64,000 bases of DNA, from assembly GCF_011927955.1 (NCBI RefSeq), contig NZ_JAATJN010000001.1, positions 3,844,001 through 3,908,000 of the forward strand. The letters are read 5' to 3'. Numbering within the stretch: position 1 is the stretch's first letter; each line of letters opens with the position of its first letter. The notes beneath the pieces are model-generated. The model was not told where the DNA came from. It was given only the letters and a program-made list of their open reading frames with translations, and did not search any database. This stretch comes from Brevibacterium marinum. GTDB taxonomy: Bacteria > Actinomycetota > Actinomycetes > Actinomycetales > Brevibacteriaceae. The translations under genes and the position numbers were made by a program. Positions 1 to 64,000 of this stretch are shown here, piece by piece.

Positions 1-2
1 CC

Positions 3-812
3 TCTTCTCCGGCAACGGCCTTCCAAGGGCACCAGCCCAGAGAACGCAGTCGAGCCCGCGGGTTCAGCGCCGAGGCCGCCCTCATCGGGCGGAGCCTGCG
101 CCATGCGATCCGCGACGTCGAGTCGATGCTCATGGCCATCGCATTGCCGGTCCTCCTCATGCTCATGTTCACGTTCGTCTTCGGCGGTGCCCTCGACCCA
201 GACGGAGGCTACGTCGACTATGTGGTCCCGGGAATAATTCTGACCTGCGCCGGTTTCGGCGCGGCCTCAACCGCGCTGTCCGTGGCGAACGACATGACCT
301 CGGGATTCGTCGATCGGCTGCGCGCCATGCCGATGAGAGCATCGGCAGTAATCACGGGCCACGTGGTGGCGAGTCTGGTGAAGAACCTGTTCGCCACGGG
401 CGTCGTCATCGCCGTCGCCGTTCTCATCGGCTTTCGTCCGACGGCCGATCTTGGCCAGTGGCTGCTGGCCATCGCCCTCATTGCTCTCTACATTCTGGTG
501 ATCACCTATCTCTTTGCCGCGATCGGCCTGGCATCGAAGTCTGCCGAGTCGGCCAACGGGTACGGCTTCATCCTGCTGTTCCTGCCATATGTGTCCAGCG
601 CCTTCGTGCCGGTCGAGACCATGCCCGGATGGCTGACGGTCTTTGCCGACCACCAACCGATCACACCGATCATCGACGCATTGCGCAGCCTGCTCATCGG
701 CACCGGGATGGGCACTTCCGGATTGCTCGCGGTCGGCTGGTGCACAGTGATTCTCGTGATCGCGATCGGCTGGGCTGCACGGATGTTCACTGCACGGGTC
801 GGACGTCGGTGA
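3..812 (+). CDS. ABC-2 type transporter permease, 5' end outside the window
   Basis: Membrane subunit of a drug/antibiotic-type ABC exporter (DrrB-like ABC-2 family). The reading frame is open from base 3, and the stretch before the first in-window ATG (126) already looks like the family N-terminus (RSLRHAIRDVES followed by the first membrane segment), so the true start lies upstream of base 1 and this entry is partial. Five to six hydrophobic segments are visible; the central region (SGFVDRLRAMPM) resembles the conserved cytoplasmic helix of ABC-2 permeases, and the PYVSSAFVPVETMPGWL stretch near the C-terminus is typical. A partner ATPase would be expected just upstream. The substrate cannot be told from sequence. 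It converges with the DUF222 gene. Confidence 0.85.
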   Translation, partial: SSPATAFQGHQPRERSRARGFSAEAALIGRSLRHAIRDVESMLMAIALPVLLMLMFTFVFGGALDPDGGYVDYVVPGIILTCAGFGAASTALSVANDMTSGFVDRLRAMPMRASAVITGHVVASLVKNLFATGVVIAVAVLIGFRPTADLGQWLLAIALIALYILVITYLFAAIGLASKSAESANGYGFILLFLPYVSSAFVPVETMPGWLTVFADHQPITPIIDALRSLLIGTGMGTSGLLAVGWCTVILVIAIGWAARMFTARVGRR

Positions 813-831
813 CCGAGCCGCCACCAGCGCG

Positions 832-912
832 TTCACTCGGCCGGCGTCCTGGACAGGGTTCCCTTCGCCGGCGTCCTGGACAGGGTTCACTCGGTCGGCG
901 TCGTGGACAGGA
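832..912. repeat. Three tandem 27-bp units between convergent genes
   Basis: Units at 832-858, 859-885 and 886-912 share the core CGGCGTCCTGGACAGG; the third has one change in the core. The last unit overlaps the final codons and stop of the minus-strand DUF222/HNH gene. Because 27 is a multiple of three, the same stop-codon position recurs in unit 1 and is changed in unit 2. No convincing hairpin is formed. Confidence 0.85.
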
Positions 913-2368
913 AGGCACGCAACTGCGTTCCGAACAGATATTCGGCAATACTCGTGCCGCCTGCGGAATGCGACTGGTCCGACTTGTGGGATCCCCGTCG
1001 TCGCTTCACCGTGTTCGCATCGCCTAGGTTGCTGTCGCCGCCACCGGCTTCGTGGGTGCCTGCGGCTACGCAGTTGTCTGCAGCATCGGCCTTGCGCGCT
1101 CGGGAGTCGATGGGCCTGGTCCGTGTTTCGTATCGGTGGCCGGTCGGGGTCCTCACGGTCAGCTTCTCCGGAGTCGCTTCGTGTCTCCAACCCGCGATCT
1201 CCTTGACGAAGTTGCACGAGGCGCACAGACCTGAAGCATTGCCCCATTCCGTCTGACCACCGGCGGCGACGGCTGTGGCATGATCAGCGTGTTTGATCTG
1301 CGCGTCACACCACGGCGAGCGGCAGACACCATCACGGATGACGATCATACGGCGCAGCAGTCCGGAGAATTCCCTGCGCTTCGAGTCCATTCGAACCAGC
1401 TGTCCGTCCTCGGGACGAGTAAATAGCCGGCGCAGGAACACCGGGGCCTCATTCTCGGACACGAACTCGCGGGCGGCACCGGCCGGCAGCGGGCCGAATC
1501 CAGGAAGCCACGCGGGAGCTTCTCCCTGCCCCACCAGGCTGTCATCGTTCATCACGAGGTGGATCTCAGTCGGCACGGCCTCGGCGGTCTCCTGCCCTGT
1601 GGTCCGTTCGACGAGCAGGTCCGCCATGACCTGGGACTGTGTGCGCTGCCCCGACTGCCCGGTCCCGACGAGGGCGGCCGCGGACTTCTTGAGGTTCGCG
1701 TAGACGGCTACGGCTCGGGGCATGGGCAGCAGTGCTGTCAGGTAAGCCATGTTGTCGGGGGCGGGGCGGACGGAAACCGCCCGTTCCTCGGTCCGCCTCT
1801 CGAGGTGTTCGACAGCGGACTTCTGGTCGGCTTGCTGGGCCAGGGCGCGGACCTCGTTGCCCAGGCGCCCGACTCCCACTTCGGCGAGGCGATCGGCCAT
1901 TCGTTCATCGACCTGGCGGCGTTTGTCCCTGGGCAGCCAGTCGGTCTCCTTAGCGACGGCCCGGGCTTTCTCCTCTGAGATGTCACCGGCCTTCAGCGCC
2001 GAATAGGTATGGGGCAGGTCGATGAGCAGAGAACGAGAGAACTTGAGCAGTGTGCTGCCCCGGGCCCGGGAGACTTTGCGGGCAAGAGCGATCTCCGAGC
2101 CGATGCCCTTCCCCTGGTTCTTGCTCGACACCCCTTCCTCCGCCTCGCGATTGCGCCGACGCATGTCGAAGGTGAGTGTTTCCCGGGCCTGGGCAGCAGC
2201 TGCGGCAGATGTCAGCTCTTCGAGCGCGGTGATCCGATCGATGGCCTCGGCTTCCGTGCGCGCGGGAGGCAGATTCGACAGAGCGTCTTGCCACCGAGAG
2301 ATCTCGGCGGACGCATCGGGAATCGTCTCTGCTTCCATACCAATAAGGCTAGTACTCGCCACTGACAC
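887..2368 (-). CDS. DUF222 / HNH endonuclease-domain protein (13E12-repeat type)
   Basis: A 493-residue member of the actinobacterial DUF222 plus HNH family, usually present in many copies per genome. Residues about 30-300 are the helical DUF222 region. Residues about 345-385 hold the HNH nuclease fold: a CRSPWC knuckle, the KHADHATAVAAGG core and a closing CASCN zinc knuckle. The C-terminal 100 residues are polar and low in complexity. The in vivo role of the family is not established; nuclease activity is a prediction. The longest frame starts at a GTG (2368); an ATG at 2338 (MEAETI) is an equally good start. The 3' end lies in a 27-bp tandem repeat. Confidence 0.88.
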   Translation of the reverse strand: MSVASTSLIGMEAETIPDASAEISRWQDALSNLPPARTEAEAIDRITALEELTSAAAAAQARETLTFDMRRRNREAEEGVSSKNQGKGIGSEIALARKVSRARGSTLLKFSRSLLIDLPHTYSALKAGDISEEKARAVAKETDWLPRDKRRQVDERMADRLAEVGVGRLGNEVRALAQQADQKSAVEHLERRTEERAVSVRPAPDNMAYLTALLPMPRAVAVYANLKKSAAALVGTGQSGQRTQSQVMADLLVERTTGQETAEAVPTEIHLVMNDDSLVGQGEAPAWLPGFGPLPAGAAREFVSENEAPVFLRRLFTRPEDGQLVRMDSKRREFSGLLRRMIVIRDGVCRSPWCDAQIKHADHATAVAAGGQTEWGNASGLCASCNFVKEIAGWRHEATPEKLTVRTPTGHRYETRTRPIDSRARKADAADNCVAAGTHEAGGGDSNLGDANTVKRRRGSHKSDQSHSAGGTSIAEYLFGTQLRAFLSTTPTE

Positions 2369-2432
2369 GACGATTCTCTCGGTTGTCCGTCCTGGTCAGA
2401 TGCCTCAGACATCGAACTTGCGACCTGTCGGC

Positions 2433-3170
2433 TCAGAAATCGATATCGATCGGAACCTCCCGGTCCCAGCGCTCGGACCAGCCGAGGTGGTCGAGAGCGA
2501 AGTCGAGGATGCCGGCGGTGAACCCCCACACTTTGAGCACTCCGACGTCGAAGGCCGGAGTGGTGATCTCGAGATCCGGCCGAGAGAAGGTGCCGCGGTT
2601 GGCCGGAGCCACAAGGTCGGCGGCAGAGATCCGGTAGACGGAATACGATTCCGACTGATCCATCACCCGCACCGCGCCGGGCTGGGCCCAGTAGCCGATG
2701 ACAGGGGTCACCTGGAATCTGCTGACGGGAATGTAGAGCGGGTCCATCTGGCCGAGGACATCGACCGTCGACGGCACGATCCCGGCCTCTTCCTGAGCCT
2801 CACGCAGGGCTGCGGCGACCAGGGAATCGTCTTCGGGGTCTCGCCCACCGCCGGGGAACGCCACCTGACCGGGATGATTGCGCAGAGTGTCCGCTCGCTG
2901 CAGCAGCACGATGTCGACGTCATCGACGCCGAAGTCCGCCAGGCGCGATGCCTGAGCCCGACCCGCATCGGTGCGCGGCCGTCCTCCCCTGCCGAAGAGC
3001 ATGAGCACGGCGGCATCACGCACCGTCGCATCATCCGGAGCCTTGGCGCGACGCAGCCACAGGGGAGATCCGTTCGAGGCCGCGAGGTTCTCGAGCTGCG
3101 TCCGCAGCGTCTGGTCGTGGGCAATGGATCCGGTCCCCATAGGTCGGTGCTCACACGCTTCGGCGCTCAT
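2433..3170 (-). CDS. Nudix hydrolase, CoA pyrophosphatase type
   Basis: A 245-residue Nudix enzyme predicted to cleave coenzyme A or related nucleoside diphosphates. The Nudix box is intact around residues 140-165: FPGGGRDPEDDSL followed by REAQEEAG, giving the G-x5-E-x7-RE-x2-EE-x-G metal-binding signature. The preceding LRNHPGQVAFPGG is typical of the CoA-specific subgroup. The start overlaps the nth stop by four bases (ATGA), so both are read from one message. The nth / CoA-Nudix pairing beside a Crp-type regulator is a conserved actinobacterial arrangement (compare the Rv3672c-Rv3676 region of Mycobacterium tuberculosis). Confidence 0.88.
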   Translation of the reverse strand: MSAEACEHRPMGTGSIAHDQTLRTQLENLAASNGSPLWLRRAKAPDDATVRDAAVLMLFGRGGRPRTDAGRAQASRLADFGVDDVDIVLLQRADTLRNHPGQVAFPGGGRDPEDDSLVAAALREAQEEAGIVPSTVDVLGQMDPLYIPVSRFQVTPVIGYWAQPGAVRVMDQSESYSVYRISAADLVAPANRGTFSRPDLEITTPAFDVGVLKVWGFTAGILDFALDHLGWSERWDREVPIDIDF

Positions 3171-3907
3171 GCCTGCGGTGCCATTTCGAATCGGAGCAGC
3201 GCCCGCGCCTTGTCGGGATCGAGCTCACCGGTTCCGAACGAGGGGCACAGCGTCATCAGCGGGCACACTCCACAGGCAGGTCTGCGGGAGTGGCATATGC
3301 GTCGTCCGTGGAAGATCACGCGGTGGGAGAGCAGAGTGAGTTCCTTCTTCGGGAACAGTGCTGCGATGTCGTGCTCGGCCTTGACCGCGTCGTCCTCATC
3401 GGTCCAGCCGAGCCTGCGCGCCAGTCGGCCCATGTGCGTGTCGACGGTCAGTCCCGGCGTGTCGAAGGCATTGCCGAGGACCACGTTGGCCGTCTTCCGC
3501 CCGACCCCGGCGAGCTTGACGAGCTTGTCCAGGGAGTTCGGGACCTCACCGTCGTAGAGCTCGACGAGTTCGTCGGCGAGCTTGACGATGTTCCGGGCCT
3601 TGGCCCGGTAGAAGCCCGTCGAGTGGATGAGCTCCTCGACTTCGATGAGGTTGGCCACCGCGAGAGAGTGTGCATCGGGAAAGACGGAAAACAGTCCCGG
3701 AGTCACCGCGTTGACCCTGATGTCGGTGGTCTGGGCGGACAGAACCGTCGCAATGAGCAGTTGGAACGGGGTCTCGAAGTCCAGTTCGCACTTCGCGTTC
3801 GGGTACACCTCGGCCAGGATGCGATTGATCTTCCGCGCTCGCCTGGTCCGACCCAATGGGGTCTCCTTGGCGAACTTCCGCGCGCTCTTCTCTGCCACTG
3901 TCAACAC
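3167..3907 (-). CDS. nth: Endonuclease III (DNA glycosylase/AP lyase)
   Basis: Base-excision repair enzyme that removes oxidised pyrimidines and nicks abasic sites. The HhH-GPD core is complete: the hairpin LAGVGRKTANVVLG with the catalytic lysine, then VDTHMGRLARRLG with the catalytic aspartate. The C-terminus has the iron-sulphur ligands in the C-x6-C-x2-C-x5-C pattern (CHSRRPACGVCPLMTLC). Length (246 residues) is normal for the family. The first gene of a two-gene unit with the CoA-Nudix gene, it is divergent from the Crp/GlxR-type regulator across about 250 bases that hold only promoter-like sequence. Confidence 0.96.
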   Translation of the reverse strand: MLTVAEKSARKFAKETPLGRTRRARKINRILAEVYPNAKCELDFETPFQLLIATVLSAQTTDIRVNAVTPGLFSVFPDAHSLAVANLIEVEELIHSTGFYRAKARNIVKLADELVELYDGEVPNSLDKLVKLAGVGRKTANVVLGNAFDTPGLTVDTHMGRLARRLGWTDEDDAVKAEHDIAALFPKKELTLLSHRVIFHGRRICHSRRPACGVCPLMTLCPSFGTGELDPDKARALLRFEMAPQA

Positions 3908-4154
3908 GACTCACCATCCTAATCCGTGCCCGGATATTCCGCAGTTGCGTCCCTCACATCGCCGAGGCGGCCCTGCACTTGGACGCGCGAAAGTGACCGA
4001 GCGTACGCAACCGTGGCCCACCTCGGCGGGGGTGGAGGAAACGGAAGCAAAACTCCCCGTTTCGCACTAATGCGGCAAACTTCCGCGCCTTTGCTGGTAT
4101 CGGCACCGTTGACCAGGTAGATTTATCTGTGATTACCACGACAAGGAGGACACA

Positions 4155-4832
4155 GTGGACATTGAAGTTGTGCGGGGCGCCACGCTCTTCGCCGGGTTGG
4201 ACGATGAAGCGACAAGCGCATTGATGAAGTTCATGAACCCGCGGAGTCTCCGTCGAGGAACCGTGCTTTTCCACGAAGGCGATGCCGGCGATGAGCTCTA
4301 CATCGTCTCCAGCGGCAAGCTCAAGATCGGCCGCGAGTCCTCCGACGGCCGTGAGAACCTGCTCTCGGTCATCGGACCGGGCGAGATCATCGGAGAACTC
4401 AGCCTCTTCGACCCGGGCCCACGCTCCACCTCCGTCACCGCTGTGTCTCAGTCCGAGCTGCTCAGCCTCAAGCACGACGACCTCACCACGTGGCTCGATG
4501 AGCGACCGCGCGCCGCGATGAACCTGCTCAAGGCCCTGGCCCAGCGTCTGCGGCGAACCAACGAGACCGTCGGCGACCTCGTCTTCTCCGATGTGCCCGG
4601 ACGTGTCGCCAAGGCTCTGCTGGACCTCGCCTCTCGCTTCTCGAAGCCGGCACCGGACGGCGTCCTCGTCGCTCACGACCTGACGCAGGAAGAGCTCGCG
4701 CAGCTCGTCGGTGCTTCCCGTGAGACCGTGAACAAGGCTTTGGCCGACTTCGCCGCCCGCGGCTTCATCCGCCTCGAGGCCCGTTCGGTCGTCATCCTCG
4801 ACATGGAGCGCATGCGCAACCGCGCTCGCTGA
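4155..4832 (+). CDS. glxR: Crp/Fnr-family cAMP-responsive regulator (GlxR type)
   Basis: A 225-residue global regulator. Residues about 10-125 form the cyclic-nucleotide-binding barrel, with the phosphate-binding cassette GEIIGELSLFDPGPRSTSVTA carrying the Glu and Arg used for cAMP contact. A long dimer helix follows, then a winged helix-turn-helix (LTQEELAQLVGASRETVNKAL) near residues 170-205. It resembles Corynebacterium GlxR and Mycobacterium Crp (Rv3676) and sits in the same gene neighbourhood (nth, MBL hydrolase, RidA). A strong AAGGAGGA ribosome site precedes the ATG, and a strong hairpin lies just downstream. A site of matching shape occurs upstream of the resorcinol cluster in this window. 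Confidence 0.93.
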   Translation: MDIEVVRGATLFAGLDDEATSALMKFMNPRSLRRGTVLFHEGDAGDELYIVSSGKLKIGRESSDGRENLLSVIGPGEIIGELSLFDPGPRSTSVTAVSQSELLSLKHDDLTTWLDERPRAAMNLLKALAQRLRRTNETVGDLVFSDVPGRVAKALLDLASRFSKPAPDGVLVAHDLTQEELAQLVGASRETVNKALADFAARGFIRLEARSVVILDMERMRNRAR

Positions 4833-4872
4833 CCAGTTCTCGGCGGTTGCCGAAACCACTGACCTCGGATAT

Positions 4873-4899
4873 CGCCCAGGCACGCATCGTGCCTGGGCG
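4873..4899 (+). terminator. Hairpin terminator after glxR
   Basis: A perfect 12-bp GC-rich stem (4873-4884 with 4888-4899) around a three-base loop, about 40 bases after the glxR stop. It is followed by TTCGT rather than a run of T, as is common in high-GC organisms. The MBL gene converges on it from the other side. Confidence 0.8.
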
Positions 4900-4955
4900 T
4901 TCGTGTGCCGTCCCGACGGCCCTCAGTCACTGGCCCTCAGCCGCTCCAGGTCGCC

Positions 4956-5723
4956 TCACCCCTGGTCGTCGGCTGCGAGGGCTCCCAGGTAGTTCAGCTG
5001 CGCGCGCACGATCTGCTCGGCGGCACCGCGGACGCTCGGGTCGACGTCGTGGTACACGATGTCACAGACTTCGGTGGCACTCACAGCCCCCTGCGCCAGG
5101 GCCGCTCTGACCTGCTCGATGCGTTCGAGTCTGTGGCTGCGGTAGTACTCGAGCACCTCGCGGGGAGACTCGATGCTCGGACCGTGTGCCGGCTCGATCG
5201 CCGAATAGGCGCCCTCATCCAACAGCCGCAGCAGACGATCGATCGAGGCGAGGTAGTCACGCAGCGATCCTTCGGGATGGGTCACGATGGTCGTCCCCTC
5301 CCCGAGGACCGTGTCGCCGCTGTAGAGCACGTGGTCGTGGATGAGGCTGATGCTGTCCATGGTGTGCCCCGGAGTCGCGACGACCTCCATGACATCGGCC
5401 GTGCCGGTGCCGAAGGGGATGCTGTCACCATCGCGCACAGGAGAACTCAGGCGGGAGAACTTCTCGAGGACCGCGTATACGGGCACTTCGGGCGCCCATT
5501 GCTCCACGCTGCCCAGCATCTCCGAGTGATCGGCATGCTGATGGGTGAGGATGATGGCCGCCAGGCTCCGGTCGCCGACCGCAGCCAGGAAGTTCTCTCG
5601 GTGCTCGGCCATCTCGGGGCCCGGGTCGATGAGGACCGCCGAGGTGTCGTCCGCCGAGGCGATGACGTAGGTATTGGTCCCCGTCAATGTCATCGGCGAT
5701 GGATTGTTCGCGCGGATCCTCAT
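4956..5723 (-). CDS. MBL-fold metallo-hydrolase
   Basis: A 255-residue metallo-beta-lactamase-fold hydrolase. The first metal motif is complete (THQHADH, about residue 60), a GHTMDS stretch supplies the next His ligand, and YSGDTVLG supplies the bridging Asp. Substrate is unknown; in mycobacteria the equivalent gene (Rv3677c) sits beside crp in the same way, and related proteins are hydroxyacylglutathione-hydrolase or beta-lactamase-like. The start overlaps the stop of the upstream Nudix-fold gene by four bases, so translation is probably coupled. Confidence 0.88.
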   Translation of the reverse strand: MRIRANNPSPMTLTGTNTYVIASADDTSAVLIDPGPEMAEHRENFLAAVGDRSLAAIILTHQHADHSEMLGSVEQWAPEVPVYAVLEKFSRLSSPVRDGDSIPFGTGTADVMEVVATPGHTMDSISLIHDHVLYSGDTVLGEGTTIVTHPEGSLRDYLASIDRLLRLLDEGAYSAIEPAHGPSIESPREVLEYYRSHRLERIEQVRAALAQGAVSATEVCDIVYHDVDPSVRGAAEQIVRAQLNYLGALAADDQG

Positions 5724-6697
5724 GGTTCGTCCCTCTCCTCTTCGCCTGCTTCGGCGTCATGGTCGTCGTCGCTCAGGGTCAGGAACCCCGGGCTCTGGTC
5801 GTTCTCGTCGTCGCCGACGGCCACCGCGTGGTCCCGCAGGGTGCCTTTGCGGTGGAGATCGCGTCCCGGGTGGATCACGATCTGCCACTGTCCGTCGTGG
5901 TCCGTGATCTCGGGCCGCAGCGGATGCAGGTCGCGGATCTGGGCCATGGCCGCTCCGACGCTGGGCACGTCGAGCAGGCTCTCGGCGATGAGTCGTGTGC
6001 TCACACTGATTCTGTCGGGGTCCCCGCCGGCGTCGGCGAGGATCTCCGCGGGTCGCTTCCAGTCCCCGGAGGTCTCGTTGGGCGATATAAAATCGACGTC
6101 CTGGCCGAAGGGAACCGTGGCCACGAAGTAGGTCGTGTCGAAGCGGTGGAGCTGGGTGGCCGTGTTGATCCAGCGCAGCCACGGTTTGCACAGGTCCGGG
6201 CGCAGTCTGAGATCACGTTCGCGCAGGATCTGCGACCAGGAGATCTCGCTGGAGAACAGCCGTGACCGTGTGCCGCGCCAGTCCCTCTGCGGTGCAGCCA
6301 CAATGTCCCGGTCGACGTCCTCCGCCAGCAGGACGCCTGTGGCAGCGAACGAGATGCGTGCCGCGGCCGAGAAGTGGTGCAGCGCCCGTGACTTGTTATC
6401 AATGCTCAGGGTCCGCGCGCAACGGCCCGAGTTCCACCCGGCCAGCGGCAGGTTCCGCAGGTCACCCGGACGCAGATTGCTGACCGGGAAGGCCAGACGG
6501 TTGCGGTCCTCGACTCCCCTGGCATCAAGCTGCCGGGTGATGAAGGTCTCCAAGCCCTGCAGCGAGTCCCTGATCAGCACGATCGCCGAGGCGGGGCGTG
6601 GGGCTTCGGGCACCGGAAACCGCCCGTCGGACTGCCATTGGTCCAGGAGCCAACGCAGCTCCGACGAGACGGGCAGAGTGCGTCCGCTATGCGGCAA
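5720..6697 (-). CDS. Nudix-fold protein with a degenerate catalytic box (probable pseudoenzyme)
   Basis: A 325-residue protein between the RidA and MBL genes, where relatives carry a NUDT19-like Nudix hydrolase. The start PASAIVLIRDSLQGLETFI fits the first Nudix strands, but the catalytic segment near residues 69-125 reads FPVSNLRPGDL and later ARISFAATGVLLAE, where active relatives have FPGG and an RExxEExG helix. All three catalytic glutamates of that helix are absent (I115, A118, A119 by my count), so pyrophosphohydrolase activity is unlikely. The acidic C-terminal tail is low in complexity. It overlaps RidA by 11 bases and the MBL gene by four. Confidence 0.72.
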   Translation of the reverse strand: MPHSGRTLPVSSELRWLLDQWQSDGRFPVPEAPRPASAIVLIRDSLQGLETFITRQLDARGVEDRNRLAFPVSNLRPGDLRNLPLAGWNSGRCARTLSIDNKSRALHHFSAAARISFAATGVLLAEDVDRDIVAAPQRDWRGTRSRLFSSEISWSQILRERDLRLRPDLCKPWLRWINTATQLHRFDTTYFVATVPFGQDVDFISPNETSGDWKRPAEILADAGGDPDRISVSTRLIAESLLDVPSVGAAMAQIRDLHPLRPEITDHDGQWQIVIHPGRDLHRKGTLRDHAVAVGDDENDQSPGFLTLSDDDHDAEAGEEERDEP

Positions 6698-7160
6698 CTT
6701 CTGAGACCTCGACGATGACTTCGACCTCGACGGGGGTGCCGAGGGGAAGGGTGTTCACACCCACGGCGCTGCGTGTGTGCTGACCGCGATCACCGAAGAT
6801 CTCGCCGTAGAGCTCCGAGACGCCGTTGATGACGGCAGGCTGCTGCGTGAAGTCATCGGCCGAGTTCACGAAGCCGGTGACTTTGACGACACGCACGATC
6901 GTGTCGAGGTCGTCGATGACGCCGGCAATCGCGGCCAGAGCGTTGAGCCCGGCCGTCCGTGCCAGGTCGTAGCCGGTCTCGAGGTCGACGTCGGTGCCGA
7001 TGTGGCCGGTCGCCGGCAGTTTGCCGTCGACGACGGGCAGCTGGCCCGAGGTGCAGACATAGTTGCCGGTCCGCAGCGCCGGAACGTAGACGCCGGCGGG
7101 AGTGGCGACGGCGGGCAGGCTGAGACCGAGTTCAGCAATGCGGTCAAGAGTCTTCGACAT
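6687..7160 (-). CDS. RidA family protein (enamine/imine deaminase)
   Basis: A 157-residue YjgF/YER057c/UK114-fold protein. Members hydrolyse reactive enamines and imines made by PLP enzymes; this longer actinobacterial type (compare Rv3678c) is less well characterised. It has the family's GNYVCTSGQLPVVDGKLPA strand-turn region and the NTLPLGTPVEVEVIVEV C-terminal strand with a Leu-Pro substrate-pocket segment. The canonical Arg of active RidA near the C-terminus (R in the RxxV motif) is not obvious, so catalysis is uncertain. It follows the DUF4177 gene and overlaps the Nudix-fold gene. Confidence 0.85.
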   Translation of the reverse strand: MSKTLDRIAELGLSLPAVATPAGVYVPALRTGNYVCTSGQLPVVDGKLPATGHIGTDVDLETGYDLARTAGLNALAAIAGVIDDLDTIVRVVKVTGFVNSADDFTQQPAVINGVSELYGEIFGDRGQHTRSAVGVNTLPLGTPVEVEVIVEVSEVAA

Positions 7161-7204
7161 GGTTGGTCCTTCGACGGATGTGTTTCAGATCAGGTCTGTG
7201 CTTC

Positions 7205-7234
7205 GGGCTGCGCTGTTCAGGGCTGCGCTGTCCA
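7205..7234. repeat. Two adjacent 15-bp direct repeats
   Basis: GGGCTGCGCTGTTCA (7205-7219) is followed directly by GGGCTGCGCTGTCCA (7220-7234), in the short gap between the stop of the DUF4177 gene and the start of the RidA gene. Confidence 0.75.
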
Positions 7235-7247
7235 GGTGTGTGGTGGT

Positions 7248-7403
7248 TCAGTCCTTGGGTCGCTTGAGGTAGGCCACGAGTCCGTTGTTGTCGGGGCCGG
7301 GAACAACCTGGACGAGTTCGTAGCCGTCTTCGCCCCACTGGTCGAGGATCTGTTTCGTCGCATGGACGATGAGCGGCACGGTGACGTATTCCCACTTGGT
7401 CAT
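7248..7403 (-). CDS. DUF4177 small protein
   Basis: A 51-residue protein starting MTKWEYVTVPL and containing the DUF4177 hallmark WGEDGYELVQVVPG. The frame runs further upstream, but the ATG at 7403 is chosen because it is preceded by AAGGAGA at good spacing and matches the usual length of the family (compare Rv3678A in M. tuberculosis, also next to the RidA gene). Function is unknown. It is the first gene of the run DUF4177 - RidA - Nudix-fold - MBL. Confidence 0.9.
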   Translation of the reverse strand: MTKWEYVTVPLIVHATKQILDQWGEDGYELVQVVPGPDNNGLVAYLKRPKD

Positions 7404-7589
7404 GATTCTCCTTGAGTCTCTGTGTGCCCGAGTCCCGCCCCGTGGTGGGCTCGAGCTTCTGCCTGGGCCGAAGGCCGATCGATGTGCAGCACAGCGACCG
7501 GCGATCATTGCCGTTTCCAACACTAGCCGAGAACCCGGCAGCAGATCACCGACCCGGTCCCCCTGTGTGGATCGCGCACAGATGACAGC

Positions 7590-7622
7590 GGGGCGAGACG
7601 ATGATCGGCATCGTCTCGCCCC
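7590..7622 (-). terminator. Strong hairpin terminator after the PBP gene
   Basis: A perfect 14-bp stem (7590-7603 with 7609-7622) with a five-base loop, about 30 bases beyond the PBP stop. It separates the PBP gene from the DUF4177 gene read in the same direction. Confidence 0.85.
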
Positions 7623-7652
7623 ACAACTCCCTGGGGTTGAAGTCCTCAGGCT

Positions 7653-9953
7653 TCAGTTTCCGCCGAGGCCCGGCTCACCCCCGCCATCGCCGCCGTTGTC
7701 ATCGCCGCCGTTACCGCCGTCTCCACCGTTGCCGCCGTCTCCGCCGTCTCCGCCGTTGCCGCCGCCACCGTTGTCGCCGCCTCCGCCGGAACCGCTGCCC
7801 CCGCCGGATCCGCCGCCCTTGAAGTACTTGGAGCTCGGCTTCGGGAAACCGGTGTTGCCCTTGGTCTCCTTGACCGCCTGGTTCATGTACGCCTGCCATG
7901 TCTTACCGGAGATCGTGGCACCGTAGACGAATCCTTGCACGGCGCCCTCATGGTTGGTCCGCCAGTCACGTGTTCCGACCGGGTCGCCGGTCCAGACTGC
8001 TGTCGACAGCGTCTTCGTGAAGCCGAGCAGCCAGGTGTGGCCGACATCGAAGTTCGTCGTACCGGTCTTCGCACCGGCAGGAGCGCCGATCTTCAATTGG
8101 CTGGTGGTGCCGCCATTGAACGTCTGTGTCAGAGCGTAGGCCACGCCCTTTGCCACATCCTTGTCGAGGACCTGCTTGCAGCCCTCGCCGGGCACGTCGA
8201 TCTCCTCGCCGTCGCGGTCCTTGATCTCGACGATCGGCTTCGGGCCGCAGTACTCTCCCTCATTGGCGAAGGCGGCGAATGCCGCTGCCATGGCGATCGG
8301 AGTGGTCTCCGTCGTGCCCAGGATCGACGAGGGCGACAGCGCCTGGATGAAGCCGTTCTTGTTCTCATAGTCGAGAGCTTCACCGCTGCCGTAGCGGATC
8401 CCCAAGTCCATGGCGGTGTCCATGATCTTGCACATGTTGAGCTGGTTGCCCATGGCTGCATAGCCGGTGTTCACGGAGTTCTTCGTGGCCTCGAGCGCAG
8501 TCATCGACCCCTTGCCCTCACCGTCGCCGGCGTTGTTGGGCTCCCAGTCGCCGGCCATGCTCGGACAGCCGTCGTACTTCCAGGAACTGGCCGGGAAATT
8601 GCGCTTCGTGGCGTTGACTGTGGTGTTGAGGCTCTTCCCGGATTTCAGCCACGTCGCCAGAACGAAGGGCTTCCACGTCGAACCGACCTGGAAGCCGCCA
8701 CCGCCGTTGTGCTTCCTGTCGACGGTGTAGTTGATGCTGGTCTTCTTGTTACGGGCCCCTTCCTCGACCTCGCCGACCTCGTATTCGCGGTTCTCGGCCA
8801 TGGCGATGACTTCACCCGTCCCGGGCTCGATCGTGACCAGGGCGTGTCCGGCACCCGAGGGGTCACCCACGGGAACACGCTTCTTGACCTGTTTGTCGGC
8901 GATCTTCTGGATGTCGGGGTTGAGGCTGGTCTTGATCGTCAGACCACCGCGCTGCAGGAATGCGAGGCGCTCTTCGACGGTCTCACCGAATGTGTCATCG
9001 TTCTTGATGACGTTCTCGACATAGTCACAGAAGAACTCCGCATTGCTCTTGGCCGAGGTGCACCCGTTCGGAGTCTCATGCAGGTCGAGGTCGAGGTCGG
9101 TCTTGACGGCCTTGTCGTATTCCTTCTGTGAGATGTGATCGTATTTGAGCATCTGCCCCAGCACCGTGTTGCGACGCTTCTTCACCTGGTCGGGGAACCG
9201 CTGCGGGTTGAAGGCGGAGGGGTTCTGCACGATGCCGGCGAGCATCGCCGACTGCTGGATGTTGAGATCCTTCGCGTCGATGCCCCAGTACCTGTGGGCG
9301 GCCGCCTGAACACCGTAGACATTGGGCGAACCCGAATAGTTGTTGATGTTCATGTACCGGTTGAGGATGTCCTTCTTGTCGTACTTCTTCTCAACCGCGA
9401 CGGCGAGCTTGGCCTCACGCAGCTTGCGTGCATAGCCCTCCACGCCATCGGACTCCTTGGCCGCTTCGACGGCTTCCTTATCCTTCTCCGCGTGGGCGTT
9501 CTCCGCCAGAACGTTCTTCACGTACTGCTGAGTCAGCGTCGAACCGCCCTGCGTCGTCGAGGACACCATGTTGTGCACCGCGGCACGGGCAATGCCCTCG
9601 ATGTCGACGCCGCCGTGCTCGAAGTACCGATAGTCCTCGACGGCGATCGTGGCACCCTGCATCTCCTCAGAGATCTCGTCCAGCGGCACCTCGACGCGGT
9701 TCTGCCAGTAGAACTCCGCGATCTCCGAACCGTCGGAGGCCAACATCGTCGACTTCTCGCCCAGGTCCTTGATCTCGAGGGTGGCGGGCAGCGAGTCGAA
9801 GATCTCGACTGCGCTGTTCGCGCTGGCAGTGGCGACGCCGACCCCGGGGATGGCAAGACCGGCCGCGACGATTCCCGCCACGGCGCTCACGGCGACGAAC
9901 TGGAGGAACGCACCTGTCTTGGTCGGATTCGGATTTGACTCAGGAGACACCAT
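7653..9953 (-). CDS. Class A penicillin-binding protein (glycosyltransferase/transpeptidase)
   Basis: A 766-residue bifunctional peptidoglycan synthase. A membrane anchor (residues about 15-40) is followed by the GT51 domain, with catalytic Glu106 in EDYRYFEHGG and TQQYVKN at 141-147. The transpeptidase domain has the nucleophile motif STWK (425-428), SVN (493-495) and KTGT (629-632). The last 50 residues are almost pure Gly with Asn, Asp and Ser, a probable wall-spanning or flexible tail. It resembles mycobacterial PonA-type proteins and lies in the same order relative to the crp/RidA block. The metallophosphoesterase gene lies 55 bases upstream on the same strand. Confidence 0.95.
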   Translation of the reverse strand: MVSPESNPNPTKTGAFLQFVAVSAVAGIVAAGLAIPGVGVATASANSAVEIFDSLPATLEIKDLGEKSTMLASDGSEIAEFYWQNRVEVPLDEISEEMQGATIAVEDYRYFEHGGVDIEGIARAAVHNMVSSTTQGGSTLTQQYVKNVLAENAHAEKDKEAVEAAKESDGVEGYARKLREAKLAVAVEKKYDKKDILNRYMNINNYSGSPNVYGVQAAAHRYWGIDAKDLNIQQSAMLAGIVQNPSAFNPQRFPDQVKKRRNTVLGQMLKYDHISQKEYDKAVKTDLDLDLHETPNGCTSAKSNAEFFCDYVENVIKNDDTFGETVEERLAFLQRGGLTIKTSLNPDIQKIADKQVKKRVPVGDPSGAGHALVTIEPGTGEVIAMAENREYEVGEVEEGARNKKTSINYTVDRKHNGGGGFQVGSTWKPFVLATWLKSGKSLNTTVNATKRNFPASSWKYDGCPSMAGDWEPNNAGDGEGKGSMTALEATKNSVNTGYAAMGNQLNMCKIMDTAMDLGIRYGSGEALDYENKNGFIQALSPSSILGTTETTPIAMAAAFAAFANEGEYCGPKPIVEIKDRDGEEIDVPGEGCKQVLDKDVAKGVAYALTQTFNGGTTSQLKIGAPAGAKTGTTNFDVGHTWLLGFTKTLSTAVWTGDPVGTRDWRTNHEGAVQGFVYGATISGKTWQAYMNQAVKETKGNTGFPKPSSKYFKGGGSGGGSGSGGGGDNGGGGNGGDGGDGGNGGDGGNGGDDNGGDGGGEPGLGGN

Positions 9954-10008
9954 GAAAACAAGTTTAACTAATCCGACTTGTGCAGATTCTCAAAAACCGG
10001 TGAGAACC

Positions 10009-10947
10009 TCACTCCCTGGGGACGAGAGTCAGCAGACTGACCTCGGGGCGACAGGCGAAACGCACCGGGGAGAAGGGCGAGAATCCCAACCCGGCGGAGA
10101 TCTCGACGAGAGCCCTCCGGTACGCGAACACGCCTCTCGCCCGTGTCCGGTCGAGGTCGCAGTTCGTCACCGGTGCGCCCCAGAACGGCACCCGGATCTG
10201 CCCACCGTGGGTGTGCCCGGTCATGACGAGGTCGGCCCCCGCCGAGGTGAACGCCTCCAAAGTGCGCGAGTACGGAGCATGTGTGACGCCGACCTTCACG
10301 CCTGCCGCGGCCCCGAATCGGGGATGGTCGAGCGCTTCGGGTCCTCGGCCCTCTCCCTCGCGCAGCCGGATCCGATCACGGTCGATGTGGGAGTCCCCCA
10401 GCCCACAGAAGTCGATGCGGGTCCCACGGATGACAAGGCTCGCCTCGGCGTTGTCGAGGAGATGCCATCCCCGGTCCCCGTTGGGCGTGTCACCGGTTTC
10501 GAAGCCGCGAATGAGAGCCCCGACGTCGAGGTCGGGCTGCGCGCGGTGCTTGACCTCGGAGGGAGAGCGCAGATATGTGGCCGGATTCTTCGCCGTCGGT
10601 GAGAAGAAGTCGTTGGAGCCGAGGACGAAGACGCCGGGGACGTCGAGGAGACCGGCGAAGACGTCGAGGACTTCGGGCACGATGTCGGCCGAGAGGTTGT
10701 CGCCGGTGTTGACGACGACGTCCGGCTCCAGCCGGGTCAGGCCCTTGACCCACGAGGCCCTGTGCTTCTGCCATGGAGCCAGGTGCAGATCGGAGACGTG
10801 AAGCATCCTGATGCTCTGCGCCCCGGCCGGCAGGATCGGCAGTGTGTGGCGACGGACGGCGAAGAGGTGCGGTTCGATGACCGCTCCCCAGATGCCGGCC
10901 GCAGCAGGGATGGCCAGGGCGCCGGCGAACAGTGCACGCTTCTTCAT
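10009..10947 (-). CDS. Membrane-anchored metallophosphoesterase
   Basis: A calcineurin-like phosphoesterase of about 312 residues. After a short N-terminal hydrophobic anchor (MKKRALFAGALAIPAAAGIW) the metal motifs appear in order: HVSDLHLAPWQ (DxH), NTGDNLSAD (GDN), LGSNDFF (GN-D variant), and the late THAPYS and MTGHTHGGQ (GHTH). It resembles YkuE/Rv3683-type enzymes. The frame extends further upstream, but the ATG at 10947 is preferred because it begins the anchor and avoids overlap with the permease gene. Rv3683 likewise sits beside the ponA-type gene in mycobacteria. The substrate is unknown. Confidence 0.9.
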   Translation of the reverse strand: MKKRALFAGALAIPAAAGIWGAVIEPHLFAVRRHTLPILPAGAQSIRMLHVSDLHLAPWQKHRASWVKGLTRLEPDVVVNTGDNLSADIVPEVLDVFAGLLDVPGVFVLGSNDFFSPTAKNPATYLRSPSEVKHRAQPDLDVGALIRGFETGDTPNGDRGWHLLDNAEASLVIRGTRIDFCGLGDSHIDRDRIRLREGEGRGPEALDHPRFGAAAGVKVGVTHAPYSRTLEAFTSAGADLVMTGHTHGGQIRVPFWGAPVTNCDLDRTRARGVFAYRRALVEISAGLGFSPFSPVRFACRPEVSLLTLVPRE

Positions 10948-11020
10948 TCGTCCAACTTTAGTCGGCTTCCGACAGCTGCTCGTCCGCGGCCCGCGGCTGC
11001 GCGGTGAGGAGCCAGCGGGC

Positions 11021-11932
11021 TCAGGCGTTGGTGGACAGCGGGTTCTCATGGTCGTCGACGGCACGGGCCGCGCGACGACGGTGCAGGTGCTTCATCCGGC
11101 GCTGCCCCACGAGGCGGCAGACGAGGTAGATAAGGAAGGAGATCGTCGTGACGAACGGGCTGATCGGGACCACCGGCGACCCCAGGGCGACGAGGATGCC
11201 GCCCACGGAGGCTGTGACCGCGAAGATCACGCTGAGCACCGGAACCCAGACGGGCGAGGCCGAGAGCTGAGTCGCCGCCGCGGCCGGGGTGATGAGCAGG
11301 GCGAGGACGAGGAGCACTCCGACGACCTGGACGCTCAGCGCCACGGCCAGTCCGAGCACGAGCATGAAGACGATCGTCAGACCCGATACCGGTACACCCT
11401 TGGCCCGTGCCACTTCGGGATCGAGGCTGGCGAACATGAGAGGGCGCCAGATCACGGCGAGGACGAGGAGCACGACGAGGGAGCAGACGACCAGAGTCAA
11501 GATCTGGCTCGGCGTGATGGCGACGATCTGGCCGGTCAGGAGCCCGAATTTGCTGGCCGCCCGTCCGTCGTAGAGGGCCAGGAACAGGATCGCCAACCCC
11601 AGGCCGAAGGGCATGAGGACGCCGATGATGGCGTTCTTCTCCGAGGCCTTCGCCCCACCGACGCCGATGATCAGTGCCGCGATGATCGAGCCGATGATCG
11701 AGCCGCCGACGACGTCGAATCCGACGAGGAGGGCGAAGGCGGCCCCGGCGAACGAGAGCTCGGAGACGCCGTGAACGGCGAAGGGAATGTCTCTGGCCAT
11801 GACGAAGACGCTGATGAGACCACCGACGACGCCGAGCAGGCCGGCTGCGATAAGCGAATTGGACAGCAGCGCCACCAGCTCGCCGTAGTCCTCGAAGGTG
11901 AAGAGGCTGCCGAAGATCTCCTGAGCCGACAT
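11021..11932 (-). CDS. Zinc/manganese-type ABC transporter permease
   Basis: Membrane subunit of a metal importer (ZnuB/TroC, ABC-3 family), about 303 residues with eight or more hydrophobic segments. It contains the characteristic AVHGVSELSFAGAA segment and RAKGVPVSGLTIVF, which is the coupling region of this family. The start chosen (ATG, MSAQEIF) overlaps the ATPase stop as TGATG; the longer frame would intrude into that gene. The third gene of the binding protein - ATPase - permease operon. The C-terminal tail is Arg/His-rich. Confidence 0.92.
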   Translation of the reverse strand: MSAQEIFGSLFTFEDYGELVALLSNSLIAAGLLGVVGGLISVFVMARDIPFAVHGVSELSFAGAAFALLVGFDVVGGSIIGSIIAALIIGVGGAKASEKNAIIGVLMPFGLGLAILFLALYDGRAASKFGLLTGQIVAITPSQILTLVVCSLVVLLVLAVIWRPLMFASLDPEVARAKGVPVSGLTIVFMLVLGLAVALSVQVVGVLLVLALLITPAAAATQLSASPVWVPVLSVIFAVTASVGGILVALGSPVVPISPFVTTISFLIYLVCRLVGQRRMKHLHRRRAARAVDDHENPLSTNA

Positions 11933-12792
11933 CAGATCGCGCCCCGTTCCATGCTCGGCTCGTCCTCGTGGACGTGGTGGTCGACGCATTCGGCCTCGCC
12001 CCCGACGACGATGAGTCGGCCGCCCACTCGAACCACCTCGACCGGGGACCCGTAGAGCCTGGTCAGCGATTCGGTGGTCATCACCTCGGCGGGGGTGCCG
12101 ATGAGGAAGTGCCCTCCGACGATGTAGAGGACCCGGTCGACGTACGGCAGGATCGGGTTGATCTCGTGGGTGACGAAGACGACGGAGGTGTTGCGCTCGA
12201 CCCGCTGGTCGTGGAGCAGGTTGGCCACCACCTTCTGATGGTGGATGTCCAGCGACAGCAGCGGTTCGTCGCAGAGAAGGACCGAGGGGTCGTTGGCCAG
12301 GGCCTGGGCGACGCGCAGACGCTGCAGCTCACCGCCGGACAGGGTCCCCGCGGGGGCATCCGCATAGTCGCGGGCACCGACGGAATCGAGGAGTTCGTCG
12401 ACCTGCCGGTGGCGGGCCTTCAAGAACCGGCCGGGGCCCCAACGGTGTCCATCGATGCCCATGCGCACCAGATCGCGACCGCGCATCGGAGTGTGCTGGT
12501 CGATTCCGCGCTGTTGCGGGATATAGCCGATGGCCGAATTCCCCGCGTGCACATTCTTGCCGCCCACCTCGGCCGAACCGGTCGACAGTGAATGCTGGCC
12601 CAGCAGCACCTTGAGCAGAGAGGTCTTTCCGGTCCCGTTCGGACCCAGCACCGCCACGAATTCTCCCGGTGCGACGTCGAGATCGAGGTCGTGCCAGAGC
12701 ACGCGCTGACCGAATCGCAGCTCGGCATCGCGCAGACGGATCACCGGCGGGGGTGCGGTCCGCGCGCCGGTAGCGTCGGATACGGTGGTCAT
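11932..12792 (-). CDS. Zinc/manganese-type ABC transporter ATPase
   Basis: A 286-residue ABC ATPase that drives the metal importer. Walker A GPNGTGKTS (about residues 50-58), Q-loop YIPQQRG, signature LSGGELQRL, Walker B VLLCDEPLLSLD and the switch His in VFVTHE are all present. The C-terminal extension is rich in acidic residues and His (ECVDHHVHEDE), a plausible metal-responsive tail. The gene starts two bases after the binding-protein stop and overlaps the permease start. Confidence 0.93.
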   Translation of the reverse strand: MTTVSDATGARTAPPPVIRLRDAELRFGQRVLWHDLDLDVAPGEFVAVLGPNGTGKTSLLKVLLGQHSLSTGSAEVGGKNVHAGNSAIGYIPQQRGIDQHTPMRGRDLVRMGIDGHRWGPGRFLKARHRQVDELLDSVGARDYADAPAGTLSGGELQRLRVAQALANDPSVLLCDEPLLSLDIHHQKVVANLLHDQRVERNTSVVFVTHEINPILPYVDRVLYIVGGHFLIGTPAEVMTTESLTRLYGSPVEVVRVGGRLIVVGGEAECVDHHVHEDEPSMERGAI

Positions 12793-12794
12793 TC

Positions 12795-13853
12795 TCAGTG
12801 TTCGTGTCCTTCGAGCGCAGTGGAGATTTCGGTGATGTAGTCGCCCATCCAGTCCGCATAGTGCGTATCGGCCGGCATGGTCTCGCCGAGGTCGACGACC
12901 GGAACGTCGGATTTCTCAGCCGTGGATTTCAGCTGTTCAGCCTGTGGACCTGCCGCCTGAGTATTGTACCCAAGCAGCACCGCCTCACCCGAGGAGATCT
13001 GCTCCTCGGCCCTCTTCAGCACAAGAGGCGGTACATCGTTGCCCTCTTCGACGGCTTCGAGGAACTCGTCCGAGGTGATGTTCTCCAGCCCCATGTCCGC
13101 AAACAGCCACAGCGGCACGGGCTCGGTGGCCGCAACGGCATCACCCTGGTGCTTCTTCGCAGCCGCGTCGATCTGCGCCTGCAGGCCTTGGAGCGTCTCC
13201 TTGTAGTCGTCCGCATTGGCGGTGAAGTCATCCTTGTGTTCGGGCTCGGCCTCGCCGAGGTGGGTCGCAACCTCATCGACGAGCTTCGTCATCGTGGGCA
13301 CCGAATACCACAGGTGTTCGTTGAACTCCCCGTGGCCGTGGTCGTGTCCCTCTTCGCCGTGGTCGTGGTCGTGTCCCTCTTCGCCGTGGTCGTGATCATG
13401 ACCCTCGTCGCCATGCTCATGGACATGTCCGCCGCCATGGGCTTCTTCGCCCCCATGATCGTGTCCTTCGTTGCCAACCCCCTCGGATCCGGGCAGACCC
13501 GAGATCGAGACCGTGTCGATGGTCTCGACATCGGCATCCGAGGCTTCGAGCATCGTGGTCATGAACGAGTCGTAGCCGCCGCCGTTCTCGACGACCAGGT
13601 CGGCCTTCGACAGCTTCAGCCGATCCTGCGTCGTGGCCTCATAGGAGTGCGGGTCCTGGTTGGGGTCGTCGATGACCGCTGTGACCTTCGCGAAGTCGCC
13701 TGCCACCTGGGACACGATGTCCGCGTACACATTCGTCGACGCGACGACCGAGAGCTCGGTCGAGCCTGTCGCCTGTCCCCCACATCCGCTCAGTGCGGCA
13801 ACGGTGGTGAGAACGGCTGCCCCGGAGGCGATGCCGTATCGGGAGGTGCGCAT
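12795..13853 (-). CDS. Zinc-binding lipoprotein of the metal ABC importer (ZnuA-like)
   Basis: A 352-residue cluster A-I solute-binding protein. A signal peptide ends in a lipobox (LSGC, Cys24). The mature part shows the metal-ligand region DPNQDPHSYEAT, then a long His/Asp/Glu-rich loop (about residues 125-185) built on DHDHGEEGH repeats, then the second lobe with NEHLWYSVPTM and a final DWMGDYITEIS. His-rich loops of this kind mark zinc rather than manganese specificity in the family; that is inferred here. The repeated loop is encoded by near-identical 27-bp units. An AT-rich palindrome about 80 bases upstream is a candidate metal-responsive operator. Confidence 0.92.
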   Translation of the reverse strand: MRTSRYGIASGAAVLTTVAALSGCGGQATGSTELSVVASTNVYADIVSQVAGDFAKVTAVIDDPNQDPHSYEATTQDRLKLSKADLVVENGGGYDSFMTTMLEASDADVETIDTVSISGLPGSEGVGNEGHDHGGEEAHGGGHVHEHGDEGHDHDHGEEGHDHDHGEEGHDHGHGEFNEHLWYSVPTMTKLVDEVATHLGEAEPEHKDDFTANADDYKETLQGLQAQIDAAAKKHQGDAVAATEPVPLWLFADMGLENITSDEFLEAVEEGNDVPPLVLKRAEEQISSGEAVLLGYNTQAAGPQAEQLKSTAEKSDVPVVDLGETMPADTHYADWMGDYITEISTALEGHEH

Positions 13854-13930
13854 GGTGGGCCTTTCAGATCGTCAGCGAAGATCACGGTGTCAACGACGAT
13901 CACACTACTCAGCGAGAGGGCTCTCCACTA

Positions 13931-13946
13931 ATATAAATATTTATAT
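13931..13946 (-). promoter_or_regulatory. AT-rich perfect palindrome upstream of the zinc importer
   Basis: ATATAAATATTTATAT is a perfect 16-bp palindrome in an otherwise GC-rich gap, 78-93 bases before the binding-protein ATG, where the -10 region of its promoter would be expected. It does not match the usual Zur consensus and looks more like an ArsR/SmtB- or DtxR-type site; the binding protein is not known. Confidence 0.45.
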
Positions 13947-13976
13947 ATAGAAACTTGTTTATGCGTCAAGATTCGA

Positions 13977-14011
13977 GAACCGCCCGAGGACCGTTCGTCC
14001 TCGGGCGGTTC
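13977..14011 (-). terminator. Hairpin terminator after asd
   Basis: A perfect 15-bp GC-rich stem (13977-13991 with 13997-14011) and five-base loop, 55 bases beyond the asd stop. It separates lysC-asd from the zinc importer operon read in the same direction. Confidence 0.85.
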
Positions 14012-14065
14012 CATACAAGCTGCTCGAGTGGGCACGGCCCATCACAGCGGGCAGTGTCGGTGATC

Positions 14066-16443
<2,378 letters not shown>

Positions 16444-16665
16444 TGCAGTCTCTTCCTTATCGCTGATAAGTTCCGTGCCGGACGATCGATTCCATGCTCG
16501 GAGAACATGGAGGTCTCGTGCTTGCATCGATCAGGATTTCAGCCGTGTCGGCTCTCCGGCACCGTGACCATTGTATGAGGTCGGCCGGTTCACTTCATCC
16601 GCGCCCGTCGTTCAGTCTACCCACCGACCCTGCGGATCCGCGTCTGGACGGGGCGCGGGTCCTGC

Positions 16666-16899
16666 TCAATCAGGTTTGACTTCGACGGTGAGCAGATCGC
16701 CTGGTTGGCAGTCGAGGGCCTGGCAGAGTGCGATGAGAGTGGAGTACCTGATGGCCCTTGCCCTGTTGTTCTTGAGCACCGAGAGGTTGGCCAGGGACAC
16801 TCCGACGAGTTTCGACAGTTCGGTGAGACTGAGCCCTCTCTGAGTCAGGAGCGACTCGAGATGGCAGACGACGCGGTGTGATTCGAACTCTTCGACCAT
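16666..16899 (-). CDS. XRE-family transcriptional regulator (YozG-like)
   Basis: A 77-residue protein that is essentially one Cro/C1-type helix-turn-helix: LTELSKLVGVSLANLSVLKNNRARAIRYSTL, followed by ALDCQPGDLLTVE. The ATG at 16899 overlaps the stop of the upstream DUF2975 gene as TGATG; a longer frame exists but adds no similarity. XRE genes of this type are commonly paired with DUF2975 membrane proteins. It probably regulates the pair through the TATCGAT-rich region upstream. Confidence 0.88.
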   Translation of the reverse strand: MVEEFESHRVVCHLESLLTQRGLSLTELSKLVGVSLANLSVLKNNRARAIRYSTLIALCQALDCQPGDLLTVEVKPD

Positions 16900-17531
16900 C
16901 AGACCAGCCCCTCGAGTTCGTCCTGGGCCTTCTGCCCCGATTTGAAGCACCTGCGCAGGAGCTCGAGCCCTCCGACGACTCCCAGCAGCAAGAAAGCCTG
17001 GACGGTCGTCACGCCGGGACCGACCTCATCGGCAATCGCGAGATCACGCGACACCATGTTGCTGCCCAGCACCATGGCACCGAAGTACACCAACCCGCCG
17101 CAGGCGATGAAGCCCTCGATGACCCCCAGCGCTTTGATCGACCTGCCGGTGAAGGGGTCGCCATCGGCGATGTCCCTGATCACGGGCACGCTTGCGACTG
17201 CCGCGACGATGAATGTGAGGATCAGCGCGATCTTCGCGATGAGGAGAAGGACCATTGAGTCCACCCCCAGATCCGACGTGGACACCGTGATCTGCGTGAG
17301 CCCGCTCAGAGTCGCCACTCCCCCGGGGAAGTCAAGTGCCGCTACGGAATCCGATTCGAACTCGAGCGGCAGGCTGATCTTTGCATGAGCGAGGTCGATG
17401 ACGAGCTCGGTCACTGCATAAATCACATAGAACGCGATAGCCAGACCGACCCAGAGCTCATACCCTGTGCCGAAGGCTTTTCGTTTGGCGGCTTCGGCGG
17501 GCGGTTCGTTCTTCCCGTTTCCCTGTATCAT
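16899..17531 (-). CDS. DUF2975 membrane protein
   Basis: A 210-residue protein with four hydrophobic segments (about residues 27-48, 93-115, 138-160 and 175-195) and the PVIRDIADGDPFTGRSIKAL cytoplasmic segment typical of DUF2975. No enzymatic motif is visible. It is co-transcribed with the small XRE regulator (one-base overlap). The ATG at 17531 has AAGG in front. Function is unknown; the pair may be a sensor-repressor unit, by analogy with other membrane-protein/XRE pairs. Confidence 0.85.
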   Translation of the reverse strand: MIQGNGKNEPPAEAAKRKAFGTGYELWVGLAIAFYVIYAVTELVIDLAHAKISLPLEFESDSVAALDFPGGVATLSGLTQITVSTSDLGVDSMVLLLIAKIALILTFIVAAVASVPVIRDIADGDPFTGRSIKALGVIEGFIACGGLVYFGAMVLGSNMVSRDLAIADEVGPGVTTVQAFLLLGVVGGLELLRRCFKSGQKAQDELEGLV

Positions 17532-17558
17532 GATTTTGCCTTCGTCTCGATTCGCGAT

Positions 17559-17612
17559 TGTTTATCGTTATTCGATATATCGATAAACAACATACTTCAC
17601 GATAATCGATAT
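17559..17612 (-). promoter_or_regulatory. Nested inverted repeats upstream of the DUF2975-XRE pair
   Basis: TGTTTATCG (17559-17567) is repeated inverted as CGATAAACA (17581-17589) around a perfect palindrome TCGATATATCGA (17572-17583); another CGATAATCGATAT follows at 17600-17612. The density of ATCGAT-type half sites in an AT-rich patch 28-80 bases before the start suggests an autoregulatory operator for the XRE protein. Confidence 0.55.
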
Positions 17613-17705
17613 GCTGTCAAGGGTGCAGATCGGACCGTCAGGGCACGGATCAATCGATCGCCGACAGCAGCAGATCATCAGCACCAGACAATCAGCTGCG
17701 GCGAA

Positions 17706-18311
17706 TCAGTCCATTTCGCGGCGACCGGAGAAGGCACGGCCGAGAGTGACCTCGTCGGCATACTCGAGGTCTCCTCCGACAGGCAGACCCGATGCCAGCC
17801 TCGTGACGGTGACTCCCAACGAGGTGAGCAGCCGCACGAGATAGGTGGCTGTGGCCTCGCCCTCGAGGTTGGGGTCGGTGGCGATGACGCACTCCTTGAC
17901 CTCACCGTTCTGCAGGCGCGTCATCAGCTCTTTGATGCGCAGGTTGTCGGGGCCGACTCCGGCCATCGGGTCGATCGCTCCGCCGAGGACATGGTAGAGC
18001 CCCCTGTACTCGCGGGTGCGTTCGATGGCGACGACGTCCTTCGGCTCTTCGACGACGCAGATCATCGAACGGTCCCGGCGCGGATCCTGGCAGACGGTGC
18101 ACTCCGATTCTTCGGAGACATTGCCGCAGATGTCGCAGAAGCGCACACGTTTCTTCACATCGGTCAGTGCCTGGGCCAGGGCACTGACCTCGGCGGATTC
18201 AGACTGCAGGATGTGGAATGCAAGCCGCTGAGCGGACTTCGGGCCGATGCCCGGGAGCTTGCCGAATTCCTCGACCAGATCCTGCAGGGCACCTTCGTAA
18301 ACCGCGCTCAT
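17706..18311 (-). CDS. recR: Recombination mediator RecR
   Basis: Acts with RecO in recombinational repair of gaps. The 201-residue protein has the N-terminal helix-hairpin-helix ([17 protein letters not shown]), the four-Cys zinc finger ([16 protein letters not shown], about residues 58-73) and the Toprim core ([13 protein letters not shown], later [15 protein letters not shown]). Its start overlaps the dnaX stop by four bases, the usual dnaX-recR arrangement. Confidence 0.96.
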
Positions 18312-21300
18312 ACTTCTCTTTCATCAATAATCTCGCCGCCGAGGACCTCAGCGATCACGGCCACTCCGAACTGCGGAGCCTCCGAGACATCGAGATCCGT
18401 CTCCGGATCATACTCGTCCTCATCGGCACCGGGGTTCGGGGGCTGAGGTCCGGGGGTCGGGGGCTGAGCACCGGCGCCACTCTCAACCGCGTCGAGGTCA
18501 GCGGTTCGGACCGGCGGTGCTGCGGCGCTTCCTCCGTGTTTCTCCGCAAGAGCGGCGAATCGGGATTTGAATGGCTTCGCACCAGCGTTTCCCTGAGGCC
18601 TCGATGACGGTGCCTGCTCTGGCGGTGAGGACGATTCCGGCGACGTCTGAGGCCGGTACTGCGGAAATCCGGTGTCAGCATCCGCACCGTCACCGAGGTC
18701 ATCGTCCTCGGGCGGCGGCACGACGACCGCACCGACGTCCACTGCACCCGAGCCTGCGCTCGTCGACTCCTCATCGGGATCGACCGCCTGTGGTTCCTCG
18801 ACCGAGAAGTCTTCGTGATTCGGGGCTTCCTCCGTGGGTGCGTCGTGCCAGGTCGGTTCCTCCCACCGTGGCTGGACGTATTCCATCGGCGTCTCCGGAG
18901 ATTCCATCGGTGCCTCCGAACCGCCCTGAGTGCTCGCTTCGGCTGCGGGGTCGGCTTCGCCGTCGTCCGAGGAACCGAAGAAATCATCATCCGAGAGATC
19001 GGGCACGACGATGTCCGAGGTGACTTCTCCCCCGTTGGCCGGTTCGCTCGCGGTTCCCCCCTCGGCTGGCGCGCTCGCACCATCACTGCCGGGGTTCGGT
19101 GGCTGTTCCGGATCTCTCGGGGACGGTTCCGGTTCGCTCGTCGACTGTGGTGCGTCGTTCGCCGTCGGCGGTTCTCCCTCCTCGTCGTCATCGGACCAGG
19201 GTCCCTGTGGCGATCCGTTCCGCTCCCAGAACTTCTCGTGATCGACCTGCGGCTTGTCGACTTCGCGTGTGCCGACGACAGCGGCTACCTCCTGGGGGCT
19301 GGGCCGCCTCTGCTCAGGGGGCGGCCCATAGCCGCCGTCGGCGTCTCTCCCAGCCTGAGCCGACGATCCCTTTCCGCCGGACCCACGTCCGGGACTGCCC
19401 TGGCCAACGCTGCCCTGTCCGGCACTGCCCTGGCCGGCAACTCCCTGACTGGTACCGCCCTGGCCGGAGTTTCCGGCGAAGCGACCGACATCACCGATGT
19501 CGATGCGCGCCTGGATGCCGAGGACATCGTTGATCGCCATGGCCAGTTTGGCGGCATGGTCCCTCTGCTGGAAGCCGTGGACGGAACCTGCGTTGTTGAA
19601 TCCGAGGTAGACGACCCCATCGGAGAAGGACTGGGGGATCGCATTCGCCGCGATGATCGCTCTGGTCAGACGGCTGCGTTTCTCGACAGCGGCCAGGATG
19701 CTCGGCCAGGCACGACGAATCGCTTCGATCTCGCCTCCGATATTGCCGGCACCGGCCACCGAATCACTCTCCGGGGCAGCCTCCGATTCCGGCGTCCTGT
19801 CGTCCTCTGGGCGCTTGTCGCTCTCTGGTGGCTTGTCTCCTCCTGAGGGTCTGTCACGTTGCAGGGCAGCGTCGTTCGTCGGTGCCTGAGGCGGTGTCGG
19901 TGCTGCGGCCCGAGGCTCCGAGTGGCTCAGTGACGGCTCCGGTTCTCTCTGTGGAAGCCCCGAATCTCTCTGCGGGAGCCCCGATTCGCTCTGAGGAGGC
20001 TCCGACTCGCGCTGCGACGTTTCCGGCACGCTCTGCGACGATGGCGAAGCCTCTTCCCGACCGCCTTCGACCGGATTCGACCTGGGAGGCTCATTGAGCA
20101 TGGATTCCGCGGCGGCAGCCATCTCGGCGAGGTCGTCGAAGTCATCATGCGCCGCAGCGCTCGTGGACTGCGCCGAAGCGCTCGAAGACTGAGTGCCAGT
20201 GCTCGAAGGTTGAGTGCCAGCGCTCGACGACTGAGCGGCAGCGGTCGAGGACTGAGAGTCAGCGTTCGCGGACTGCGCCGTTCTCGGTTCGGGTCGCTGC
20301 GCAGGCTGTCCGGTCTCGACCGGTGCGGAACCCGGCTGGGACGACTCCTCCTGTGGCGCGGGCGGAAGGTTCGCCGCCGTGCCCGCTGCGGACATGCCGA
20401 TCCGACGCTCCATCCGCTCGACGCGGCTGAGCACGGCGTCACGGCTGCGACCCGAACCCGGCAGGAGAATGCGGGCGCAGATCAGCTCGAGCTGCAGCCT
20501 CGGTGAGGTCGCTCCCGACATCTCGGTCAGACCCTGATTGAGCAGGTCCGCCGCGCGGGAGAGCTCGCCCTGGCCGAAGCCCCTGGCCTGCAGGGTCAGT
20601 CGCTCGAGACGATCCGGTGGGACCTCCGGCAGGAAGGCATGGGCCGCCTCGGGTGCGGCGTTGATCACGATGAGATCGCGCATGCGCTCGAGCAGGTCCT
20701 CAACGAAGCGCCGCGGGTCCTGCCCGGACTCGATGACGCGTTCGACGGCTCGGTACACGCCACCGCCGTCGCCTGCGGAGAAGGCATCGACGATGTCGCT
20801 GAGCAGGGAATCAGGGGTGTATCCCAGCAGCGCGATGGCTCCCGCATAGTCGACCCCGTCGGGGCCCGACCCGGCGATGAGCTGGTCGAGAACGGACAGC
20901 GTGTCGCGGACGGACCCCCCGCCGGCGCGCACGACCAGAGGCAGCACTCCCTTGGCGACGTGGACACCCTCGCGTTCGCAGAGGCCCTCCATGTAATTGC
21001 CGAGCGCCTCGGGCGGGACCAGCCGGAACGGGTAATGATGGGTTCGCGAGCGGATCGTGCCGATGACCTTCTCGGGCTCGGTCGTCGCGAAGACGAATTT
21101 GATGTGCGGCGGCGGCTCTTCGACGATTTTGAGCAGAGCATTGAACCCCTGCGAGGTCACCATGTGCGCCTCGTCGAGGATGAAGACCTTGTAACGATCT
21201 CGAGCCGGCGCATAGATCGCGCGTTCACGCAGATCCCGGGCATCGTCGACGCCGTTGTGGCTGGCCGCATCGATCTCCACGACGTCAAGGGACCCCGGAC

Positions 21301-21553
21301 CGCCGCTGGCCAGATCCTGACAGCTCGGGCACTCCCCGCAGGGCACGGGAGTCGGACCCTTCTCGCAGTTGAGACATCTCGCCAGGATCCGTGCCGAGGT
21401 GGTCTTGCCACAGCCTCGGGGACCGGAGAACAGATAGGCATGGTTGATGCGGCCGCGGTCGATAGCGGCCTTCAGCGGATCGGTCACATGCTCTTGACCG
21501 ATGACCTCGTCGAAGGTCTCTGGGCGGTATCTTCTGTACAGTGCGGTGGACAC
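18308..21553 (-). CDS. dnaX: DNA polymerase III subunit gamma/tau
   Basis: Clamp-loader ATPase of the replisome. Residues 1-370 are the conserved AAA+ and lid region: Walker [12 protein letters not shown] (44-54), a zinc-binding set of Cys at 60, 63, 72, 75 and 78, Walker [12 protein letters not shown]. The remaining two thirds are unusual: 1081 residues total, with long Ser/Gln/Thr/Pro and Gly-Gln-Gly-Ser low-complexity stretches flanking a recognisable folded segment ([20 protein letters not shown], about residue 610-700) that corresponds to the tau C-terminal domain. An acidic tail ends the protein. I see no obvious programmed frameshift site for a short gamma form. Confidence 0.95.
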
Positions 21554-21599
21554 ATCCTCAGCCTAATGCCAACCACTGACACGACACACGCCCCCGGCC

Positions 21600-21643
21600 G
21601 ACCGTCCGTTGTGAACCCGCAGACCGTCCGTTGTGAGCCCTCA
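21600..21643. repeat. Two tandem 22-bp units between divergent dnaX and DUF1707 genes
   Basis: GACCGTCCGTTGTGAACCC is repeated with a 22-bp period (21600-21621 and 21622-21643), with two or three changes between copies. It lies in the 114-base divergent promoter region, so copy number could alter promoter spacing. Confidence 0.75.
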
Positions 21644-21667
21644 GTTGAATCGGGCACGATAGAGACC

Positions 21668-22309
21668 ATGACCGACTCCCCTGAGAACGACCCCGCGAAG
21701 ACCTTCCGCATCGGACACAAGGAACGCGACGAGGCGATCGAGCTCCTGCGCGAGGCCGTCGGCGACGGTCGGATCACGGTCGAGGAACTCGACGAACGGA
21801 TGGAGAAGGTCCAGGCCGCCCGCTTCCCGATCGACCTCGACGAGGTTCTCTCCGACCTCACCACGAGCCTGCCCTCCGATCGTTTCCGACCTGGGCGCGG
21901 GCTCGTGCGCTCCACCCCGGCGGCTCGGGCCATCGAGACCGGAGAACCGCTCGTCATCAAGGCCGGCTGGGAGACCGAGCTCCGCCGCGGCAGATGGCAG
22001 GTCCCGCCCTCCATCAGGTGCGAACCGTCGATGTCGAACATCGAACTGAACTTCCTCGAAGTCGACACCGACCTCGAGGCCGTCGACGTCGAGATCGTCG
22101 CCGGCATGGGTTCCGTGGTCGTCGTCGTCCCCGATGACTGGGCCGTCGACATCGACGGGCTGTCCAAATCCTGGGGCTCGGTGAAGTCCGTGGTCAATGC
22201 CGTCCCCGAGGGGCGCCGTCCCACCATCAGCGTCAGAGGCTCGGTCGGCATGGGCTCCTTCCGGGCCCGCTTCGCGAACTTCCTCGACCGTCGTCGATTG
22301 GCCAAGTGA
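21668..22309 (+). CDS. DUF1707 / LiaF-like envelope protein
   Basis: A 213-residue protein. The N-terminal DUF1707 (SHOCT-like) domain is clear: RIGHKERDEAIELLREAVGD then GRITVEELDERMEKVQAARF (residues about 15-60). The C-terminal half (EPSMSNIELNFLEVDTD, VEIVAGMGSVVVVVPDDWAV, VRGSVGMGSFRARF) is the repeated beta structure of LiaF/DUF2154 proteins that respond to cell-wall stress. No membrane segment is seen, so it is probably cytoplasmic or associated through partners. It heads a tightly packed run of eight genes. Confidence 0.85.
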   Translation: MTDSPENDPAKTFRIGHKERDEAIELLREAVGDGRITVEELDERMEKVQAARFPIDLDEVLSDLTTSLPSDRFRPGRGLVRSTPAARAIETGEPLVIKAGWETELRRGRWQVPPSIRCEPSMSNIELNFLEVDTDLEAVDVEIVAGMGSVVVVVPDDWAVDIDGLSKSWGSVKSVVNAVPEGRRPTISVRGSVGMGSFRARFANFLDRRRLAK

Positions 22310-22554
22310 TGGAACCCGGACTCGGCGCGGTCATCTTCCTCACCCTGACCATCATCGTCGTGTTCAGCGTCGGCGCCTTCCTCGTCTATCGGGTGATGAA
22401 CCGACCCGGCATGCACATCGGGTCCCGCCTGCCCGACGAGGACCCCACCGGCGAAGACGATTCCGACGTGGACCCCACCGGCGAGGGCCCCACCGGCAAG
22501 GACGATTCCGGGGACGACGCAGACCCGACGTCGGACCCACCGCGGGATCCTTGA
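22309..22554 (+). CDS. Small membrane protein with acidic repeat tail
   Basis: An 81-residue protein with one membrane segment near its N-terminus (VIFLTLTIIVVFSVGAFLVY) and a hydrophilic tail of imperfect DPTGEDDSD / GPTGKDDSG repeats. No family is recognised. The ATG at 22309 overlaps the DUF1707 stop as TGATG; a GTG at 22306 is possible. Its place suggests a partner of the DUF1707 protein at the membrane. Confidence 0.7.
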   Translation: MEPGLGAVIFLTLTIIVVFSVGAFLVYRVMNRPGMHIGSRLPDEDPTGEDDSDVDPTGEGPTGKDDSGDDADPTSDPPRDP

Positions 22555-22585
22555 ATTCCGTGGTCGCCCGTGGTCGACTCGTGTC

Positions 22586-23602
22586 ATGGTCGATCTGCAG
22601 ATCACACGGATCGAGCCCGACGACGTCGAGGGGCTCACGCACTGGCACGCGGTCATGCGTGAGGCCTACACCGCCGACCGCAGCGCGGCATGGTGGCAGA
22701 GCCTCGAATCCACCCTCACCCAGTTCGCCCACCCCCGATCCGACAAGCGCGACATCGCACTGCTGGCCCGCCTCGGCGAGGAGGCCGTCGGCGGCGCCGA
22801 GATCAATCTCGTCACGGACTCGCCTGCCGACGTCGAGGTCGGAATCCTCCAAGCCCACCGACGTCGACGTCACGGCGCCGCGATCGCCGAGACCGTCGAG
22901 GACCTCGTGCGTGGGCAGACGACCATCGTCCAGACCGAGACCTACTGCCCGGAGGGCACCGCGTTCGCGAAGTCACGGGGCCTGCGCATCGGGCACCGGG
23001 AGGATCGGCTCCTGCTCGACCTGCCGGCCCACCTGCACGCCGATGCCAACCGGTACAAGAGCCCCGAAACGACGACGAAGCTGACCACGAAGCCCGATCC
23101 GCACAGGTCGATCACATCGTGGATCGGCGGCTGCCCGGACGACATGATCGAGGATTGGGCGGGCCTCCGGCGGCAGATGGACGAGGACGTGCCCGTCGGC
23201 GATCTCACCCGCACGCTCAAATATGCCGGCGCCGATGCCATCCGCACCCACGAGGAGCGCATGGCCGACCAGGGGCGGATCCTCGTCAGCTCGATCGCCC
23301 ACATCGACGAGACCCCTGTCGGCTACACGGAGATCATGGTTTCGAGCCATGAACCGGACATCGTCATCCAGGAGGACACCCTCGTCGACCGCGCCCACCG
23401 CGGCCACGGCATCGGACGGGCGCTCAAGGTCGCGAACATGCGGCAGCTGCACGAAGTCCCCGAAGCCGCCTCGGCGAGATGGGTCCAGACCTTCACAGCC
23501 GCAGACAACGCGCCGATGCACGCGCTCAACCGGGATCTCGGCTTCTTCACCGCAGATACCATGACCGCACTCGAAGGACGATTCGACTACAGTGTGCAGT
23601 GA
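22586..23602 (+). CDS. Tandem GNAT-domain acetyltransferase
   Basis: A 338-residue protein with two GCN5-related acetyltransferase halves, the architecture of mycothiol synthase MshD and relatives. The second half has the acetyl-CoA loop (LVDRAHRGHGIGRALKVANM, about residues 270-290) and the usual ALNRDLGF end segment. The first half is more degenerate (LQAHRRRRHGAAIAE). The substrate is not known; mycothiol synthase itself is not implied. A GTG/ATG-coupled run continues downstream (the next frame starts within its stop codon). Confidence 0.82.
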   Translation: MVDLQITRIEPDDVEGLTHWHAVMREAYTADRSAAWWQSLESTLTQFAHPRSDKRDIALLARLGEEAVGGAEINLVTDSPADVEVGILQAHRRRRHGAAIAETVEDLVRGQTTIVQTETYCPEGTAFAKSRGLRIGHREDRLLLDLPAHLHADANRYKSPETTTKLTTKPDPHRSITSWIGGCPDDMIEDWAGLRRQMDEDVPVGDLTRTLKYAGADAIRTHEERMADQGRILVSSIAHIDETPVGYTEIMVSSHEPDIVIQEDTLVDRAHRGHGIGRALKVANMRQLHEVPEAASARWVQTFTAADNAPMHALNRDLGFFTADTMTALEGRFDYSVQ

Positions 23603-24249
23603 AAGTTCCGGCCACAGAAGCGAAGCAGGCACCCGTGTCGTCCAACATCCTCATCATCGCCCTGGTGTTCATCGTCGTCGTCCTCATCACGGTGATCATC
23701 GTCCGTCGGCGCGCGGCGAAGGCCCGCAGAGCCGAGGAGCAGCAGACCCCGCCCCGTCCTCGGGATCCCTTCGCCGCCGAACGGAACACCGGAGGCGACC
23801 CCGAATCGATCAAGGCCGGTGACCTGCTCGAATTCGGCAGCGAGAAATTCTTCGTCCGCGGCACCCTGCGGATCTCCGAGGGAGGCTACGACTGGGCGGA
23901 GCACTTCTTCCAGGCCGACCAGTCCGCCACGAGGCTGTGGCTGACGGTCGAGAACGATCCCGACCTGCAGGTCTCCCGGTGGAGCGATCGTCCCGAACTC
24001 GACATCGAGCCGAAGTCGAAGACCATCACCGTCGACGGCACCGAATACAAGCTCATCGAACACGGCACCGCCTCCTACCGCTCTGAGGGCACCACCGGTC
24101 TCAATGAGAAGGGCGGAGTGGACTACGTCGACTACGAGTCCGATGACGGCAGGCTGCTGGCCTTCGAACGCTTCGACCACGGCCGTTGGGAAGTCAGCAC
24201 CGGCGAATCGGTTCCCGTCGGCTCCTTCACCATCTATTCGGGCAGCTGA
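23599..24249 (+). CDS. DUF4178 membrane-anchored protein
   Basis: A 216-residue protein: a membrane anchor near the N-terminus (NILIIALVFIVVVLITVIIV), a basic linker, then the DUF4178 domain with GDLLEFGSEKFFVRGTLR and repeated beta strands to YKLIEHGTASYRSEG. The GTG at 23599 overlaps the previous stop; a GTG at 23635 (MSSNILI) is an alternative that places the anchor at the very start. Members occur next to DUF2617, DUF350 and SpeE-like genes (compare Rv2598-Rv2601 in M. tuberculosis). Function is unknown. Confidence 0.85.
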   Translation: MKVPATEAKQAPVSSNILIIALVFIVVVLITVIIVRRRAAKARRAEEQQTPPRPRDPFAAERNTGGDPESIKAGDLLEFGSEKFFVRGTLRISEGGYDWAEHFFQADQSATRLWLTVENDPDLQVSRWSDRPELDIEPKSKTITVDGTEYKLIEHGTASYRSEGTTGLNEKGGVDYVDYESDDGRLLAFERFDHGRWEVSTGESVPVGSFTIYSGS

Positions 24250-24803
24250 TGACGCTCACTCCCCCACTGACGCAGCCGGTGACCGCCGACGTCGCATTCA
24301 CCGACGTCTCCGCGCAGGCGCTGCGCTTCAGCCTCGACCACGGTCGCATCACCCCGCTGGCCTCGCAGGTCATCGAGCTGCCGGGCACCGACGAGCAGAG
24401 CCTCGAACTCCACGTCATCGGCTCCTCCCACCAGGTGGTCCTGCGCGATGCCGACACGGATGCATTCATCGAGACCTTCGCCTGCCTCGGCGAGGGGCAG
24501 AGTCCCGAATGGAACACGACGCGCACCGCCGAAGGCCCATGGTCCGGGTTCGCCCGGCACCGCTTCGGCTGCGAACTCAGCGATGTCCACGACAGCTTCA
24601 CCGATGCCGCCGCCGAGGTGGTGCGCCGTTCCAGCAGTCATGACCGTCATCTCGTCGTCGACTTCCCCGGCGAGCCGGGTGCTCTCACGGCCCTGGCCCT
24701 GACCCGCTGCGAACCGGGACAGGTCACCTGGCAGTCCTGGCACTGCTACCCACAGCACCGACAGATCGTGCACAGCCGCAGTGAGCTGAGGAGGAGAGTA
24801 TGA
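24249..24803 (+). CDS. DUF2617 family protein
   Basis: A 184-residue soluble protein. It shows the DUF2617 layout: an opening TADVAFTDVSAQALRFSLDH, LELHVIGSSHQVVL, a central ETFACLGEG, and the ending LTRCEPGQVTWQSWHCYPQHRQIVHSRS typical of the family (Rv2599-like). No catalytic motif can be assigned. Start and stop both overlap neighbours (TGATG at the start, ATGA at the end), so it is translated together with the DUF4178 and Gly-rich proteins. Confidence 0.87.
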   Translation: MTLTPPLTQPVTADVAFTDVSAQALRFSLDHGRITPLASQVIELPGTDEQSLELHVIGSSHQVVLRDADTDAFIETFACLGEGQSPEWNTTRTAEGPWSGFARHRFGCELSDVHDSFTDAAAEVVRRSSSHDRHLVVDFPGEPGALTALALTRCEPGQVTWQSWHCYPQHRQIVHSRSELRRRV

Positions 24804-25171
24804 GCCACGATCCGAATGTCTCCATGGGCGGAGGCTCGTTCGACTTCGACGCCGAGAACGGGCGCGGTCCCGGTGGCGGCGGGCGCGGCTCCGGTGGCGG
24901 ACGCGGTCCCGGTGGTGGGCGCGGCTCCGGGCCCTCGAACAACGGTCAGGGGCCCCAGAAGAAGCGGTCCGGCTGCGGCACCATCATCGCCCTGGTCGTC
25001 ATCGTCCTGATCCTCGGCAACATCATGAACGGCTGCACGGACGACTCCGACGGCTCGGGCGGCGGCGGATTCTTCTTCCTGCCCTTCTTCGGCGGCAGCT
25101 CCAGCAGCTCCGGAACGACCTACGGCGACGGCTCGGGATTCCGCGGCGGCGGCCCCGGCACCGGAAAATGA
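24800..25171 (+). CDS. Glycine-rich single-span membrane protein
   Basis: A 123-residue protein of unrecognised family. An N-terminal half of GRGPGGG/GRGSGGG repeats, a basic patch (QKKRSGCG), a single membrane segment (TIIALVVIVLILGNIMNG) and a short extracellular tail GGGGFFFLPFFGGSSSSSG. Related clusters carry a DUF4247 gene here, to which this protein shows no clear similarity. A strong GAGGAGGAG ribosome site precedes the ATG, which overlaps the DUF2617 stop. Possibly a scaffold for the adjacent DUF350/SpeE-like membrane proteins; this is inference from position only. Confidence 0.7.
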   Translation: MSHDPNVSMGGGSFDFDAENGRGPGGGGRGSGGGRGPGGGRGSGPSNNGQGPQKKRSGCGTIIALVVIVLILGNIMNGCTDDSDGSGGGGFFFLPFFGGSSSSSGTTYGDGSGFRGGGPGTGK

Positions 25172-25218
25172 CGGTGCCCACGGCAATTGCAGAAACGACA
25201 GCACTCTGAAAGGCAACC

Positions 25219-25644
25219 ATGTTGGCAGAACTCCTCCTGGAGATCGGGATCGTCCTCTCCTACGCCGTGAGCGGCCTCGTGCTCATGCTCATCGGCTACT
25301 TCGTCGTCGACCTCCTCACCCCCGGAAGGCTCCACGTGATCCTGTGGGAGAAGAAGTCGAAGAATGCCGCGATCCTCGTGGCCTCCGACCTTCTGAGCGT
25401 GGCGATCATCGTCATCGCCGCGATTCGGGCCAGTGCCGACGATCTGCTGCTGGGCATCATCTCCACACTGGTCTTCGGCCTCGTCGGCATCGTCCTCATG
25501 GCCCTGAGCTTCCTGCTCATCGACGCCTTCACACCCGGCCGGCTCGGCGACATGATCAAACCCGATGAGTTCCACCCCGAAGTGTGGGTCAATTCCTCCG
25601 CACACGTGGGCATCGCGGGCATCATGGCCGCAGCGCTCCTTTGA
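25219..25644 (+). CDS. DUF350 membrane protein
   Basis: A 141-residue protein with four hydrophobic segments in two similar halves: each half ends in a conserved FVVDLLTPGRL or FLLIDAFTPGRL motif, the DUF350 signature. Rv2600 holds the same place in M. tuberculosis. Biochemical function is not established. The stop overlaps the TTG start of the SpeE-like gene by four bases. Confidence 0.88.
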   Translation: MLAELLLEIGIVLSYAVSGLVLMLIGYFVVDLLTPGRLHVILWEKKSKNAAILVASDLLSVAIIVIAAIRASADDLLLGIISTLVFGLVGIVLMALSFLLIDAFTPGRLGDMIKPDEFHPEVWVNSSAHVGIAGIMAAALL

Positions 25645-27233
25645 GCTCTTCGCCTGACACAGCCGCCCACCGCTCCATCACGCTGCCGCTGAAGCCGGGG
25701 CCCGCCCGGTTCTTCGTGCTCCTGGCCGTGTTCATCTGCGCCAGCTGCGGCATGGTCTATGAGCTCGCGCTCGTCGCCCTCGGCTCCTACCTCCTCGGTG
25801 ACACGATCGTTCAGGCCTCGATCGTGCTGTCGGTCATGGTCTTCGCCATGGGCATCGGTTCCCTGGCCACGAAGCGCCTGACCGAATTCGCCGCCGCGGC
25901 CTTCGCCCTCATCGAGGCGGCGCTGGGCATCATCGGCGGCCTCTCCGTCATCCTGCTCTACCTGGCCTTCGCCTTCGCCGACGTCTACACCATCGCGATG
26001 GTCGTCCTCGCCTTCGTCATCGGCGCCCTCATCGGCGCGGAGATCCCGCTGCTCATGGAGCTCGTCCAGCGCATCCGCGCGCAGAAGGCCTCGAGCGCCG
26101 TGGCCGACCTCTTCGCCGCGGACTACGTCGGCGGGCTGGTCGGCGGACTCGCCTTCCCCTTCATCCTGTTGCCGATCTTCGGCCTGACCCGCGGTGCGCT
26201 GGCCGTGGGAATCACGAACGCCGTCGTCGGCATCCTCATCGTCCTCTGGCTCTTCCGCGCCGAGATCGGCACCCGCGCGAAGGTGCTCCTCGCCGGGCTG
26301 CTCGTCCTCATCGTCGGCGGTCTCACCGTGGTCTGGGTCTACACGGACGATATCGAGATGACCACCCGACAGCGCCTCTACCGCGATCCGATCGTCTACT
26401 CACAGCGCACCGACTATCAGGAGATCGTGCTCACCGAGTCGCAGAAGACGGGAGACACGAGACTCTTCCTCAACGGGGACCTGCAGTTCGCCTCGGCGGA
26501 CGAGTACCGCTATCACGAGACCCTCGTCCACCCGCTCATGAATGGGCCGAAGAAGAACGTCCTCGTCCTCGGCGGCGGGGACGGTCTGGCGGTGCGTGAG
26601 ATCCTCAAGTATCCCGACGTCGAATCGGTCACACTCGTCGACCTCGATCCGCGCGTCCTCGAGCTGGCGAAGAATTCGGAGCACTTCACCGACTTCAACA
26701 AGGACTCGCTGGACGACCCGCGGGTGAGAACCATCGCCGCCGATGCCTTCACCTGGCTGCGGGAGGCGAAGCACACCGCCTACGATGCGGTGATCGCCGA
26801 CCTGCCCGACCCCGACGATGTCGCCACCTCGAAGCTCTACAGCATCGAGTTCTACGGACTGATCAAGCAGGTGATGTCTCCCGAGGCCCGCCTCGTCGTC
26901 CAAGCCGGTTCCCCGTACTTCGCTCCGGCGGCGTACTGGGGCATCGGAGAGGCCGTGGCCGAGGCCGGCCTGTCGACCACGCCCTACCACGTCGCTGTCC
27001 CCAGCTTCGGAGACTGGGGCTACTTCCTCGCCGACCTGGACGAACAGGGTCCGGACGTGACGATCCCCCGGGATGCTCCCGAGGGATTGAAATTCGCCAC
27101 CGCCGAGGTGCTCGCCGCCTCCACGACGTTCCCGCCCGATCGTGATCGGGACTCCGTCGATGACGTCGAGGCCTCGACCCTGCTCCACCCCCACGTGCTC
27201 GAGCAGGAGCGCGGAGCCTGGGTGGGGTACTAG
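25641..27233 (+). CDS. Membrane-bound spermidine synthase-like protein
   Basis: A 530-residue protein with six or seven N-terminal membrane segments (residues about 15-220) followed by a soluble spermidine-synthase fold. The methyltransferase-like nucleotide pocket is visible as LVLGGGDGLAVREIL, the acidic LVDLDPRVLELA, and the IADLPDPDD substrate loop. The start is assigned to a TTG at 25641 that overlaps the DUF350 stop (TTGA). Equivalent to Rv2601. The natural product is uncertain: fusion of the fold to a membrane domain suggests a role other than cytosolic polyamine supply. It converges with the DUF4190 gene, overlapping by four bases. Confidence 0.87.
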   Translation: MSSSPDTAAHRSITLPLKPGPARFFVLLAVFICASCGMVYELALVALGSYLLGDTIVQASIVLSVMVFAMGIGSLATKRLTEFAAAAFALIEAALGIIGGLSVILLYLAFAFADVYTIAMVVLAFVIGALIGAEIPLLMELVQRIRAQKASSAVADLFAADYVGGLVGGLAFPFILLPIFGLTRGALAVGITNAVVGILIVLWLFRAEIGTRAKVLLAGLLVLIVGGLTVVWVYTDDIEMTTRQRLYRDPIVYSQRTDYQEIVLTESQKTGDTRLFLNGDLQFASADEYRYHETLVHPLMNGPKKNVLVLGGGDGLAVREILKYPDVESVTLVDLDPRVLELAKNSEHFTDFNKDSLDDPRVRTIAADAFTWLREAKHTAYDAVIADLPDPDDVATSKLYSIEFYGLIKQVMSPEARLVVQAGSPYFAPAAYWGIGEAVAEAGLSTTPYHVAVPSFGDWGYFLADLDEQGPDVTIPRDAPEGLKFATAEVLAASTTFPPDRDRDSVDDVEASTLLHPHVLEQERGAWVGY

Positions 27234-27625
27234 GCGCCGAGGAGACCCGCGAGTCCGGCGGCTCCTGCGATCGAGAGTCCGAGCAGACCGCCCAAGGCGG
27301 CCAATGAGACGAAGATGATGCCGAGGATGAAGCCCCACTTGCCCATCTCGTTGTCGGCGAATCCTGCACCGCGAGAATTCTTGCGTGCCATGTGCCCGGT
27401 GATGATGCCCACGATGGGCCCGATGAAGTTGAATCCGAGGAACGTCGAGAGGGTCGCGACCAGGGAGACGATGCCCAGGACCTTGCCCGGGTCCTCCTCC
27501 GTCCGCGGACGGTAGGACTGCGGTGACTGCGCTCCTGTACTGTAATTCTGATTCGAATCGTAGTAGCTCTGGCTGCCGGTGTAGTCGGTGTTGGAGATGT
27601 AGTCGGAGTTCGGGGTGTAGTTCAT
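27230..27625 (-). CDS. DUF4190 membrane protein
   Basis: A 131-residue protein: a Tyr/Ser/Asn-rich disordered N-terminus (about 45 residues), then two membrane segments separated by GHMARKNSRGAGFADNEMGKWGF, the DUF4190 pattern. The C-terminus is a Gly/Ala/Leu-rich hydrophobic tail. Function is unknown. It is a single gene, ending inside the stop region of the SpeE-like gene. Confidence 0.87.
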   Translation of the reverse strand: MNYTPNSDYISNTDYTGSQSYYDSNQNYSTGAQSPQSYRPRTEEDPGKVLGIVSLVATLSTFLGFNFIGPIVGIITGHMARKNSRGAGFADNEMGKWGFILGIIFVSLAALGGLLGLSIAGAAGLAGLLGA

Positions 27626-27730
27626 TTCTCTGCCTCTGCTCGTGCCTGTGCTGTTATGACCAGCCTAGGAACTCTCGAAGACACAGGGAATGATATAAAC
27701 CGTCCACCTGTCCGGGGGTTTTCCCCCGCA

Positions 27731-28333
27731 TCACTTCACATCGACGAGGGCATGCTTCTGTCGGCCCATGAGGTAGAGCAGGATCTCCACTGGTTCACCG
27801 GTGATGGTGATCTCGCCGGCTGCGCCGTTGGCCCCACCGCTTCGCCTGCCCGCACTGCGTTGGCCATAGCCGGGGCCGACGATCGAGACGCGTCCTTCCG
27901 CCTTGGCCGCGAACGGCAGGAGCGCGATCCGGCACTGCGCCCACACCGCCCGGTTCTCCTGCAGGGACAGCCGCCGTGGGATCCATTCGATCGCCGCGCG
28001 CCGGATGTCCTCGTGGTGGACGAGGTACTCGCTCGTATTCATCACGGATTCGACGCCGGGCCACCCGCCCGGGGTCCACCTCGGCGGGGATGCCACCAGA
28101 CCCAGCAGCTGCGCGTACGGCATCGCGGCATACGCGCGCTCCTGGTCCTCGCGCCGGGATTCGAACGCCGGCAGGAAGATGCCCAGCGCGGCAGCGGGGT
28201 GACGCTCGCGGATGACGAGGTGTGTGGCAAGGTCCCGTGTCGTCCACCCCTCGCACAGCGTCGGGGCGTCTTCGCCGGCTCGGCGGGCCGCATCGACGAG
28301 ACGAAGGCGTTCGGTTCTCGCGAGATTGCTCAT
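27731..28333 (-). CDS. TIGR03085-type maleylpyruvate isomerase-fold protein
   Basis: A 200-residue protein of the DinB/MDMPI-like superfamily. It has the TIGR03085 hallmarks: LCEGWTTRDLATHLVIRERHP near residue 27, a central PPRWTPGG, and EYLVHHEDIRRA with the metal-binding His pair. The enzyme reaction is unknown for this subgroup. The start overlaps the sirtuin stop by four bases, so the two are probably one transcript. Confidence 0.87.
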   Translation of the reverse strand: MSNLARTERLRLVDAARRAGEDAPTLCEGWTTRDLATHLVIRERHPAAALGIFLPAFESRREDQERAYAAMPYAQLLGLVASPPRWTPGGWPGVESVMNTSEYLVHHEDIRRAAIEWIPRRLSLQENRAVWAQCRIALLPFAAKAEGRVSIVGPGYGQRSAGRRSGGANGAAGEITITGEPVEILLYLMGRQKHALVDVK

Positions 28334-29253
28334 AGGGGGAGTTTTCCATCATCGCCTTGGATTCGCCTGAACGCCCAAGCGTCGACGAATTCGGTGACAC
28401 GGGAGATCGAACGATAGTCGGCAAGCTCGTCGCCCCTGGTGGGACCGTCAGTGACGATGACGACGGGCTTCGATGCCTTCGCCGCCGCACGCACGAAGCG
28501 CAGCCCTGAGAGCACCGCGAGCGAGGAGCCGAGCACCACGATGCCCTCGGCCTCGTCGCAGATCCGGTTCGCCGCCTGCAGCCGGGAGGCAGGTACGGAG
28601 TCGCCGAAGTACACGACGTCCGGTTTGAGGATGCCGTCGCACTCGGGACAGTCGAGGACCTTGAAGTCCTGCGTCTCCTCGAGATCCACATCGCCGTCCG
28701 GCGCGGTTTCGACGTCGATCGGATCGATTCCCACGAGCTCGGCGAAGTCGGGGTTGAGTTCACTCAGCCGTCGCTGCACCCAGTCGCGGTCGAACATATG
28801 CCCCCGGGCGAGGCAGATGACCCGATCGAGGCTGCCGTGCAGGTCGATGACCGGGCTGGAGCTGCCCTCCTCAGCCGCGGCCTTCTGGTGGAGCCCGTCG
28901 ACGTTCTGGGTGATGACACCGGCGACCGGCAGCTGCGCCAGCCCCAGGTGTCCGGCGTTCGGCCGGGAGCCGCGCATGCGCGGCCAGCCCACCCATGAGC
29001 GCGCCCAGTAGCGGGCACGCTGATCGGGATGGGACATGAAGGTCTGGATCGTCATCGGCTGACGGGGCACGGCGTCGGGGCCGCGGTAGTCCGGGACTCC
29101 CGAGTCCGTGCTCATCCCTGCTCCGGTCAGGACCACCCAGTCCTCCGTGCCCCCTCCGGCGGCTCCCGCGATGAGCTCGTCGATGATGTCCTCGTCCGGG
29201 TTGCTGGCGCTGGGTCGCGTCCTCCCGCGAAGCGGATCGAAGATGACTGCCAC
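28330..29253 (-). CDS. Sir2-family NAD-dependent deacylase
   Basis: A 307-residue sirtuin. NAD-binding motifs GAGMSTDSGVPDYRG (44-58) and TQNVDG (115-120) and the catalytic His139 (DLHGS) are intact. The zinc module is irregular: C202 and C205 (DCPEC) are present, but the first pair, normally C-x2-C, reads CLAR (C147, then R150), so one ligand is missing. Deacylation of protein lysines is predicted from the family; loss of a zinc ligand may affect stability. It is divergent from the flavodoxin-like gene across only 37 bases. Confidence 0.9.
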   Translation of the reverse strand: MAVIFDPLRGRTRPSASNPDEDIIDELIAGAAGGGTEDWVVLTGAGMSTDSGVPDYRGPDAVPRQPMTIQTFMSHPDQRARYWARSWVGWPRMRGSRPNAGHLGLAQLPVAGVITQNVDGLHQKAAAEEGSSSPVIDLHGSLDRVICLARGHMFDRDWVQRRLSELNPDFAELVGIDPIDVETAPDGDVDLEETQDFKVLDCPECDGILKPDVVYFGDSVPASRLQAANRICDEAEGIVVLGSSLAVLSGLRFVRAAAKASKPVVIVTDGPTRGDELADYRSISRVTEFVDAWAFRRIQGDDGKLPL

Positions 29254-29290
29254 GAATGCTCCCTCCCTGTCACCGGGTTAGTCTGGTCTC

Positions 29291-29740
29291 ATGGTCAGCA
29301 TATTGCTCGTACATCATTCCCCGTCGCAGGCGACTTCGCGAATCGCCGAGGCGGCCCTGTCCGGCCTGCGCATGCCGGAGTTGGGTGACGTCGACATCAC
29401 GGTCAGGTCCGCTCTGGAGGCGACGTCGGCGGACGTCCTCGGAGCCGACGCCTTCGTCCTCGGTACGACTGCGAACTTCGGCTACATCTCCGGAGCCCTC
29501 AAACACTTCTTCGACACCACGTACGACGAGGTCAGAGACCCGGCCGCGGGGCGACCCTTCTCCTACTGGATCCATGGAGGATACGACACGACCGGTGCGG
29601 AGACCGCGATGAAGCAGATCACCACCGGCCTCGGCTGGAAGCTCGCCTTCGATCCTCTGACGGTCACCGGCGAGGTCACCGACGAACACCTCGCCGCCGC
29701 CACCGAGCTCGCGGCCACCGTGGCGGCCTCGGCCATGTGA
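29291..29740 (+). CDS. Flavodoxin-like NAD(P)H oxidoreductase
   Basis: A 149-residue flavodoxin-fold protein. The phosphate-binding loop is HHSPSQATSRIAE (8-20), and the FMN-contact segments are GTTANFGYISGALKHFFDTTYD and SYWIHGGYDTTGA. It probably carries FMN and acts as an NAD(P)H-dependent reductase or electron carrier; the partner is unknown. It is a single gene, followed by imperfect 21-bp repeats. Confidence 0.85.
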   Translation: MVSILLVHHSPSQATSRIAEAALSGLRMPELGDVDITVRSALEATSADVLGADAFVLGTTANFGYISGALKHFFDTTYDEVRDPAAGRPFSYWIHGGYDTTGAETAMKQITTGLGWKLAFDPLTVTGEVTDEHLAAATELAATVAASAM

Positions 29741-29781
29741 TGAGCGCCGGGCAGTCACCTCGGCGACTCCTCGACAGGGAC

Positions 29782-29823
29782 CCTCTGGGCGATGCCTTGG
29801 AGCCTCTGAGCGACTCTTTGGAG
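29782..29823. repeat. Two imperfect 21-bp tandem units after the flavodoxin-like gene
   Basis: CCTCTGGGCGATGCCTTGGAG (29782-29802) and CCTCTGAGCGACTCTTTGGAG (29803-29823) differ at four positions. A more diverged copy may precede them at about 29757-29778. Confidence 0.65.
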
Positions 29824-29833
29824 GGAAACTCCT

Positions 29834-29880
29834 GAAAGTACTTTCCACTTCGGAAACTACTTGGTATGCTGTAACTACTT
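29834..29880 (+). promoter_or_regulatory. Candidate operator/promoter of the membrane protein-wHTH pair
   Basis: A perfect palindrome GAAAGTACTTTC (29834-29845) is followed by two direct repeats AACTACTT (29855-29862 and 29873-29880) spaced 18 bp apart, with a -10-like TATGCT between them. Placed 50-100 bases before the membrane protein start, this looks like the binding region of the winged-helix regulator encoded second in the pair. Confidence 0.45.
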
Positions 29881-29932
29881 CCCTTCGGGAAGCCACCGAT
29901 ACACCGGTGAGGCACACGACGAAGGAGTTGTC

Positions 29933-30352
29933 ATGAGCACGCCCACCCCGCAGCAGGCCGAGGACCTTCTCTCGCAGGTCGAGTCGAACCAGACCCAGGC
30001 ACGGTCCAGCGATGCCTGGCCACTGGTCACCCTGCTCTTCGTCCTCAGCGCAGCCATCTCGGTCGCACTCGTCGCGGTCGGGGTCATCGAGGACAATACG
30101 ACCCAGCTGATCGTCCTCGGTGCCGGCATCGTCTGGCTGGTCCCTGCCCTGCTGGTCTATCTGATCAAGGCTCTGAGCTGGAGTCGTCGCTCGTCCTTCC
30201 TGCTCGCCACCTGGCTGCCGTTGACCTTCATCGCCTTCTTTGCGGCGATCATCGTCGATTCGTTCACTCCCACTTCATGGGTTCCATTGGCCGCGGCCGG
30301 TTTCATCTGGGTCATCTCGCCCGTCCTGGCCCTCATCGGTCTGCGCCGCTGA
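29933..30352 (+). CDS. Four-span membrane protein of unknown function
   Basis: A 139-residue protein with a soluble N-terminus (about 25 residues) and four hydrophobic segments, the last ending LALIGLRR. The ATG at 29933 is preceded by AAGGAG; the frame extends upstream without similarity. Paired with a winged-helix regulator 25 bases downstream, an arrangement common for small membrane proteins regulated by MarR/PadR-like repressors. No enzymatic motif is visible. Confidence 0.78.
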   Translation: MSTPTPQQAEDLLSQVESNQTQARSSDAWPLVTLLFVLSAAISVALVAVGVIEDNTTQLIVLGAGIVWLVPALLVYLIKALSWSRRSSFLLATWLPLTFIAFFAAIIVDSFTPTSWVPLAAAGFIWVISPVLALIGLRR

Positions 30353-30377
30353 GCGTCGGCAGAAAGGCGACACCACC

Positions 30378-30719
30378 ATGACAGAGCAGTCACCCGAACC
30401 CATCCCCCACCTCGGCGGGTCCCTGGCTCGGATCGAATCCGATCTGGGCAATCCCACGCGCCTCGGAATCGTGGCGAGCCTGAAGAATCGCGACAAGGCC
30501 GAATTCAAGCTGCTCCGCGATTCGCTCGGAGTCTCCGACTCCGTGCTCTCCCGGCACATCTCCGCCCTCGAGAAGGTCGGCCTGGTCGCGGTCAGGAAGG
30601 GCTACGTCGGCAAACGACCGCGCACCTGGGTCTCGATCACCCCTGAGGGCGGCACCCGCCTCGACGCCCACATCCAGGCTCTGCGCGAACTCGCAGGCGG
30701 CGGAGCCGACCAGCAGTGA
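30378..30719 (+). CDS. Winged-helix transcriptional regulator (HTH_27/MarR-like)
   Basis: A 113-residue regulator whose DNA-binding part is GNPTRLGIVASLKNRDKAEF, LLRDSLGVSDSVLSRHISAL and EKVGLVAVRKGYVGKRPRTW (wing). It has no ligand domain. A start at ATG 30378 follows AGAAAGGCG. It is co-transcribed with the upstream membrane protein and probably represses that operon. Confidence 0.88.
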   Translation: MTEQSPEPIPHLGGSLARIESDLGNPTRLGIVASLKNRDKAEFKLLRDSLGVSDSVLSRHISALEKVGLVAVRKGYVGKRPRTWVSITPEGGTRLDAHIQALRELAGGGADQQ

Positions 30720-30771
30720 CCCGATCGGCTTTCCCCGATAGCATGAGCAGAACCGATGCAGGGAGGCGTCC

Positions 30772-32196
30772 ATGACCAGCAGCACCACCTCAGCGAACAG
30801 CGGAGTCGAGTTCCGCGAACTGCACGAAGTGTCGGAACTCATCAGGTCCGGGCGACTGAGTTCCAGAGACGCCACCGAAGCCATGTTCGACCGGATCGCC
30901 GATCTCGACCCCCACCTCCTGTCCTTCGTCACCCTGATGCGGGAATCGGCTCTGGCCGCCGCCGACGCCCTCGATGCGAGCCTGGCTCGCGGGGACTGGC
31001 TGGGACCGCTGCACGGCGTGCCCCTGGCGATCAAGGACCTCGCCTACACCCATGACGCACCGACGGGCGCGGGCACCACGATCCACGCCGACTTCCGACC
31101 CGACTTCGATGCCACCGTCGTGGCGCGTCTGCGGGCCGCCGGGGCGGTGACCCTCGGAAAGCTTCGCCTCACCGAAGGCGCATTCACCGGCCACCATCCG
31201 GATCTTCCGACCCCGGTCAACCCCTGGGAGCCGAACACCTGGTCAGGGGTCTCGTCGAGCGGTTCCGGCGTCGCCACCGCCGCCGGCCTCTGCTACGGTT
31301 CGCTGGGCTCGGACACGGGCGGATCGATCCGCCTGCCCGCCTCGGCGAACGGCGTCACCGGACTCAAACCCACCTGGGGTCGGGTCTCACGCAACGGCAT
31401 CTTCAGCCTGGCGCCGAGCCTCGACCACATCGGTCCGATGACCCGCAGCGCCCGGGACGCCGCGATCATCCTCGAGGCCATCGCCGGTCACGACCCCAAC
31501 GACCCGACCTCGGCCCTCGAACCGGTCCCCCGCTACAGCCGGCAGCTCACACTCGATCGGGCTCCGGTCGTCGGGTTCGATCGCGAACTGGCCGCCGCCT
31601 ATTTCGACGCGGCCACCAACGAGATGCTCGAATCCACCGTCGAGGTCCTCGTCGACCTGGGTTGGCGCGTCGTCGATGTCCGCACCCCCGACCTGCCCGC
31701 CGCCGCGCAGACCTGGACCGCCCTGTGCGGTGTCGAGACCGCCGCCGTCCATGCCGAGACCTACCCGGCGCGCACGAGCGAATACGGCCCCGACCTCGCC
31801 GCGCTCATCGAGGTCGGACGCGGACTGACGGCGATCGACTACCACGAGCTGCTCGAATCGCGTCGGGAGTTCACCGGCCGCATGCGCCGCCTCATGGCCG
31901 ACATCGACCTGCTTCTGCTTCCGGGCGTCGGCGTGGCCTCACCGACGATTTCGCAGATGGAGAACCTCGGATCGGATGCCGAGCTGTTCAACGCTGTGAC
32001 GATCCCGACGGCCCCGATCGACAACTGCGGGATGCCATCGATCACCATGCCCGCCGGATTCTCCGACCGTGGCACCCCGCTGGCCGCGCAGTTCGTCGCC
32101 GGGGACTTCAGGGAAGAGCTGCTGCTCGCTGCCGGGCACACGTTTCAGCAGGCCACCGACTTCCACACCCGGCACCCTCACATCGTGGCGGTGTAG
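30772..32196 (+). CDS. Amidase (amidase signature family)
   Basis: A 474-residue hydrolase. The Ser-cisSer-Lys triad is visible: Lys88 in AIKDL, the cis-Ser in SGVSSSGSG (about 162) and the nucleophile Ser185 in GSDTGGSIRLPAS. Length and order match the family. Substrate amide is unknown; the paralogues include indoleacetamide and aliphatic amide hydrolases. It converges on the ECF sigma gene five bases away. Confidence 0.92.
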   Translation: MTSSTTSANSGVEFRELHEVSELIRSGRLSSRDATEAMFDRIADLDPHLLSFVTLMRESALAAADALDASLARGDWLGPLHGVPLAIKDLAYTHDAPTGAGTTIHADFRPDFDATVVARLRAAGAVTLGKLRLTEGAFTGHHPDLPTPVNPWEPNTWSGVSSSGSGVATAAGLCYGSLGSDTGGSIRLPASANGVTGLKPTWGRVSRNGIFSLAPSLDHIGPMTRSARDAAIILEAIAGHDPNDPTSALEPVPRYSRQLTLDRAPVVGFDRELAAAYFDAATNEMLESTVEVLVDLGWRVVDVRTPDLPAAAQTWTALCGVETAAVHAETYPARTSEYGPDLAALIEVGRGLTAIDYHELLESRREFTGRMRRLMADIDLLLLPGVGVASPTISQMENLGSDAELFNAVTIPTAPIDNCGMPSITMPAGFSDRGTPLAAQFVAGDFREELLLAAGHTFQQATDFHTRHPHIVAV

Positions 32197-32201
32197 TCGG
32201 G

Positions 32202-33353
32202 CTACCGCGAGCCTCTGGGGCGCGAATTCAGACGGGCCGCCTGCCGGATGAGGTGATCGCGTTCGGCGAGGTCTGCGGCCCTGTCCGCCGCGTGTGCATA
32301 CAGCTTCGCGGCGGTCACGGTCTCGCCGGCCCGCTCTCGCAGGTGGGCTTCGACAGCGAAGTAGCGCGGCAGGGACTCATCGAGCCTGCCCAGTTCTGCC
32401 AGTCCGACTTCCGGGCCGTCGGCCTGCCCAAGCGCGACTGCGCGGTTGAGTCGCACGATCTGGCTCTCGCCCAGTTTCAGCAGTTCGTCGTACCACTCGA
32501 CGATCTGCACCCAGTCGGTGTCCTCGACGCTCACTGCGTCGGCGTGCAGAGCCGCGATCGCCGCCTGGATCTGAAACTCACCGAGCTCGTCGCGGGCGAG
32601 TGCGGCCTGCAGGAGGCCGATGCCCTCGACGATCGGCCCGGTCTCCCACAGCGAACGGTCCTGGGCGTCCAGGGGCACCAGAGCACCGTCGCCGGTGAAG
32701 CGAGCCGGGCGCCTGGCGTGGTGCAGGAGCATGAGCGCCAACAGTCCGGACACCTCGGCGTGGGTGATCGAACTGTTGAGCGCCCGGGTCAGGCGGATGG
32801 CCTCTGCCGCCAGATCGACGTCGCCGGAGTACCCCTCGTTGAACACGAGGTAGAGGACCTTGAGGACCGCGGCGACGTTTCCCGGCCGGTTGAGCCTGCG
32901 TCCGGACAGCGTGCGTTTGGCCCGTGAGATGCGCTGGGCCATCGTCGCTTCGGGCACGAGGTAGGCCTCGGCGATCTGTCGGGTGGTCAGCCCGCCGACG
33001 GCGCGCAGCGTCAGCGCCACCGCCGAGGCGGGACTGAGATCGGGATGGGCGCACAGGAAGTACAGGTCGACGGTGTCATCCGTCGAAGTGCTCGGTGGAT
33101 CTGTGCGCAGCGCGTAGGCGTGGCCCTCCCGCGCTGTGCGGGCCTCTTCCGCTCGCACCCGGTCGAGGAACCTGCGCCAGGCGACGCTGATCAGCCAGCC
33201 CTTCATGTCACGTGGTTCGTCGTCTGACCACGTGCGGAACGCCTCGAGCAGGGCATCCTGAACGGCATCCTCGGCGGTGGAGAAGTCTGCTCCCCTCCGT
33301 TCGAGGATGCCGATCACGATCGGGACGAGGTCCCGCAGTTCGCCGTCGTTCAT
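32202..33353 (-). CDS. ECF42-type RNA polymerase sigma factor
   Basis: A 383-residue extracytoplasmic-function sigma factor with sigma-2 (residues about 15-80, DFSTAEDAVQDALLEAFRTW) and sigma-4 (GGLTTRQIAEAYLVPEATMAQRISRAK, about 120-150) regions, then a long C-terminal extension of helical, TPR-like repeats beginning with the family hallmark LYLVFNEGYSG. No anti-sigma factor is adjacent. The partner YCII/DGPF gene lies immediately upstream, the standard ECF42 arrangement. Four 14-bp repeats occupy the gap between them. Confidence 0.93.
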   Translation of the reverse strand: MNDGELRDLVPIVIGILERRGADFSTAEDAVQDALLEAFRTWSDDEPRDMKGWLISVAWRRFLDRVRAEEARTAREGHAYALRTDPPSTSTDDTVDLYFLCAHPDLSPASAVALTLRAVGGLTTRQIAEAYLVPEATMAQRISRAKRTLSGRRLNRPGNVAAVLKVLYLVFNEGYSGDVDLAAEAIRLTRALNSSITHAEVSGLLALMLLHHARRPARFTGDGALVPLDAQDRSLWETGPIVEGIGLLQAALARDELGEFQIQAAIAALHADAVSVEDTDWVQIVEWYDELLKLGESQIVRLNRAVALGQADGPEVGLAELGRLDESLPRYFAVEAHLRERAGETVTAAKLYAHAADRAADLAERDHLIRQAARLNSRPRGSR

Positions 33354-33364
33354 GGTCGGGCGTT

Positions 33365-33420
33365 TCCGTGGTGGTCAATCCGTGGTGGTCAATCCGTGGT
33401 GTTCAGTCCGTGGTGTTCGG
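33365..33420. repeat. Four tandem 14-bp units between DGPF and sigma genes
   Basis: TCCGTGGTGGTCAA occurs exactly twice (33365-33378, 33379-33392), followed by TCCGTGGTGTTCAG and TCCGTGGTGTTCGG (to 33420). On the minus strand this covers the last codons and stop of the DGPF gene and nearly the whole spacer up to 11 bases before the sigma-factor start. Confidence 0.9.
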
Positions 33421-33810
33421 CGTGACTCCCATGAAGGGCCGCAGCTCGAGCCACTCCCGGATCGGTTCGCCGCCGGCACCCGGTGCTGCCGAGAGCTCGC
33501 CCGCCAGTTCGAGCGCCCGATCGTAGGATTCGACGTCGATGACCATCCATCCTGCGATGAGGTCCTTGGTCTCCGGGAAGGGGCCGTCGGTCACCGGAGG
33601 CTTGCCCTCACCGTCGTATCGGACGAAGGTGCCTTCGGGTGAGAGCGCCTGGGAGTCGACGTATTCGCCGGTCTCCTTGAGCCTGTCGACGAAGTCGTTC
33701 ATGTATGTCATGTGCGCGTCGACTTCGGCAGGCGTCCACTGTTCCATCGGGGTGTACTGCATGTACTCGGAAGCCATCTTGTAGTGCTTGAGCATCAGGT
33801 ACTTGGCCAT
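33403..33810 (-). CDS. YCII-related DGPF-domain protein
   Basis: A 135-residue protein with the ferredoxin-like YCII fold. The diagnostic motif is TDGPFPETKDLIAGWMVIDV (about residues 71-90). The ATG at 33810 is preceded by GAGGAGAAG. DGPF proteins are encoded next to ECF42 sigma factors and are thought to act with them or be their targets; the sigma factor follows 49 bases downstream on the same strand. Confidence 0.92.
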   Translation of the reverse strand: MAKYLMLKHYKMASEYMQYTPMEQWTPAEVDAHMTYMNDFVDRLKETGEYVDSQALSPEGTFVRYDGEGKPPVTDGPFPETKDLIAGWMVIDVESYDRALELAGELSAAPGAGGEPIREWLELRPFMGVTPNTTD

Positions 33811-34052
33811 GGTCTTCTCCTCTGAACAATTGCTCGTCGCGAACTTCGCAGACATCCCCGGGACGGAGCCACATGTGCATTCTCGACATCCTCGGCGAGA
33901 TCTTCTTCGATTCTTCCACGGATTGTCTCCGATGGGCCTTTGTAACCGACCTGGAACACGAGTCCCCGAATGCGAACACCTCCACGCCCACCTCGGCGGA
34001 TTCCGTTGACAAAGTGATCATGTACACGACCTCACGTCATCAGGAGTCCACC

Positions 34053-34733
34053 ATGAAGACCACGAAGCTCATTCGGTCCATCGCCGTCGCCGGCACCGCC
34101 GCCGCGGCACTGTCCCTGTCGGCCTGCGACATGCACGTCTCCTTCGGCGACCCGGCGCAGGATCAGACAGAAGCGCAGGAGAGGGACGGATCTGACGCGA
34201 GCTCCGATGAGGACCGGGCGGGCGAGACGCGGTCCGACGAGGTTGAGACGAACGACGCCGTCACCGAGGATGCCCCCGACACCTCATCGGGTCAGGGGAC
34301 GGCCTCGAACGACGGTACGAGCTCGGGCTACGGCTCCTCGTCCTCCGATTCGGGAACGTCCACGTCGGATGCGGCGTCGGCTTCGTCGGATGCGACGTCG
34401 GCCTCGGGCACGTCAACCTCGGCGGGCGAGGGATCTTCGAGTTCAAGCGGCGAGGACGCCGGCTCCGGCGATCCCGGATTCGAGATCGACGAGCACGGCA
34501 ACGGCGAGATTCCTGCCGCCATGCTCGAAGACGACATCCGAGACGCGTACTCGAAGCAGGGGACGACGGTCGAGGAGGTCGAATGCCTCAACGACCTGAT
34601 GATCATTTCGAAACAGGGCTCCGCGTCGTGCAACGTCACCGCTTATGGCGAGAAGCGCTACGGCACGGTGAAGGTCACATCGGTCACCGGCTCGAACGTC
34701 CACTACAAGCTCGACTTCCCGAGCTTCAGCTGA
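34053..34733 (+). CDS. Lipoprotein with C-terminal DUF4333-like domain
   Basis: A 226-residue secreted lipoprotein: signal peptide with lipobox LSAC (Cys25), a 110-residue Ser/Thr/Asp/Glu-rich linker that is probably extended, and a compact C-terminal domain (EIPAAMLEDDIRDAYSKQG, then two Cys: VECLND and SASCNVTAYGEKR) that resembles DUF4333. The two Cys are likely disulphide-bonded. The ATG at 34053 has CAGGAG ahead of it; the open frame upstream is not similar to anything. Function is unknown. Confidence 0.8.
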   Translation: MKTTKLIRSIAVAGTAAAALSLSACDMHVSFGDPAQDQTEAQERDGSDASSDEDRAGETRSDEVETNDAVTEDAPDTSSGQGTASNDGTSSGYGSSSSDSGTSTSDAASASSDATSASGTSTSAGEGSSSSSGEDAGSGDPGFEIDEHGNGEIPAAMLEDDIRDAYSKQGTTVEEVECLNDLMIISKQGSASCNVTAYGEKRYGTVKVTSVTGSNVHYKLDFPSFS

Positions 34734-34740
34734 TCCGTCA

Positions 34741-34768
34741 ACGCTGTTCGGCCGACGCTGTTCCATCG
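34741..34768. repeat. Two short 14-bp units after the lipoprotein gene
   Basis: ACGCTGTTCGGCCG and ACGCTGTTCCATCG lie head to tail seven bases beyond the lipoprotein stop. Only the first nine and last two bases are identical, so this is a weak repeat. Confidence 0.5.
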
Positions 34769-34846
34769 ACGAGGGCGTCGGGGAACAACTCGCGGCCGCA
34801 CATGGTTATGGCGGATACGCATACCGAGCAGCTAGGAGCATCCCTC

Positions 34847-35806
34847 ATGACGCGCAGTGTCCAGTACTCCCAGAACGGCGATATCGATCAGCTCCACATC
34901 GTCGAGAAGGACTCCCCCGCCGTCGGCCCGGGAGAGGTCCGCGTCGCCGTCCGCTATGCGGGACTCAATCCGGTCGACCGGGCAGTCATCTCCGGCGAAT
35001 TCGGGGAGGCCACGGGTCCGAAGGGCAACGGCGCAGATTTCTCCGGTGTCGTCGACAGCGTGGGCGAGGGGGTCACCGGCTTCTCCCCCGGAGACCTTGT
35101 CTTCGGGGGCCGACCGCACCGGTCGCAGACCACACAACTGCTCATCCGGGACCCGGAGAAGCGACTCGACCGGATCCCTCGCGGCCTCGGCACCGAGGTG
35201 GCCGGCGGTCTCTACATCACCGGGCGCACCGCGATCGCCGGCATCCGTGCCCTGGCGATCAGCGAGGGCGAGACCGTCCTCGTGACCGGGGCTGCGGGCG
35301 GAGTCGGCATCATCGCCGCCCAATTGGCAGCCAATGTGGGAGCCCGCGTCATCGGCACGGCCAGCGAGGTCAACCACCCGGTGCTGCGCAATCTGGGCAT
35401 CGAACCCATCGCCTACGGCGAGGGACTCGAGGCCCGCCTGCGCGAGACGGCTCCCGAGGGCATCGATGCCGCCTTCTCGACCCAGGACGAGGCCGAGATC
35501 GTTCGGCTCCTCAACCTCGGCATCCCCGCCGCACGCATCAATTCGATCGGAGCGGGGCCGCAGGTCGCCGACAACCATGGAGTCCACGTCGACGGTGAAG
35601 CGACCGCCAGGCGCGGTGACCTCGCGTGGCTGGCCAAGGCGATCGCCTACGGGCATGTGCACGTGCCCGTCGCCGCGGTCTTCGCTCTCGACGAGGTCCA
35701 GAACGCCTACCGATTCCTCGGCGACTCCCACCCTGCCGGCAAAGTCGTGCTCCGGGTCGACGCCGATCCCCTCACAGGCGACCAGCGCCGATTCCTCGGG
35801 AGCTGA
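34847..35806 (+). CDS. Zinc-less MDR-type NADP-dependent quinone oxidoreductase
   Basis: A 319-residue medium-chain dehydrogenase/reductase. The Rossmann motif is TGAAGGVGIIAAQLA (about residues 149-163); the N-terminal catalytic domain has GLNPVDRAVISGEFG and GADFSGVVDSVGEGV. Zinc ligands of alcohol dehydrogenases are absent, so quinone reductase or enoyl-reductase-like activity is more likely. The ATG at 34847 is preceded by AGGAG at proper distance. Confidence 0.88.
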   Translation: MTRSVQYSQNGDIDQLHIVEKDSPAVGPGEVRVAVRYAGLNPVDRAVISGEFGEATGPKGNGADFSGVVDSVGEGVTGFSPGDLVFGGRPHRSQTTQLLIRDPEKRLDRIPRGLGTEVAGGLYITGRTAIAGIRALAISEGETVLVTGAAGGVGIIAAQLAANVGARVIGTASEVNHPVLRNLGIEPIAYGEGLEARLRETAPEGIDAAFSTQDEAEIVRLLNLGIPAARINSIGAGPQVADNHGVHVDGEATARRGDLAWLAKAIAYGHVHVPVAAVFALDEVQNAYRFLGDSHPAGKVVLRVDADPLTGDQRRFLGS

Positions 35807-35948
35807 TTCCAGTCGGCGGCGGAACCCGGCCGGTGGCGACACGCCCGCAGGAATATCGCTGCCGGTATGGGGTGTTCCCCCTTGTGACACCGACGATCAG
35901 CACTTCGAGCTGACGAGTTGGACCCGACAACTACTAAGGAGAATCACT

Positions 35949-36482
35949 ATGGCAATCTCAGACAAGAAGGTCGCATTCCTCCTCACCCGCGGAGTCGAAC
36001 AGGTCGAACTCACCAGTCCTCGCGGAGCGCTCGACGAGGCGGGCGCGACAACGGTCATCGTCTCCCCGTCCGAGGGAACTCTGCAGGCCATGAACGGCGA
36101 TTGGGACCATGCCGACGAATTCACCGTCGACGTTCCCGTCTCCGATGCCACGGTCGAGGACTTCGACGCGCTCGTGCTTCCGGGCGGAACGCTCAATGCC
36201 GATGCCCTGCGCCTCGATGAGGACGCGGTGGCTCTCGTGAAGGCATTCTTCGCGGCCGACAAGCTCGTGGCGGCGATCTGCCACGCCCCGTGGATTCTCG
36301 CCGAATCGGGTGAGGCCAAGGGCCGGAAGCTGACCTCGTTCATCTCGACGAAGACCGACCTCATCAACGCCGGTGCTTCGTGGGAGGATTCCGAGGTCGT
36401 CATCGACGGCAACCTCATCACCTCCCGCAACCCCGGAGATCTCGACGCATTCAACTCGGCCGTCGCGAACGCGCTGGGCTGA
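35949..36482 (+). CDS. DJ-1/PfpI family protein
   Basis: A 177-residue type-1 glutamine amidotransferase-like protein. The nucleophile elbow is AAICHAPWIL (Cys about 105); the upstream acidic residue (RGVEQVEL, Glu near 18) and the His after Cys complete the PfpI-type site. Members act as deglycases, chaperones or weak peptidases; which applies here is open. AAGGAG precedes the ATG. A long perfect hairpin lies 40 bases downstream. Confidence 0.92.
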   Translation: MAISDKKVAFLLTRGVEQVELTSPRGALDEAGATTVIVSPSEGTLQAMNGDWDHADEFTVDVPVSDATVEDFDALVLPGGTLNADALRLDEDAVALVKAFFAADKLVAAICHAPWILAESGEAKGRKLTSFISTKTDLINAGASWEDSEVVIDGNLITSRNPGDLDAFNSAVANALG

Positions 36483-36524
36483 TGCGGTCACAGACATCGA
36501 GCGCCCGTGCAGGCTGGCGTTGAC

Positions 36525-36568
36525 GAAGAAGGCTCCCATCCGAATGATCTCGGATGGGAGCCTTCTTC
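36525..36568. terminator. Bidirectional hairpin between the DJ-1/PfpI gene and tRNA-Ser
   Basis: A perfect 19-bp stem (36525-36543 with 36550-36568) with a six-base loop. On the plus strand the 3' arm ends CCTTCTTCTC, so it can end the DJ-1/PfpI transcript; on the minus strand it can end the tRNA transcript. Confidence 0.9.
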
Positions 36569-36574
36569 TCTCTG

Positions 36575-36659
36575 CGGAGGATAGGGGATTCGAACCCCTG
36601 AGGGCGTTAACCCAACCCGCGTTCCAGGCGAGCGCCATAGGCCACTAGGCGAATCCTCC
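36575..36659 (-). tRNA. tRNA-Ser (anticodon GGA)
   Basis: An 85-nt class II tRNA. The 7-bp acceptor stem is GGAGGAT with ATCCTCC plus discriminator G; the anticodon loop CTGGAAC carries GGA on a stem CTCGC/GCGGG; a long variable arm typical of Ser follows; the T-arm has GGTTCGAATCC. CCA is not encoded. Reads UCC and UCU. Confidence 0.95.
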
Positions 36660-36754
36660 GCGAGACAGCCTATCCGAGTCGTATCGACAATGCGAAATCC
36701 ACACGGCCGAGTGTGAACCATCACACCAAGCGCAGGTGAAGTCGCCGCCTCGTT

Positions 36755-36784
36755 TTGTGCCCTGACCAGGCTCTCGACTACACT
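36755..36784 (+). promoter_or_regulatory. Promoter of the SRP RNA gene
   Basis: TTGTGC (36755-36760) and TACACT (36779-36784) are separated by 18 bp and place transcription start about 7 bases later, at the predicted 5' end of the SRP RNA. Confidence 0.65.
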
Positions 36785-36791
36785 GGCCGAT

Positions 36792-36880
36792 GGCTCCCCG
36801 TGCGGCGTCATCTTGTGAACTCCCCCAGGGCCGGAAGGCAGCAAGGGTAAGCGAGCTCTGGCGGGTGCACGGGGAGTCCT
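36792..36880 (+). ncRNA. ffs: Signal recognition particle RNA (4.5S-type)
   Basis: The short bacterial SRP RNA that scaffolds Ffh and targets membrane proteins. The conserved apical part GGGCCGGAAGGCAGCAAGGG is exact, containing the GGAA tetraloop and the asymmetric internal loop. The closing stem pairs CTCCCCGTGC (36794-36803) with GCACGGGGAG (36867-36876). In many actinobacteria ffs lies beside dnaX; here it is about 15 kb away, next to tRNA-Ser. Confidence 0.95.
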
Positions 36881-37020
36881 TCGTTTCTCAAGGTCACAAT
36901 TCCACAACTCCCCCTCCCCCATGTCAGCCCAGGTCAGAGCTCAGCTGAACGGCGAGAGACGAGCGTTTCTCCGCGATTTCGGCCCAATCTTTAATGCTTT
37001 CGTGATTTGGCTTCACTACC

Positions 37021-38514
37021 ATGGTCTGCAGCTCTCATCCCTTTGCTCGAACGAGGATCCCTGTTTTGTCACCCACGAAGTTCCAGGGGGCGGTTGCTGC
37101 CTTATCGGCAATCGCTCTGCTCACAGCCTGCACCCCCACCGGCTCAGACCCCGATGCCACAAGCGATGGCGCGAAGTCTGCCGAGGCGGCCGCCGAACCG
37201 GTGTTCCGGCTCGGCACCGTCTCCGAGGCCGAAGCCGAAGCCGAAGCAGGGACCGCGAAGCCCACGAGCACCGGGACACCGACTCCGGAGCAGAACGGAA
37301 AGGTCGTCGACTCCGGAACGAAGACTCAGGTCGGCCCGGGCGAGCGCATCAGCCTCAGCGTCGAAGACGCGACGCTCAGCGACGTCTCGATCACCGATAC
37401 CGAGCATCCGCGCATCTCGGTCGACCCGGGGACCTTCTTCGACACCGACGGAACCGAACTCGAAGCAGCCGATGACAGCACCGAGGACGCAGAGGCCGGT
37501 TCATCGACCTCTTCGACGCCGAGTAAAAGCGCTTCGGGTGAGGCGTCCGAGAGCAGTCAGGCCCCGGCCGAGCACTCGGTCACTGCCCCCGATGACGCCG
37601 CGGCCTGGGTCTCGGCCTACGACCTCGTCGCCGACAGCACATATGAGCTCTCGGCCACGGCCACCTCGGCGGATGGAGAGGAACACGACTTCAGTTCGAC
37701 GGTCGACGTCACCGCCGGCGACGCCTCGCCGATGTCGGTGCGCACGACCCTCGCCGACGACCAGACCGTCGGGGTGGGCGCACCGATCATCCTCAGTTTC
37801 GCCTCTTCCGTGGGCAAGGAGTACAGAGATGACGTCGAACACCGCCTGTCGGTCAAGGTCACGGACGAGAACGGCAAGAAGCGCAAGGTCGAAGGCTCGT
37901 GGGCGTGGCTTCCCGACGATCCGCAATCGCGTCTGCACTTCCGGCCCAAGGAGTTCTGGCCCGCGCATTCGAAGGTCTCCGTCGACGCCCCGCTGAAGAA
38001 CGTCCCCACCACCGATGGGACCGTTGGCCAGAACGACCTCACGCTCGACTTCGAAATCGGCCGCAAGCAGGTCGTCAAGGCCAACGCCAAGACCCACCGC
38101 ATGGTCGTCACCCGGGAGGGCAAAGAGGTCATGGACTTCCCCGCCTCACTGGGCGCGAAGAAGTCCCCGTCCTACAACGGCACCCACGTGGTGATGTCGA
38201 AGGCGTCGGACTACACGATGACCTCGGAGCAGTGGGACTACGAAACCGATGTGCGGTGGGCCGTGCGCATCCACAACAACGGCGAGTTCATCCATGCCGC
38301 GCCCTGGTCGACCGGTGTCCAGGGATCGGCGAACGTCTCCCACGGCTGCATCAACCTCTCGACCGCGCGGGCCAAGCAGTACTACGACTCCGCGATCTTC
38401 GGCGACCCCGTCGAGATCACCGGTTCGAACGTCAGCCTGTCCACCTCGGCCAGCGACATCTCGGATTGGGTCTACGACTGGGACGAGTGGACGAAGCTGA
38501 GCGCACTCGACTGA
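37021..38514 (+). CDS. L,D-transpeptidase lipoprotein (Ig-like plus YkuD)
   Basis: A 497-residue exported enzyme that forms 3-3 peptidoglycan cross-links. A signal peptide ends at the lipobox LLTAC (Cys37); a low-complexity Glu/Ala/Ser/Thr-rich region runs to about residue 200; a bacterial Ig-like domain follows (VRTTLADDQTVGVGAPIILSF); the YkuD catalytic domain ends with SHGCINLS, containing the catalytic Cys and His. The architecture matches mycobacterial LdtB-type enzymes. The ATG at 37021 gives a 37-residue signal, a little long but plausible; no clear ribosome site is seen. Confidence 0.92.
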   Translation: MVCSSHPFARTRIPVLSPTKFQGAVAALSAIALLTACTPTGSDPDATSDGAKSAEAAAEPVFRLGTVSEAEAEAEAGTAKPTSTGTPTPEQNGKVVDSGTKTQVGPGERISLSVEDATLSDVSITDTEHPRISVDPGTFFDTDGTELEAADDSTEDAEAGSSTSSTPSKSASGEASESSQAPAEHSVTAPDDAAAWVSAYDLVADSTYELSATATSADGEEHDFSSTVDVTAGDASPMSVRTTLADDQTVGVGAPIILSFASSVGKEYRDDVEHRLSVKVTDENGKKRKVEGSWAWLPDDPQSRLHFRPKEFWPAHSKVSVDAPLKNVPTTDGTVGQNDLTLDFEIGRKQVVKANAKTHRMVVTREGKEVMDFPASLGAKKSPSYNGTHVVMSKASDYTMTSEQWDYETDVRWAVRIHNNGEFIHAAPWSTGVQGSANVSHGCINLSTARAKQYYDSAIFGDPVEITGSNVSLSTSASDISDWVYDWDEWTKLSALD

Positions 38515-38536
38515 TCGGGCCGACGCACTCTCCCGG

Positions 38537-39565
38537 CTACTTCTCGACGTTCTTCGCGGCCTCGTCGATCATCGGCACGTAGCGCTCCAGCGTCCAGGGG
38601 ACGGTGAGCGGGTTGAGGATCGACGAGGCGGTGACGAAGGCCTGATCCTCGGGAGCGACGACGGCGCCGGCCTCGATCGCAGGGATGTTCGAGTACACGC
38701 TCTGGGCCTCGATCTCCTTCTTGCTCTTCTCGTCGGAGTAGAACGTGAAGATGAGATCGGAATCATCGAGCTTGTCGGCGTTCTCGAGTCCGATGAGCGC
38801 GGAGTCCGTGCCCGGCGCATCGTAGTGCTTCTTCAACTCGTCGATGACGGGATCCGGTGTCAGACCCAGCGCCGAGACCATCGCCACTCGCTGCTCGTCG
38901 GGATAGAAGACGCCGAGTGTGCCCGGTCCGTCATTGTAGATGTAGGAGAACGTCAGGCCCTCGTATTCGGGACGCTTCGCCTCGGACAGCTGCGTCTTGA
39001 TGTCGTCGACGAGCCCCTCCGACTCCTTCTCGTGACCGAGTGCCCTGCCGATGGTCGTGATCTGCTCATCCCATTCGATGGTCCACGGCTGCTCAGGGTA
39101 GGCCACCGTCGGGGCGATGGCGTCGAGCTGCTCGTACTGTTCGGCGGTCACTCCCGACCAGGGTGCGAGGATGACGTCGGGTTGGAGCTCGGCGACAGCC
39201 TCGACGTCGAGCTCGGTGTCACCTTGGAACTGCTCGGGCAGCTCGTCGCCCTTCTCCTTCACCGCTTCGTGGATCCAGGGCATATAGCCGGTCTCATCGC
39301 TGCCCCAAGCGTATTCCTCCATCCCGACGGGGGTCTTCCCCAGCGCGATGGCGGTTTCTGTCGATCCCTGTCCGAGAGTGACGACGCGTTCGGGTTCGGC
39401 TTCGATGACGGCCTTGCCCAGGGCATGCTCGATCGTGACGGTCTCAAAGTCGCTCGAAGCAGACTTCTCCGGGCTCGCCGAGTCCTGGCTGCAGGCGCTC
39501 GCACTGAAGGCGAGCGTGACGATGGTACCTATGGCCATGGCCCGGCGAGAGAGATGAGCTGACAT
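38537..39565 (-). CDS. Iron-siderophore ABC transporter binding lipoprotein
   Basis: A 342-residue class III (FepB/FhuD-like) solute-binding protein. The signal peptide ends in a lipobox (SASAC, Cys25). Family segments include VVTLGQGSTETAIALGKTPVG, ELQPDVILAPWSG and the C-terminal LTVPWTLERYVPMID. The other transporter genes are not adjacent in this window. A 19-bp IdeR/DtxR-like iron box lies about 50 bases upstream, so iron-repressed expression is predicted. Confidence 0.92.
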   Translation of the reverse strand: MSAHLSRRAMAIGTIVTLAFSASACSQDSASPEKSASSDFETVTIEHALGKAVIEAEPERVVTLGQGSTETAIALGKTPVGMEEYAWGSDETGYMPWIHEAVKEKGDELPEQFQGDTELDVEAVAELQPDVILAPWSGVTAEQYEQLDAIAPTVAYPEQPWTIEWDEQITTIGRALGHEKESEGLVDDIKTQLSEAKRPEYEGLTFSYIYNDGPGTLGVFYPDEQRVAMVSALGLTPDPVIDELKKHYDAPGTDSALIGLENADKLDDSDLIFTFYSDEKSKKEIEAQSVYSNIPAIEAGAVVAPEDQAFVTASSILNPLTVPWTLERYVPMIDEAAKNVEK

Positions 39566-39613
39566 TCGTGCCCTTTCGACTGTTGGGGGATCGCGATCGA
39601 CCTCCGCTTTAAC

Positions 39614-39632
39614 ATAGGACAGCCTAACTTAA
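39614..39632 (-). promoter_or_regulatory. IdeR/DtxR-type iron box
   Basis: ATAGGACAGCCTAACTTAA matches the 19-bp DtxR/IdeR consensus TTAGGTTAGCCTAACCTAA at 15 of 19 positions and lies 49-67 bases before the siderophore-binding lipoprotein start, where it would block transcription when iron is plentiful. Confidence 0.75.
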
Positions 39633-39698
39633 CATTGCAGTGTCGGTGCAACTCCGCGAGCCCGACCGGCACGGGCTGCCCCGAGCAGGCGAGCCATC

Positions 39699-39712
39699 TG
39701 CTCAGAGCGGAA
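39699..39712 (+). promoter_or_regulatory. ClgR-like box upstream of the XRE regulator
   Basis: TGCTCAGAGCGGAA fits the ClgR consensus CGCYNANRGCG at all but its first base. It lies inside GCCATCTGCTCA-AGCGG, which recurs, in the same orientation relative to the gene, upstream of the clpP pair. Distance to the ATG is 40-53 bases. Autoregulation is inferred. Confidence 0.6.
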
Positions 39713-39751
39713 ACCCTCGTCACCGGGCCGGATCGCTCCTAGGATCGCATC

Positions 39752-40078
39752 ATGGATCCACTTCGAGTCACGGACGGACATGACGACCAGTCCCCGCCGC
39801 TGCTGTGGCGCGAGACGCTCGGCCGGGTGCTGCGGCTGCGCCGAACCGAACTGGGACTGACCTTGGCTCAGGTGTCGGAGCGCTCCGGTGTCTCGACCCA
39901 GTACCTGTCCGAAGTCGAACGCGGACTCAAGGATCCTTCGTCCGAAGTCATCGAGGCGATTGCCGTGGTCCTCGGCCTGGCGCTCCCCCAGGTGCTCATC
40001 CTCGCATCGCAGTCGGTGCCCAGGGTTGCGCCCATGGCCCAGTTCGGAGGCAGGGCGCAGCTCTCGCTCGTTGCCTGA
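39752..40078 (+). CDS. XRE regulator of the ClgR/PopR type
   Basis: A 108-residue protein with one helix-turn-helix: LGRVLRLRRTELGLTLAQVS then GVSTQYLSEVERGLKDPSSEVIEAIAVVLG, the pattern seen in ClgR and PopR, activators of clp genes in actinomycetes. It converges with the clpP pair and shares a promoter motif with it. The C-terminus ends SLVA; ClgR and PopR carry C-terminal degradation signals recognised by Clp proteases, so a feedback loop is possible here (inference). Confidence 0.85.
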   Translation: MDPLRVTDGHDDQSPPLLWRETLGRVLRLRRTELGLTLAQVSERSGVSTQYLSEVERGLKDPSSEVIEAIAVVLGLALPQVLILASQSVPRVAPMAQFGGRAQLSLVA

Positions 40079-40126
40079 TCCGCTCGAGCGACGGCCTCAG
40101 TTGTGACATCCTGCCTCGTCGAGGTC

Positions 40127-40708
40127 TCAGAGGATCTGATCGACGAGGCCGAAGTCCTTCGCCGCCCGTGCGTCGAGGACGAGGTCCCGGTCGAGATCCT
40201 CGTGGATCTGCTCGACGCTCCGCCCGGTCCCGTTCGCCAGCATCTGCTCGACCTCACGCCGCTGCCGGGCGATCTCGTCGGCCGCGACGATGAGGTCCGG
40301 GATGGTCCCGCGTGCGCCCTCGGCGTGAGGCTGGCGGAGCACGGCCCGAGCGTGTCCGAGCATCGAACGCTGACCGGGCTCCCCCGCCGCCAGCAGCACC
40401 GCGGCGTCGGCGGCGGCCTGTCCGACGCAGGTGGTGGCCACCGGTGCGCCGATGTGGTGCATCGCGTCATAGACGGCGGTCATGGCCGTGAGGGATCCGC
40501 CGGGTGAGTTGATGTACATCTGGATCGGCACTTCCCGGCTGCTCGCCTCGAGGTGGAGCAGCTGGGCGATGACGGTGTTGGCGACTCCGTCATCGATGGG
40601 CACGCCGAGGTAGATGATGCGGTTGCCCAGCAGGTGCGAGTAGACGTCGACGATCTTCTCGCTGCTGGCCGAGCGGTCGACGACGTTGGGAATCGTGTAT
40701 TGGCTCAT
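40127..40708 (-). CDS. ClpP-like subunit lacking catalytic Ser and His
   Basis: A 193-residue ClpP fold protein. Alignment by eye with active ClpP places Ala100 (GQAAADAAVLLAAG) where the nucleophile Ser belongs and Arg125 (ARAVLRQP) where the catalytic His belongs; the third residue region (DLDRDLVLDARAAKDFGLVD) is kept. The protein should therefore be inactive, like ClpR subunits of cyanobacteria and plastids, and probably forms a mixed ring with the active subunit. Its ATG overlaps the stop of that gene by four bases; an upstream extension of the frame is not similar to ClpP. Confidence 0.88.
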   Translation of the reverse strand: MSQYTIPNVVDRSASSEKIVDVYSHLLGNRIIYLGVPIDDGVANTVIAQLLHLEASSREVPIQMYINSPGGSLTAMTAVYDAMHHIGAPVATTCVGQAAADAAVLLAAGEPGQRSMLGHARAVLRQPHAEGARGTIPDLIVAADEIARQRREVEQMLANGTGRSVEQIHEDLDRDLVLDARAAKDFGLVDQIL

Positions 40709-41361
40709 CGTGTGGCTCCGATCTCGCCGAGCAGGTCGGCCGGTGAGCCGACGACGTCGTCGATGAGTCCGTAGTCCAGCGCCTCCTCGGCGGTGAACCA
40801 CCGGTCACGCAGGGAATCGTCGAATATGCGGTCGTAGGTCTTCCCGGTCGCCTCGGCGATGCGGTTGAGAACGGAGTCCCTGACATTGCGCAGGTCCCCG
40901 GACTGGAGTTCGATGTCGGCGGCGGCTCCCCCGATGCCGGACGATCCCTGGTGGAGGAGGATCCGGGCGTGCGGCAGGGCGAGTCGCCTGCCGGGCGAGC
41001 CCATCATGAGCACGAACTGCCCCGCCGAGGCGGCCCATCCGAACGCCACCGTGACCACATCGTTGGGCAGGGTTTCGATCGTGTCGGCGATCGCGTGCAT
41101 CATCGGCACCGATCCGCCGGGAGAGTTGATCCACAGGTGGATGTCGCTGCGAGGATCCTCGGCGGAGAGGAGGACGAGGCGGGAGATGATCTCCATGCCG
41201 TTCTCATCACGCAGCTCTCCGTTGAAGACCACCGAACGGTAGGCGTAGAGCATCTTCTGGGATTCGGGGATGGCGGTGGTGGTCTCGTCAGCTTCGGACC
41301 ACCTCGGCGGTATCGGGCTCTGCGGACTGGGCGCATTCTGGACTGCGATTCGTGTGTTCAT
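40705..41361 (-). CDS. clpP: ATP-dependent Clp protease proteolytic subunit (active)
   Basis: A 218-residue serine protease subunit with an intact triad: Ser in FGWAASAGQFVLMMG, His in ARILLHQGSSG and Asp in SLRDRWFTAEEALDYGLID. The N-terminal 30 residues are Pro/Ser-rich. An ATG at 41361 (MNTRIAVQN) is preferred over a GTG at 41379. It is the first gene of the pair with the inactive ClpP-like subunit, resembling the secondary clpP3-clpP4-type pairs of actinomycetes rather than the housekeeping clpP1P2. Two ClgR-like boxes lie upstream. Confidence 0.92.
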   Translation of the reverse strand: MNTRIAVQNAPSPQSPIPPRWSEADETTTAIPESQKMLYAYRSVVFNGELRDENGMEIISRLVLLSAEDPRSDIHLWINSPGGSVPMMHAIADTIETLPNDVVTVAFGWAASAGQFVLMMGSPGRRLALPHARILLHQGSSGIGGAAADIELQSGDLRNVRDSVLNRIAEATGKTYDRIFDDSLRDRWFTAEEALDYGLIDDVVGSPADLLGEIGATR

Positions 41362-41401
41362 GCCACCACTGTGAGGCACGGTGCGATCGCCGGGAAGGTG
41401 T

Positions 41402-41435
41402 TTCCGCTCTGGGCGGGAGGGTGCCGCTGTGAGCA
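41402..41435 (-). promoter_or_regulatory. Two ClgR-like boxes upstream of the clpP pair
   Basis: On the minus strand, CGCCCAGAGCGGAA (41402-41415) matches the ClgR core CGCYNANRGCG fully and TGCTCACAGCGGCA (41422-41435) at all but one position. The second is embedded in CCATCTGCTCA-AGCGG, the same block found before the XRE gene. They lie 41-74 bases before the clpP start. Confidence 0.65.
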
Positions 41436-41493
41436 GATGGCGCGGTCTGCGTGATAGAATCGACCGACGTATCCCTCTGGAAGGTCGACCGGA

Positions 41494-41790
41494 ATGCTGC
41501 TGATGACAGTTCAGTTCATCGTCGTGCTCCTGAGCGCCGATGCCGATTCGATCATTCCGCAGTCACCCACCCATCTGGTCGTCCTCGTGCTCCTGGGCGC
41601 GGCGCTCCTGTCACCGATCGCGCCCTGGGCGGCAGCCGCCCTCGTCAGAGTGCTGTCCCTCGCCCCGCACGGACCCTGGACACGTGGCGAGCGGGCAGAG
41701 GTCCGCGATTACCGCATGCCCGAGGAACCCGGCACTCCCGGGACCGTTCAGGCCAGAGCCCCGTCATTCGTCGTTCCCGCCTTCGCCTGA
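41494..41790 (+). CDS. DUF6412 small membrane protein
   Basis: A 98-residue protein with two hydrophobic segments (residues about 3-15 and 25-55) and a hydrophilic tail containing RGERAEVRDYRMPE and an ending APSFVVPAFA, features of DUF6412. These genes commonly precede a YidC/Oxa1 gene in actinobacteria, as here. A GGAAGG ribosome site precedes the ATG. Role unknown; assistance to the insertase is a guess from position. Confidence 0.82.
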   Translation: MLLMTVQFIVVLLSADADSIIPQSPTHLVVLVLLGAALLSPIAPWAAAALVRVLSLAPHGPWTRGERAEVRDYRMPEEPGTPGTVQARAPSFVVPAFA

Positions 41791-41971
41791 ACGACGCGCC
41801 CTTCTTCGTGCTTTGATGCACGGTCTCCGACGTCACTCCTGCCTGCTCCTCGAACCAGCTTGCCCGTGGTGCCGCCATGCGTCGTTCTGACATCGAACAC
41901 CCATGACGTAACCACACTTGCTGCCTGGCATATCTGTGCGCACCGGCAGCGCCCCAGGAGGGCCGCTCACC

Positions 41972-42793
41972 TTGAACATCTACGAATTTCCACCCATTGA
42001 ATTCCTCGTCAATGCCGCCTATTGGATCGTCACCTGGCTGACGGCTCTGCTCGAGCCGCTGGCCGGTACGGTCAGTGCCGCGCTGGCCATCGTGGTGCTG
42101 ACGATCGCCGTCCGCTGCCTTCTCATTCCTGTCGGACTGTCCCAGGTCAGAGCCGGAATCACCCGCCGCCGACTGGCACCGAAGATCTCTGAGATCCAGA
42201 CCCGCCACAAGAAGAATCCCGAACTGATGCAGCAGAAGGTCATGGAACTCTACAAGGAGGAGAAGGCCTCACCTATGGCGGGCTGCCTGCCCGTTCTGGC
42301 TCAGATGCCGGTGCTCATGGCCGTCTACGGGATCTTCATCCAGTCCACGATCGGCGGGCATGCGAATGAACTCCTCGACCACTCCCTGCTGGGCGTCCCA
42401 CTCAATGCCGGCTTCATCGGCCTCCTTGGGTCAGGCGACCTGACGCTGGTCTCAAGTGGGGTCTTCACGGTCATCGTCGCGGTCATCGCCGTCGTCGCAG
42501 CAATATCGCGGCACCTGCTGACGCCCGATATGCCCCAGACGCCCACCGTCCAGAGTTCCAGTGCTGACAGGCCCGCGGTACCCGATCTGTCGGGGTTGAC
42601 GCGGGTGCTCAGCTTCATGCCGTTCATGACCGCTGTGATCGCACTGTTCGTACCTCTGGCGGCCACGCTCTACCTCATGACGACGACGGCCTGGACCTTG
42701 GGAGAACGTCTCGTACTCAATCGGATCCTCAAGGTCGATGAAAAGGACGAAGCGACGACCGTTCAGCCGGATGGTCTATCCTCGCGGTCATGA
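41972..42793 (+). CDS. yidC: YidC/Oxa1 membrane protein insertase (accessory type)
   Basis: A 273-residue insertase. Five membrane segments with the family core: VLTIAVRCLLIPVGLSQV (with the Arg in the hydrophilic groove), the cytoplasmic KISEIQTRHKKNPELMQQKV and the GCLPVLAQMPVLMAVYGIF segment. The start is assigned to a TTG at 41972 because AGGAGG lies 10 bases ahead; the frame is open further up. A shorter, secondary-type YidC without the long C-terminal tail of the main copy. It overlaps the HhH-GPD gene by four bases. Confidence 0.9.
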   Translation: MNIYEFPPIEFLVNAAYWIVTWLTALLEPLAGTVSAALAIVVLTIAVRCLLIPVGLSQVRAGITRRRLAPKISEIQTRHKKNPELMQQKVMELYKEEKASPMAGCLPVLAQMPVLMAVYGIFIQSTIGGHANELLDHSLLGVPLNAGFIGLLGSGDLTLVSSGVFTVIVAVIAVVAAISRHLLTPDMPQTPTVQSSSADRPAVPDLSGLTRVLSFMPFMTAVIALFVPLAATLYLMTTTAWTLGERLVLNRILKVDEKDEATTVQPDGLSSRS

Positions 42794-43437
42794 GCACACG
42801 AGCCGACAAGAGCACACAACGAGGCCTCGCACGGCACCTGATCGACGAGCACGGTCGAACGTTCGCGGCCGAGGCCGCGATCACGCTGCGCGACAAGCCG
42901 GCTCCACTGTGGCAGCTCCTCGTGCTCAGCCTGCTGCTGTCGACGCGGATCAGCTCGGACATCGCCGTGCGTACCGCCCGCGAGCTCTTCTCCACCGGGT
43001 GGAGAACACCCCAACATCTGCGGGAGAGCACGTGGCAGGAACGGGTCGATGCTCTGGGCCGCGGCGGATATCGTCGCTACGACGAGAGCACGGCCACCCG
43101 CCTCGACGAGGCGGCCGCACTGCTCATCGACCGATGGAAGGGCGATCTGCGGCGACTGCACGATGAGGCCGAGGGCGATGGGACTCGGATCTCGAAGCTC
43201 CTGCAGGAATTCACCGGGATCGGTCCGACCGGGGCGAGCATCTTCCTGCGTGAGGCACAGCAGGTGTGGCCGGAGGTCCGACCGTATGCCGACAAGCTCG
43301 TACTCAAGGGCGCTCGGGCCGCGAGGCTTCCCGACGACGCGAGCGAGATGGGCAAGTTGGTTGACGGAGACGAGTTCTCGAGTCTGGCTGCGGCGCTCGT
43401 GCGGGTGGCGCGTGATCCGGGGATGCTGGAGGACTGA
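42790..43437 (+). CDS. HhH-GPD-fold protein without glycosylase lysine or FeS cluster
   Basis: A 215-residue protein often annotated as an endonuclease. The helix-hairpin-helix is recognisable (LLQEFTGIGPTGASIFLREA, about residues 137-156), but the position of the lyase Lys of endonuclease III is Thr here (GPTG against GRKT) and the C-terminal four-Cys cluster is missing. An Asp follows in PYADKLVLKGARAARL at roughly the catalytic position. It may bind DNA or be a monofunctional glycosylase; the substrate is unknown. Translationally coupled to yidC. Confidence 0.78.
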   Translation: MSTRADKSTQRGLARHLIDEHGRTFAAEAAITLRDKPAPLWQLLVLSLLLSTRISSDIAVRTARELFSTGWRTPQHLRESTWQERVDALGRGGYRRYDESTATRLDEAAALLIDRWKGDLRRLHDEAEGDGTRISKLLQEFTGIGPTGASIFLREAQQVWPEVRPYADKLVLKGARAARLPDDASEMGKLVDGDEFSSLAAALVRVARDPGMLED

Positions 43438-43446
43438 GCTGCTCAC

Positions 43447-44433
43447 TCAAGCGGTGACGGACAGGAGCACCCTCCGGTGCCGCAGCGGTGCCATGCCGAA
43501 ACGCGACCGATAGCTGCGCGAGAACTGCGCCTGGGATCTGAATCCCGAGCGAAAGGCCACTTCTGCCATGCCGATGCACGCTGATTCGGGATCGGAAAGC
43601 AGGCTCTGTGCACTCTCGAGTCGTGCCGCAAGCACTGCCTGCGGGACACTGTGTCCAACCTCTGCGAAGAGCCGGGAGAGGTGACGTTCGGACACGCCGA
43701 TGCGCCCGGCCAGCACTCCAGCGGAGAGATCCGGCTCCCGATGTCCGTCAGCGATAGCGTTCATCGCCTCGTGGAGATGGTCGCGTCCCTTGACTGTATC
43801 TGCAACCAGGCTCGTCACCAGGTCGAGGATTCTGTTTTCCGACGTCGACCCCGTGCATCCCCACCCGAATGCACTGTCGGCGAGTGCCACGAACTCGCGC
43901 GCGGCCGAGCTCAGAGTGGGGCTCAACTCCAGGTCGACGGCCACCGCATATCGGATCGAACGGAGACCAGTGAGCCCATTGAGGGTGTCCCTGGGCACGT
44001 GGATGACAAGTTCGTTGACACCCTGTGAGAGGTCACGCGAGAATCTGCTGTCCCCGTCGCACAGCATGAGGCGGCCCGGGCCGATATCAACGTTGCCGGA
44101 GTGATGGGAGAATGTGCTGTGCCCATCCAGAGGGACGTAGGCGACCAGTCCCGATACCGGGTGCGCGGCAATGTCCTCGGCCTCTCTGCGCACGGTGTGC
44201 GGACTGGCAAGCACTTTCGCCAAGCGGAGCTGTGGCCACTCCAGAGTGGCGGTCTCTGCACGAAGCCGACCAGGATCGTGCAGTTGAGTGCGCAGTCCGA
44301 TCAGAGAAGTGGCATGATGTCGTTCCCACGCCTCAACCTTCTGGCCCACGGGAACAGTATCCGTCGAGAACCGGGTCCTTGTTGGTGAAGAACCCGGCTG
44401 CAATTGGTTGCTGCCGGTGGCCGCCGTGGACAT
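43447..44433 (-). CDS. AraC/XylS-family regulator of the resorcinol cluster
   Basis: A 328-residue regulator. The N-terminal 190 residues form an AraC-ligand-like sensor domain (VAYVPLDGHSTFSHHSGNV, IGPGRLMLCDGDSRFS). The C-terminal 100 residues carry two helix-turn-helix motifs: LAGRIGVSERHLSRLFAEVG and MAEVAFRSGFRSQAQFSRSYRSRFGMAP. The ATG at 44433 starts MSTAATG; the frame extends upstream across the promoter. It is divergent from the hydroxylase operon and probably activates it in response to an aromatic compound. Confidence 0.9.
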   Translation of the reverse strand: MSTAATGSNQLQPGSSPTRTRFSTDTVPVGQKVEAWERHHATSLIGLRTQLHDPGRLRAETATLEWPQLRLAKVLASPHTVRREAEDIAAHPVSGLVAYVPLDGHSTFSHHSGNVDIGPGRLMLCDGDSRFSRDLSQGVNELVIHVPRDTLNGLTGLRSIRYAVAVDLELSPTLSSAAREFVALADSAFGWGCTGSTSENRILDLVTSLVADTVKGRDHLHEAMNAIADGHREPDLSAGVLAGRIGVSERHLSRLFAEVGHSVPQAVLAARLESAQSLLSDPESACIGMAEVAFRSGFRSQAQFSRSYRSRFGMAPLRHRRVLLSVTA

Positions 44434-44523
44434 GTCCCCATAGTAGCCGTCCGCAGGATCAGATGTCCCGGAGCCCGTTTTTGTCGGAATCCGCCATATC
44501 GTCCGCCCCACTCGCCCACACGC

Positions 44524-44539
44524 TGTGCTCCAGAGCACA
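44524..44539. promoter_or_regulatory. Crp/GlxR-shaped site upstream of the resorcinol operon
   Basis: TGTGCTCCAGAGCACA is a perfect inverted repeat (7-2-7) that keeps the TGTG-N8-CACA frame of Crp/GlxR sites; the inner A and T are changed to C and G. It lies 63-78 bases before the hydroxylase ATG in the divergent AraC/hydroxylase gap. Confidence 0.5.
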
Positions 44540-44601
44540 CTGGGTTCAGTTCCGGGCGTCACACGCCACGCAATGAAGCAAGGAAAGGTCGAGGTGCCGC
44601 A

Positions 44602-46440
44602 ATGGTCATCTTCAATGACGGGGTAGCAGAGACGCAGACCCCGAACTCCGAGGTCGTGGACACCGATGTCCTCATCGTGGGATCAGGACCTGCCGGGTCG
44701 TCAGCAGCCCTGTTCCTCTCGACCCTCGGCGTGGACAACATCATGATCACCAAGTACCGGTGGACGGCGAACACCCCGCGCGCCCACATCACCAATCAGC
44801 GGACCATGGAGATCTTCCGCGACGTCGGGATCGAGGCACAGGTGCTCGCGGAGGCGACACCGCACGAGATGATCGGCGACACCGTTTTCTGCACCTCGAT
44901 CGCCGGCGACGAGATCGGGCGCATCCTCGCTTGGGGCAACCATCCGTCTCGTCACGCTGACTACGAGCTTGCCTCACCCTCGCTCAACTGCGACATTCCT
45001 CAGACGTACCTCGAGCCGATCCTCGTGAAGAACGCGACGATGAGGGGGACGCAGACCGAGTTCTCCACCGAATACCTCTCCCACACCCAGGACGGAACCG
45101 GGGTGAGCGTGCGGGTCCTCCACCGAGTCACCGGCCGGGAGTACACGATTCGAGCCAAATACCTCATCGGTGCCGACGGCGCCCGGTCAAAGGTCGCCTC
45201 CGACATCGACCTGCCGATGGAAGGTGAGATGGACATCGCCGGATCGATGAACATCACCTTCAAAACGGATCTCACCAAATTCGTCGGTCATCGCCCCTCT
45301 GTCCTCTATTGGGTCGTCCAACCCGGATCGAACATCGGCGGCATCGGCGCGGGCCTGGTGAGAATGGTTCGCCCCTGGGACGAATGGCTCATTGTCTGGG
45401 GCTTCGACATCAGTCAGGGAGCGCCCGAAGTCACCGATGAGGATGCGCTTCAGGTCGTACGCAACCTCATCGGTGTCCCCGATCTCGAGGCGGAGATCAC
45501 CGGAGTCTCCCTCTGGGGCAATAACGAGCAATACGCTGCTCATCTGCACAACGGGCGAGTCTTCTGTGCCGGTGACGCCGTGCACAAACATCCGCCGTCG
45601 AACGGCCTCGGTTCGAACACCTCCATCCAGGATTCCTACAATCTCGCGTGGAAGATCGCCTCCGTGCTCAGGGGGCAGGCAGGGCCGGATCTGCTGGAGA
45701 CATACAGCACAGAACGCGCACCCGTGGCCAAACAGATCGTCACTCGGGCCAATCAGTCAGGCCGGGAGTTCGGAGCACTTTTCGATGCGCTCGGTCTCAA
45801 GCCGGGACAGTCGGCGGAGGAGATGAACTCAGCCATCGCCTCGAGGAAGGAGCGCACCCCGGAAGGAGCTCGCACCCGGACCAAGGTGCGTGAAGCGATG
45901 GAGCTGAAGAACTACGAATTCAACGCCCACGGGGTCGAACTCGGCCAACGCTACGCCTCCACCGCTGTCGTGCCAGACGGTCGTGAACCCACGTCGAACC
46001 CTCGTGATCCCGAACTCTACTACCAGGCCTGCACGGATCCCGGGGTGCGACTGCCTCACGCCTGGGTAGGCAATTGGAAGGAGAAGCACTCGACCCACGA
46101 CCTTGCTCCGTACGCGCGTTTCACCGTTCTCACGGGCACCACGGGTGCCGCCTGGGAACAGGCCGCCGCGGATGCCTCGCAGCGACTCGGAGTGGAGATC
46201 GGGACCGTGGTCATCGGACCCGACAGAGAGATGACGGATCTCTACTTCGACTGGGACCGTCTGCGCGGCTGCGCTGAGGACGGGGCGATCCTCGTCCGCC
46301 CCGATAAACACATCGCATGGAGAGCGGACTGTCTGCCCGCGAACCCCGCGGAACAGCTGGTCACGGCTGTTTCCGCGCTGCTGTCGCGCCAGTCAGACAC
46401 GGCAGCTACATCCACAACTGCAGTGAAGGAGCACGCATGA
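44602..46440 (+). CDS. FAD-dependent aromatic hydroxylase (resorcinol/phenol type)
   Basis: A 612-residue group A flavin monooxygenase of the PheA/TfdB family. FAD motifs: GSGPAGSS (27-34), DG motif LIGADGARSKV, and GD motif VFCAGDAVHKHPPSNGLGSN. A thioredoxin-like C-terminal domain follows, typical of phenol hydroxylases. With the two downstream enzymes the natural substrate is predicted to be resorcinol (or another route to hydroxyquinol). The ATG at 44602 is the proper N-terminus (MVIFNDGV); the frame upstream is non-coding. The stop overlaps the maleylacetate reductase start by four bases. Confidence 0.9.
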   Translation: MVIFNDGVAETQTPNSEVVDTDVLIVGSGPAGSSAALFLSTLGVDNIMITKYRWTANTPRAHITNQRTMEIFRDVGIEAQVLAEATPHEMIGDTVFCTSIAGDEIGRILAWGNHPSRHADYELASPSLNCDIPQTYLEPILVKNATMRGTQTEFSTEYLSHTQDGTGVSVRVLHRVTGREYTIRAKYLIGADGARSKVASDIDLPMEGEMDIAGSMNITFKTDLTKFVGHRPSVLYWVVQPGSNIGGIGAGLVRMVRPWDEWLIVWGFDISQGAPEVTDEDALQVVRNLIGVPDLEAEITGVSLWGNNEQYAAHLHNGRVFCAGDAVHKHPPSNGLGSNTSIQDSYNLAWKIASVLRGQAGPDLLETYSTERAPVAKQIVTRANQSGREFGALFDALGLKPGQSAEEMNSAIASRKERTPEGARTRTKVREAMELKNYEFNAHGVELGQRYASTAVVPDGREPTSNPRDPELYYQACTDPGVRLPHAWVGNWKEKHSTHDLAPYARFTVLTGTTGAAWEQAAADASQRLGVEIGTVVIGPDREMTDLYFDWDRLRGCAEDGAILVRPDKHIAWRADCLPANPAEQLVTAVSALLSRQSDTAATSTTAVKEHA

Positions 46441-47543
46441 GTCTCGATTTTGCCCACATCACTCTCGGCCAACGGGTCCTCTTCGGATCAGGCCGGGCCG
46501 CGGAGCACCTGGTGTCAGAAGTTGATCGTCTCGACGCCTCGAAGCCGTTAGTCGTTGCCTCGGGGTCGGCTGAAGGGAAGGCCACGCGGATCACCTCCGA
46601 TCTTGAAATCGCACTGTGGTGGTCCGAGGTCGTCATGCACGTTCCCGCCGAGGTCGCCGACCGTGCCGTGGACGCGTCCGTTGAGCATGCGGTGGATCTG
46701 GTGATCAGTGTCGGCGGAGGGTCCGCCACCGGGCTCGCCAAGGCGATCGCGCTGGCCACCGGTATCCCGATCATCGCCGTGCCCACCACGTTCTCCGGCT
46801 CCGAGGCCACGAACGTCTGGGGACGCACCGAAAACGCCCGCAAGAGAACGGGAGTCGACGAGCGCGTGCTGCCCGTCAGCGTCGTCTACGACGCCGACCT
46901 GCTGACCGATCTGCCCTCTGAGCTTGCGATCTCCTCCGGAATGAACGCGCTCGCCCATTGTGTGGATTCGCTCTGGGCGCCCAAAGCAGATCCGATCAAC
47001 CAGGCCCTTGCCATCGAAGCGGTCCGCGTCCTCGGCCACGGCCTGCCCGCCATTCGCACAGGTCAGGCAGGCGGACTCGAGCATGCACTCTACGGCGCGT
47101 ATCTGGCAGCGGTGGCATTCGCCTCGGCGGGTTCGGGCATGCACCACAAGATCGCGCACGTGCTCGGGGGCACCTTCAACCTTCCCCACGCACAGACCCA
47201 CGCGACGATTCTGCCCTATGTCCTCGCGTTCAACGCCCCCGCCGCTCCGGAGGCCGAAGCGCGGATGGCCGGCGCGTTCGGCACGGCCTCGGCGGCGGAA
47301 GGCCTGGAGAATCTGCGATCGACGGTCGGGGCGCCCACGGCGCTGAACGAGATCGGGTTCACAGAGGACGGTATCCCCGAGGCCGTGAAACTGTCATTGG
47401 CCACAATCCCGGAGAACAACCCCCGCCCTGCTACTGAAGAAGGGATCACCGCTCTGCTCACCGCAGCTCTGCGCGGCACAGATCCTGCTGCCCTCAGCCT
47501 CCCCGACATCGGCACCACGGGCGCCGAACCCTCGAAAGGATGA
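46437..47543 (+). CDS. Maleylacetate reductase
   Basis: A 368-residue iron-type alcohol dehydrogenase-fold enzyme that reduces maleylacetate to 3-oxoadipate with NAD(P)H. The nucleotide motif [17 protein letters not shown] (about residues 90-107) and the metal-site helices [14 protein letters not shown] and [14 protein letters not shown] (two His) are present. It sits between the hydroxylase and the intradiol dioxygenase with four-base overlaps on both sides. Confidence 0.94.
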
Positions 47544-48457
47544 CGAACATGTCGACCGAACCCACTGCCGCGAGCGCTGCCGAACTCACCCCGGAAGAGG
47601 TGGAGAGCCGCCTCACCGCCGCTGTCGCCGGCTCTTTCGACAGCTGCAGCGACGACCGCCTCAGACAACTGCTCCAGTCCCTGGTCACACATCTGCACGG
47701 CTTCATCCGCGATGTCCGACTCACCGAAGCGGAATGGAGTGCCGCGATCGAGTTCCTCACTCGGGTCGGGGACATCACCGATGACAAGAGACAGGAATTC
47801 ATTCTCCTCTCCGATGTCCTCGGTGCCTCGATGCAGACGATCAATGTAAGCAACAGACCCTTCAAAGACGCCACCGAGGCCACAGTGTTCGGTCCCTTCT
47901 TCGTCGACGACGCTCCGCCCATCGAGAACGGAGGCGACATCGCCGGAGGTGGGACGGGGCAGGCCTGCTGGGTCGAAGGAGTCGTCCGCGACACCGACGG
48001 AGCGCCCATCCCGGATGCACGGATCGAAGTGTGGGAAGCCGATGAGGAGGGCCTCTACGACGTCCAGCACGAGGACGAACAGGTCTACGGTCGCGCACAT
48101 CTCTATTCGGAGAAGGACGGGGCCTTCCGGTTCTGGGCGCTCACACCGACCCCGTACCCGATTCCCGATGACGGACCGGTGGGGAAGATGCTCGAGGCGA
48201 CCGGGCGCTCGCCCATGCGCGCCAGCCATCTCCACTTCATGGTGTCCGCACCGCAGATGCGGACTCTGGTCACCCACATCTTCGTCGAAGGCGATGAGCT
48301 GTTGAAGACCGATACGGTCTTCGGCGTCAAAGAATCGCTGATCAAGAAGTTCGAGCAGCAGCCGTCGGGCACTCCGGCACCCGACGGACGCGATCTTGGC
48401 GACGAGACCTGGGCGCGAGCCCGATTCGACATCGTGCTCGCCCCCGAAGGAGTGTGA
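47540..48457 (+). CDS. Hydroxyquinol 1,2-dioxygenase
   Basis: A 305-residue intradiol dioxygenase that opens hydroxyquinol to maleylacetate. An N-terminal helical dimer domain ([29 protein letters not shown]) precedes the iron domain. Fe(III) ligands are visible: Tyr in EGLYDVQ, Tyr in TPTPYPIP, and two His in ASHLHFMV. The length and the [10 protein letters not shown] segment place it with hydroxyquinol rather than catechol enzymes. It is the last gene of the operon; a 20-bp hairpin follows. Confidence 0.93.
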
Positions 48458-48506
48458 GCCGAGCTCGGAGCCAGTCGGGCTCGGTGCGTTTCGGATGTGC
48501 GCAGAC

Positions 48507-48552
48507 GAGAGGCCCGGGTCGAAGGAACGCTGTCCTTCGACCCGGGCCTCTC
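48507..48552. terminator. Long perfect hairpin between the resorcinol operon and the Hsp100 gene
   Basis: A 20-bp perfect stem (48507-48526 with 48533-48552) and six-base loop, 50 bases beyond the dioxygenase stop and 40 beyond the stop of the converging Hsp100 gene, so it can serve both. Confidence 0.92.
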
Positions 48553-48592
48553 AGCCGTTCGGGTTCAGTCGCGGCGTGACTGGCCCCTCGCC

Positions 48593-51145
48593 TCAGGCGG
48601 CCACGGGAACCTCGGGTGACCCCGCGCTCACGCGCAGCTGCCCGTCGCTGACCGTGGCGCTGACGGTTCCACCTTCGGACACCGCCTCGTCGACGAGGAG
48701 GTCCGCGATGCGGTCGTCGAGTTCGCGCTGGATCACGCGACGCAGCGGACGGGCACCGAACTCGGGTTCGTACCCGGTGTCGGACAGCCACTCCACGGCG
48801 TCCTCGGAGACCGTGAGGCCGATGTCCTGACGTGCCAGACGCTGCACCGACTGCTCCAGCTGGAGACGGACGATGACGCGCAGCTGCTCACGGTCGAGCC
48901 GGGAGAACATCACGGTCTCGTCGATCCGGTTGAGGAACTCCGGACGCATGACCTCCTTGAGCTTGCCCATCACCTTCGCGCGCAGGTCCTTCTCGGTGAC
49001 CTTCGCGTCGGAGGAGCTGAAGCCCAGCGGCGTGCTGCCGGCCATGAATTCCGAGCCCAGGTTGCTCGTCATGATGATGACGGTGTTCCGGAAGTCGACG
49101 GTCCGGCCCTGACCGTCGGTCAGGCGACCGTCGTCGAGGACCTGGAGCAGCAGATTGAACGCATCCGCGTGGGCCTTCTCGACCTCGTCGAGGAGGATCA
49201 CCGAGTACGGGCGACGACGGACCTGTTCGGTCAGCTGTCCGGCCTCGTCGTAGCCGACATAGCCGGGAGGCGAGCCCACCAGGCGTGAGACGGTGTGACG
49301 TTCCCCGAATTCGCTCATATCGAATCGGATCATCGCCGATTCGTCATCGAACAGGGTCGCCGCCAACGACTTGGCCAGCTCCGTCTTGCCCACGCCCGTG
49401 GGGCCGAGGAAGAGGAAGCTGCCGATCGGACGGTTCGGGTCTCCCATGCCCATCTGTGAGCGGCGAACGGCCTTCGACACTGCGTTCACAGCATCGTCCT
49501 GGCCGATGACACGACCGTGGAGGGTCTCCTCGAGCCTGGCCAGCTTCGCCTTCTGACCCTGGGTCATGCTCGCAGCGGGGATTCCGGTGGCCCGGGATAC
49601 GACCTGTGCGATCTCGTCGGAGTCCACGACGGTGGTCGTGCCACTGTGATCGGCCTGCGGAGCCGAGGCGTCCGGGTCTTCGGCCGCCTTGAGCTTCTCG
49701 CCCAGATCCACGATCTCGTCACGGATCTGACCGGCACGCTCGTAATTCTCTTCGCCGATGGCAGTGGACTTGGCGGTCTCGAGTCTGCTGATCTCGCCGC
49801 GCAGAGTCTCGGCATCGATCTTGGGCCCGCGGCGCAGGGACAGTCGGGACCCCGCCTGATCGATGAGGTCGATCGCTTTGTCCGGCAGGAACCGCTCGTT
49901 GATGTAGCGGTCGGAGAGCTCCACCGCCGCGCGGATCGCCTCCGGCGTGTAGGTGACATTGTGGTGTTCGGCGTAGCGGTCCTTGAGCCCGTCGAGAATC
50001 GCGACGGCATCCTCGATGTTCGGCTCCCCGATCCGGACCGGCTGGAACCGACGCTCGAGGGCCGAATCCTTCTCGATCGTGCGGTATTCCTTGAGCGTGG
50101 TCGCACCCAGCAGGTGCAGATCTCCCCTGGCGAGTCTGGGCTTGAGGATGTTGCCGGCGTCCATCGAGTTGGATTCGCCGTTGCCGCCCGCACCCACGAG
50201 GGTGTGGAGCTCGTCGACGAAGACGATCATGTTGCCGTCCTCGGCGATCTCGTCGAGGGCACCGGTCAGGCGCTCCTCGAAGTCACCGCGATAGCGAGTG
50301 CCGGCGAGCATGCCGGGCAGGTCGAGGGCGATGACGCGCTTGCCGGACAGCTGGGCCGGGATGTCACCCGTGTGGATGGCCTGGGCCAGCCCCTCTGCGA
50401 TCGCAGTCTTGCCGACACCGGCCTCGCCGAGGAGAACCGGGTTGTTCTTGGTGCGGCGGGCGAGGATCTCGATGGTCTCCTCGATCTCCTGGCCACGTCC
50501 GATGACGGGGTCGAGTTCGCCGTCGGCGGCCAGTGCCGTGAGGTCGGTGGAGAACCTCTCCAGCATGGTCTCTTCCGAGTGACCCGCACCGGTGCCGCCC
50601 TGCGGATCGCCCGCCTCGGCGGCTTCGGCTCCGGCCTGGAGCCTCTCCTGTGTCACACCTGCTTGGGCGAGGATGCGACCGGCAGGCATCTCATGGTTGA
50701 GCACGAACGCGAAGAACAGGTGTTCGGGATCGACGTAGGTCGAGCCGAACGCCCGGGCCACCTGATAGGCGTCGAGCAGCGCGCGCTGGCCGGAACCGGT
50801 CAGTGTCAGCGCTCCTTCCGACTTCGTGTCGCTGGATGCGGGCAACCGCTGCTCCACGGCGTGGGCGACCTGCTGCGGGTCGGCACCCGCCTGCCGGATC
50901 GCCGAGACACCGGGTTCGGTCTCCGCCATGGTGCGCAGGATGTGGAGCGCATCGACCTCCGACTGACCATGCTCTCTGGCATAGTCCGCCGCCTTGTCGA
51001 TGACCTCGTGACTGCGCTTGCTCAGCAGTTTGTTGATGTCGACGCTGCGCCCCTGGCGGGAGCCCTGCTGTCCCTGCAGAAAACGTGCGAGGAACTCGTC
51101 GAAGGAATCTCCGCCAGAACCGGCGGGTCCGAAGAACGTGGCCAA
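48593..51145 (-). CDS. Hsp100 Clp ATPase, ClpC-like, with short middle domain
   Basis: An 850-residue AAA+ unfoldase. Two Walker A motifs (GEAGVGKTA and GPTGVGKTE) define two ATPase rings. The middle segment is short and contains a UVR-like EENYERAGQIRDEIVDLGEKL, unlike the long coiled coil of ClpB. An LGF tripeptide in the second ring (GSTPLGFSSSD) corresponds to the ClpP-docking loop, so delivery to ClpP is plausible. The N-terminal 35 residues differ from classical ClpC. The start is a TTG (51145) behind AGGAGG. A HAIR element directly upstream predicts HspR control. Confidence 0.9.
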   Translation of the reverse strand: MATFFGPAGSGGDSFDEFLARFLQGQQGSRQGRSVDINKLLSKRSHEVIDKAADYAREHGQSEVDALHILRTMAETEPGVSAIRQAGADPQQVAHAVEQRLPASSDTKSEGALTLTGSGQRALLDAYQVARAFGSTYVDPEHLFFAFVLNHEMPAGRILAQAGVTQERLQAGAEAAEAGDPQGGTGAGHSEETMLERFSTDLTALAADGELDPVIGRGQEIEETIEILARRTKNNPVLLGEAGVGKTAIAEGLAQAIHTGDIPAQLSGKRVIALDLPGMLAGTRYRGDFEERLTGALDEIAEDGNMIVFVDELHTLVGAGGNGESNSMDAGNILKPRLARGDLHLLGATTLKEYRTIEKDSALERRFQPVRIGEPNIEDAVAILDGLKDRYAEHHNVTYTPEAIRAAVELSDRYINERFLPDKAIDLIDQAGSRLSLRRGPKIDAETLRGEISRLETAKSTAIGEENYERAGQIRDEIVDLGEKLKAAEDPDASAPQADHSGTTTVVDSDEIAQVVSRATGIPAASMTQGQKAKLARLEETLHGRVIGQDDAVNAVSKAVRRSQMGMGDPNRPIGSFLFLGPTGVGKTELAKSLAATLFDDESAMIRFDMSEFGERHTVSRLVGSPPGYVGYDEAGQLTEQVRRRPYSVILLDEVEKAHADAFNLLLQVLDDGRLTDGQGRTVDFRNTVIIMTSNLGSEFMAGSTPLGFSSSDAKVTEKDLRAKVMGKLKEVMRPEFLNRIDETVMFSRLDREQLRVIVRLQLEQSVQRLARQDIGLTVSEDAVEWLSDTGYEPEFGARPLRRVIQRELDDRIADLLVDEAVSEGGTVSATVSDGQLRVSAGSPEVPVAA

Positions 51146-51162
51146 TCCGACCTCCTATGAAA

Positions 51163-51183
51163 GTTGAGCCTGTATGACTCAAT
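51163..51183 (-). promoter_or_regulatory. HAIR element (HspR operator)
   Basis: GTTGAG-N8-ACTCAAT keeps the spacing and inner halves of the HAIR consensus CTTGAGT-N7-ACTCAAG, differing at the two outermost bases and one inner base. It ends 18 bases before the Hsp100 start, where a bound repressor would cover the transcription start region. Confidence 0.75.
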
Positions 51184-51233
51184 CAACGACAGCGGCCGGA
51201 GACTTATTCCCGACAGGTTCTGTGATCTGGCTG

Positions 51234-52082
<849 letters not shown>

Positions 52083-52163
52083 TCAGCACCGTGCCCTCAT
52101 GAACACAGCACGCCATGAACACAGCACCACCGGCCGAAACCGATTCCTCGTCCGGGTGCCGCT

Positions 52164-52832
52164 TCAGAATTCGAGGACTCCGCCGGGACCGCGCAGGCGG
52201 GCGTGGAGTCGATGATCGGTTCCGTCGACGGCCTGGGCATCCTCGGCGCCCAACACAGCGAGGACACGACGGGTCGCCGCGGCGTCCGGGGATTCGATGG
52301 AGAACTCTTCCAGCTCCACCGACGGCAGCCCCGCTTCGGCGGGGTGGCTCGACTCACCCCAGTCGATGAGGAAGGGCTGCGTGCCCTTGTCCGGCAACGG
52401 GGACCGAGACGTCAGGCGCCACTCCAGCAGCGTGCCGTCGGCGGTCTCCCGCGACATGTCGCGCACCTCGCCGAAGTCGACGCCTTCGGTGTTGGCTCCG
52501 GCGACCTTGGCGAGGAAGGCATGCGGATGAATCGCCCAGGTCTGCAGGGTCAGCCCCTCGGCCAGGTGCGCGTCGAGCGGCAGCGTGCCGTCGGCGGGGG
52601 CTTCCTGCTGCGGGTCGGGGCCGAGTATCTCGAGGTAGGTGTGGGCGCCCGCGGGCCAGCCCGCCGGGGCCAGACCGACGAGGCAGTTCGCCGTTCCGCG
52701 GCCCGGGTGTCGGCCGCCGGCGACGGCCCGGACCCCGGTGAGACGCTCAAATTCGGCGACCCCGGCTTCGAGCTCGGGCACCGTGATGATGAGGTGGTCA
52801 AGATTGGCGGGAATCGTGCTCAGATCGTCCAT
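52164..52832 (-). CDS. VOC-superfamily (glyoxalase-like) protein
   Basis: A 222-residue protein of the glyoxalase-like 3 type. It starts NLDHLIITVPELEAGVAEFERLTG, with a metal-type His, followed by GGRHPGRGTANCLVGL and the second module ending ARLRGPGGVLEF. The substrate is unknown. A decayed paralogue lies directly upstream on the same strand and overlaps its start, so the two arose by tandem duplication. Confidence 0.87.
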   Translation of the reverse strand: MDDLSTIPANLDHLIITVPELEAGVAEFERLTGVRAVAGGRHPGRGTANCLVGLAPAGWPAGAHTYLEILGPDPQQEAPADGTLPLDAHLAEGLTLQTWAIHPHAFLAKVAGANTEGVDFGEVRDMSRETADGTLLEWRLTSRSPLPDKGTQPFLIDWGESSHPAEAGLPSVELEEFSIESPDAAATRRVLAVLGAEDAQAVDGTDHRLHARLRGPGGVLEF

Positions 52833-53211
52833 GATCCACCGGGACCTTTCACTGTGGCGTGCAGGGATTCTGTGTCTCCTGCCTCAACCTCGATAGTAGC
52901 CCCCAAGGATCGCAGAACTCCAGACGTTGTGTCCACATCCGGCCTCGTGGCCCAGAACCGCTCGAGCCGGACAGTGGACATCGCCTGTCGCGCCGGGTGA
53001 GGAGAGTCCTGCCAATCGATGAGGAATGGCTGGACTCCACCCAGCACCAACGGCGTCCGACGCGTCAGTCGCCATTCGAGAAGTTCCCCAGCCCAGGATG
53101 TGCGCCCCCGGGAACGGGTCGCACAGCAAGCAAGGCACGAGATTGCTCAACACATTCAGCGAGATCGGGAACGGCAATGACGAGATGGTCGAAGCCCGAG
53201 GGCAGCAACAT
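52820..53211 (-). pseudogene. Decayed VOC paralogue with internal deletion and frameshift
   Basis: From an ATG at 53211 the frame reads GFDHLVIAVPDLAECVEQSR and VRPVPGGAHPGLGN, matching residues about 10-50 of the adjacent VOC gene, and then stops. In another frame the sequence resumes at once with LLEWRLTRRTPL and QPFLIDWQDSPHPARQ, matching that gene's residues about 140 onward to the ending VKGPGGSW at 52820. About 90 codons of the middle are missing at the junction (near 53080). The product cannot be functional. Confidence 0.85.
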
Positions 53212-53409
53212 GACTCAATGTTGAGCGACCGGATTGACTGAATGCATGCCGGTGAGATTAACTCGAAGCATGCAGACACACCCAGGGGTCCGAATGCTGT
53301 GGCGCCGACTCCACCTCGACCTCAATATCGTGACAAGCTCCAATTGTTGAGCTATATCAGCGTTTGACTCATCCGACCTCGGCTTCATCTGCACAAAGGA
53401 CCACATTCC

Positions 53410-55110
53410 ATGACGGACCTCCGTCCACCCGCCTCGGCGAACAGCTTTGCCCGGCGCGGATTCCTCAGCCTCGGACTGGGTCTGGGAACCTTCATCACTC
53501 TCAGCGCATGCACCCCCACCGACGATGCGCCCCTGAACGACAGCGGTGAACCCGTGCAGGGTGGGGTGCTCACCTATTTCGAACCTCAGACCTGGACGAT
53601 GCTCTACCCGCCCTCGGTCGGGTTCTACCCCAACGGCGGCATCATGAACAACATCTCCGCGCGGCTGCTGTGGCAGGACCCCGACAGCCTCGAGCTCCAC
53701 CCCTGGCTGGCTGCGACGCTGCCCGAGATCAACGACGACGCCACGCAGCACACGTTCACGATCCGCGACGGCGTCACCTACTCCGACGGCTCTGCGCTGA
53801 CAGCGGAGAACGTGGCGAAGAACTTCGACCTCTTCGGACGAGGCGACGAGGCCCGCACCCTTCCGGTCTCCGAACAGATCTCGAACTACGATCGCAGCGA
53901 GGTCCTCGCCGAGAACCGGGTCCGCTTCCACTTCAGCGCCCCGTCCCCCGGCTTCGCGCAGGCGACGTCGACGATGAACGCGGGCCTGCTCGCGAACTCG
54001 ACCCTCGACCTCGATGCGGAGGGCTTCGGCCCGGGAAGTGCCACCCGGATCCACACCTGCGGGCCGTTCCACGTCACCGAGGAGACGATCGGGACGAAGC
54101 TGGCCGTCCGGGCCCGCGAGGACTACGACTGGGCCCCACCGCACTTCACACACCAGGGCCGGGCCCACCTCGACGGCATCGACTACCTCGCCAACAACGA
54201 GTACTCGGTGCGCATCGGCGCCGTACTCTCCGGGCAGGCCGACGGCGTTCGCGACGTCGAGGCCCCCGACGAGGCCCGGGTGACCGAACAGGGTCTGCGC
54301 CTCTACGCAAAGGCCACGAACGGCATCAACAACAGCATCAACTTCCGGTTCCGCCACGAACTCCTCGACGACATCAAGGTCAGGCGGGCCATCATCGCCG
54401 CCGTGAACCGGCAGGAGATCGTCGACAAGCTCTTCACCCCCAACTACCCCTTGGCCACCGGACTGCTGGCCAAGGGAGCCATGGGCTATAAGGATCAGTC
54501 CGGATCCTGGGTCCACGATCCCGAAGAGGCCAACCGCCTCCTCGACGAGGCGGGCTGGGCCGAGCGCAACGATGCGGGCTACCGGACGAAGGACGGACAG
54601 ACCCTCGCATTGACCGTCAACATCGCCCTGCCGCAGCCGCGCTCGAACGAGGTCCAGACACTCATCCAGCAGCAGCTGCGCCACGTCGGCGTGCGTCTGT
54701 CCATCAACCCCGGCGACCAGTCCAAGCAGACCCTCGATGCCCTCGACCTCGATCGCGTGCAGATCTACCATTCGATGGTCGCCCGCGCGGACTTCGACAA
54801 TCTGCGATCGAACTATTCCTCGGTCAACCGTGACGTCTTCCTCAACGGCGTCGACCGCGAGGACGCCGCCGACGACAGCATCGACCCCGAGGTCGACCGG
54901 CTGCTCGACGAACTCGCCTCAGAACCCGAGACGAAGAGACGGCAGGCGGCCGCCGAGAAGGTCCAGGACTACCTCGTCGCAAACGCCTATGTGCTGCCGT
55001 TCTTCGAAGAGCCCCAGGTCTTCTCCTTCCGGCGCCGCGTCCACGGATTCGCGACCGAACCGGTGGGCCGTCCGGACTTCTACAGCACATGGTTGGCAGG
55101 TGGGCGATGA
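53410..55110 (+). CDS. Peptide-type ABC transporter binding lipoprotein
   Basis: A 566-residue family 5 solute-binding protein. The N-terminus has twin arginines (SFARRGFLSLGLGLG) and a lipobox LSAC, so Tat export and lipidation are likely. Family segments include PEINDDATQHTFTIRDGVTYSDGSALTAENV and KVRRAIIAAVNRQEIVD. It resembles the TIGR04028 (KPN_01854) group, which occurs with luciferase-like monooxygenases. It heads a six-gene operon; the stop overlaps the first permease start by four bases. The ligand is unknown and need not be a peptide. Confidence 0.9.
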   Translation: MTDLRPPASANSFARRGFLSLGLGLGTFITLSACTPTDDAPLNDSGEPVQGGVLTYFEPQTWTMLYPPSVGFYPNGGIMNNISARLLWQDPDSLELHPWLAATLPEINDDATQHTFTIRDGVTYSDGSALTAENVAKNFDLFGRGDEARTLPVSEQISNYDRSEVLAENRVRFHFSAPSPGFAQATSTMNAGLLANSTLDLDAEGFGPGSATRIHTCGPFHVTEETIGTKLAVRAREDYDWAPPHFTHQGRAHLDGIDYLANNEYSVRIGAVLSGQADGVRDVEAPDEARVTEQGLRLYAKATNGINNSINFRFRHELLDDIKVRRAIIAAVNRQEIVDKLFTPNYPLATGLLAKGAMGYKDQSGSWVHDPEEANRLLDEAGWAERNDAGYRTKDGQTLALTVNIALPQPRSNEVQTLIQQQLRHVGVRLSINPGDQSKQTLDALDLDRVQIYHSMVARADFDNLRSNYSSVNRDVFLNGVDREDAADDSIDPEVDRLLDELASEPETKRRQAAAEKVQDYLVANAYVLPFFEEPQVFSFRRRVHGFATEPVGRPDFYSTWLAGGR

Positions 55111-56180
55111 TCCTCGACATCCGATACCTCTTCCTGCGCCTGGGGCAGGCGGTTCTCGTCCTCCTGCTCGCGTTCACCGCGGCCTTCGTCCTCCTCAGTC
55201 TCGTTCCCGGCGACGGGGTCACAGCCAGGTTCGCCGATCCCGCACTGGGGCTCTCGGCCGATCAGATCGCCGAGATCCGCACCCAGACCGGTGCCGACGA
55301 ATCCTGGATCACCCGCTACCTCCTCACCCTCACGGGCTTCCTCACCGGTGACTTCGGCTTCTCCGTCCAGACCGGCGCAGCCGTATCGACGATCATCGCC
55401 GCGGCGCTGCCCTCGACGGCGGAGCTCGCGGTCTCGGGGTTCGTCTCCGCCCTGGTCCTGGCCGTTCTCATCGCTGTGCTGGCGACCTACGGCCCTTATA
55501 GCTGGCTGCGGAAGCTCCTCGACTCGGTGCCCAGCCTCTTCATCTCGATTCCCGTGTTCTGGTTGGGGATCCTGCTCATCCAGATCTTCTCCTTCCAGTT
55601 CGGTCTCGTCTCCGTCGTCTCCCCCAGCCCCGCCGAGGCGCTCGTCCTCCCGACCCTGACCGTGGCGGTGCCGTTGTCGGCCCCGATCGCGCAGGTCCTC
55701 ATCCGTTCCATCACCGACGTCAGGGCCTCGGGGTTCGTCAAGGTCACCTCGGCGAAGGGCGCGTCCGAACTGTGGATCCTCGTCCATGCCGTGGCCCGCA
55801 ATGCGATCCTGCCCGGGCTGACGATCATCGGTCTGGTCTTCGGCGAGCTCGTCGCAGGCGCTGTGGTCACCGAGACAGTGTTCGGTCGCAACGGCATCGG
55901 CCAGGTCACCGCCCAGGCCGTGACCCACCGCGACAATCCGATCCTGCTGGCCGTCGTCGTCATCGCGACGCTGGCCTACGTGGTCATCAACCTCGTCGTC
56001 GACCTCCTCTACCCCGTCATCGACGTGCGCCTGCGCTCTCAACCCCGGGTCTCTTCGGTGGGCGGAAAGGCCGCCGACGAACCCACTCGCCGGGCACTGT
56101 CGACGACGGCGGCCAGCGTCGGGGTCGACCTCGACTGGGACACGTCGGGAGCGTCCACGACGAAAGGCCGGGACTCATGA
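55107..56180 (+). CDS. ABC transporter permease, DppB type
   Basis: A 357-residue inner-membrane permease with six hydrophobic segments. The opening LFLRLGQAVLVLLLAFTAAF and VFGRNGIGQVTAQAVTHRDNP (coupling region) are typical of DppB/OppB. The C-terminal 50 residues form a hydrophilic tail rich in Ser and Thr that most relatives lack. ATGA overlaps at both ends. Confidence 0.92.
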   Translation: MILDIRYLFLRLGQAVLVLLLAFTAAFVLLSLVPGDGVTARFADPALGLSADQIAEIRTQTGADESWITRYLLTLTGFLTGDFGFSVQTGAAVSTIIAAALPSTAELAVSGFVSALVLAVLIAVLATYGPYSWLRKLLDSVPSLFISIPVFWLGILLIQIFSFQFGLVSVVSPSPAEALVLPTLTVAVPLSAPIAQVLIRSITDVRASGFVKVTSAKGASELWILVHAVARNAILPGLTIIGLVFGELVAGAVVTETVFGRNGIGQVTAQAVTHRDNPILLAVVVIATLAYVVINLVVDLLYPVIDVRLRSQPRVSSVGGKAADEPTRRALSTTAASVGVDLDWDTSGASTTKGRDS

Positions 56181-57046
56181 GCCTCATCGACTCCTTCGCC
56201 CGCACCCCGGCCATCGGTGCTCCACGCTCAGCATCGAGGCGACGTGGCCGCGCGAGCATCGGCCCCGCCACGATCGTCTCCGCCCTCGTCCTGCTCATCG
56301 CCGTGGCCTGGGCGCTCTTCCCCAGCCTGTTCACCCACCACGACCCCAACGACGGCGGCACCACTCCGGCGCTGTTGGCTCCGGGCCTCGACCATTGGTT
56401 CGGCACCGACCAGACCGGGCGTGATGCCTTCACCCGCGTCGTCTACGGCGCTTCCCAGTCACTGCTCGCCGCACTCGTGGCCGTCGGCGTCGGGCTCGTC
56501 GTGGGCACGACGATCGGGCTCATCGCAGGCACCCGCCGCGGCTGGATCGACGATGTGCTCATGCGCTTGGTCGACGTGCTGCTGTCGATCCCCGCGATCC
56601 TGCTCAGCCTCTCAATCGTCATCGTCTTGGGCTTCGGCACCATCAACGCCGCCATCGCCGTCGGAGTCACCGCCATCGCCCAATTCGCACGTCTCGCGAG
56701 GTCAGAGGCCGTGCGCATCAATACGAGTGACTTCGTGGCGGCGGCCTACGGTTCGGGCGGCACCTTCTTCTCCGTCCTGTTCCGCCACATCCTGCCCAAC
56801 TCGGTCTCGCCCGTGCTGTCCCTGGCCGTCCTCCAGATCGGGTCCGCGATCCTCCAGATCTCGACCTTGGGCTTCCTGGGCTACGGCACTCCCCCGCCGA
56901 CGCCGGAATGGGGCCTCATCATCGCCGAGGGCCGCAACTACGTGGCCACCGCCTGGTGGCTGACCGTCCTGCCCGGCTTCGTCGTCATGGCCATCGTCCT
57001 GGCCACCCACCAGATCGGCAACACCCTGCGAAAGGCGACATCATGA
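56177..57046 (+). CDS. ABC transporter permease, DppC type
   Basis: A 289-residue permease. The sequence GLDHWFGTDQTGRDAFTRVVYGASQSL is the DppC/OppC signature near residue 75, and SDFVAAAYGSGGTFFSVLFRHILPN is the cytoplasmic coupling loop. Five to six membrane segments. It overlaps its neighbours by four bases each side. Confidence 0.93.
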   Translation: MSLIDSFARTPAIGAPRSASRRRGRASIGPATIVSALVLLIAVAWALFPSLFTHHDPNDGGTTPALLAPGLDHWFGTDQTGRDAFTRVVYGASQSLLAALVAVGVGLVVGTTIGLIAGTRRGWIDDVLMRLVDVLLSIPAILLSLSIVIVLGFGTINAAIAVGVTAIAQFARLARSEAVRINTSDFVAAAYGSGGTFFSVLFRHILPNSVSPVLSLAVLQIGSAILQISTLGFLGYGTPPPTPEWGLIIAEGRNYVATAWWLTVLPGFVVMAIVLATHQIGNTLRKATS

Positions 57047-58719
57047 CCGAGTCCGCAGCCCTGCTGTCCGTTGAGGATCTCAGTGTCGCCTACTCCCAGT
57101 CCTCGGCCCCGGCCGTCGACGGCGTCTCCTTCGCCGTGCGTGCCGGGTCGATGACCGCGGTCGTCGGCGAATCCGGGTCAGGCAAGTCGACGACCGCGAA
57201 TGCGGTCATCGGTCTGCTCCCCGAATCCGCGCAGCTCACGGATGGGCACATCCGCCTCGGCGAGGTCGATCTCGGTTCCTTGGGGGCCGGTGCCTGGCGA
57301 GGGATCCGCGGCAGCCGGATCGGCTATGTTCCCCAGGACCCCGGCAGCTCCCTCAACCCGCTGCAGACCATCGGGAGATCCGTCGCCGAGGCGCTGCGGA
57401 TCCACCGTCGCGCCGACCGGAAGTCCGCCCGTGCCCAGGTCATCGAGCTGCTGACCAAGGTCGGCATCGATCGTCCGCAGTTGCGCGCCGACCAGTTCCC
57501 ACACGAGCTCTCCGGCGGCATGCGTCAGCGTGTGCTCATCGCCTCCGCGATCGCACTGCAGCCGCGACTGCTCATCGCCGATGAGCCGACCTCGGCGCTC
57601 GACGTGACCGTGCAGAAGCAGGTCCTCGACCTCCTCGACGGGCTGCGGGACGAGACCGGGATGGGTGTCCTCTTCATCACCCACGATCTCGCCGTCGCCG
57701 GTGAACGCGCCGATGAGGTCGTCGTCATGGAGTCGGGACGCGTCGTCGAGGCCGGGCCGGCGGCTCAGATCTTCTCACGCCCGGCCACCGGCTACACCTC
57801 GCGCCTGCTCGCCGATGCTCCTGCCCTGAAGACGAAGACCCACCGTCGATCGACGGCCACCGACGCACTCGCCGAAGCGAAGAGTCCCTTCGTCTCCGTC
57901 GAAGCGCTGACCCAGGTCTACGCCCGCAGCGACGACCAGGTCAGCGGCGTCGAGGACGTGTCGCTGCATGTCGAACGCGGTACCACGCACGGCGTCGTCG
58001 GCGAATCCGGGTCCGGCAAGACCACGATGGGCAAGGCCCTCGCCGGATTCCTCACTCCACAGTCCGGCCACATTCGCGTCGGCGACTTCGACACCGCGGG
58101 ACCTGTACGAGGTCGTGCGGCCAGGGCCCGCCTGCGAGGCTTCCGTCGCACGGTCCAGCTGGTGCACCAGAACCCGTATTCGGCGCTGGATCCCAAGCAT
58201 TCGATCCGGCAGATCCTGACCGAACCCCTGCGCAACTTCCGAATCGGGACCCGCGCTTCGCGCCCCTCCCTTGTCGCCGAGGCCCTTGACCGTGTGGCAC
58301 TGTCGAGCGACTTTCTCGACCGGCGGCCGGCCGAGCTCTCCGGCGGTCAGCTGCAGCGTGTGGCGATCGCCCGGGCGCTCATCGCGGGCCCGGAGCTCGT
58401 CGTCTTCGATGAAGCGGTCTCTGCCCTCGACGTCACCGTACAGGCCCAGATACTGACCCTCCTCGACGATCTCCAGACGGACCTCGGACTGACATACGTC
58501 TTCATCTCCCACGATCTCGCTGTCGTGCGCCAGATCGCTGATACTGTATCGGTGATGTCGCAGGGACACTTAATCGAACACGGGGTGACGGAGGATCTCT
58601 TCGCCCGCCCACGAACCGACTGCACACGCACCCTCCTCGACGCGATCCCCCGTCCCGTACTGCTCCACGGTGCCGGAATCGACGAGACCCCGACATTGCT
58701 CGCAGCAGCAGAAGGATGA
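57043..58719 (+). CDS. Fused double ABC ATPase (DppD-DppF in one chain)
   Basis: A 558-residue protein with two complete nucleotide-binding domains that are separate subunits in most peptide transporters. First domain: Walker A GESGSGKST, signature LSGGMRQR, Walker B LLIADEPTSALD. Second domain: Walker A GESGSGKTT, signature LSGGQLQR, Walker B LVVFDEAVSALD (Ala in place of the usual Pro). The linker is at about residues 265-290. The start overlaps the permease stop, and the stop overlaps the next start. Confidence 0.94.
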   Translation: MTESAALLSVEDLSVAYSQSSAPAVDGVSFAVRAGSMTAVVGESGSGKSTTANAVIGLLPESAQLTDGHIRLGEVDLGSLGAGAWRGIRGSRIGYVPQDPGSSLNPLQTIGRSVAEALRIHRRADRKSARAQVIELLTKVGIDRPQLRADQFPHELSGGMRQRVLIASAIALQPRLLIADEPTSALDVTVQKQVLDLLDGLRDETGMGVLFITHDLAVAGERADEVVVMESGRVVEAGPAAQIFSRPATGYTSRLLADAPALKTKTHRRSTATDALAEAKSPFVSVEALTQVYARSDDQVSGVEDVSLHVERGTTHGVVGESGSGKTTMGKALAGFLTPQSGHIRVGDFDTAGPVRGRAARARLRGFRRTVQLVHQNPYSALDPKHSIRQILTEPLRNFRIGTRASRPSLVAEALDRVALSSDFLDRRPAELSGGQLQRVAIARALIAGPELVVFDEAVSALDVTVQAQILTLLDDLQTDLGLTYVFISHDLAVVRQIADTVSVMSQGHLIEHGVTEDLFARPRTDCTRTLLDAIPRPVLLHGAGIDETPTLLAAAEG

Positions 58720-59756
58720 GACGAACTCGCATGACGAACAGCACCACCGGCCCCAGGGTCGGCTTCTTCACCCGCCTGCTCGAGGACGCACCGGCCGACC
58801 AGCGCTACCGGTTCGCGCTCGAGCAGATCCAGGCGGCCGAGACCCACGGCTTCGACTCCGCCTGGGTCGCCCAGCACCACTTCTCCGCGTCCGAGGGCGG
58901 GCTGCCCTCCCCGCTCGTTTTCCTGTCCCATGCGGCCGCGCAGACGACCCGGATCCGCCTGGGCACCGCGATCATCACCCTGCCCATGGAAAACGGCGTG
59001 CGCGTGGCCGAAGACATCGCGGTCACCGATGTACTCTCCGACGGACGCCTGGAGATCGGACTCGGGTCGGGCGGAAACCCGAAGTCCTTCCCTGCGTTCG
59101 GCACCAGCTTCGATGAGCGCCGCGAGGTGTTTTCGGACAACCTCGGCGCTTTGAAGACCCTGCTGGCCGGTGAGGCGCTGGACACGGGGCATTCTCTCTA
59201 CCCGGAACCGTCCGGACTCGTCGATCGCCTCTGGCAGGCCACCTTCTCCTCCGGCGGCGCGGGAGCCGCGGGTGCCGCCGGAGACGGTCTCATGCTCTCG
59301 CGCACCCAGCCCCGCCGCCAGGACGCCCCCGGAACTCCCCTCGACGACGTGCAGCTGCCGGTCATCGACACCTACCTGTCGAACCTGCCGACCGGCGTCG
59401 AACCGCGTATCCTCGCATCGCGCACCGCCGTCGTCGCCGACGCCGAGGACCTGCCGGCGCTGCGTGCACTGACGGAGCCGGCACTGCGGACCGAGGCCGA
59501 CCGCCTCGTCGGCTACGACACCTCGGGACTGAGCCTTGACGAGCTGCTCGTCGCCACCGACACCTTCCTCGGCACCCCCGAACAGGTCATCGAACGCCTC
59601 TCAGGCGATCGTGTGCTCTCGCAGGCCACCGACGTCAGCTTCCAGGTACACTCGGTGCCGGCGACGAACGAGACGACGCTGCGCTCCATCGAACTCCTCG
59701 CCACCGAGGTGGCACCGGCCCTGGGGCTGACACTGACGACGGAACAGGCGGCCTGA
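58716..59756 (+). CDS. Luciferase-like flavin-dependent monooxygenase (KPN_01858-like)
   Basis: A 346-residue LLM-family enzyme, predicted to use reduced FMN and oxygen. Landmarks: VGFFTRLLED at the start, DSAWVAQHHFSASEGGLPSPL, RIRLGTAIITLPMENGVRVAEDIAVTD, and GLGSGGNPKSFPAFG. This matches the TIGR04027 group linked to ABC importers. The ATG at 58716 overlaps the ATPase stop as ATGA; a second ATG at 58731 (MTNSTTG) is an equally likely start. The substrate is presumably what the transporter imports. Confidence 0.9.
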   Translation: MRRTRMTNSTTGPRVGFFTRLLEDAPADQRYRFALEQIQAAETHGFDSAWVAQHHFSASEGGLPSPLVFLSHAAAQTTRIRLGTAIITLPMENGVRVAEDIAVTDVLSDGRLEIGLGSGGNPKSFPAFGTSFDERREVFSDNLGALKTLLAGEALDTGHSLYPEPSGLVDRLWQATFSSGGAGAAGAAGDGLMLSRTQPRRQDAPGTPLDDVQLPVIDTYLSNLPTGVEPRILASRTAVVADAEDLPALRALTEPALRTEADRLVGYDTSGLSLDELLVATDTFLGTPEQVIERLSGDRVLSQATDVSFQVHSVPATNETTLRSIELLATEVAPALGLTLTTEQAA

Positions 59757-59757
59757 C

Positions 59758-61101
59758 ATGACCGACATCATCAACACGCTCGCGGGAATCGCCGCACAGG
59801 ACCCACTCGACGGACTGCGCGATCACCGCGCGCAGGCCAAGGAGAACGCGCAGCTCAGCTTCGAAGCCCTCCTCGAACCCGCAGACGTCGGCGATTTCTC
59901 CCACCGGGACCGCTACGCCGTCGCCGCCTTCACCGCCGGCCTGTTGGGTTCGGCCGCGTCCGAGGAGTTCTACCGCGACCTCCTCCGCGACGAGGACGAG
60001 GTCGCCTCCTGGGCGATCGCCGAACTCCTCGACGAAGCTCTCCTCGAACTCAACTCCGGCTCGGACGTCCGCGGGCCCTACGGATCCTTCGAATCCCCCG
60101 TGCTGGCAGCGGAGAACGTTCCAGGGCCGTGGTTGGGCGTAGAGACGAAGTCCAACGAAGTCCTGGGCCCGCAGCTGGCCGCCGGGCTCGAATTCGCCCA
60201 CCTCTTGGTCCTGCACCCACGCGATTCGCGGCCCGAACATCTCGCGCTGCTGCTGGACGCCGGGTGGGAAGAGGACTCGATCGTCACGCTCGCGCAGCTC
60301 GTGTCGTTCCTCAACTTCCAGATCCGCATCAGCACGGGCTTGACCGCACTGTCGCACGCACCGGCTGCCGCGGTGCCTCCGGTCGCGGACGAGGCACAGG
60401 AATCGGACGACGGTGACGGTGCGGCCACCTCGGCGAAGGAATCCGCCCCCTCCTGCAAGGGCAGTGAGGCCCTGGCCCGGGTGGGCGAGCGCGTCAGCCC
60501 CTACCCCGATCTCAAACGGCCCGAACACTTCCAGCAGTCCGGCCTGGGATGGGTGCCGTGGATCGCCCCCATCGCCGAGGCGGACCTGTCCGATGTCCAG
60601 CGCGATGCCCTCATCGACGCCGGGCGGGCGAGGAACCCCTACTTCCGCCTGCTGGCCAGGGATCCGGCGGCGCTGCGGGCACGGACGCTGACCGATCTCG
60701 ACATCTTCTTCAACACCACCGACGGCGTGGGGCGAGCCGAACGCGAGCTCGCGGCCACCGTGGCCTCACGACTCAACGGGTGCCTGTTCTGCGCCTCGAT
60801 CCACTCGGACCGGGCGACCGAGGAGTCGGGCCGCCGGGACCTCGTGCAGACGCTGCTTGACGAAGGGATCGGCGTTCCCTCGAGCCTCGGCGATCCTGCG
60901 TGGGATGCTGTCGTCGACGCCTCGGCGGCACTCACGCGCACGCCTCAGGCGTTCGGACCTGAGCATGTGAGTGCGCTGCGCGAAGCCGGTCTCGAGGACG
61001 GGGACATCATCGACGTGCTGAACTGTGCTGCCTTCTTCAACTGGGCCAACCGCCTCATGCTCTCCCTGGGCGAACCGGAGGTGCTGGCGCCGGGGAAGTG
61101 A
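59758..61101 (+). CDS. Fused CMD-domain / alkylhydroperoxidase-like protein (Avi_7170 + Avi_7169 type)
   Basis: A 447-residue protein with two AhpD-like halves. The N-terminal half (to about residue 200, RDRYAVAAFTAGLLGS, HLALLLDAGWEEDSIVTLAQL, VSFLNFQIRISTGL) lacks the redox cysteines. After a polar linker, the C-terminal half (KRPEHFQQSGLGWVPWI onward) has CLFCASIHSDRAT, the CxxC-x3-H site of alkylhydroperoxidase-like proteins, and ends with a second ALREAGLEDGDIIDVLNCAAFFNWANRL. The two types are separate genes in other clusters as I recall. Starts one base after the monooxygenase stop. It probably detoxifies or further converts the monooxygenase product. Confidence 0.87.
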   Translation: MTDIINTLAGIAAQDPLDGLRDHRAQAKENAQLSFEALLEPADVGDFSHRDRYAVAAFTAGLLGSAASEEFYRDLLRDEDEVASWAIAELLDEALLELNSGSDVRGPYGSFESPVLAAENVPGPWLGVETKSNEVLGPQLAAGLEFAHLLVLHPRDSRPEHLALLLDAGWEEDSIVTLAQLVSFLNFQIRISTGLTALSHAPAAAVPPVADEAQESDDGDGAATSAKESAPSCKGSEALARVGERVSPYPDLKRPEHFQQSGLGWVPWIAPIAEADLSDVQRDALIDAGRARNPYFRLLARDPAALRARTLTDLDIFFNTTDGVGRAERELAATVASRLNGCLFCASIHSDRATEESGRRDLVQTLLDEGIGVPSSLGDPAWDAVVDASAALTRTPQAFGPEHVSALREAGLEDGDIIDVLNCAAFFNWANRLMLSLGEPEVLAPGK

Positions 61102-61123
61102 CGCGGCCGGCGACCAACGGCCA

Positions 61124-61193
61124 GCGAAAAACGGGTGTCGTGTCGAGTTGCGGGATTGCACATATGTTTCTCGACACGACTCCCGTTTTTCGC
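61124..61193. terminator. Large near-perfect hairpin after the importer/oxidoreductase operon
   Basis: A 24-base arm (61124-61147) pairs with 61170-61193 except for one T/T mismatch; the loop is 22 bases. The outer part begins GCGAAAAACGGG and ends CCCGTTTTTCGC, so T- or A-runs flank the base and it can end both this operon and the converging methyltransferase. Its size is unusual for a simple terminator. Confidence 0.7.
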
Positions 61194-61206
61194 GTTCCGG
61201 CTCGGC

Positions 61207-61902
61207 TCAGTGGCTGCGACTTGCCCTCACCACGACGTCGTCGATGGTGGTTGCGCGGCCTCCAGATCCGACCATCGTCCGCTGCGACTCCTCGGCGGTG
61301 ACGACGGTCCAGACGCATGGATCGAGACGGTTCGCGATCGAGTCGGCCGTGGCTGAGGCCTCTGCCGGTGGGTGAGAGTGGCCGTGCCCGCTTTCGCCGG
61401 TGCTGCTGCGGCCGTTGGAATTGCTGTGGCGGTGCTCATAGCCTTTTCTGCTGTTCCCACCGTGGCCGTGGTGGAGGTGGCCGACGATGAGCAGGGTTCC
61501 GCCCGGTGCCACCCAGTCCGCGATGCGGTCGTAGAACTCCAGCTGGCCCATTGCGGGGTGGGCGTAATGGGTGGTGACCAGGTCATACTGCGTTGCCGGT
61601 TCCCAGACGGAGAGGTCGGCCCGGACCCATTCGATGCGGCCGGCCAGCCCGGCAGCGGCGGCTCGGTCCTCGGCGTAGTCCAGCGCCGTGCGGGCGACGT
61701 CGGCGCCGGTGACGTCCCAGTCGTTCTCAGCCAACCAGATCGCTTCCGCCCCGGCACCGCAGCCGGCGTCGAGGGCAGTTCCGGGTGCGAGCCCCGAGAT
61801 CTCACGGACCAGATGGGGATTCGGGTCACCCGAACTCATCGCTGGAGCTCGATCGCCGTCCCAGGTCTGGTCCCAGTAGTTCTTGTCGAATGAGTGGGGC
61901 AT
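61207..61902 (-). CDS. SAM-dependent methyltransferase with a histidine-rich insertion
   Basis: A 231-residue class I methyltransferase. SAM motif I is LDAGCGAGAEAIWLAE (44-59), followed by VTGADVARTALD and RADLSVW. Residues 142-177 (starting HLHHGHGG) form a His/Ser/Gly-rich insertion between the core strands, with at least nine His, which could bind metal. The start (ATG 61902) overlaps the stop of the thioredoxin-reductase-like gene. The methyl acceptor is unknown; the tehB/tellurite-type family is a possibility. Confidence 0.87.
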   Translation of the reverse strand: MPHSFDKNYWDQTWDGDRAPAMSSGDPNPHLVREISGLAPGTALDAGCGAGAEAIWLAENDWDVTGADVARTALDYAEDRAAAAGLAGRIEWVRADLSVWEPATQYDLVTTHYAHPAMGQLEFYDRIADWVAPGGTLLIVGHLHHGHGGNSRKGYEHRHSNSNGRSSTGESGHGHSHPPAEASATADSIANRLDPCVWTVVTAEESQRTMVGSGGRATTIDDVVVRASRSH

Positions 61903-62885
61903 CAGCTCGCCTTCCCGGTCCGGTCGTCGTTCAGTTCTGATACTGCACGATCGAGGTCCTTGAAGATGAGATCGGTGTTGATGTGCTGGGCGGCGAGCGC
62001 TCCGGCGGCCGCCGAACCGCTGACCTGGGCTCCGATGTCGGTGGCATTGCCGGCGACCCAGACTCCGGGCACCGAGGTCTGGCCGAAGGAATCGGATTCG
62101 ATGAAGGAGCCGGCGGGATGCGAGGTGGGTTCGAGACCGATGCCGCTGAAGAGTTCGGCACACGCAACCATCGGTGTGGCCACGACCGCAGCATCAACGG
62201 CAACGACCCGACCGTCGTCCAGGCGCACACCCGTGAGTTCGTCGTCGGTGCTGTCGAGGCTCGCAATGCCGCCGGTGACCACAGGGATGTCGAGTGCCTG
62301 AAGTTTGGCCTGGTCCTCGTCGCTGAGCTCTTGGTCTCCTGCGAAGAGCATCACCTGGGAACTCCACTGTCGGAACAGGAACGCCTTGTGGACCGCCATC
62401 GGGCTGGTGGCCAGAACGCCGATGCGACTGTCCCGAACTTCCCACCCATGACAGTACGGGCAATGGAGCACGCCATGTCCCCACTGCTCGCGGACCCCCG
62501 GGATCTCCGGCAGCTCATCGACCAATCCGGTCGCAATGAGCAGACGCCGCCCCTGAACCGCGATCCCGCTGCGCAGAGTGATCGCGAACCCATCGGCCTC
62601 ACCGCTGACCTCGGTGACCCGGTCATCGACGATCTCCCCACCGTAACCCAGCACTTCAGCCCGCCCTCGCGCCAGCAGATCCGCAGGACTGATGCCTTCG
62701 TGCCCCAGCATTCCGTGCACTCCGTCGGCGGGCGCATTGCGCGGCTCACCCGCATCGATGACTGCGACGCTCCGGCGTGCGCGGGCCAATGTCAGTGCCG
62801 CGCTGAGTCCGGCCGCACCTCCTCCCACGATCACGACGTCGCGAATCGCGCTCTTGTTCTCTGCCATGCCGATATTTCCTGCCAT
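61902..62885 (-). CDS. Thioredoxin reductase-like NAD(P)/FAD oxidoreductase
   Basis: A 327-residue two-domain flavoprotein. The FAD motif is VVIVGGGAAGLSAALTLARA (about 17-36), the redox pair is CPYC (in HCPYCHGWE), and the C-terminal FAD segment is VPGVWVAGNATDI. Unlike standard thioredoxin reductase the NADPH-binding site is GVLATSPMAVHKAF, a variant of GxGxxA, so the electron donor may differ. The start is ATG 62885, or ATG 62867 (MAENKSA). It is divergent from the XRE-cupin regulator and coupled to the methyltransferase. Confidence 0.9.
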   Translation of the reverse strand: MAGNIGMAENKSAIRDVVIVGGGAAGLSAALTLARARRSVAVIDAGEPRNAPADGVHGMLGHEGISPADLLARGRAEVLGYGGEIVDDRVTEVSGEADGFAITLRSGIAVQGRRLLIATGLVDELPEIPGVREQWGHGVLHCPYCHGWEVRDSRIGVLATSPMAVHKAFLFRQWSSQVMLFAGDQELSDEDQAKLQALDIPVVTGGIASLDSTDDELTGVRLDDGRVVAVDAAVVATPMVACAELFSGIGLEPTSHPAGSFIESDSFGQTSVPGVWVAGNATDIGAQVSGSAAAGALAAQHINTDLIFKDLDRAVSELNDDRTGKAS

Positions 62886-62964
62886 GCCCGAGTCCTCTCA
62901 AAGAATCAGGGACCGCCACTGCGGCGTTCCGATACTTCGATGGTGACAACCACGATGCGCATTT

Positions 62965-62990
62965 GCAAAACGTTTTGCTGAATGGCAAAA
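62965..62990. promoter_or_regulatory. Palindromic operator in the divergent XRE-cupin / reductase gap
   Basis: GCAAAACGTTTTGC (62965-62978) is a perfect 14-bp palindrome, followed by a further half site GCAAAA (62985-62990) that abuts the XRE-cupin start codon. Such placement fits autorepression and control of the divergent reductase-methyltransferase operon. Confidence 0.6.
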
Positions 62991-63598
62991 TGAGCGTTAT
63001 GGACGAGCTCATGGACCGCACCCTCGATGCTGTCGGACCACGGCTGAAACAGCTGCGACAGCGCCGCGACATCACGCTCACCGACCTCTCCGAAGAGACC
63101 GGCATCTCGATCAGCACACTCTCCCGGCTCGAGGCCGGCCACCGACGCCCGAGTCTCGAGCAGCTGCTTCCGCTCGCCCGGGCCTTCGGGACCACGCTCG
63201 ACGAGCTCGTCGACGCTCCTCCGACCGGGGACCCTCGCGTCAATCTGCGTCCGATCCCCACACGCGACGGTCGGACCGTCCTGCCCCTGACCCGTCGGGC
63301 CGGGGGCATCCAAGCCTACAAATTCGTCCTTCCCGCCGGGGATGACGATGCAGAACCCGAGCTGCGCACCCATGAAGGCTACGACTGGGCCTTTGTCCTC
63401 AACGGCAGACTCCGCCTCGTCCTCGGCGAGCACGACCTCATCCTCGAACCCGGCGAAGCCGCCGAGTTCGACACCCGCACCCCGCACTGGTTCGGCGCCA
63501 CCAGCTCAGGTCCCGTCGAGTTCCTCAGCCTCGTCGGCAAGCAGGGCGAACGAGCCCACATCCGAGCGGCACCGAAGCGCCGCCTCGGCGCGGAGTAG
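62990..63598 (+). CDS. XRE-family regulator with C-terminal cupin domain
   Basis: A 202-residue regulator. The N-terminal helix-turn-helix is LKQLRQRRDITLTDLSEETG, ISTLSRLEAGHRRPSLEQLL. The C-terminal cupin (residues about 105-195) carries ELRTHEGYDWAFVLNGRLRL and the second motif PGEAAEFDTRTPHWFGAT. The ATG at 62990 is chosen because the operator covers the upstream part of the longer frame; ATG 62999 is an alternative. No clear ribosome site is visible, so leaderless translation is possible. Probably senses a small molecule handled by the divergent reductase/methyltransferase genes. Confidence 0.88.
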   Translation: MSVMDELMDRTLDAVGPRLKQLRQRRDITLTDLSEETGISISTLSRLEAGHRRPSLEQLLPLARAFGTTLDELVDAPPTGDPRVNLRPIPTRDGRTVLPLTRRAGGIQAYKFVLPAGDDDAEPELRTHEGYDWAFVLNGRLRLVLGEHDLILEPGEAAEFDTRTPHWFGATSSGPVEFLSLVGKQGERAHIRAAPKRRLGAE

Positions 63599-63610
63599 AA
63601 GCGTTCCTGC

Positions 63611-63973
63611 TCAGCCGACGTCCATGAGGGTGGACCGGATGATGAAGCGGTTGCCCGTCGGTGACTCGACGCTGAAGCCGCCTCCCCGGCCGGGGACCAC
63701 GTCGATCGTCAGGTGCGTGTGCTTCCAGTACTCGAACTGCTCGACCGACATCCAGAAGTCGAGCCCAGAGGTCTGTCCGTCGACGCCGTCCTCGGGCAAC
63801 GGCAGTTCGAAGTGGCCGAGAAGGACGTCCGCGTCGGAGGTGAGGAAGTCGCCTTCGGGGAAGCACATGGGCGACGAACCGTCACAGCAGCCTCCGGATT
63901 GATGGAACATCAGTTGCCCATGCTTGGCGACCAGATCTCCCAGGAGGTCGATGGCGGCTTGTGTCATGGCCAC
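63611..63973 (-). CDS. DUF779 protein
   Basis: A 120-residue protein of the DUF779 family. It has the Cys-rich hallmark HQSGGCCDGSSPMCFPEGDF (residues about 24-43) and the ending DVVPGRGGGFSVESPTGNRF. In other genomes it follows an aldehyde dehydrogenase gene, which would lie beyond the right edge of the window. The GTG at 63973 has GGAGGAGAG at good spacing; ATG 63967 is possible. It converges with the XRE-cupin gene. Function is unknown. Confidence 0.88.
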   Translation of the reverse strand: MAMTQAAIDLLGDLVAKHGQLMFHQSGGCCDGSSPMCFPEGDFLTSDADVLLGHFELPLPEDGVDGQTSGLDFWMSVEQFEYWKHTHLTIDVVPGRGGGFSVESPTGNRFIIRSTLMDVG

Positions 63974-64000
63974 CCGTGATCTCTCCTCCCCTTCGATGGT

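Follow-up and report, generated by a model that had tools for sequence, protein, structure and literature searches.

In Bacillus subtilis, the clusters for S-alkylcysteines and 2-succinocysteine (scm, ytn and yha) are described as pairing a monooxygenase with enzymes dedicated to the salvage of S-modified cysteines (PMC12757645). In Corynebacterium glutamicum, cg2678-74 is listed among the McbR-regulon genes and as less transcribed in the mutant of a CysR study (PMC2580772), and cg2678 is given as one of the 30 genes most induced by starvation, beside cys and ssu genes (PMC6892785). As described, cg2678-cg2674 encodes a binding protein, a permease, a duplicated ATPase and a carboxymuconolactone decarboxylase/AhpD protein, like the operon in the window analysed here (64,000 nt of Brevibacterium marinum, contig NZ_JAATJN010000001.1, positions 3,844,001 to 3,908,000). 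Gene sets with the same functions and order as in the window are annotated in Klebsiella (KPN_01854-01858, second permease unannotated in the record) and Agrobacterium vitis (the Avi_7169/7170 set); CMD and AhpD are separate genes in A. vitis but fused in Klebsiella and the window. The four families concerned, TIGR04027 to TIGR04030, have members in isolates from soil, plants and the clinic, and are still hypothetical equivalogs in NCBIfam. In literature searches, no paper was found under the name TIGR04030 and none containing TIGR04028; TIGR04027, TIGR04029, KPN_01854, KPN_01858, Avi_7169 and Avi_7170 gave a match through KPN_01858 only, and among the matches listed there was no printed link of the four families by name with sulfur. 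The link between cg2678-74 and McbR is already in print; new here is a link to sulfur from three sides, McbR-type boxes, an 11-mer and neighbouring genes.

The operon is real and composed as the sequence-only reading had claimed, and it satisfies all four orphan models at their curated cut-offs. Its six genes lie on the forward strand (window numbering throughout). A Tat-type lipoprotein, a family 5 substrate-binding protein (53410..55110; TIGR04028, 755.2 bits, cut-off 468.5; SBP_bac_5, 201.5 bits), is followed by two BPD_transp_1 ABC permeases of Opp/Nik type, whose best NCBIfam matches are Opp2B and Opp2C, both under cut-off (55107..56180, 222.1 against 350 bits; 56177..57046, 238.4 against 300 bits). 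Next come a fused double ABC ATPase with two ABC_tran stretches (57043..58719), a luciferase-like FMN monooxygenase (58716..59756; TIGR04027, 457.6 bits, cut-off 412.9) and a fusion of a CMD domain (TIGR04029, 189 bits, cut-off 100.75) with an alkylhydroperoxidase domain (TIGR04030, 280 bits, cut-off 233.15) at 59758..61101. Compared with the scm, ytn and yha clusters, the operon has a family 5 importer and an added CMD/AhpD fusion, and the set of acetyltransferase, monooxygenase and deacetylase known from S-alkylcysteine salvage is incomplete, as none of the six encodes a GNAT or M20 protein. The monooxygenase shares the luciferase-like family with the organosulfur monooxygenases SsuD, MsuD, SfnG and NtaA, but falls far short of the SfnG cut-off (30.0 against 382.95 bits).

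The CMD/AhpD fusion is predicted to have a Sestrin-like double AhpD fold, with two AhpD-like domains in one chain. The CxxC-x3-H motif is found in its second half only (NGCLFCASIH), and C101, C104, H108 and E89 are invariant in 16 separate TIGR04030-type relatives. Sestrin2, with the double fold, is described as reducing alkylhydroperoxides and as carrying its active-site motif in the N-terminal domain (PMC4674687). As the motif is C-terminal here, the fusion is Sestrin-like in architecture but not a Sestrin: identity with human Sestrin2 is 11-12%, and the active N-terminal domain of Sestrin2 has a single cysteine, whereas the motif-bearing C-terminal domain of the fusion has two. For the C. 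glutamicum counterpart, cg2674 is cited as an AhpD reduced via Lpd/SucB/NADH (PMC11266056).

Distribution was followed from monooxygenase matches, in the best 80 genome loci out of 588 or more relatives, and the linkage counted in this way speaks for genomes with that gene. The complete module is present in the same order in 73 of the 80, and the AhpD-like part in 79. The TIGR04027-04030 families named in the sequence-only reading, scoring over their cut-offs, and their co-occurrence were correct, and the absence of linkage elsewhere that would have spoken against the proposed system was not seen from the monooxygenase side. The list of parts stands for the six genes, but had overlooked a recurrent partner of the module, a VOC gene of the Glyoxalase_3 type (PF13468). 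In the window this is transcribed divergently (52164..52832, reverse strand, 118.3 bits), as is a relative in each of the 19 further Brevibacterium loci retrieved. Whole-genome searches covered 47 of the 80 genomes, or 46 after Kocuria, with no TIGR04028 or TIGR04029 match, was left out, and 14 of these 46 have a PF13468 match of at least 50 bits no more than 5 kb from the module. Beside the window gene lies what is left of a second VOC gene in tandem, now decayed (52823..53211, reverse strand), recognised by its resemblance to the intact second VOC gene of another locus (L060): residues 1-43 (72% identity) and 124-217 (84%) are retained, and the middle is absent. The VOC neighbour of the window differs from that of the Klebsiella and A. 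vitis sets.

The first mark of sulfur regulation comes from a group of genomes (g116) that appears to be Corynebacterium, of which 23 exceed the TIGR04028 cut-off and 19 regions were used; a twentieth region (L199), from another genus and lacking box, CMD and AhpD, was kept apart. The CMD and AhpD parts are present in 17/19 of these Corynebacterium-type loci, whereas the luciferase-like enzyme is found in none, although the importer is there. Instead, a divergent FAD-NAD(P)-binding protein (PF13454) has a common intergenic region with the importer in 18/19. A perfect TAGAC-N6-GTCTA, which we take to be the McbR consensus, precedes the binding-protein gene in 13/19 loci, and a site with at most one mismatch in 16/19. 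All 13 perfect boxes in the 320,601 bp of these loci fall upstream of the binding protein, and none occurs in 1,891,525 bp of 93 other loci. The C. glutamicum control genome exceeds the TIGR04028 cut-off with no TIGR04027 match over cut-off, and the operon matched there is, from annotation and gene set, probably cg2678-74. Because the Corynebacterium-type loci lack the luciferase-like enzyme, the McbR link supports the importer and CMD/AhpD parts, not that enzyme. Among 87 upstream regions from outside Corynebacterium there is no McbR-type box (8 have two mismatches, the others more), and the best match to this consensus upstream of the window operon has three mismatches; an McbR box was therefore rejected as the switch in Brevibacterium.

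A different element is conserved in Brevibacterium. The 11-mer TGTTGAGCAAT (53142..53152, reverse strand) is present in 20/20 Brevibacterium upstream regions, ATTGTTGA[AG]C occurs in 20/20 aligned upstream regions, and a promoter-proximal copy of the motif, TGTTGAGCTAT, precedes the binding-protein gene at 53345..53355 on the forward strand. The form TGTTRAGCNAT occurs eight times in 4.22 Mb, two of them at this operon. The 11-mer falls within the first part of the second VOC gene, so its conservation may be due in part to constraint on the coding sequence. TGTTGAGCAAT also precedes a sulfate-assimilation operon, exactly and 46-55 bp before a sulfite-reductase-like ORF, in 18/19 Brevibacterium. 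That operon encodes cysH (245.3 bits, cut-off 154), a GTP_EFTU protein, a tetrapyrrole methylase and an ORF read here as CysD-like; its sulfite-reductase-like protein is under all curated cut-offs (best 343.5 against 594 bits). The common motif suggests that the module belongs to a sulfur-regulated group in Brevibacterium. A flavin reductase gene has the 12-mer upstream, with at most one mismatch, in 11/18 genomes. Rfam scans found no sulfur riboswitch, which was rejected as the switch, in 14 loci (tRNA, TPP and guanidine-II matches only) or in the window (tRNA and SRP RNA).

Neighbouring genes provide the third link. Organosulfur-type genes lie beside some proteobacterial copies, including SfnB (594.7 bits) and NtaA/DmoA monooxygenases; one copy is adjoined by a sulfonate importer, one neighbourhood is a CysB/EpsC/cysteine-desulfurase locus with a CMD gene, and sets of GNAT, M20 and monooxygenase genes adjoin the module in Pantoea and A. 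vitis. An NtaA/DmoA gene lies within 10 kb of the module in at least 5 of the 46 genomes (a lower bound, the weak end of the list being left out) against 0.78 expected, a modest excess for which Poisson values are a guide only, as related genomes are not independent. Among 16 annotated regions hand-picked from a plasmid collection (four from Pantoea), organosulfur genes are absent by annotation in seven: Roseateles, Klebsiella, Rhizobium BT04, Paracoccus, Erwinia persicina, E. rhapontici and S. americanum. The E. rhapontici region ends right after the module, and that of Paracoccus has sarcosine-oxidase and Rieske genes in the place of organosulfur genes.

Since it bears the marks of sulfur-shortage genes, the module probably scavenges sulfur from an organic compound. 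The operon is best explained, with a probability of roughly 0.7, as a system that, when sulfur is limiting, imports an organosulfur compound and oxidises it with a flavin-dependent enzyme. The compound, an anion and most likely either a thioether or an S-substituted cysteine- or peptide-like molecule, would enter through the Opp/Nik-type ABC importer, and the flavin-dependent enzyme (TIGR04027 in the window) would oxidise it, freeing sulfur in usable form. FMNH2 would have another source, perhaps the flavin reductase with the similar upstream motif. The CMD/AhpD fusion, with one active half, may use thiol chemistry beside the oxidation step to reduce a by-product, either a peroxide or an oxidised sulfur compound, and a further intermediate may be the substrate of the VOC protein. 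For the window organism we infer induction by sulfur limitation, the substrate, the reaction order and the roles of CMD/AhpD and VOC. Uptake with oxidation, as originally proposed, is therefore still the best reading, but the luciferase-like enzyme is not its constant part; of the suggested substrates, sulfur compounds agree with regulation and neighbourhood, while nitrogen heterocycles, like a general xenobiotic, were rejected, with no sign of them in either. A more specific form of the proposal is possible but doubtful: a constant core of family 5 importer and CMD/AhpD fusion or pair would work with a flavoenzyme that can be exchanged (TIGR04027 in most of the loci examined, the PF13454 FAD protein in Corynebacterium) in a new C-S cleavage of a specific S-substituted cysteine- or peptide-type compound. 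CMD/AhpD and VOC would then be catalytic rather than stress proteins, and the inactive half of the fusion, a Sestrin-like double domain of bacteria, would bind substrate or product.

If sulfur scavenging is correct, four hypothetical-equivalog families gain a role in sulfur nutrition, an AhpD-type protein is tied to organosulfur breakdown, one position in the module can be taken by either of two unrelated flavoenzymes, and a bacterial protein with the two-domain Sestrin layout becomes available for comparison. The claim is directly testable in C. glutamicum, for which the matching operon, its regulator and a covering deletion strain (without cg2663-cg2686) are described in print.

In EDTA and NTA degradation, the chelate is broken by a monooxygenase. 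A NikA-like importer and monooxygenase might likewise take up and oxidise an aminopolycarboxylate, opine or metallophore-type chelator, which is unlikely here. Outside its own family, the best scores of the binding protein are with NikA models, Opp4A, CntA and GsiB, and NikA, AgaA and agrocinopine binders are among the proteins of solved structure related to it by sequence. All of these models are nevertheless far under cut-off (NikA 102.7 against 393 bits, the glutathione importer GsiB 52.1 against 594), as is the dipeptide importer DppA (38.4 against 1005), and the permeases do not reach their Opp cut-offs. The double ATPase exceeds the cut-offs of NikD (407.1 against 318.7 bits) and NikE (385.2 against 332.55), although each score sums two stretches, as does the whole-protein score above the PRK11308 cut-off. 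Also on its side are residues mutated in the solved protein closest to the monooxygenase, Klebsiella PCX02514 (PDB 8K74, 355 bits): out of five, R10, S186 and R187 do not vary, by our reading, and R125 is replaced by nothing but K, in 13 sequences; the pocket is described as positively charged (PMC11354265). A study of iron limitation names KPN_01858 as one of the proteins at raised levels, in agreement with a metal role too, but TauC is another (PMC7194016), and it is sulfur that the elements upstream of the module indicate in two lineages of actinobacteria.

Plain import of sulfur-containing peptides, in which CMD/AhpD would defend against peroxides in general and the monooxygenase would play only an incidental part, is similarly improbable. 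The importer is of peptide type, the Corynebacterium-type loci pair it with CMD/AhpD in the absence of the luciferase-like enzyme, and the peroxide role would accord with cg2674 and Sestrin2 as cited above. However, the monooxygenase keeps its place in the 73 complete loci, and another flavoprotein is divergent from the importer in nearly all Corynebacterium-type loci. Least credible by far is that the system degrades poly(acrylic acid), on which PCX02514 is reported to act, or other polymers like it, since a polymer of that size is no normal substrate of an ABC importer. PCX02514 is described as shortening poly(acrylic acid) chains with NADPH, mutants being weaker, but with a kcat of 0.00214 per second, 14-28 uM enzyme for 5 h and no effect of FMN or FMNH2 (PMC11354265). 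Given this very slow turnover, poly(acrylic acid) is judged unlikely as the physiological substrate, and H253, another mutated residue, is D in the window protein.

The six genes at window positions 53410..61101 (forward strand) encode a binding protein, two permeases, a double ATPase, a luciferase-like monooxygenase and a CMD/AhpD fusion, with four neighbouring pairs overlapping by 4 bases and the fifth separated by a 1-base gap, as the sequence-only reading had described. Its assignment to the TIGR04027-TIGR04030 families is borne out, as all four models (TIGR04028, binding protein; TIGR04027, monooxygenase; TIGR04029, CMD; TIGR04030, AhpD-like) score above the curated NCBIfam cut-offs, and the CxxC-x3-H motif is indeed confined to the second half of the 447-residue fusion protein. 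Both permeases and the binding protein resemble Nik and Opp components but score under the corresponding curated cut-offs. Scores of the double ATPase, each the sum of two stretches, exceed three cut-offs (NikD, 407.1 vs 318.7; NikE, 385.2 vs 332.55; PRK11308, 445.8 vs 408). We read this module as a sulfur-scavenging importer-plus-oxidation system assembled from families without an assigned function, and put the probability of a sulfur role at roughly 0.7. More tentatively, the substrate could be a thioether or an S-substituted cysteine or peptide.

The linkage of the monooxygenase to importer and AhpD-like genes, proposed earlier as a general association, is found in other genomes. An alignment of 13 monooxygenases used as query retrieved at least 588 relatives from the genome collection, and in the best 80 loci of these an AhpD-type gene lies directly downstream of the monooxygenase in 79 and all four importer genes directly upstream in 73. 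The monooxygenase stands without the rest of the module in Kocuria (L079), the contig ends at another exceptional locus (L111), and in Reyranella (L121), Bartonella (L127 and L138) and Bradyrhizobium (L133) the monooxygenase, CMD and AhpD genes have no adjoining importer. The Bartonella genome with locus L127 (G330) carries a TIGR04028 binding-protein gene at a separate site, with a VOC gene ~1.1 kb from it. In Sinirhodobacter (L139) the module genes are in a different order. The module is sporadic in the window's class, since the monooxygenase is above cut-off in 7/296 sampled genomes, the window genome included. Other actinobacteria (L052-L058) have a second branch of TIGR04027-like monooxygenases that score under cut-off (220-283 bits), and no CMD or AhpD gene was found near these.

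A connection with sulfur regulation is seen in Corynebacterium-type relatives. The C. glutamicum control genome is above the TIGR04028 cut-off. In the literature, cg2678, cg2677, cg2675 and cg2674 are described as parts of a peptide-type importer whose ATPase is duplicated, together with a carboxymuconolactone decarboxylase, and marked as McbR genes (PMC2807442); cg2678-74 belong to the McbR regulon and show lowered transcription in the mutant of a CysR study (PMC2580772), and cg2678 is strongly induced under starvation alongside cys and ssu genes (PMC6892785). Within the family of C. glutamicum, 25 of 401 sampled genomes pass the TIGR04028 cut-off, 23 of them in a small-genome group (g116) taken to be Corynebacterium, and from these 23 a set of 19 loci was drawn. 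The importer is present in all 19 and the CMD and AhpD parts in 17, fused as a single ORF in 13 non-redundant loci; the luciferase-like enzyme is found in none of the 19. With what we take to be the McbR consensus (TAGAC-N6-GTCTA), a scan beginning 450 bp before the binding-protein gene and reaching 30 bp into it, start sites being estimated, found a perfect box in 13/19 loci and a box with at most one mismatch in 16/19. All 13 perfect boxes within the 320,601 bp of these loci sit upstream of the binding-protein gene. The 93 other loci (1,891,525 bp) contain no perfect box and 10 one-mismatch sites, none upstream of a binding-protein gene. In 18/19 Corynebacterium-type loci the same intergenic region is shared with a divergent gene for an FAD-NAD(P)-binding protein (PF13454 in 3/3 tested), which is absent from 114 other sequences searched, these being partly overlapping. 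An example at L180:10854-12794 (+), divergent from the importer, encodes ~640 aa with no NCBIfam match. It looks as if the flavoenzyme has been exchanged in these loci, with the FAD-NAD(P)-binding protein in place of the luciferase-like enzyme.

In 20 Brevibacterium sequences, including the window, the stretch separating the binding-protein gene from the VOC gene contains conserved blocks. TGTTRAGCNAT, drawn from these blocks, occurs 8 times in the window's own 4.22-Mb genome against once for the reversed control. Two sites are in the operon's upstream region and one is 55 bp before a nitrite/sulfite-reductase-family ORF that is itself under curated cut-offs (best 343.5 vs 594) and is followed by cysH (245.3 vs 154), an ORF that we read as CysD-like, a GTP_EFTU protein and a tetrapyrrole methylase. 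The other five sites, checked by ORF starts only, have no evident sulfur gene. The 11-mer TGTTGAGCAAT is found exactly before the sulfite-reductase/cysH operon in 18/19 genomes, and with one mismatch in the remaining one; it is also found upstream of the module operon in 20/20 Brevibacterium regions. At this second place, however, it falls within the second VOC gene, at its 5' end, and coding constraint could account for some of its conservation. The copy nearer the promoter has the sequence ATTGTTGA[AG]C in 20/20 upstream regions. A 12-mer search allowing one mismatch gave 17 matches vs 2 in the control, one of them 237 bp before a flavin-reductase gene whose upstream motif is kept with at most one mismatch in 11/18 genomes and within two in the other 7. 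Because luciferase-like enzymes require reduced flavin, this reductase is a candidate partner of the monooxygenase. One such gene with the sulfur-type motif upstream is at L249:3190-3696 (+), with a radical SAM protein gene after it. In two other Brevibacterium genomes (G340 and G341) an NtaA/DmoA monooxygenase lies ~1.7 kb from the flavin reductase.

Neighbouring genes in other bacteria also bear on the sulfur reading. Two Rhizobium copies of the module are accompanied by SfnB and NtaA/DmoA (locus L129) or by NtaA/DmoA and a sulfonate importer (NXC24). In A. vitis S4, tauA lies nearby, as does a sulfonate-type monooxygenase (223 bits, under its cut-off), while A. vitis VAR03-1 and Pantoea have an amino-acid importer together with GNAT, M20 and monooxygenase genes. 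At L143:12852-13229 in Pantoea dispersa the module-adjoining M20 gene is annotated as a 378-bp dimerization-domain piece only, the full gene being present in three other Pantoea regions. An NtaA/DmoA gene is within 10 kb of the module in at least 5 of 46 module-bearing genomes, against 0.78 expected. No organosulfur genes are annotated in 7/16 annotated regions, among them Paracoccus, which has sarcosine-oxidase and Rieske genes instead. A Variovorax sulfur locus with CysB, EpsC, rhodanese, cysteine desulfurase and a family 2A encapsulin includes a CMD-domain gene with a partial AhpD-like match (L141:11830-12735), and no module-type importer is annotated in it. In K. pneumoniae, KPN_01858 is raised under iron limitation, as is TauC (PMC7194016); this rise is compatible with a sulfur response and also with a metal response.

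Divergent from the window operon is a VOC gene (Glyoxalase_3, PF13468, 118.3 bits), a partner that the sequence-only reading had left out. The other 19 Brevibacterium loci retrieved all have a relative in divergent position, and PF13468 proteins also adjoin the module in Pantoea, Erwinia, Rhizobium, Neorhizobium, Winslowiella, Sinirhodobacter, Microbacterium and Delftia. Such a gene is within 5 kb of the module in 14/46 module-bearing genomes, where the number of these genes would predict 0.19 genomes. Whole-genome searches of three other Brevibacterium genomes found two tandem copies in each. The second copy, intact in other Brevibacterium genomes, is reduced in the window to a remnant (52823-53211, minus strand) of two pieces that lacks the middle.

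The closest solved relative of the window monooxygenase is PCX02514 (8K74), reported to cleave poly(acrylic acid) and to have a positive pocket (PMC11354265). We do not accept that cleavage as the natural reaction, because the reported turnover is 0.00214 per second and flavin proved ineffective. By our reading of the 13-sequence alignment, R10, S186 and R187, three of the five residues mutated in 8K74, do not vary; at R125 there is arginine in 11 sequences and lysine in 2, and the window monooxygenase has aspartate at the place of H253. Together with the pocket described, the conserved residues make an anionic substrate likely. The importer would deliver this substrate, the flavoenzyme would oxidise it, most simply at or beside sulfur, and the AhpD half may reduce a peroxide or an oxidised-sulfur product. 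The Glu, Cys, Cys and His of the AhpD half are invariant in 16 separate relatives. Among 20 separate relatives the CMD half has no invariant cysteine and keeps two histidines and one arginine; any part for the CMD and VOC proteins in the pathway is a guess.

An RNA scan of the window also found a bacterial small SRP RNA at 36789-36884 (+) and a tRNA match at 36575-36659 (-).
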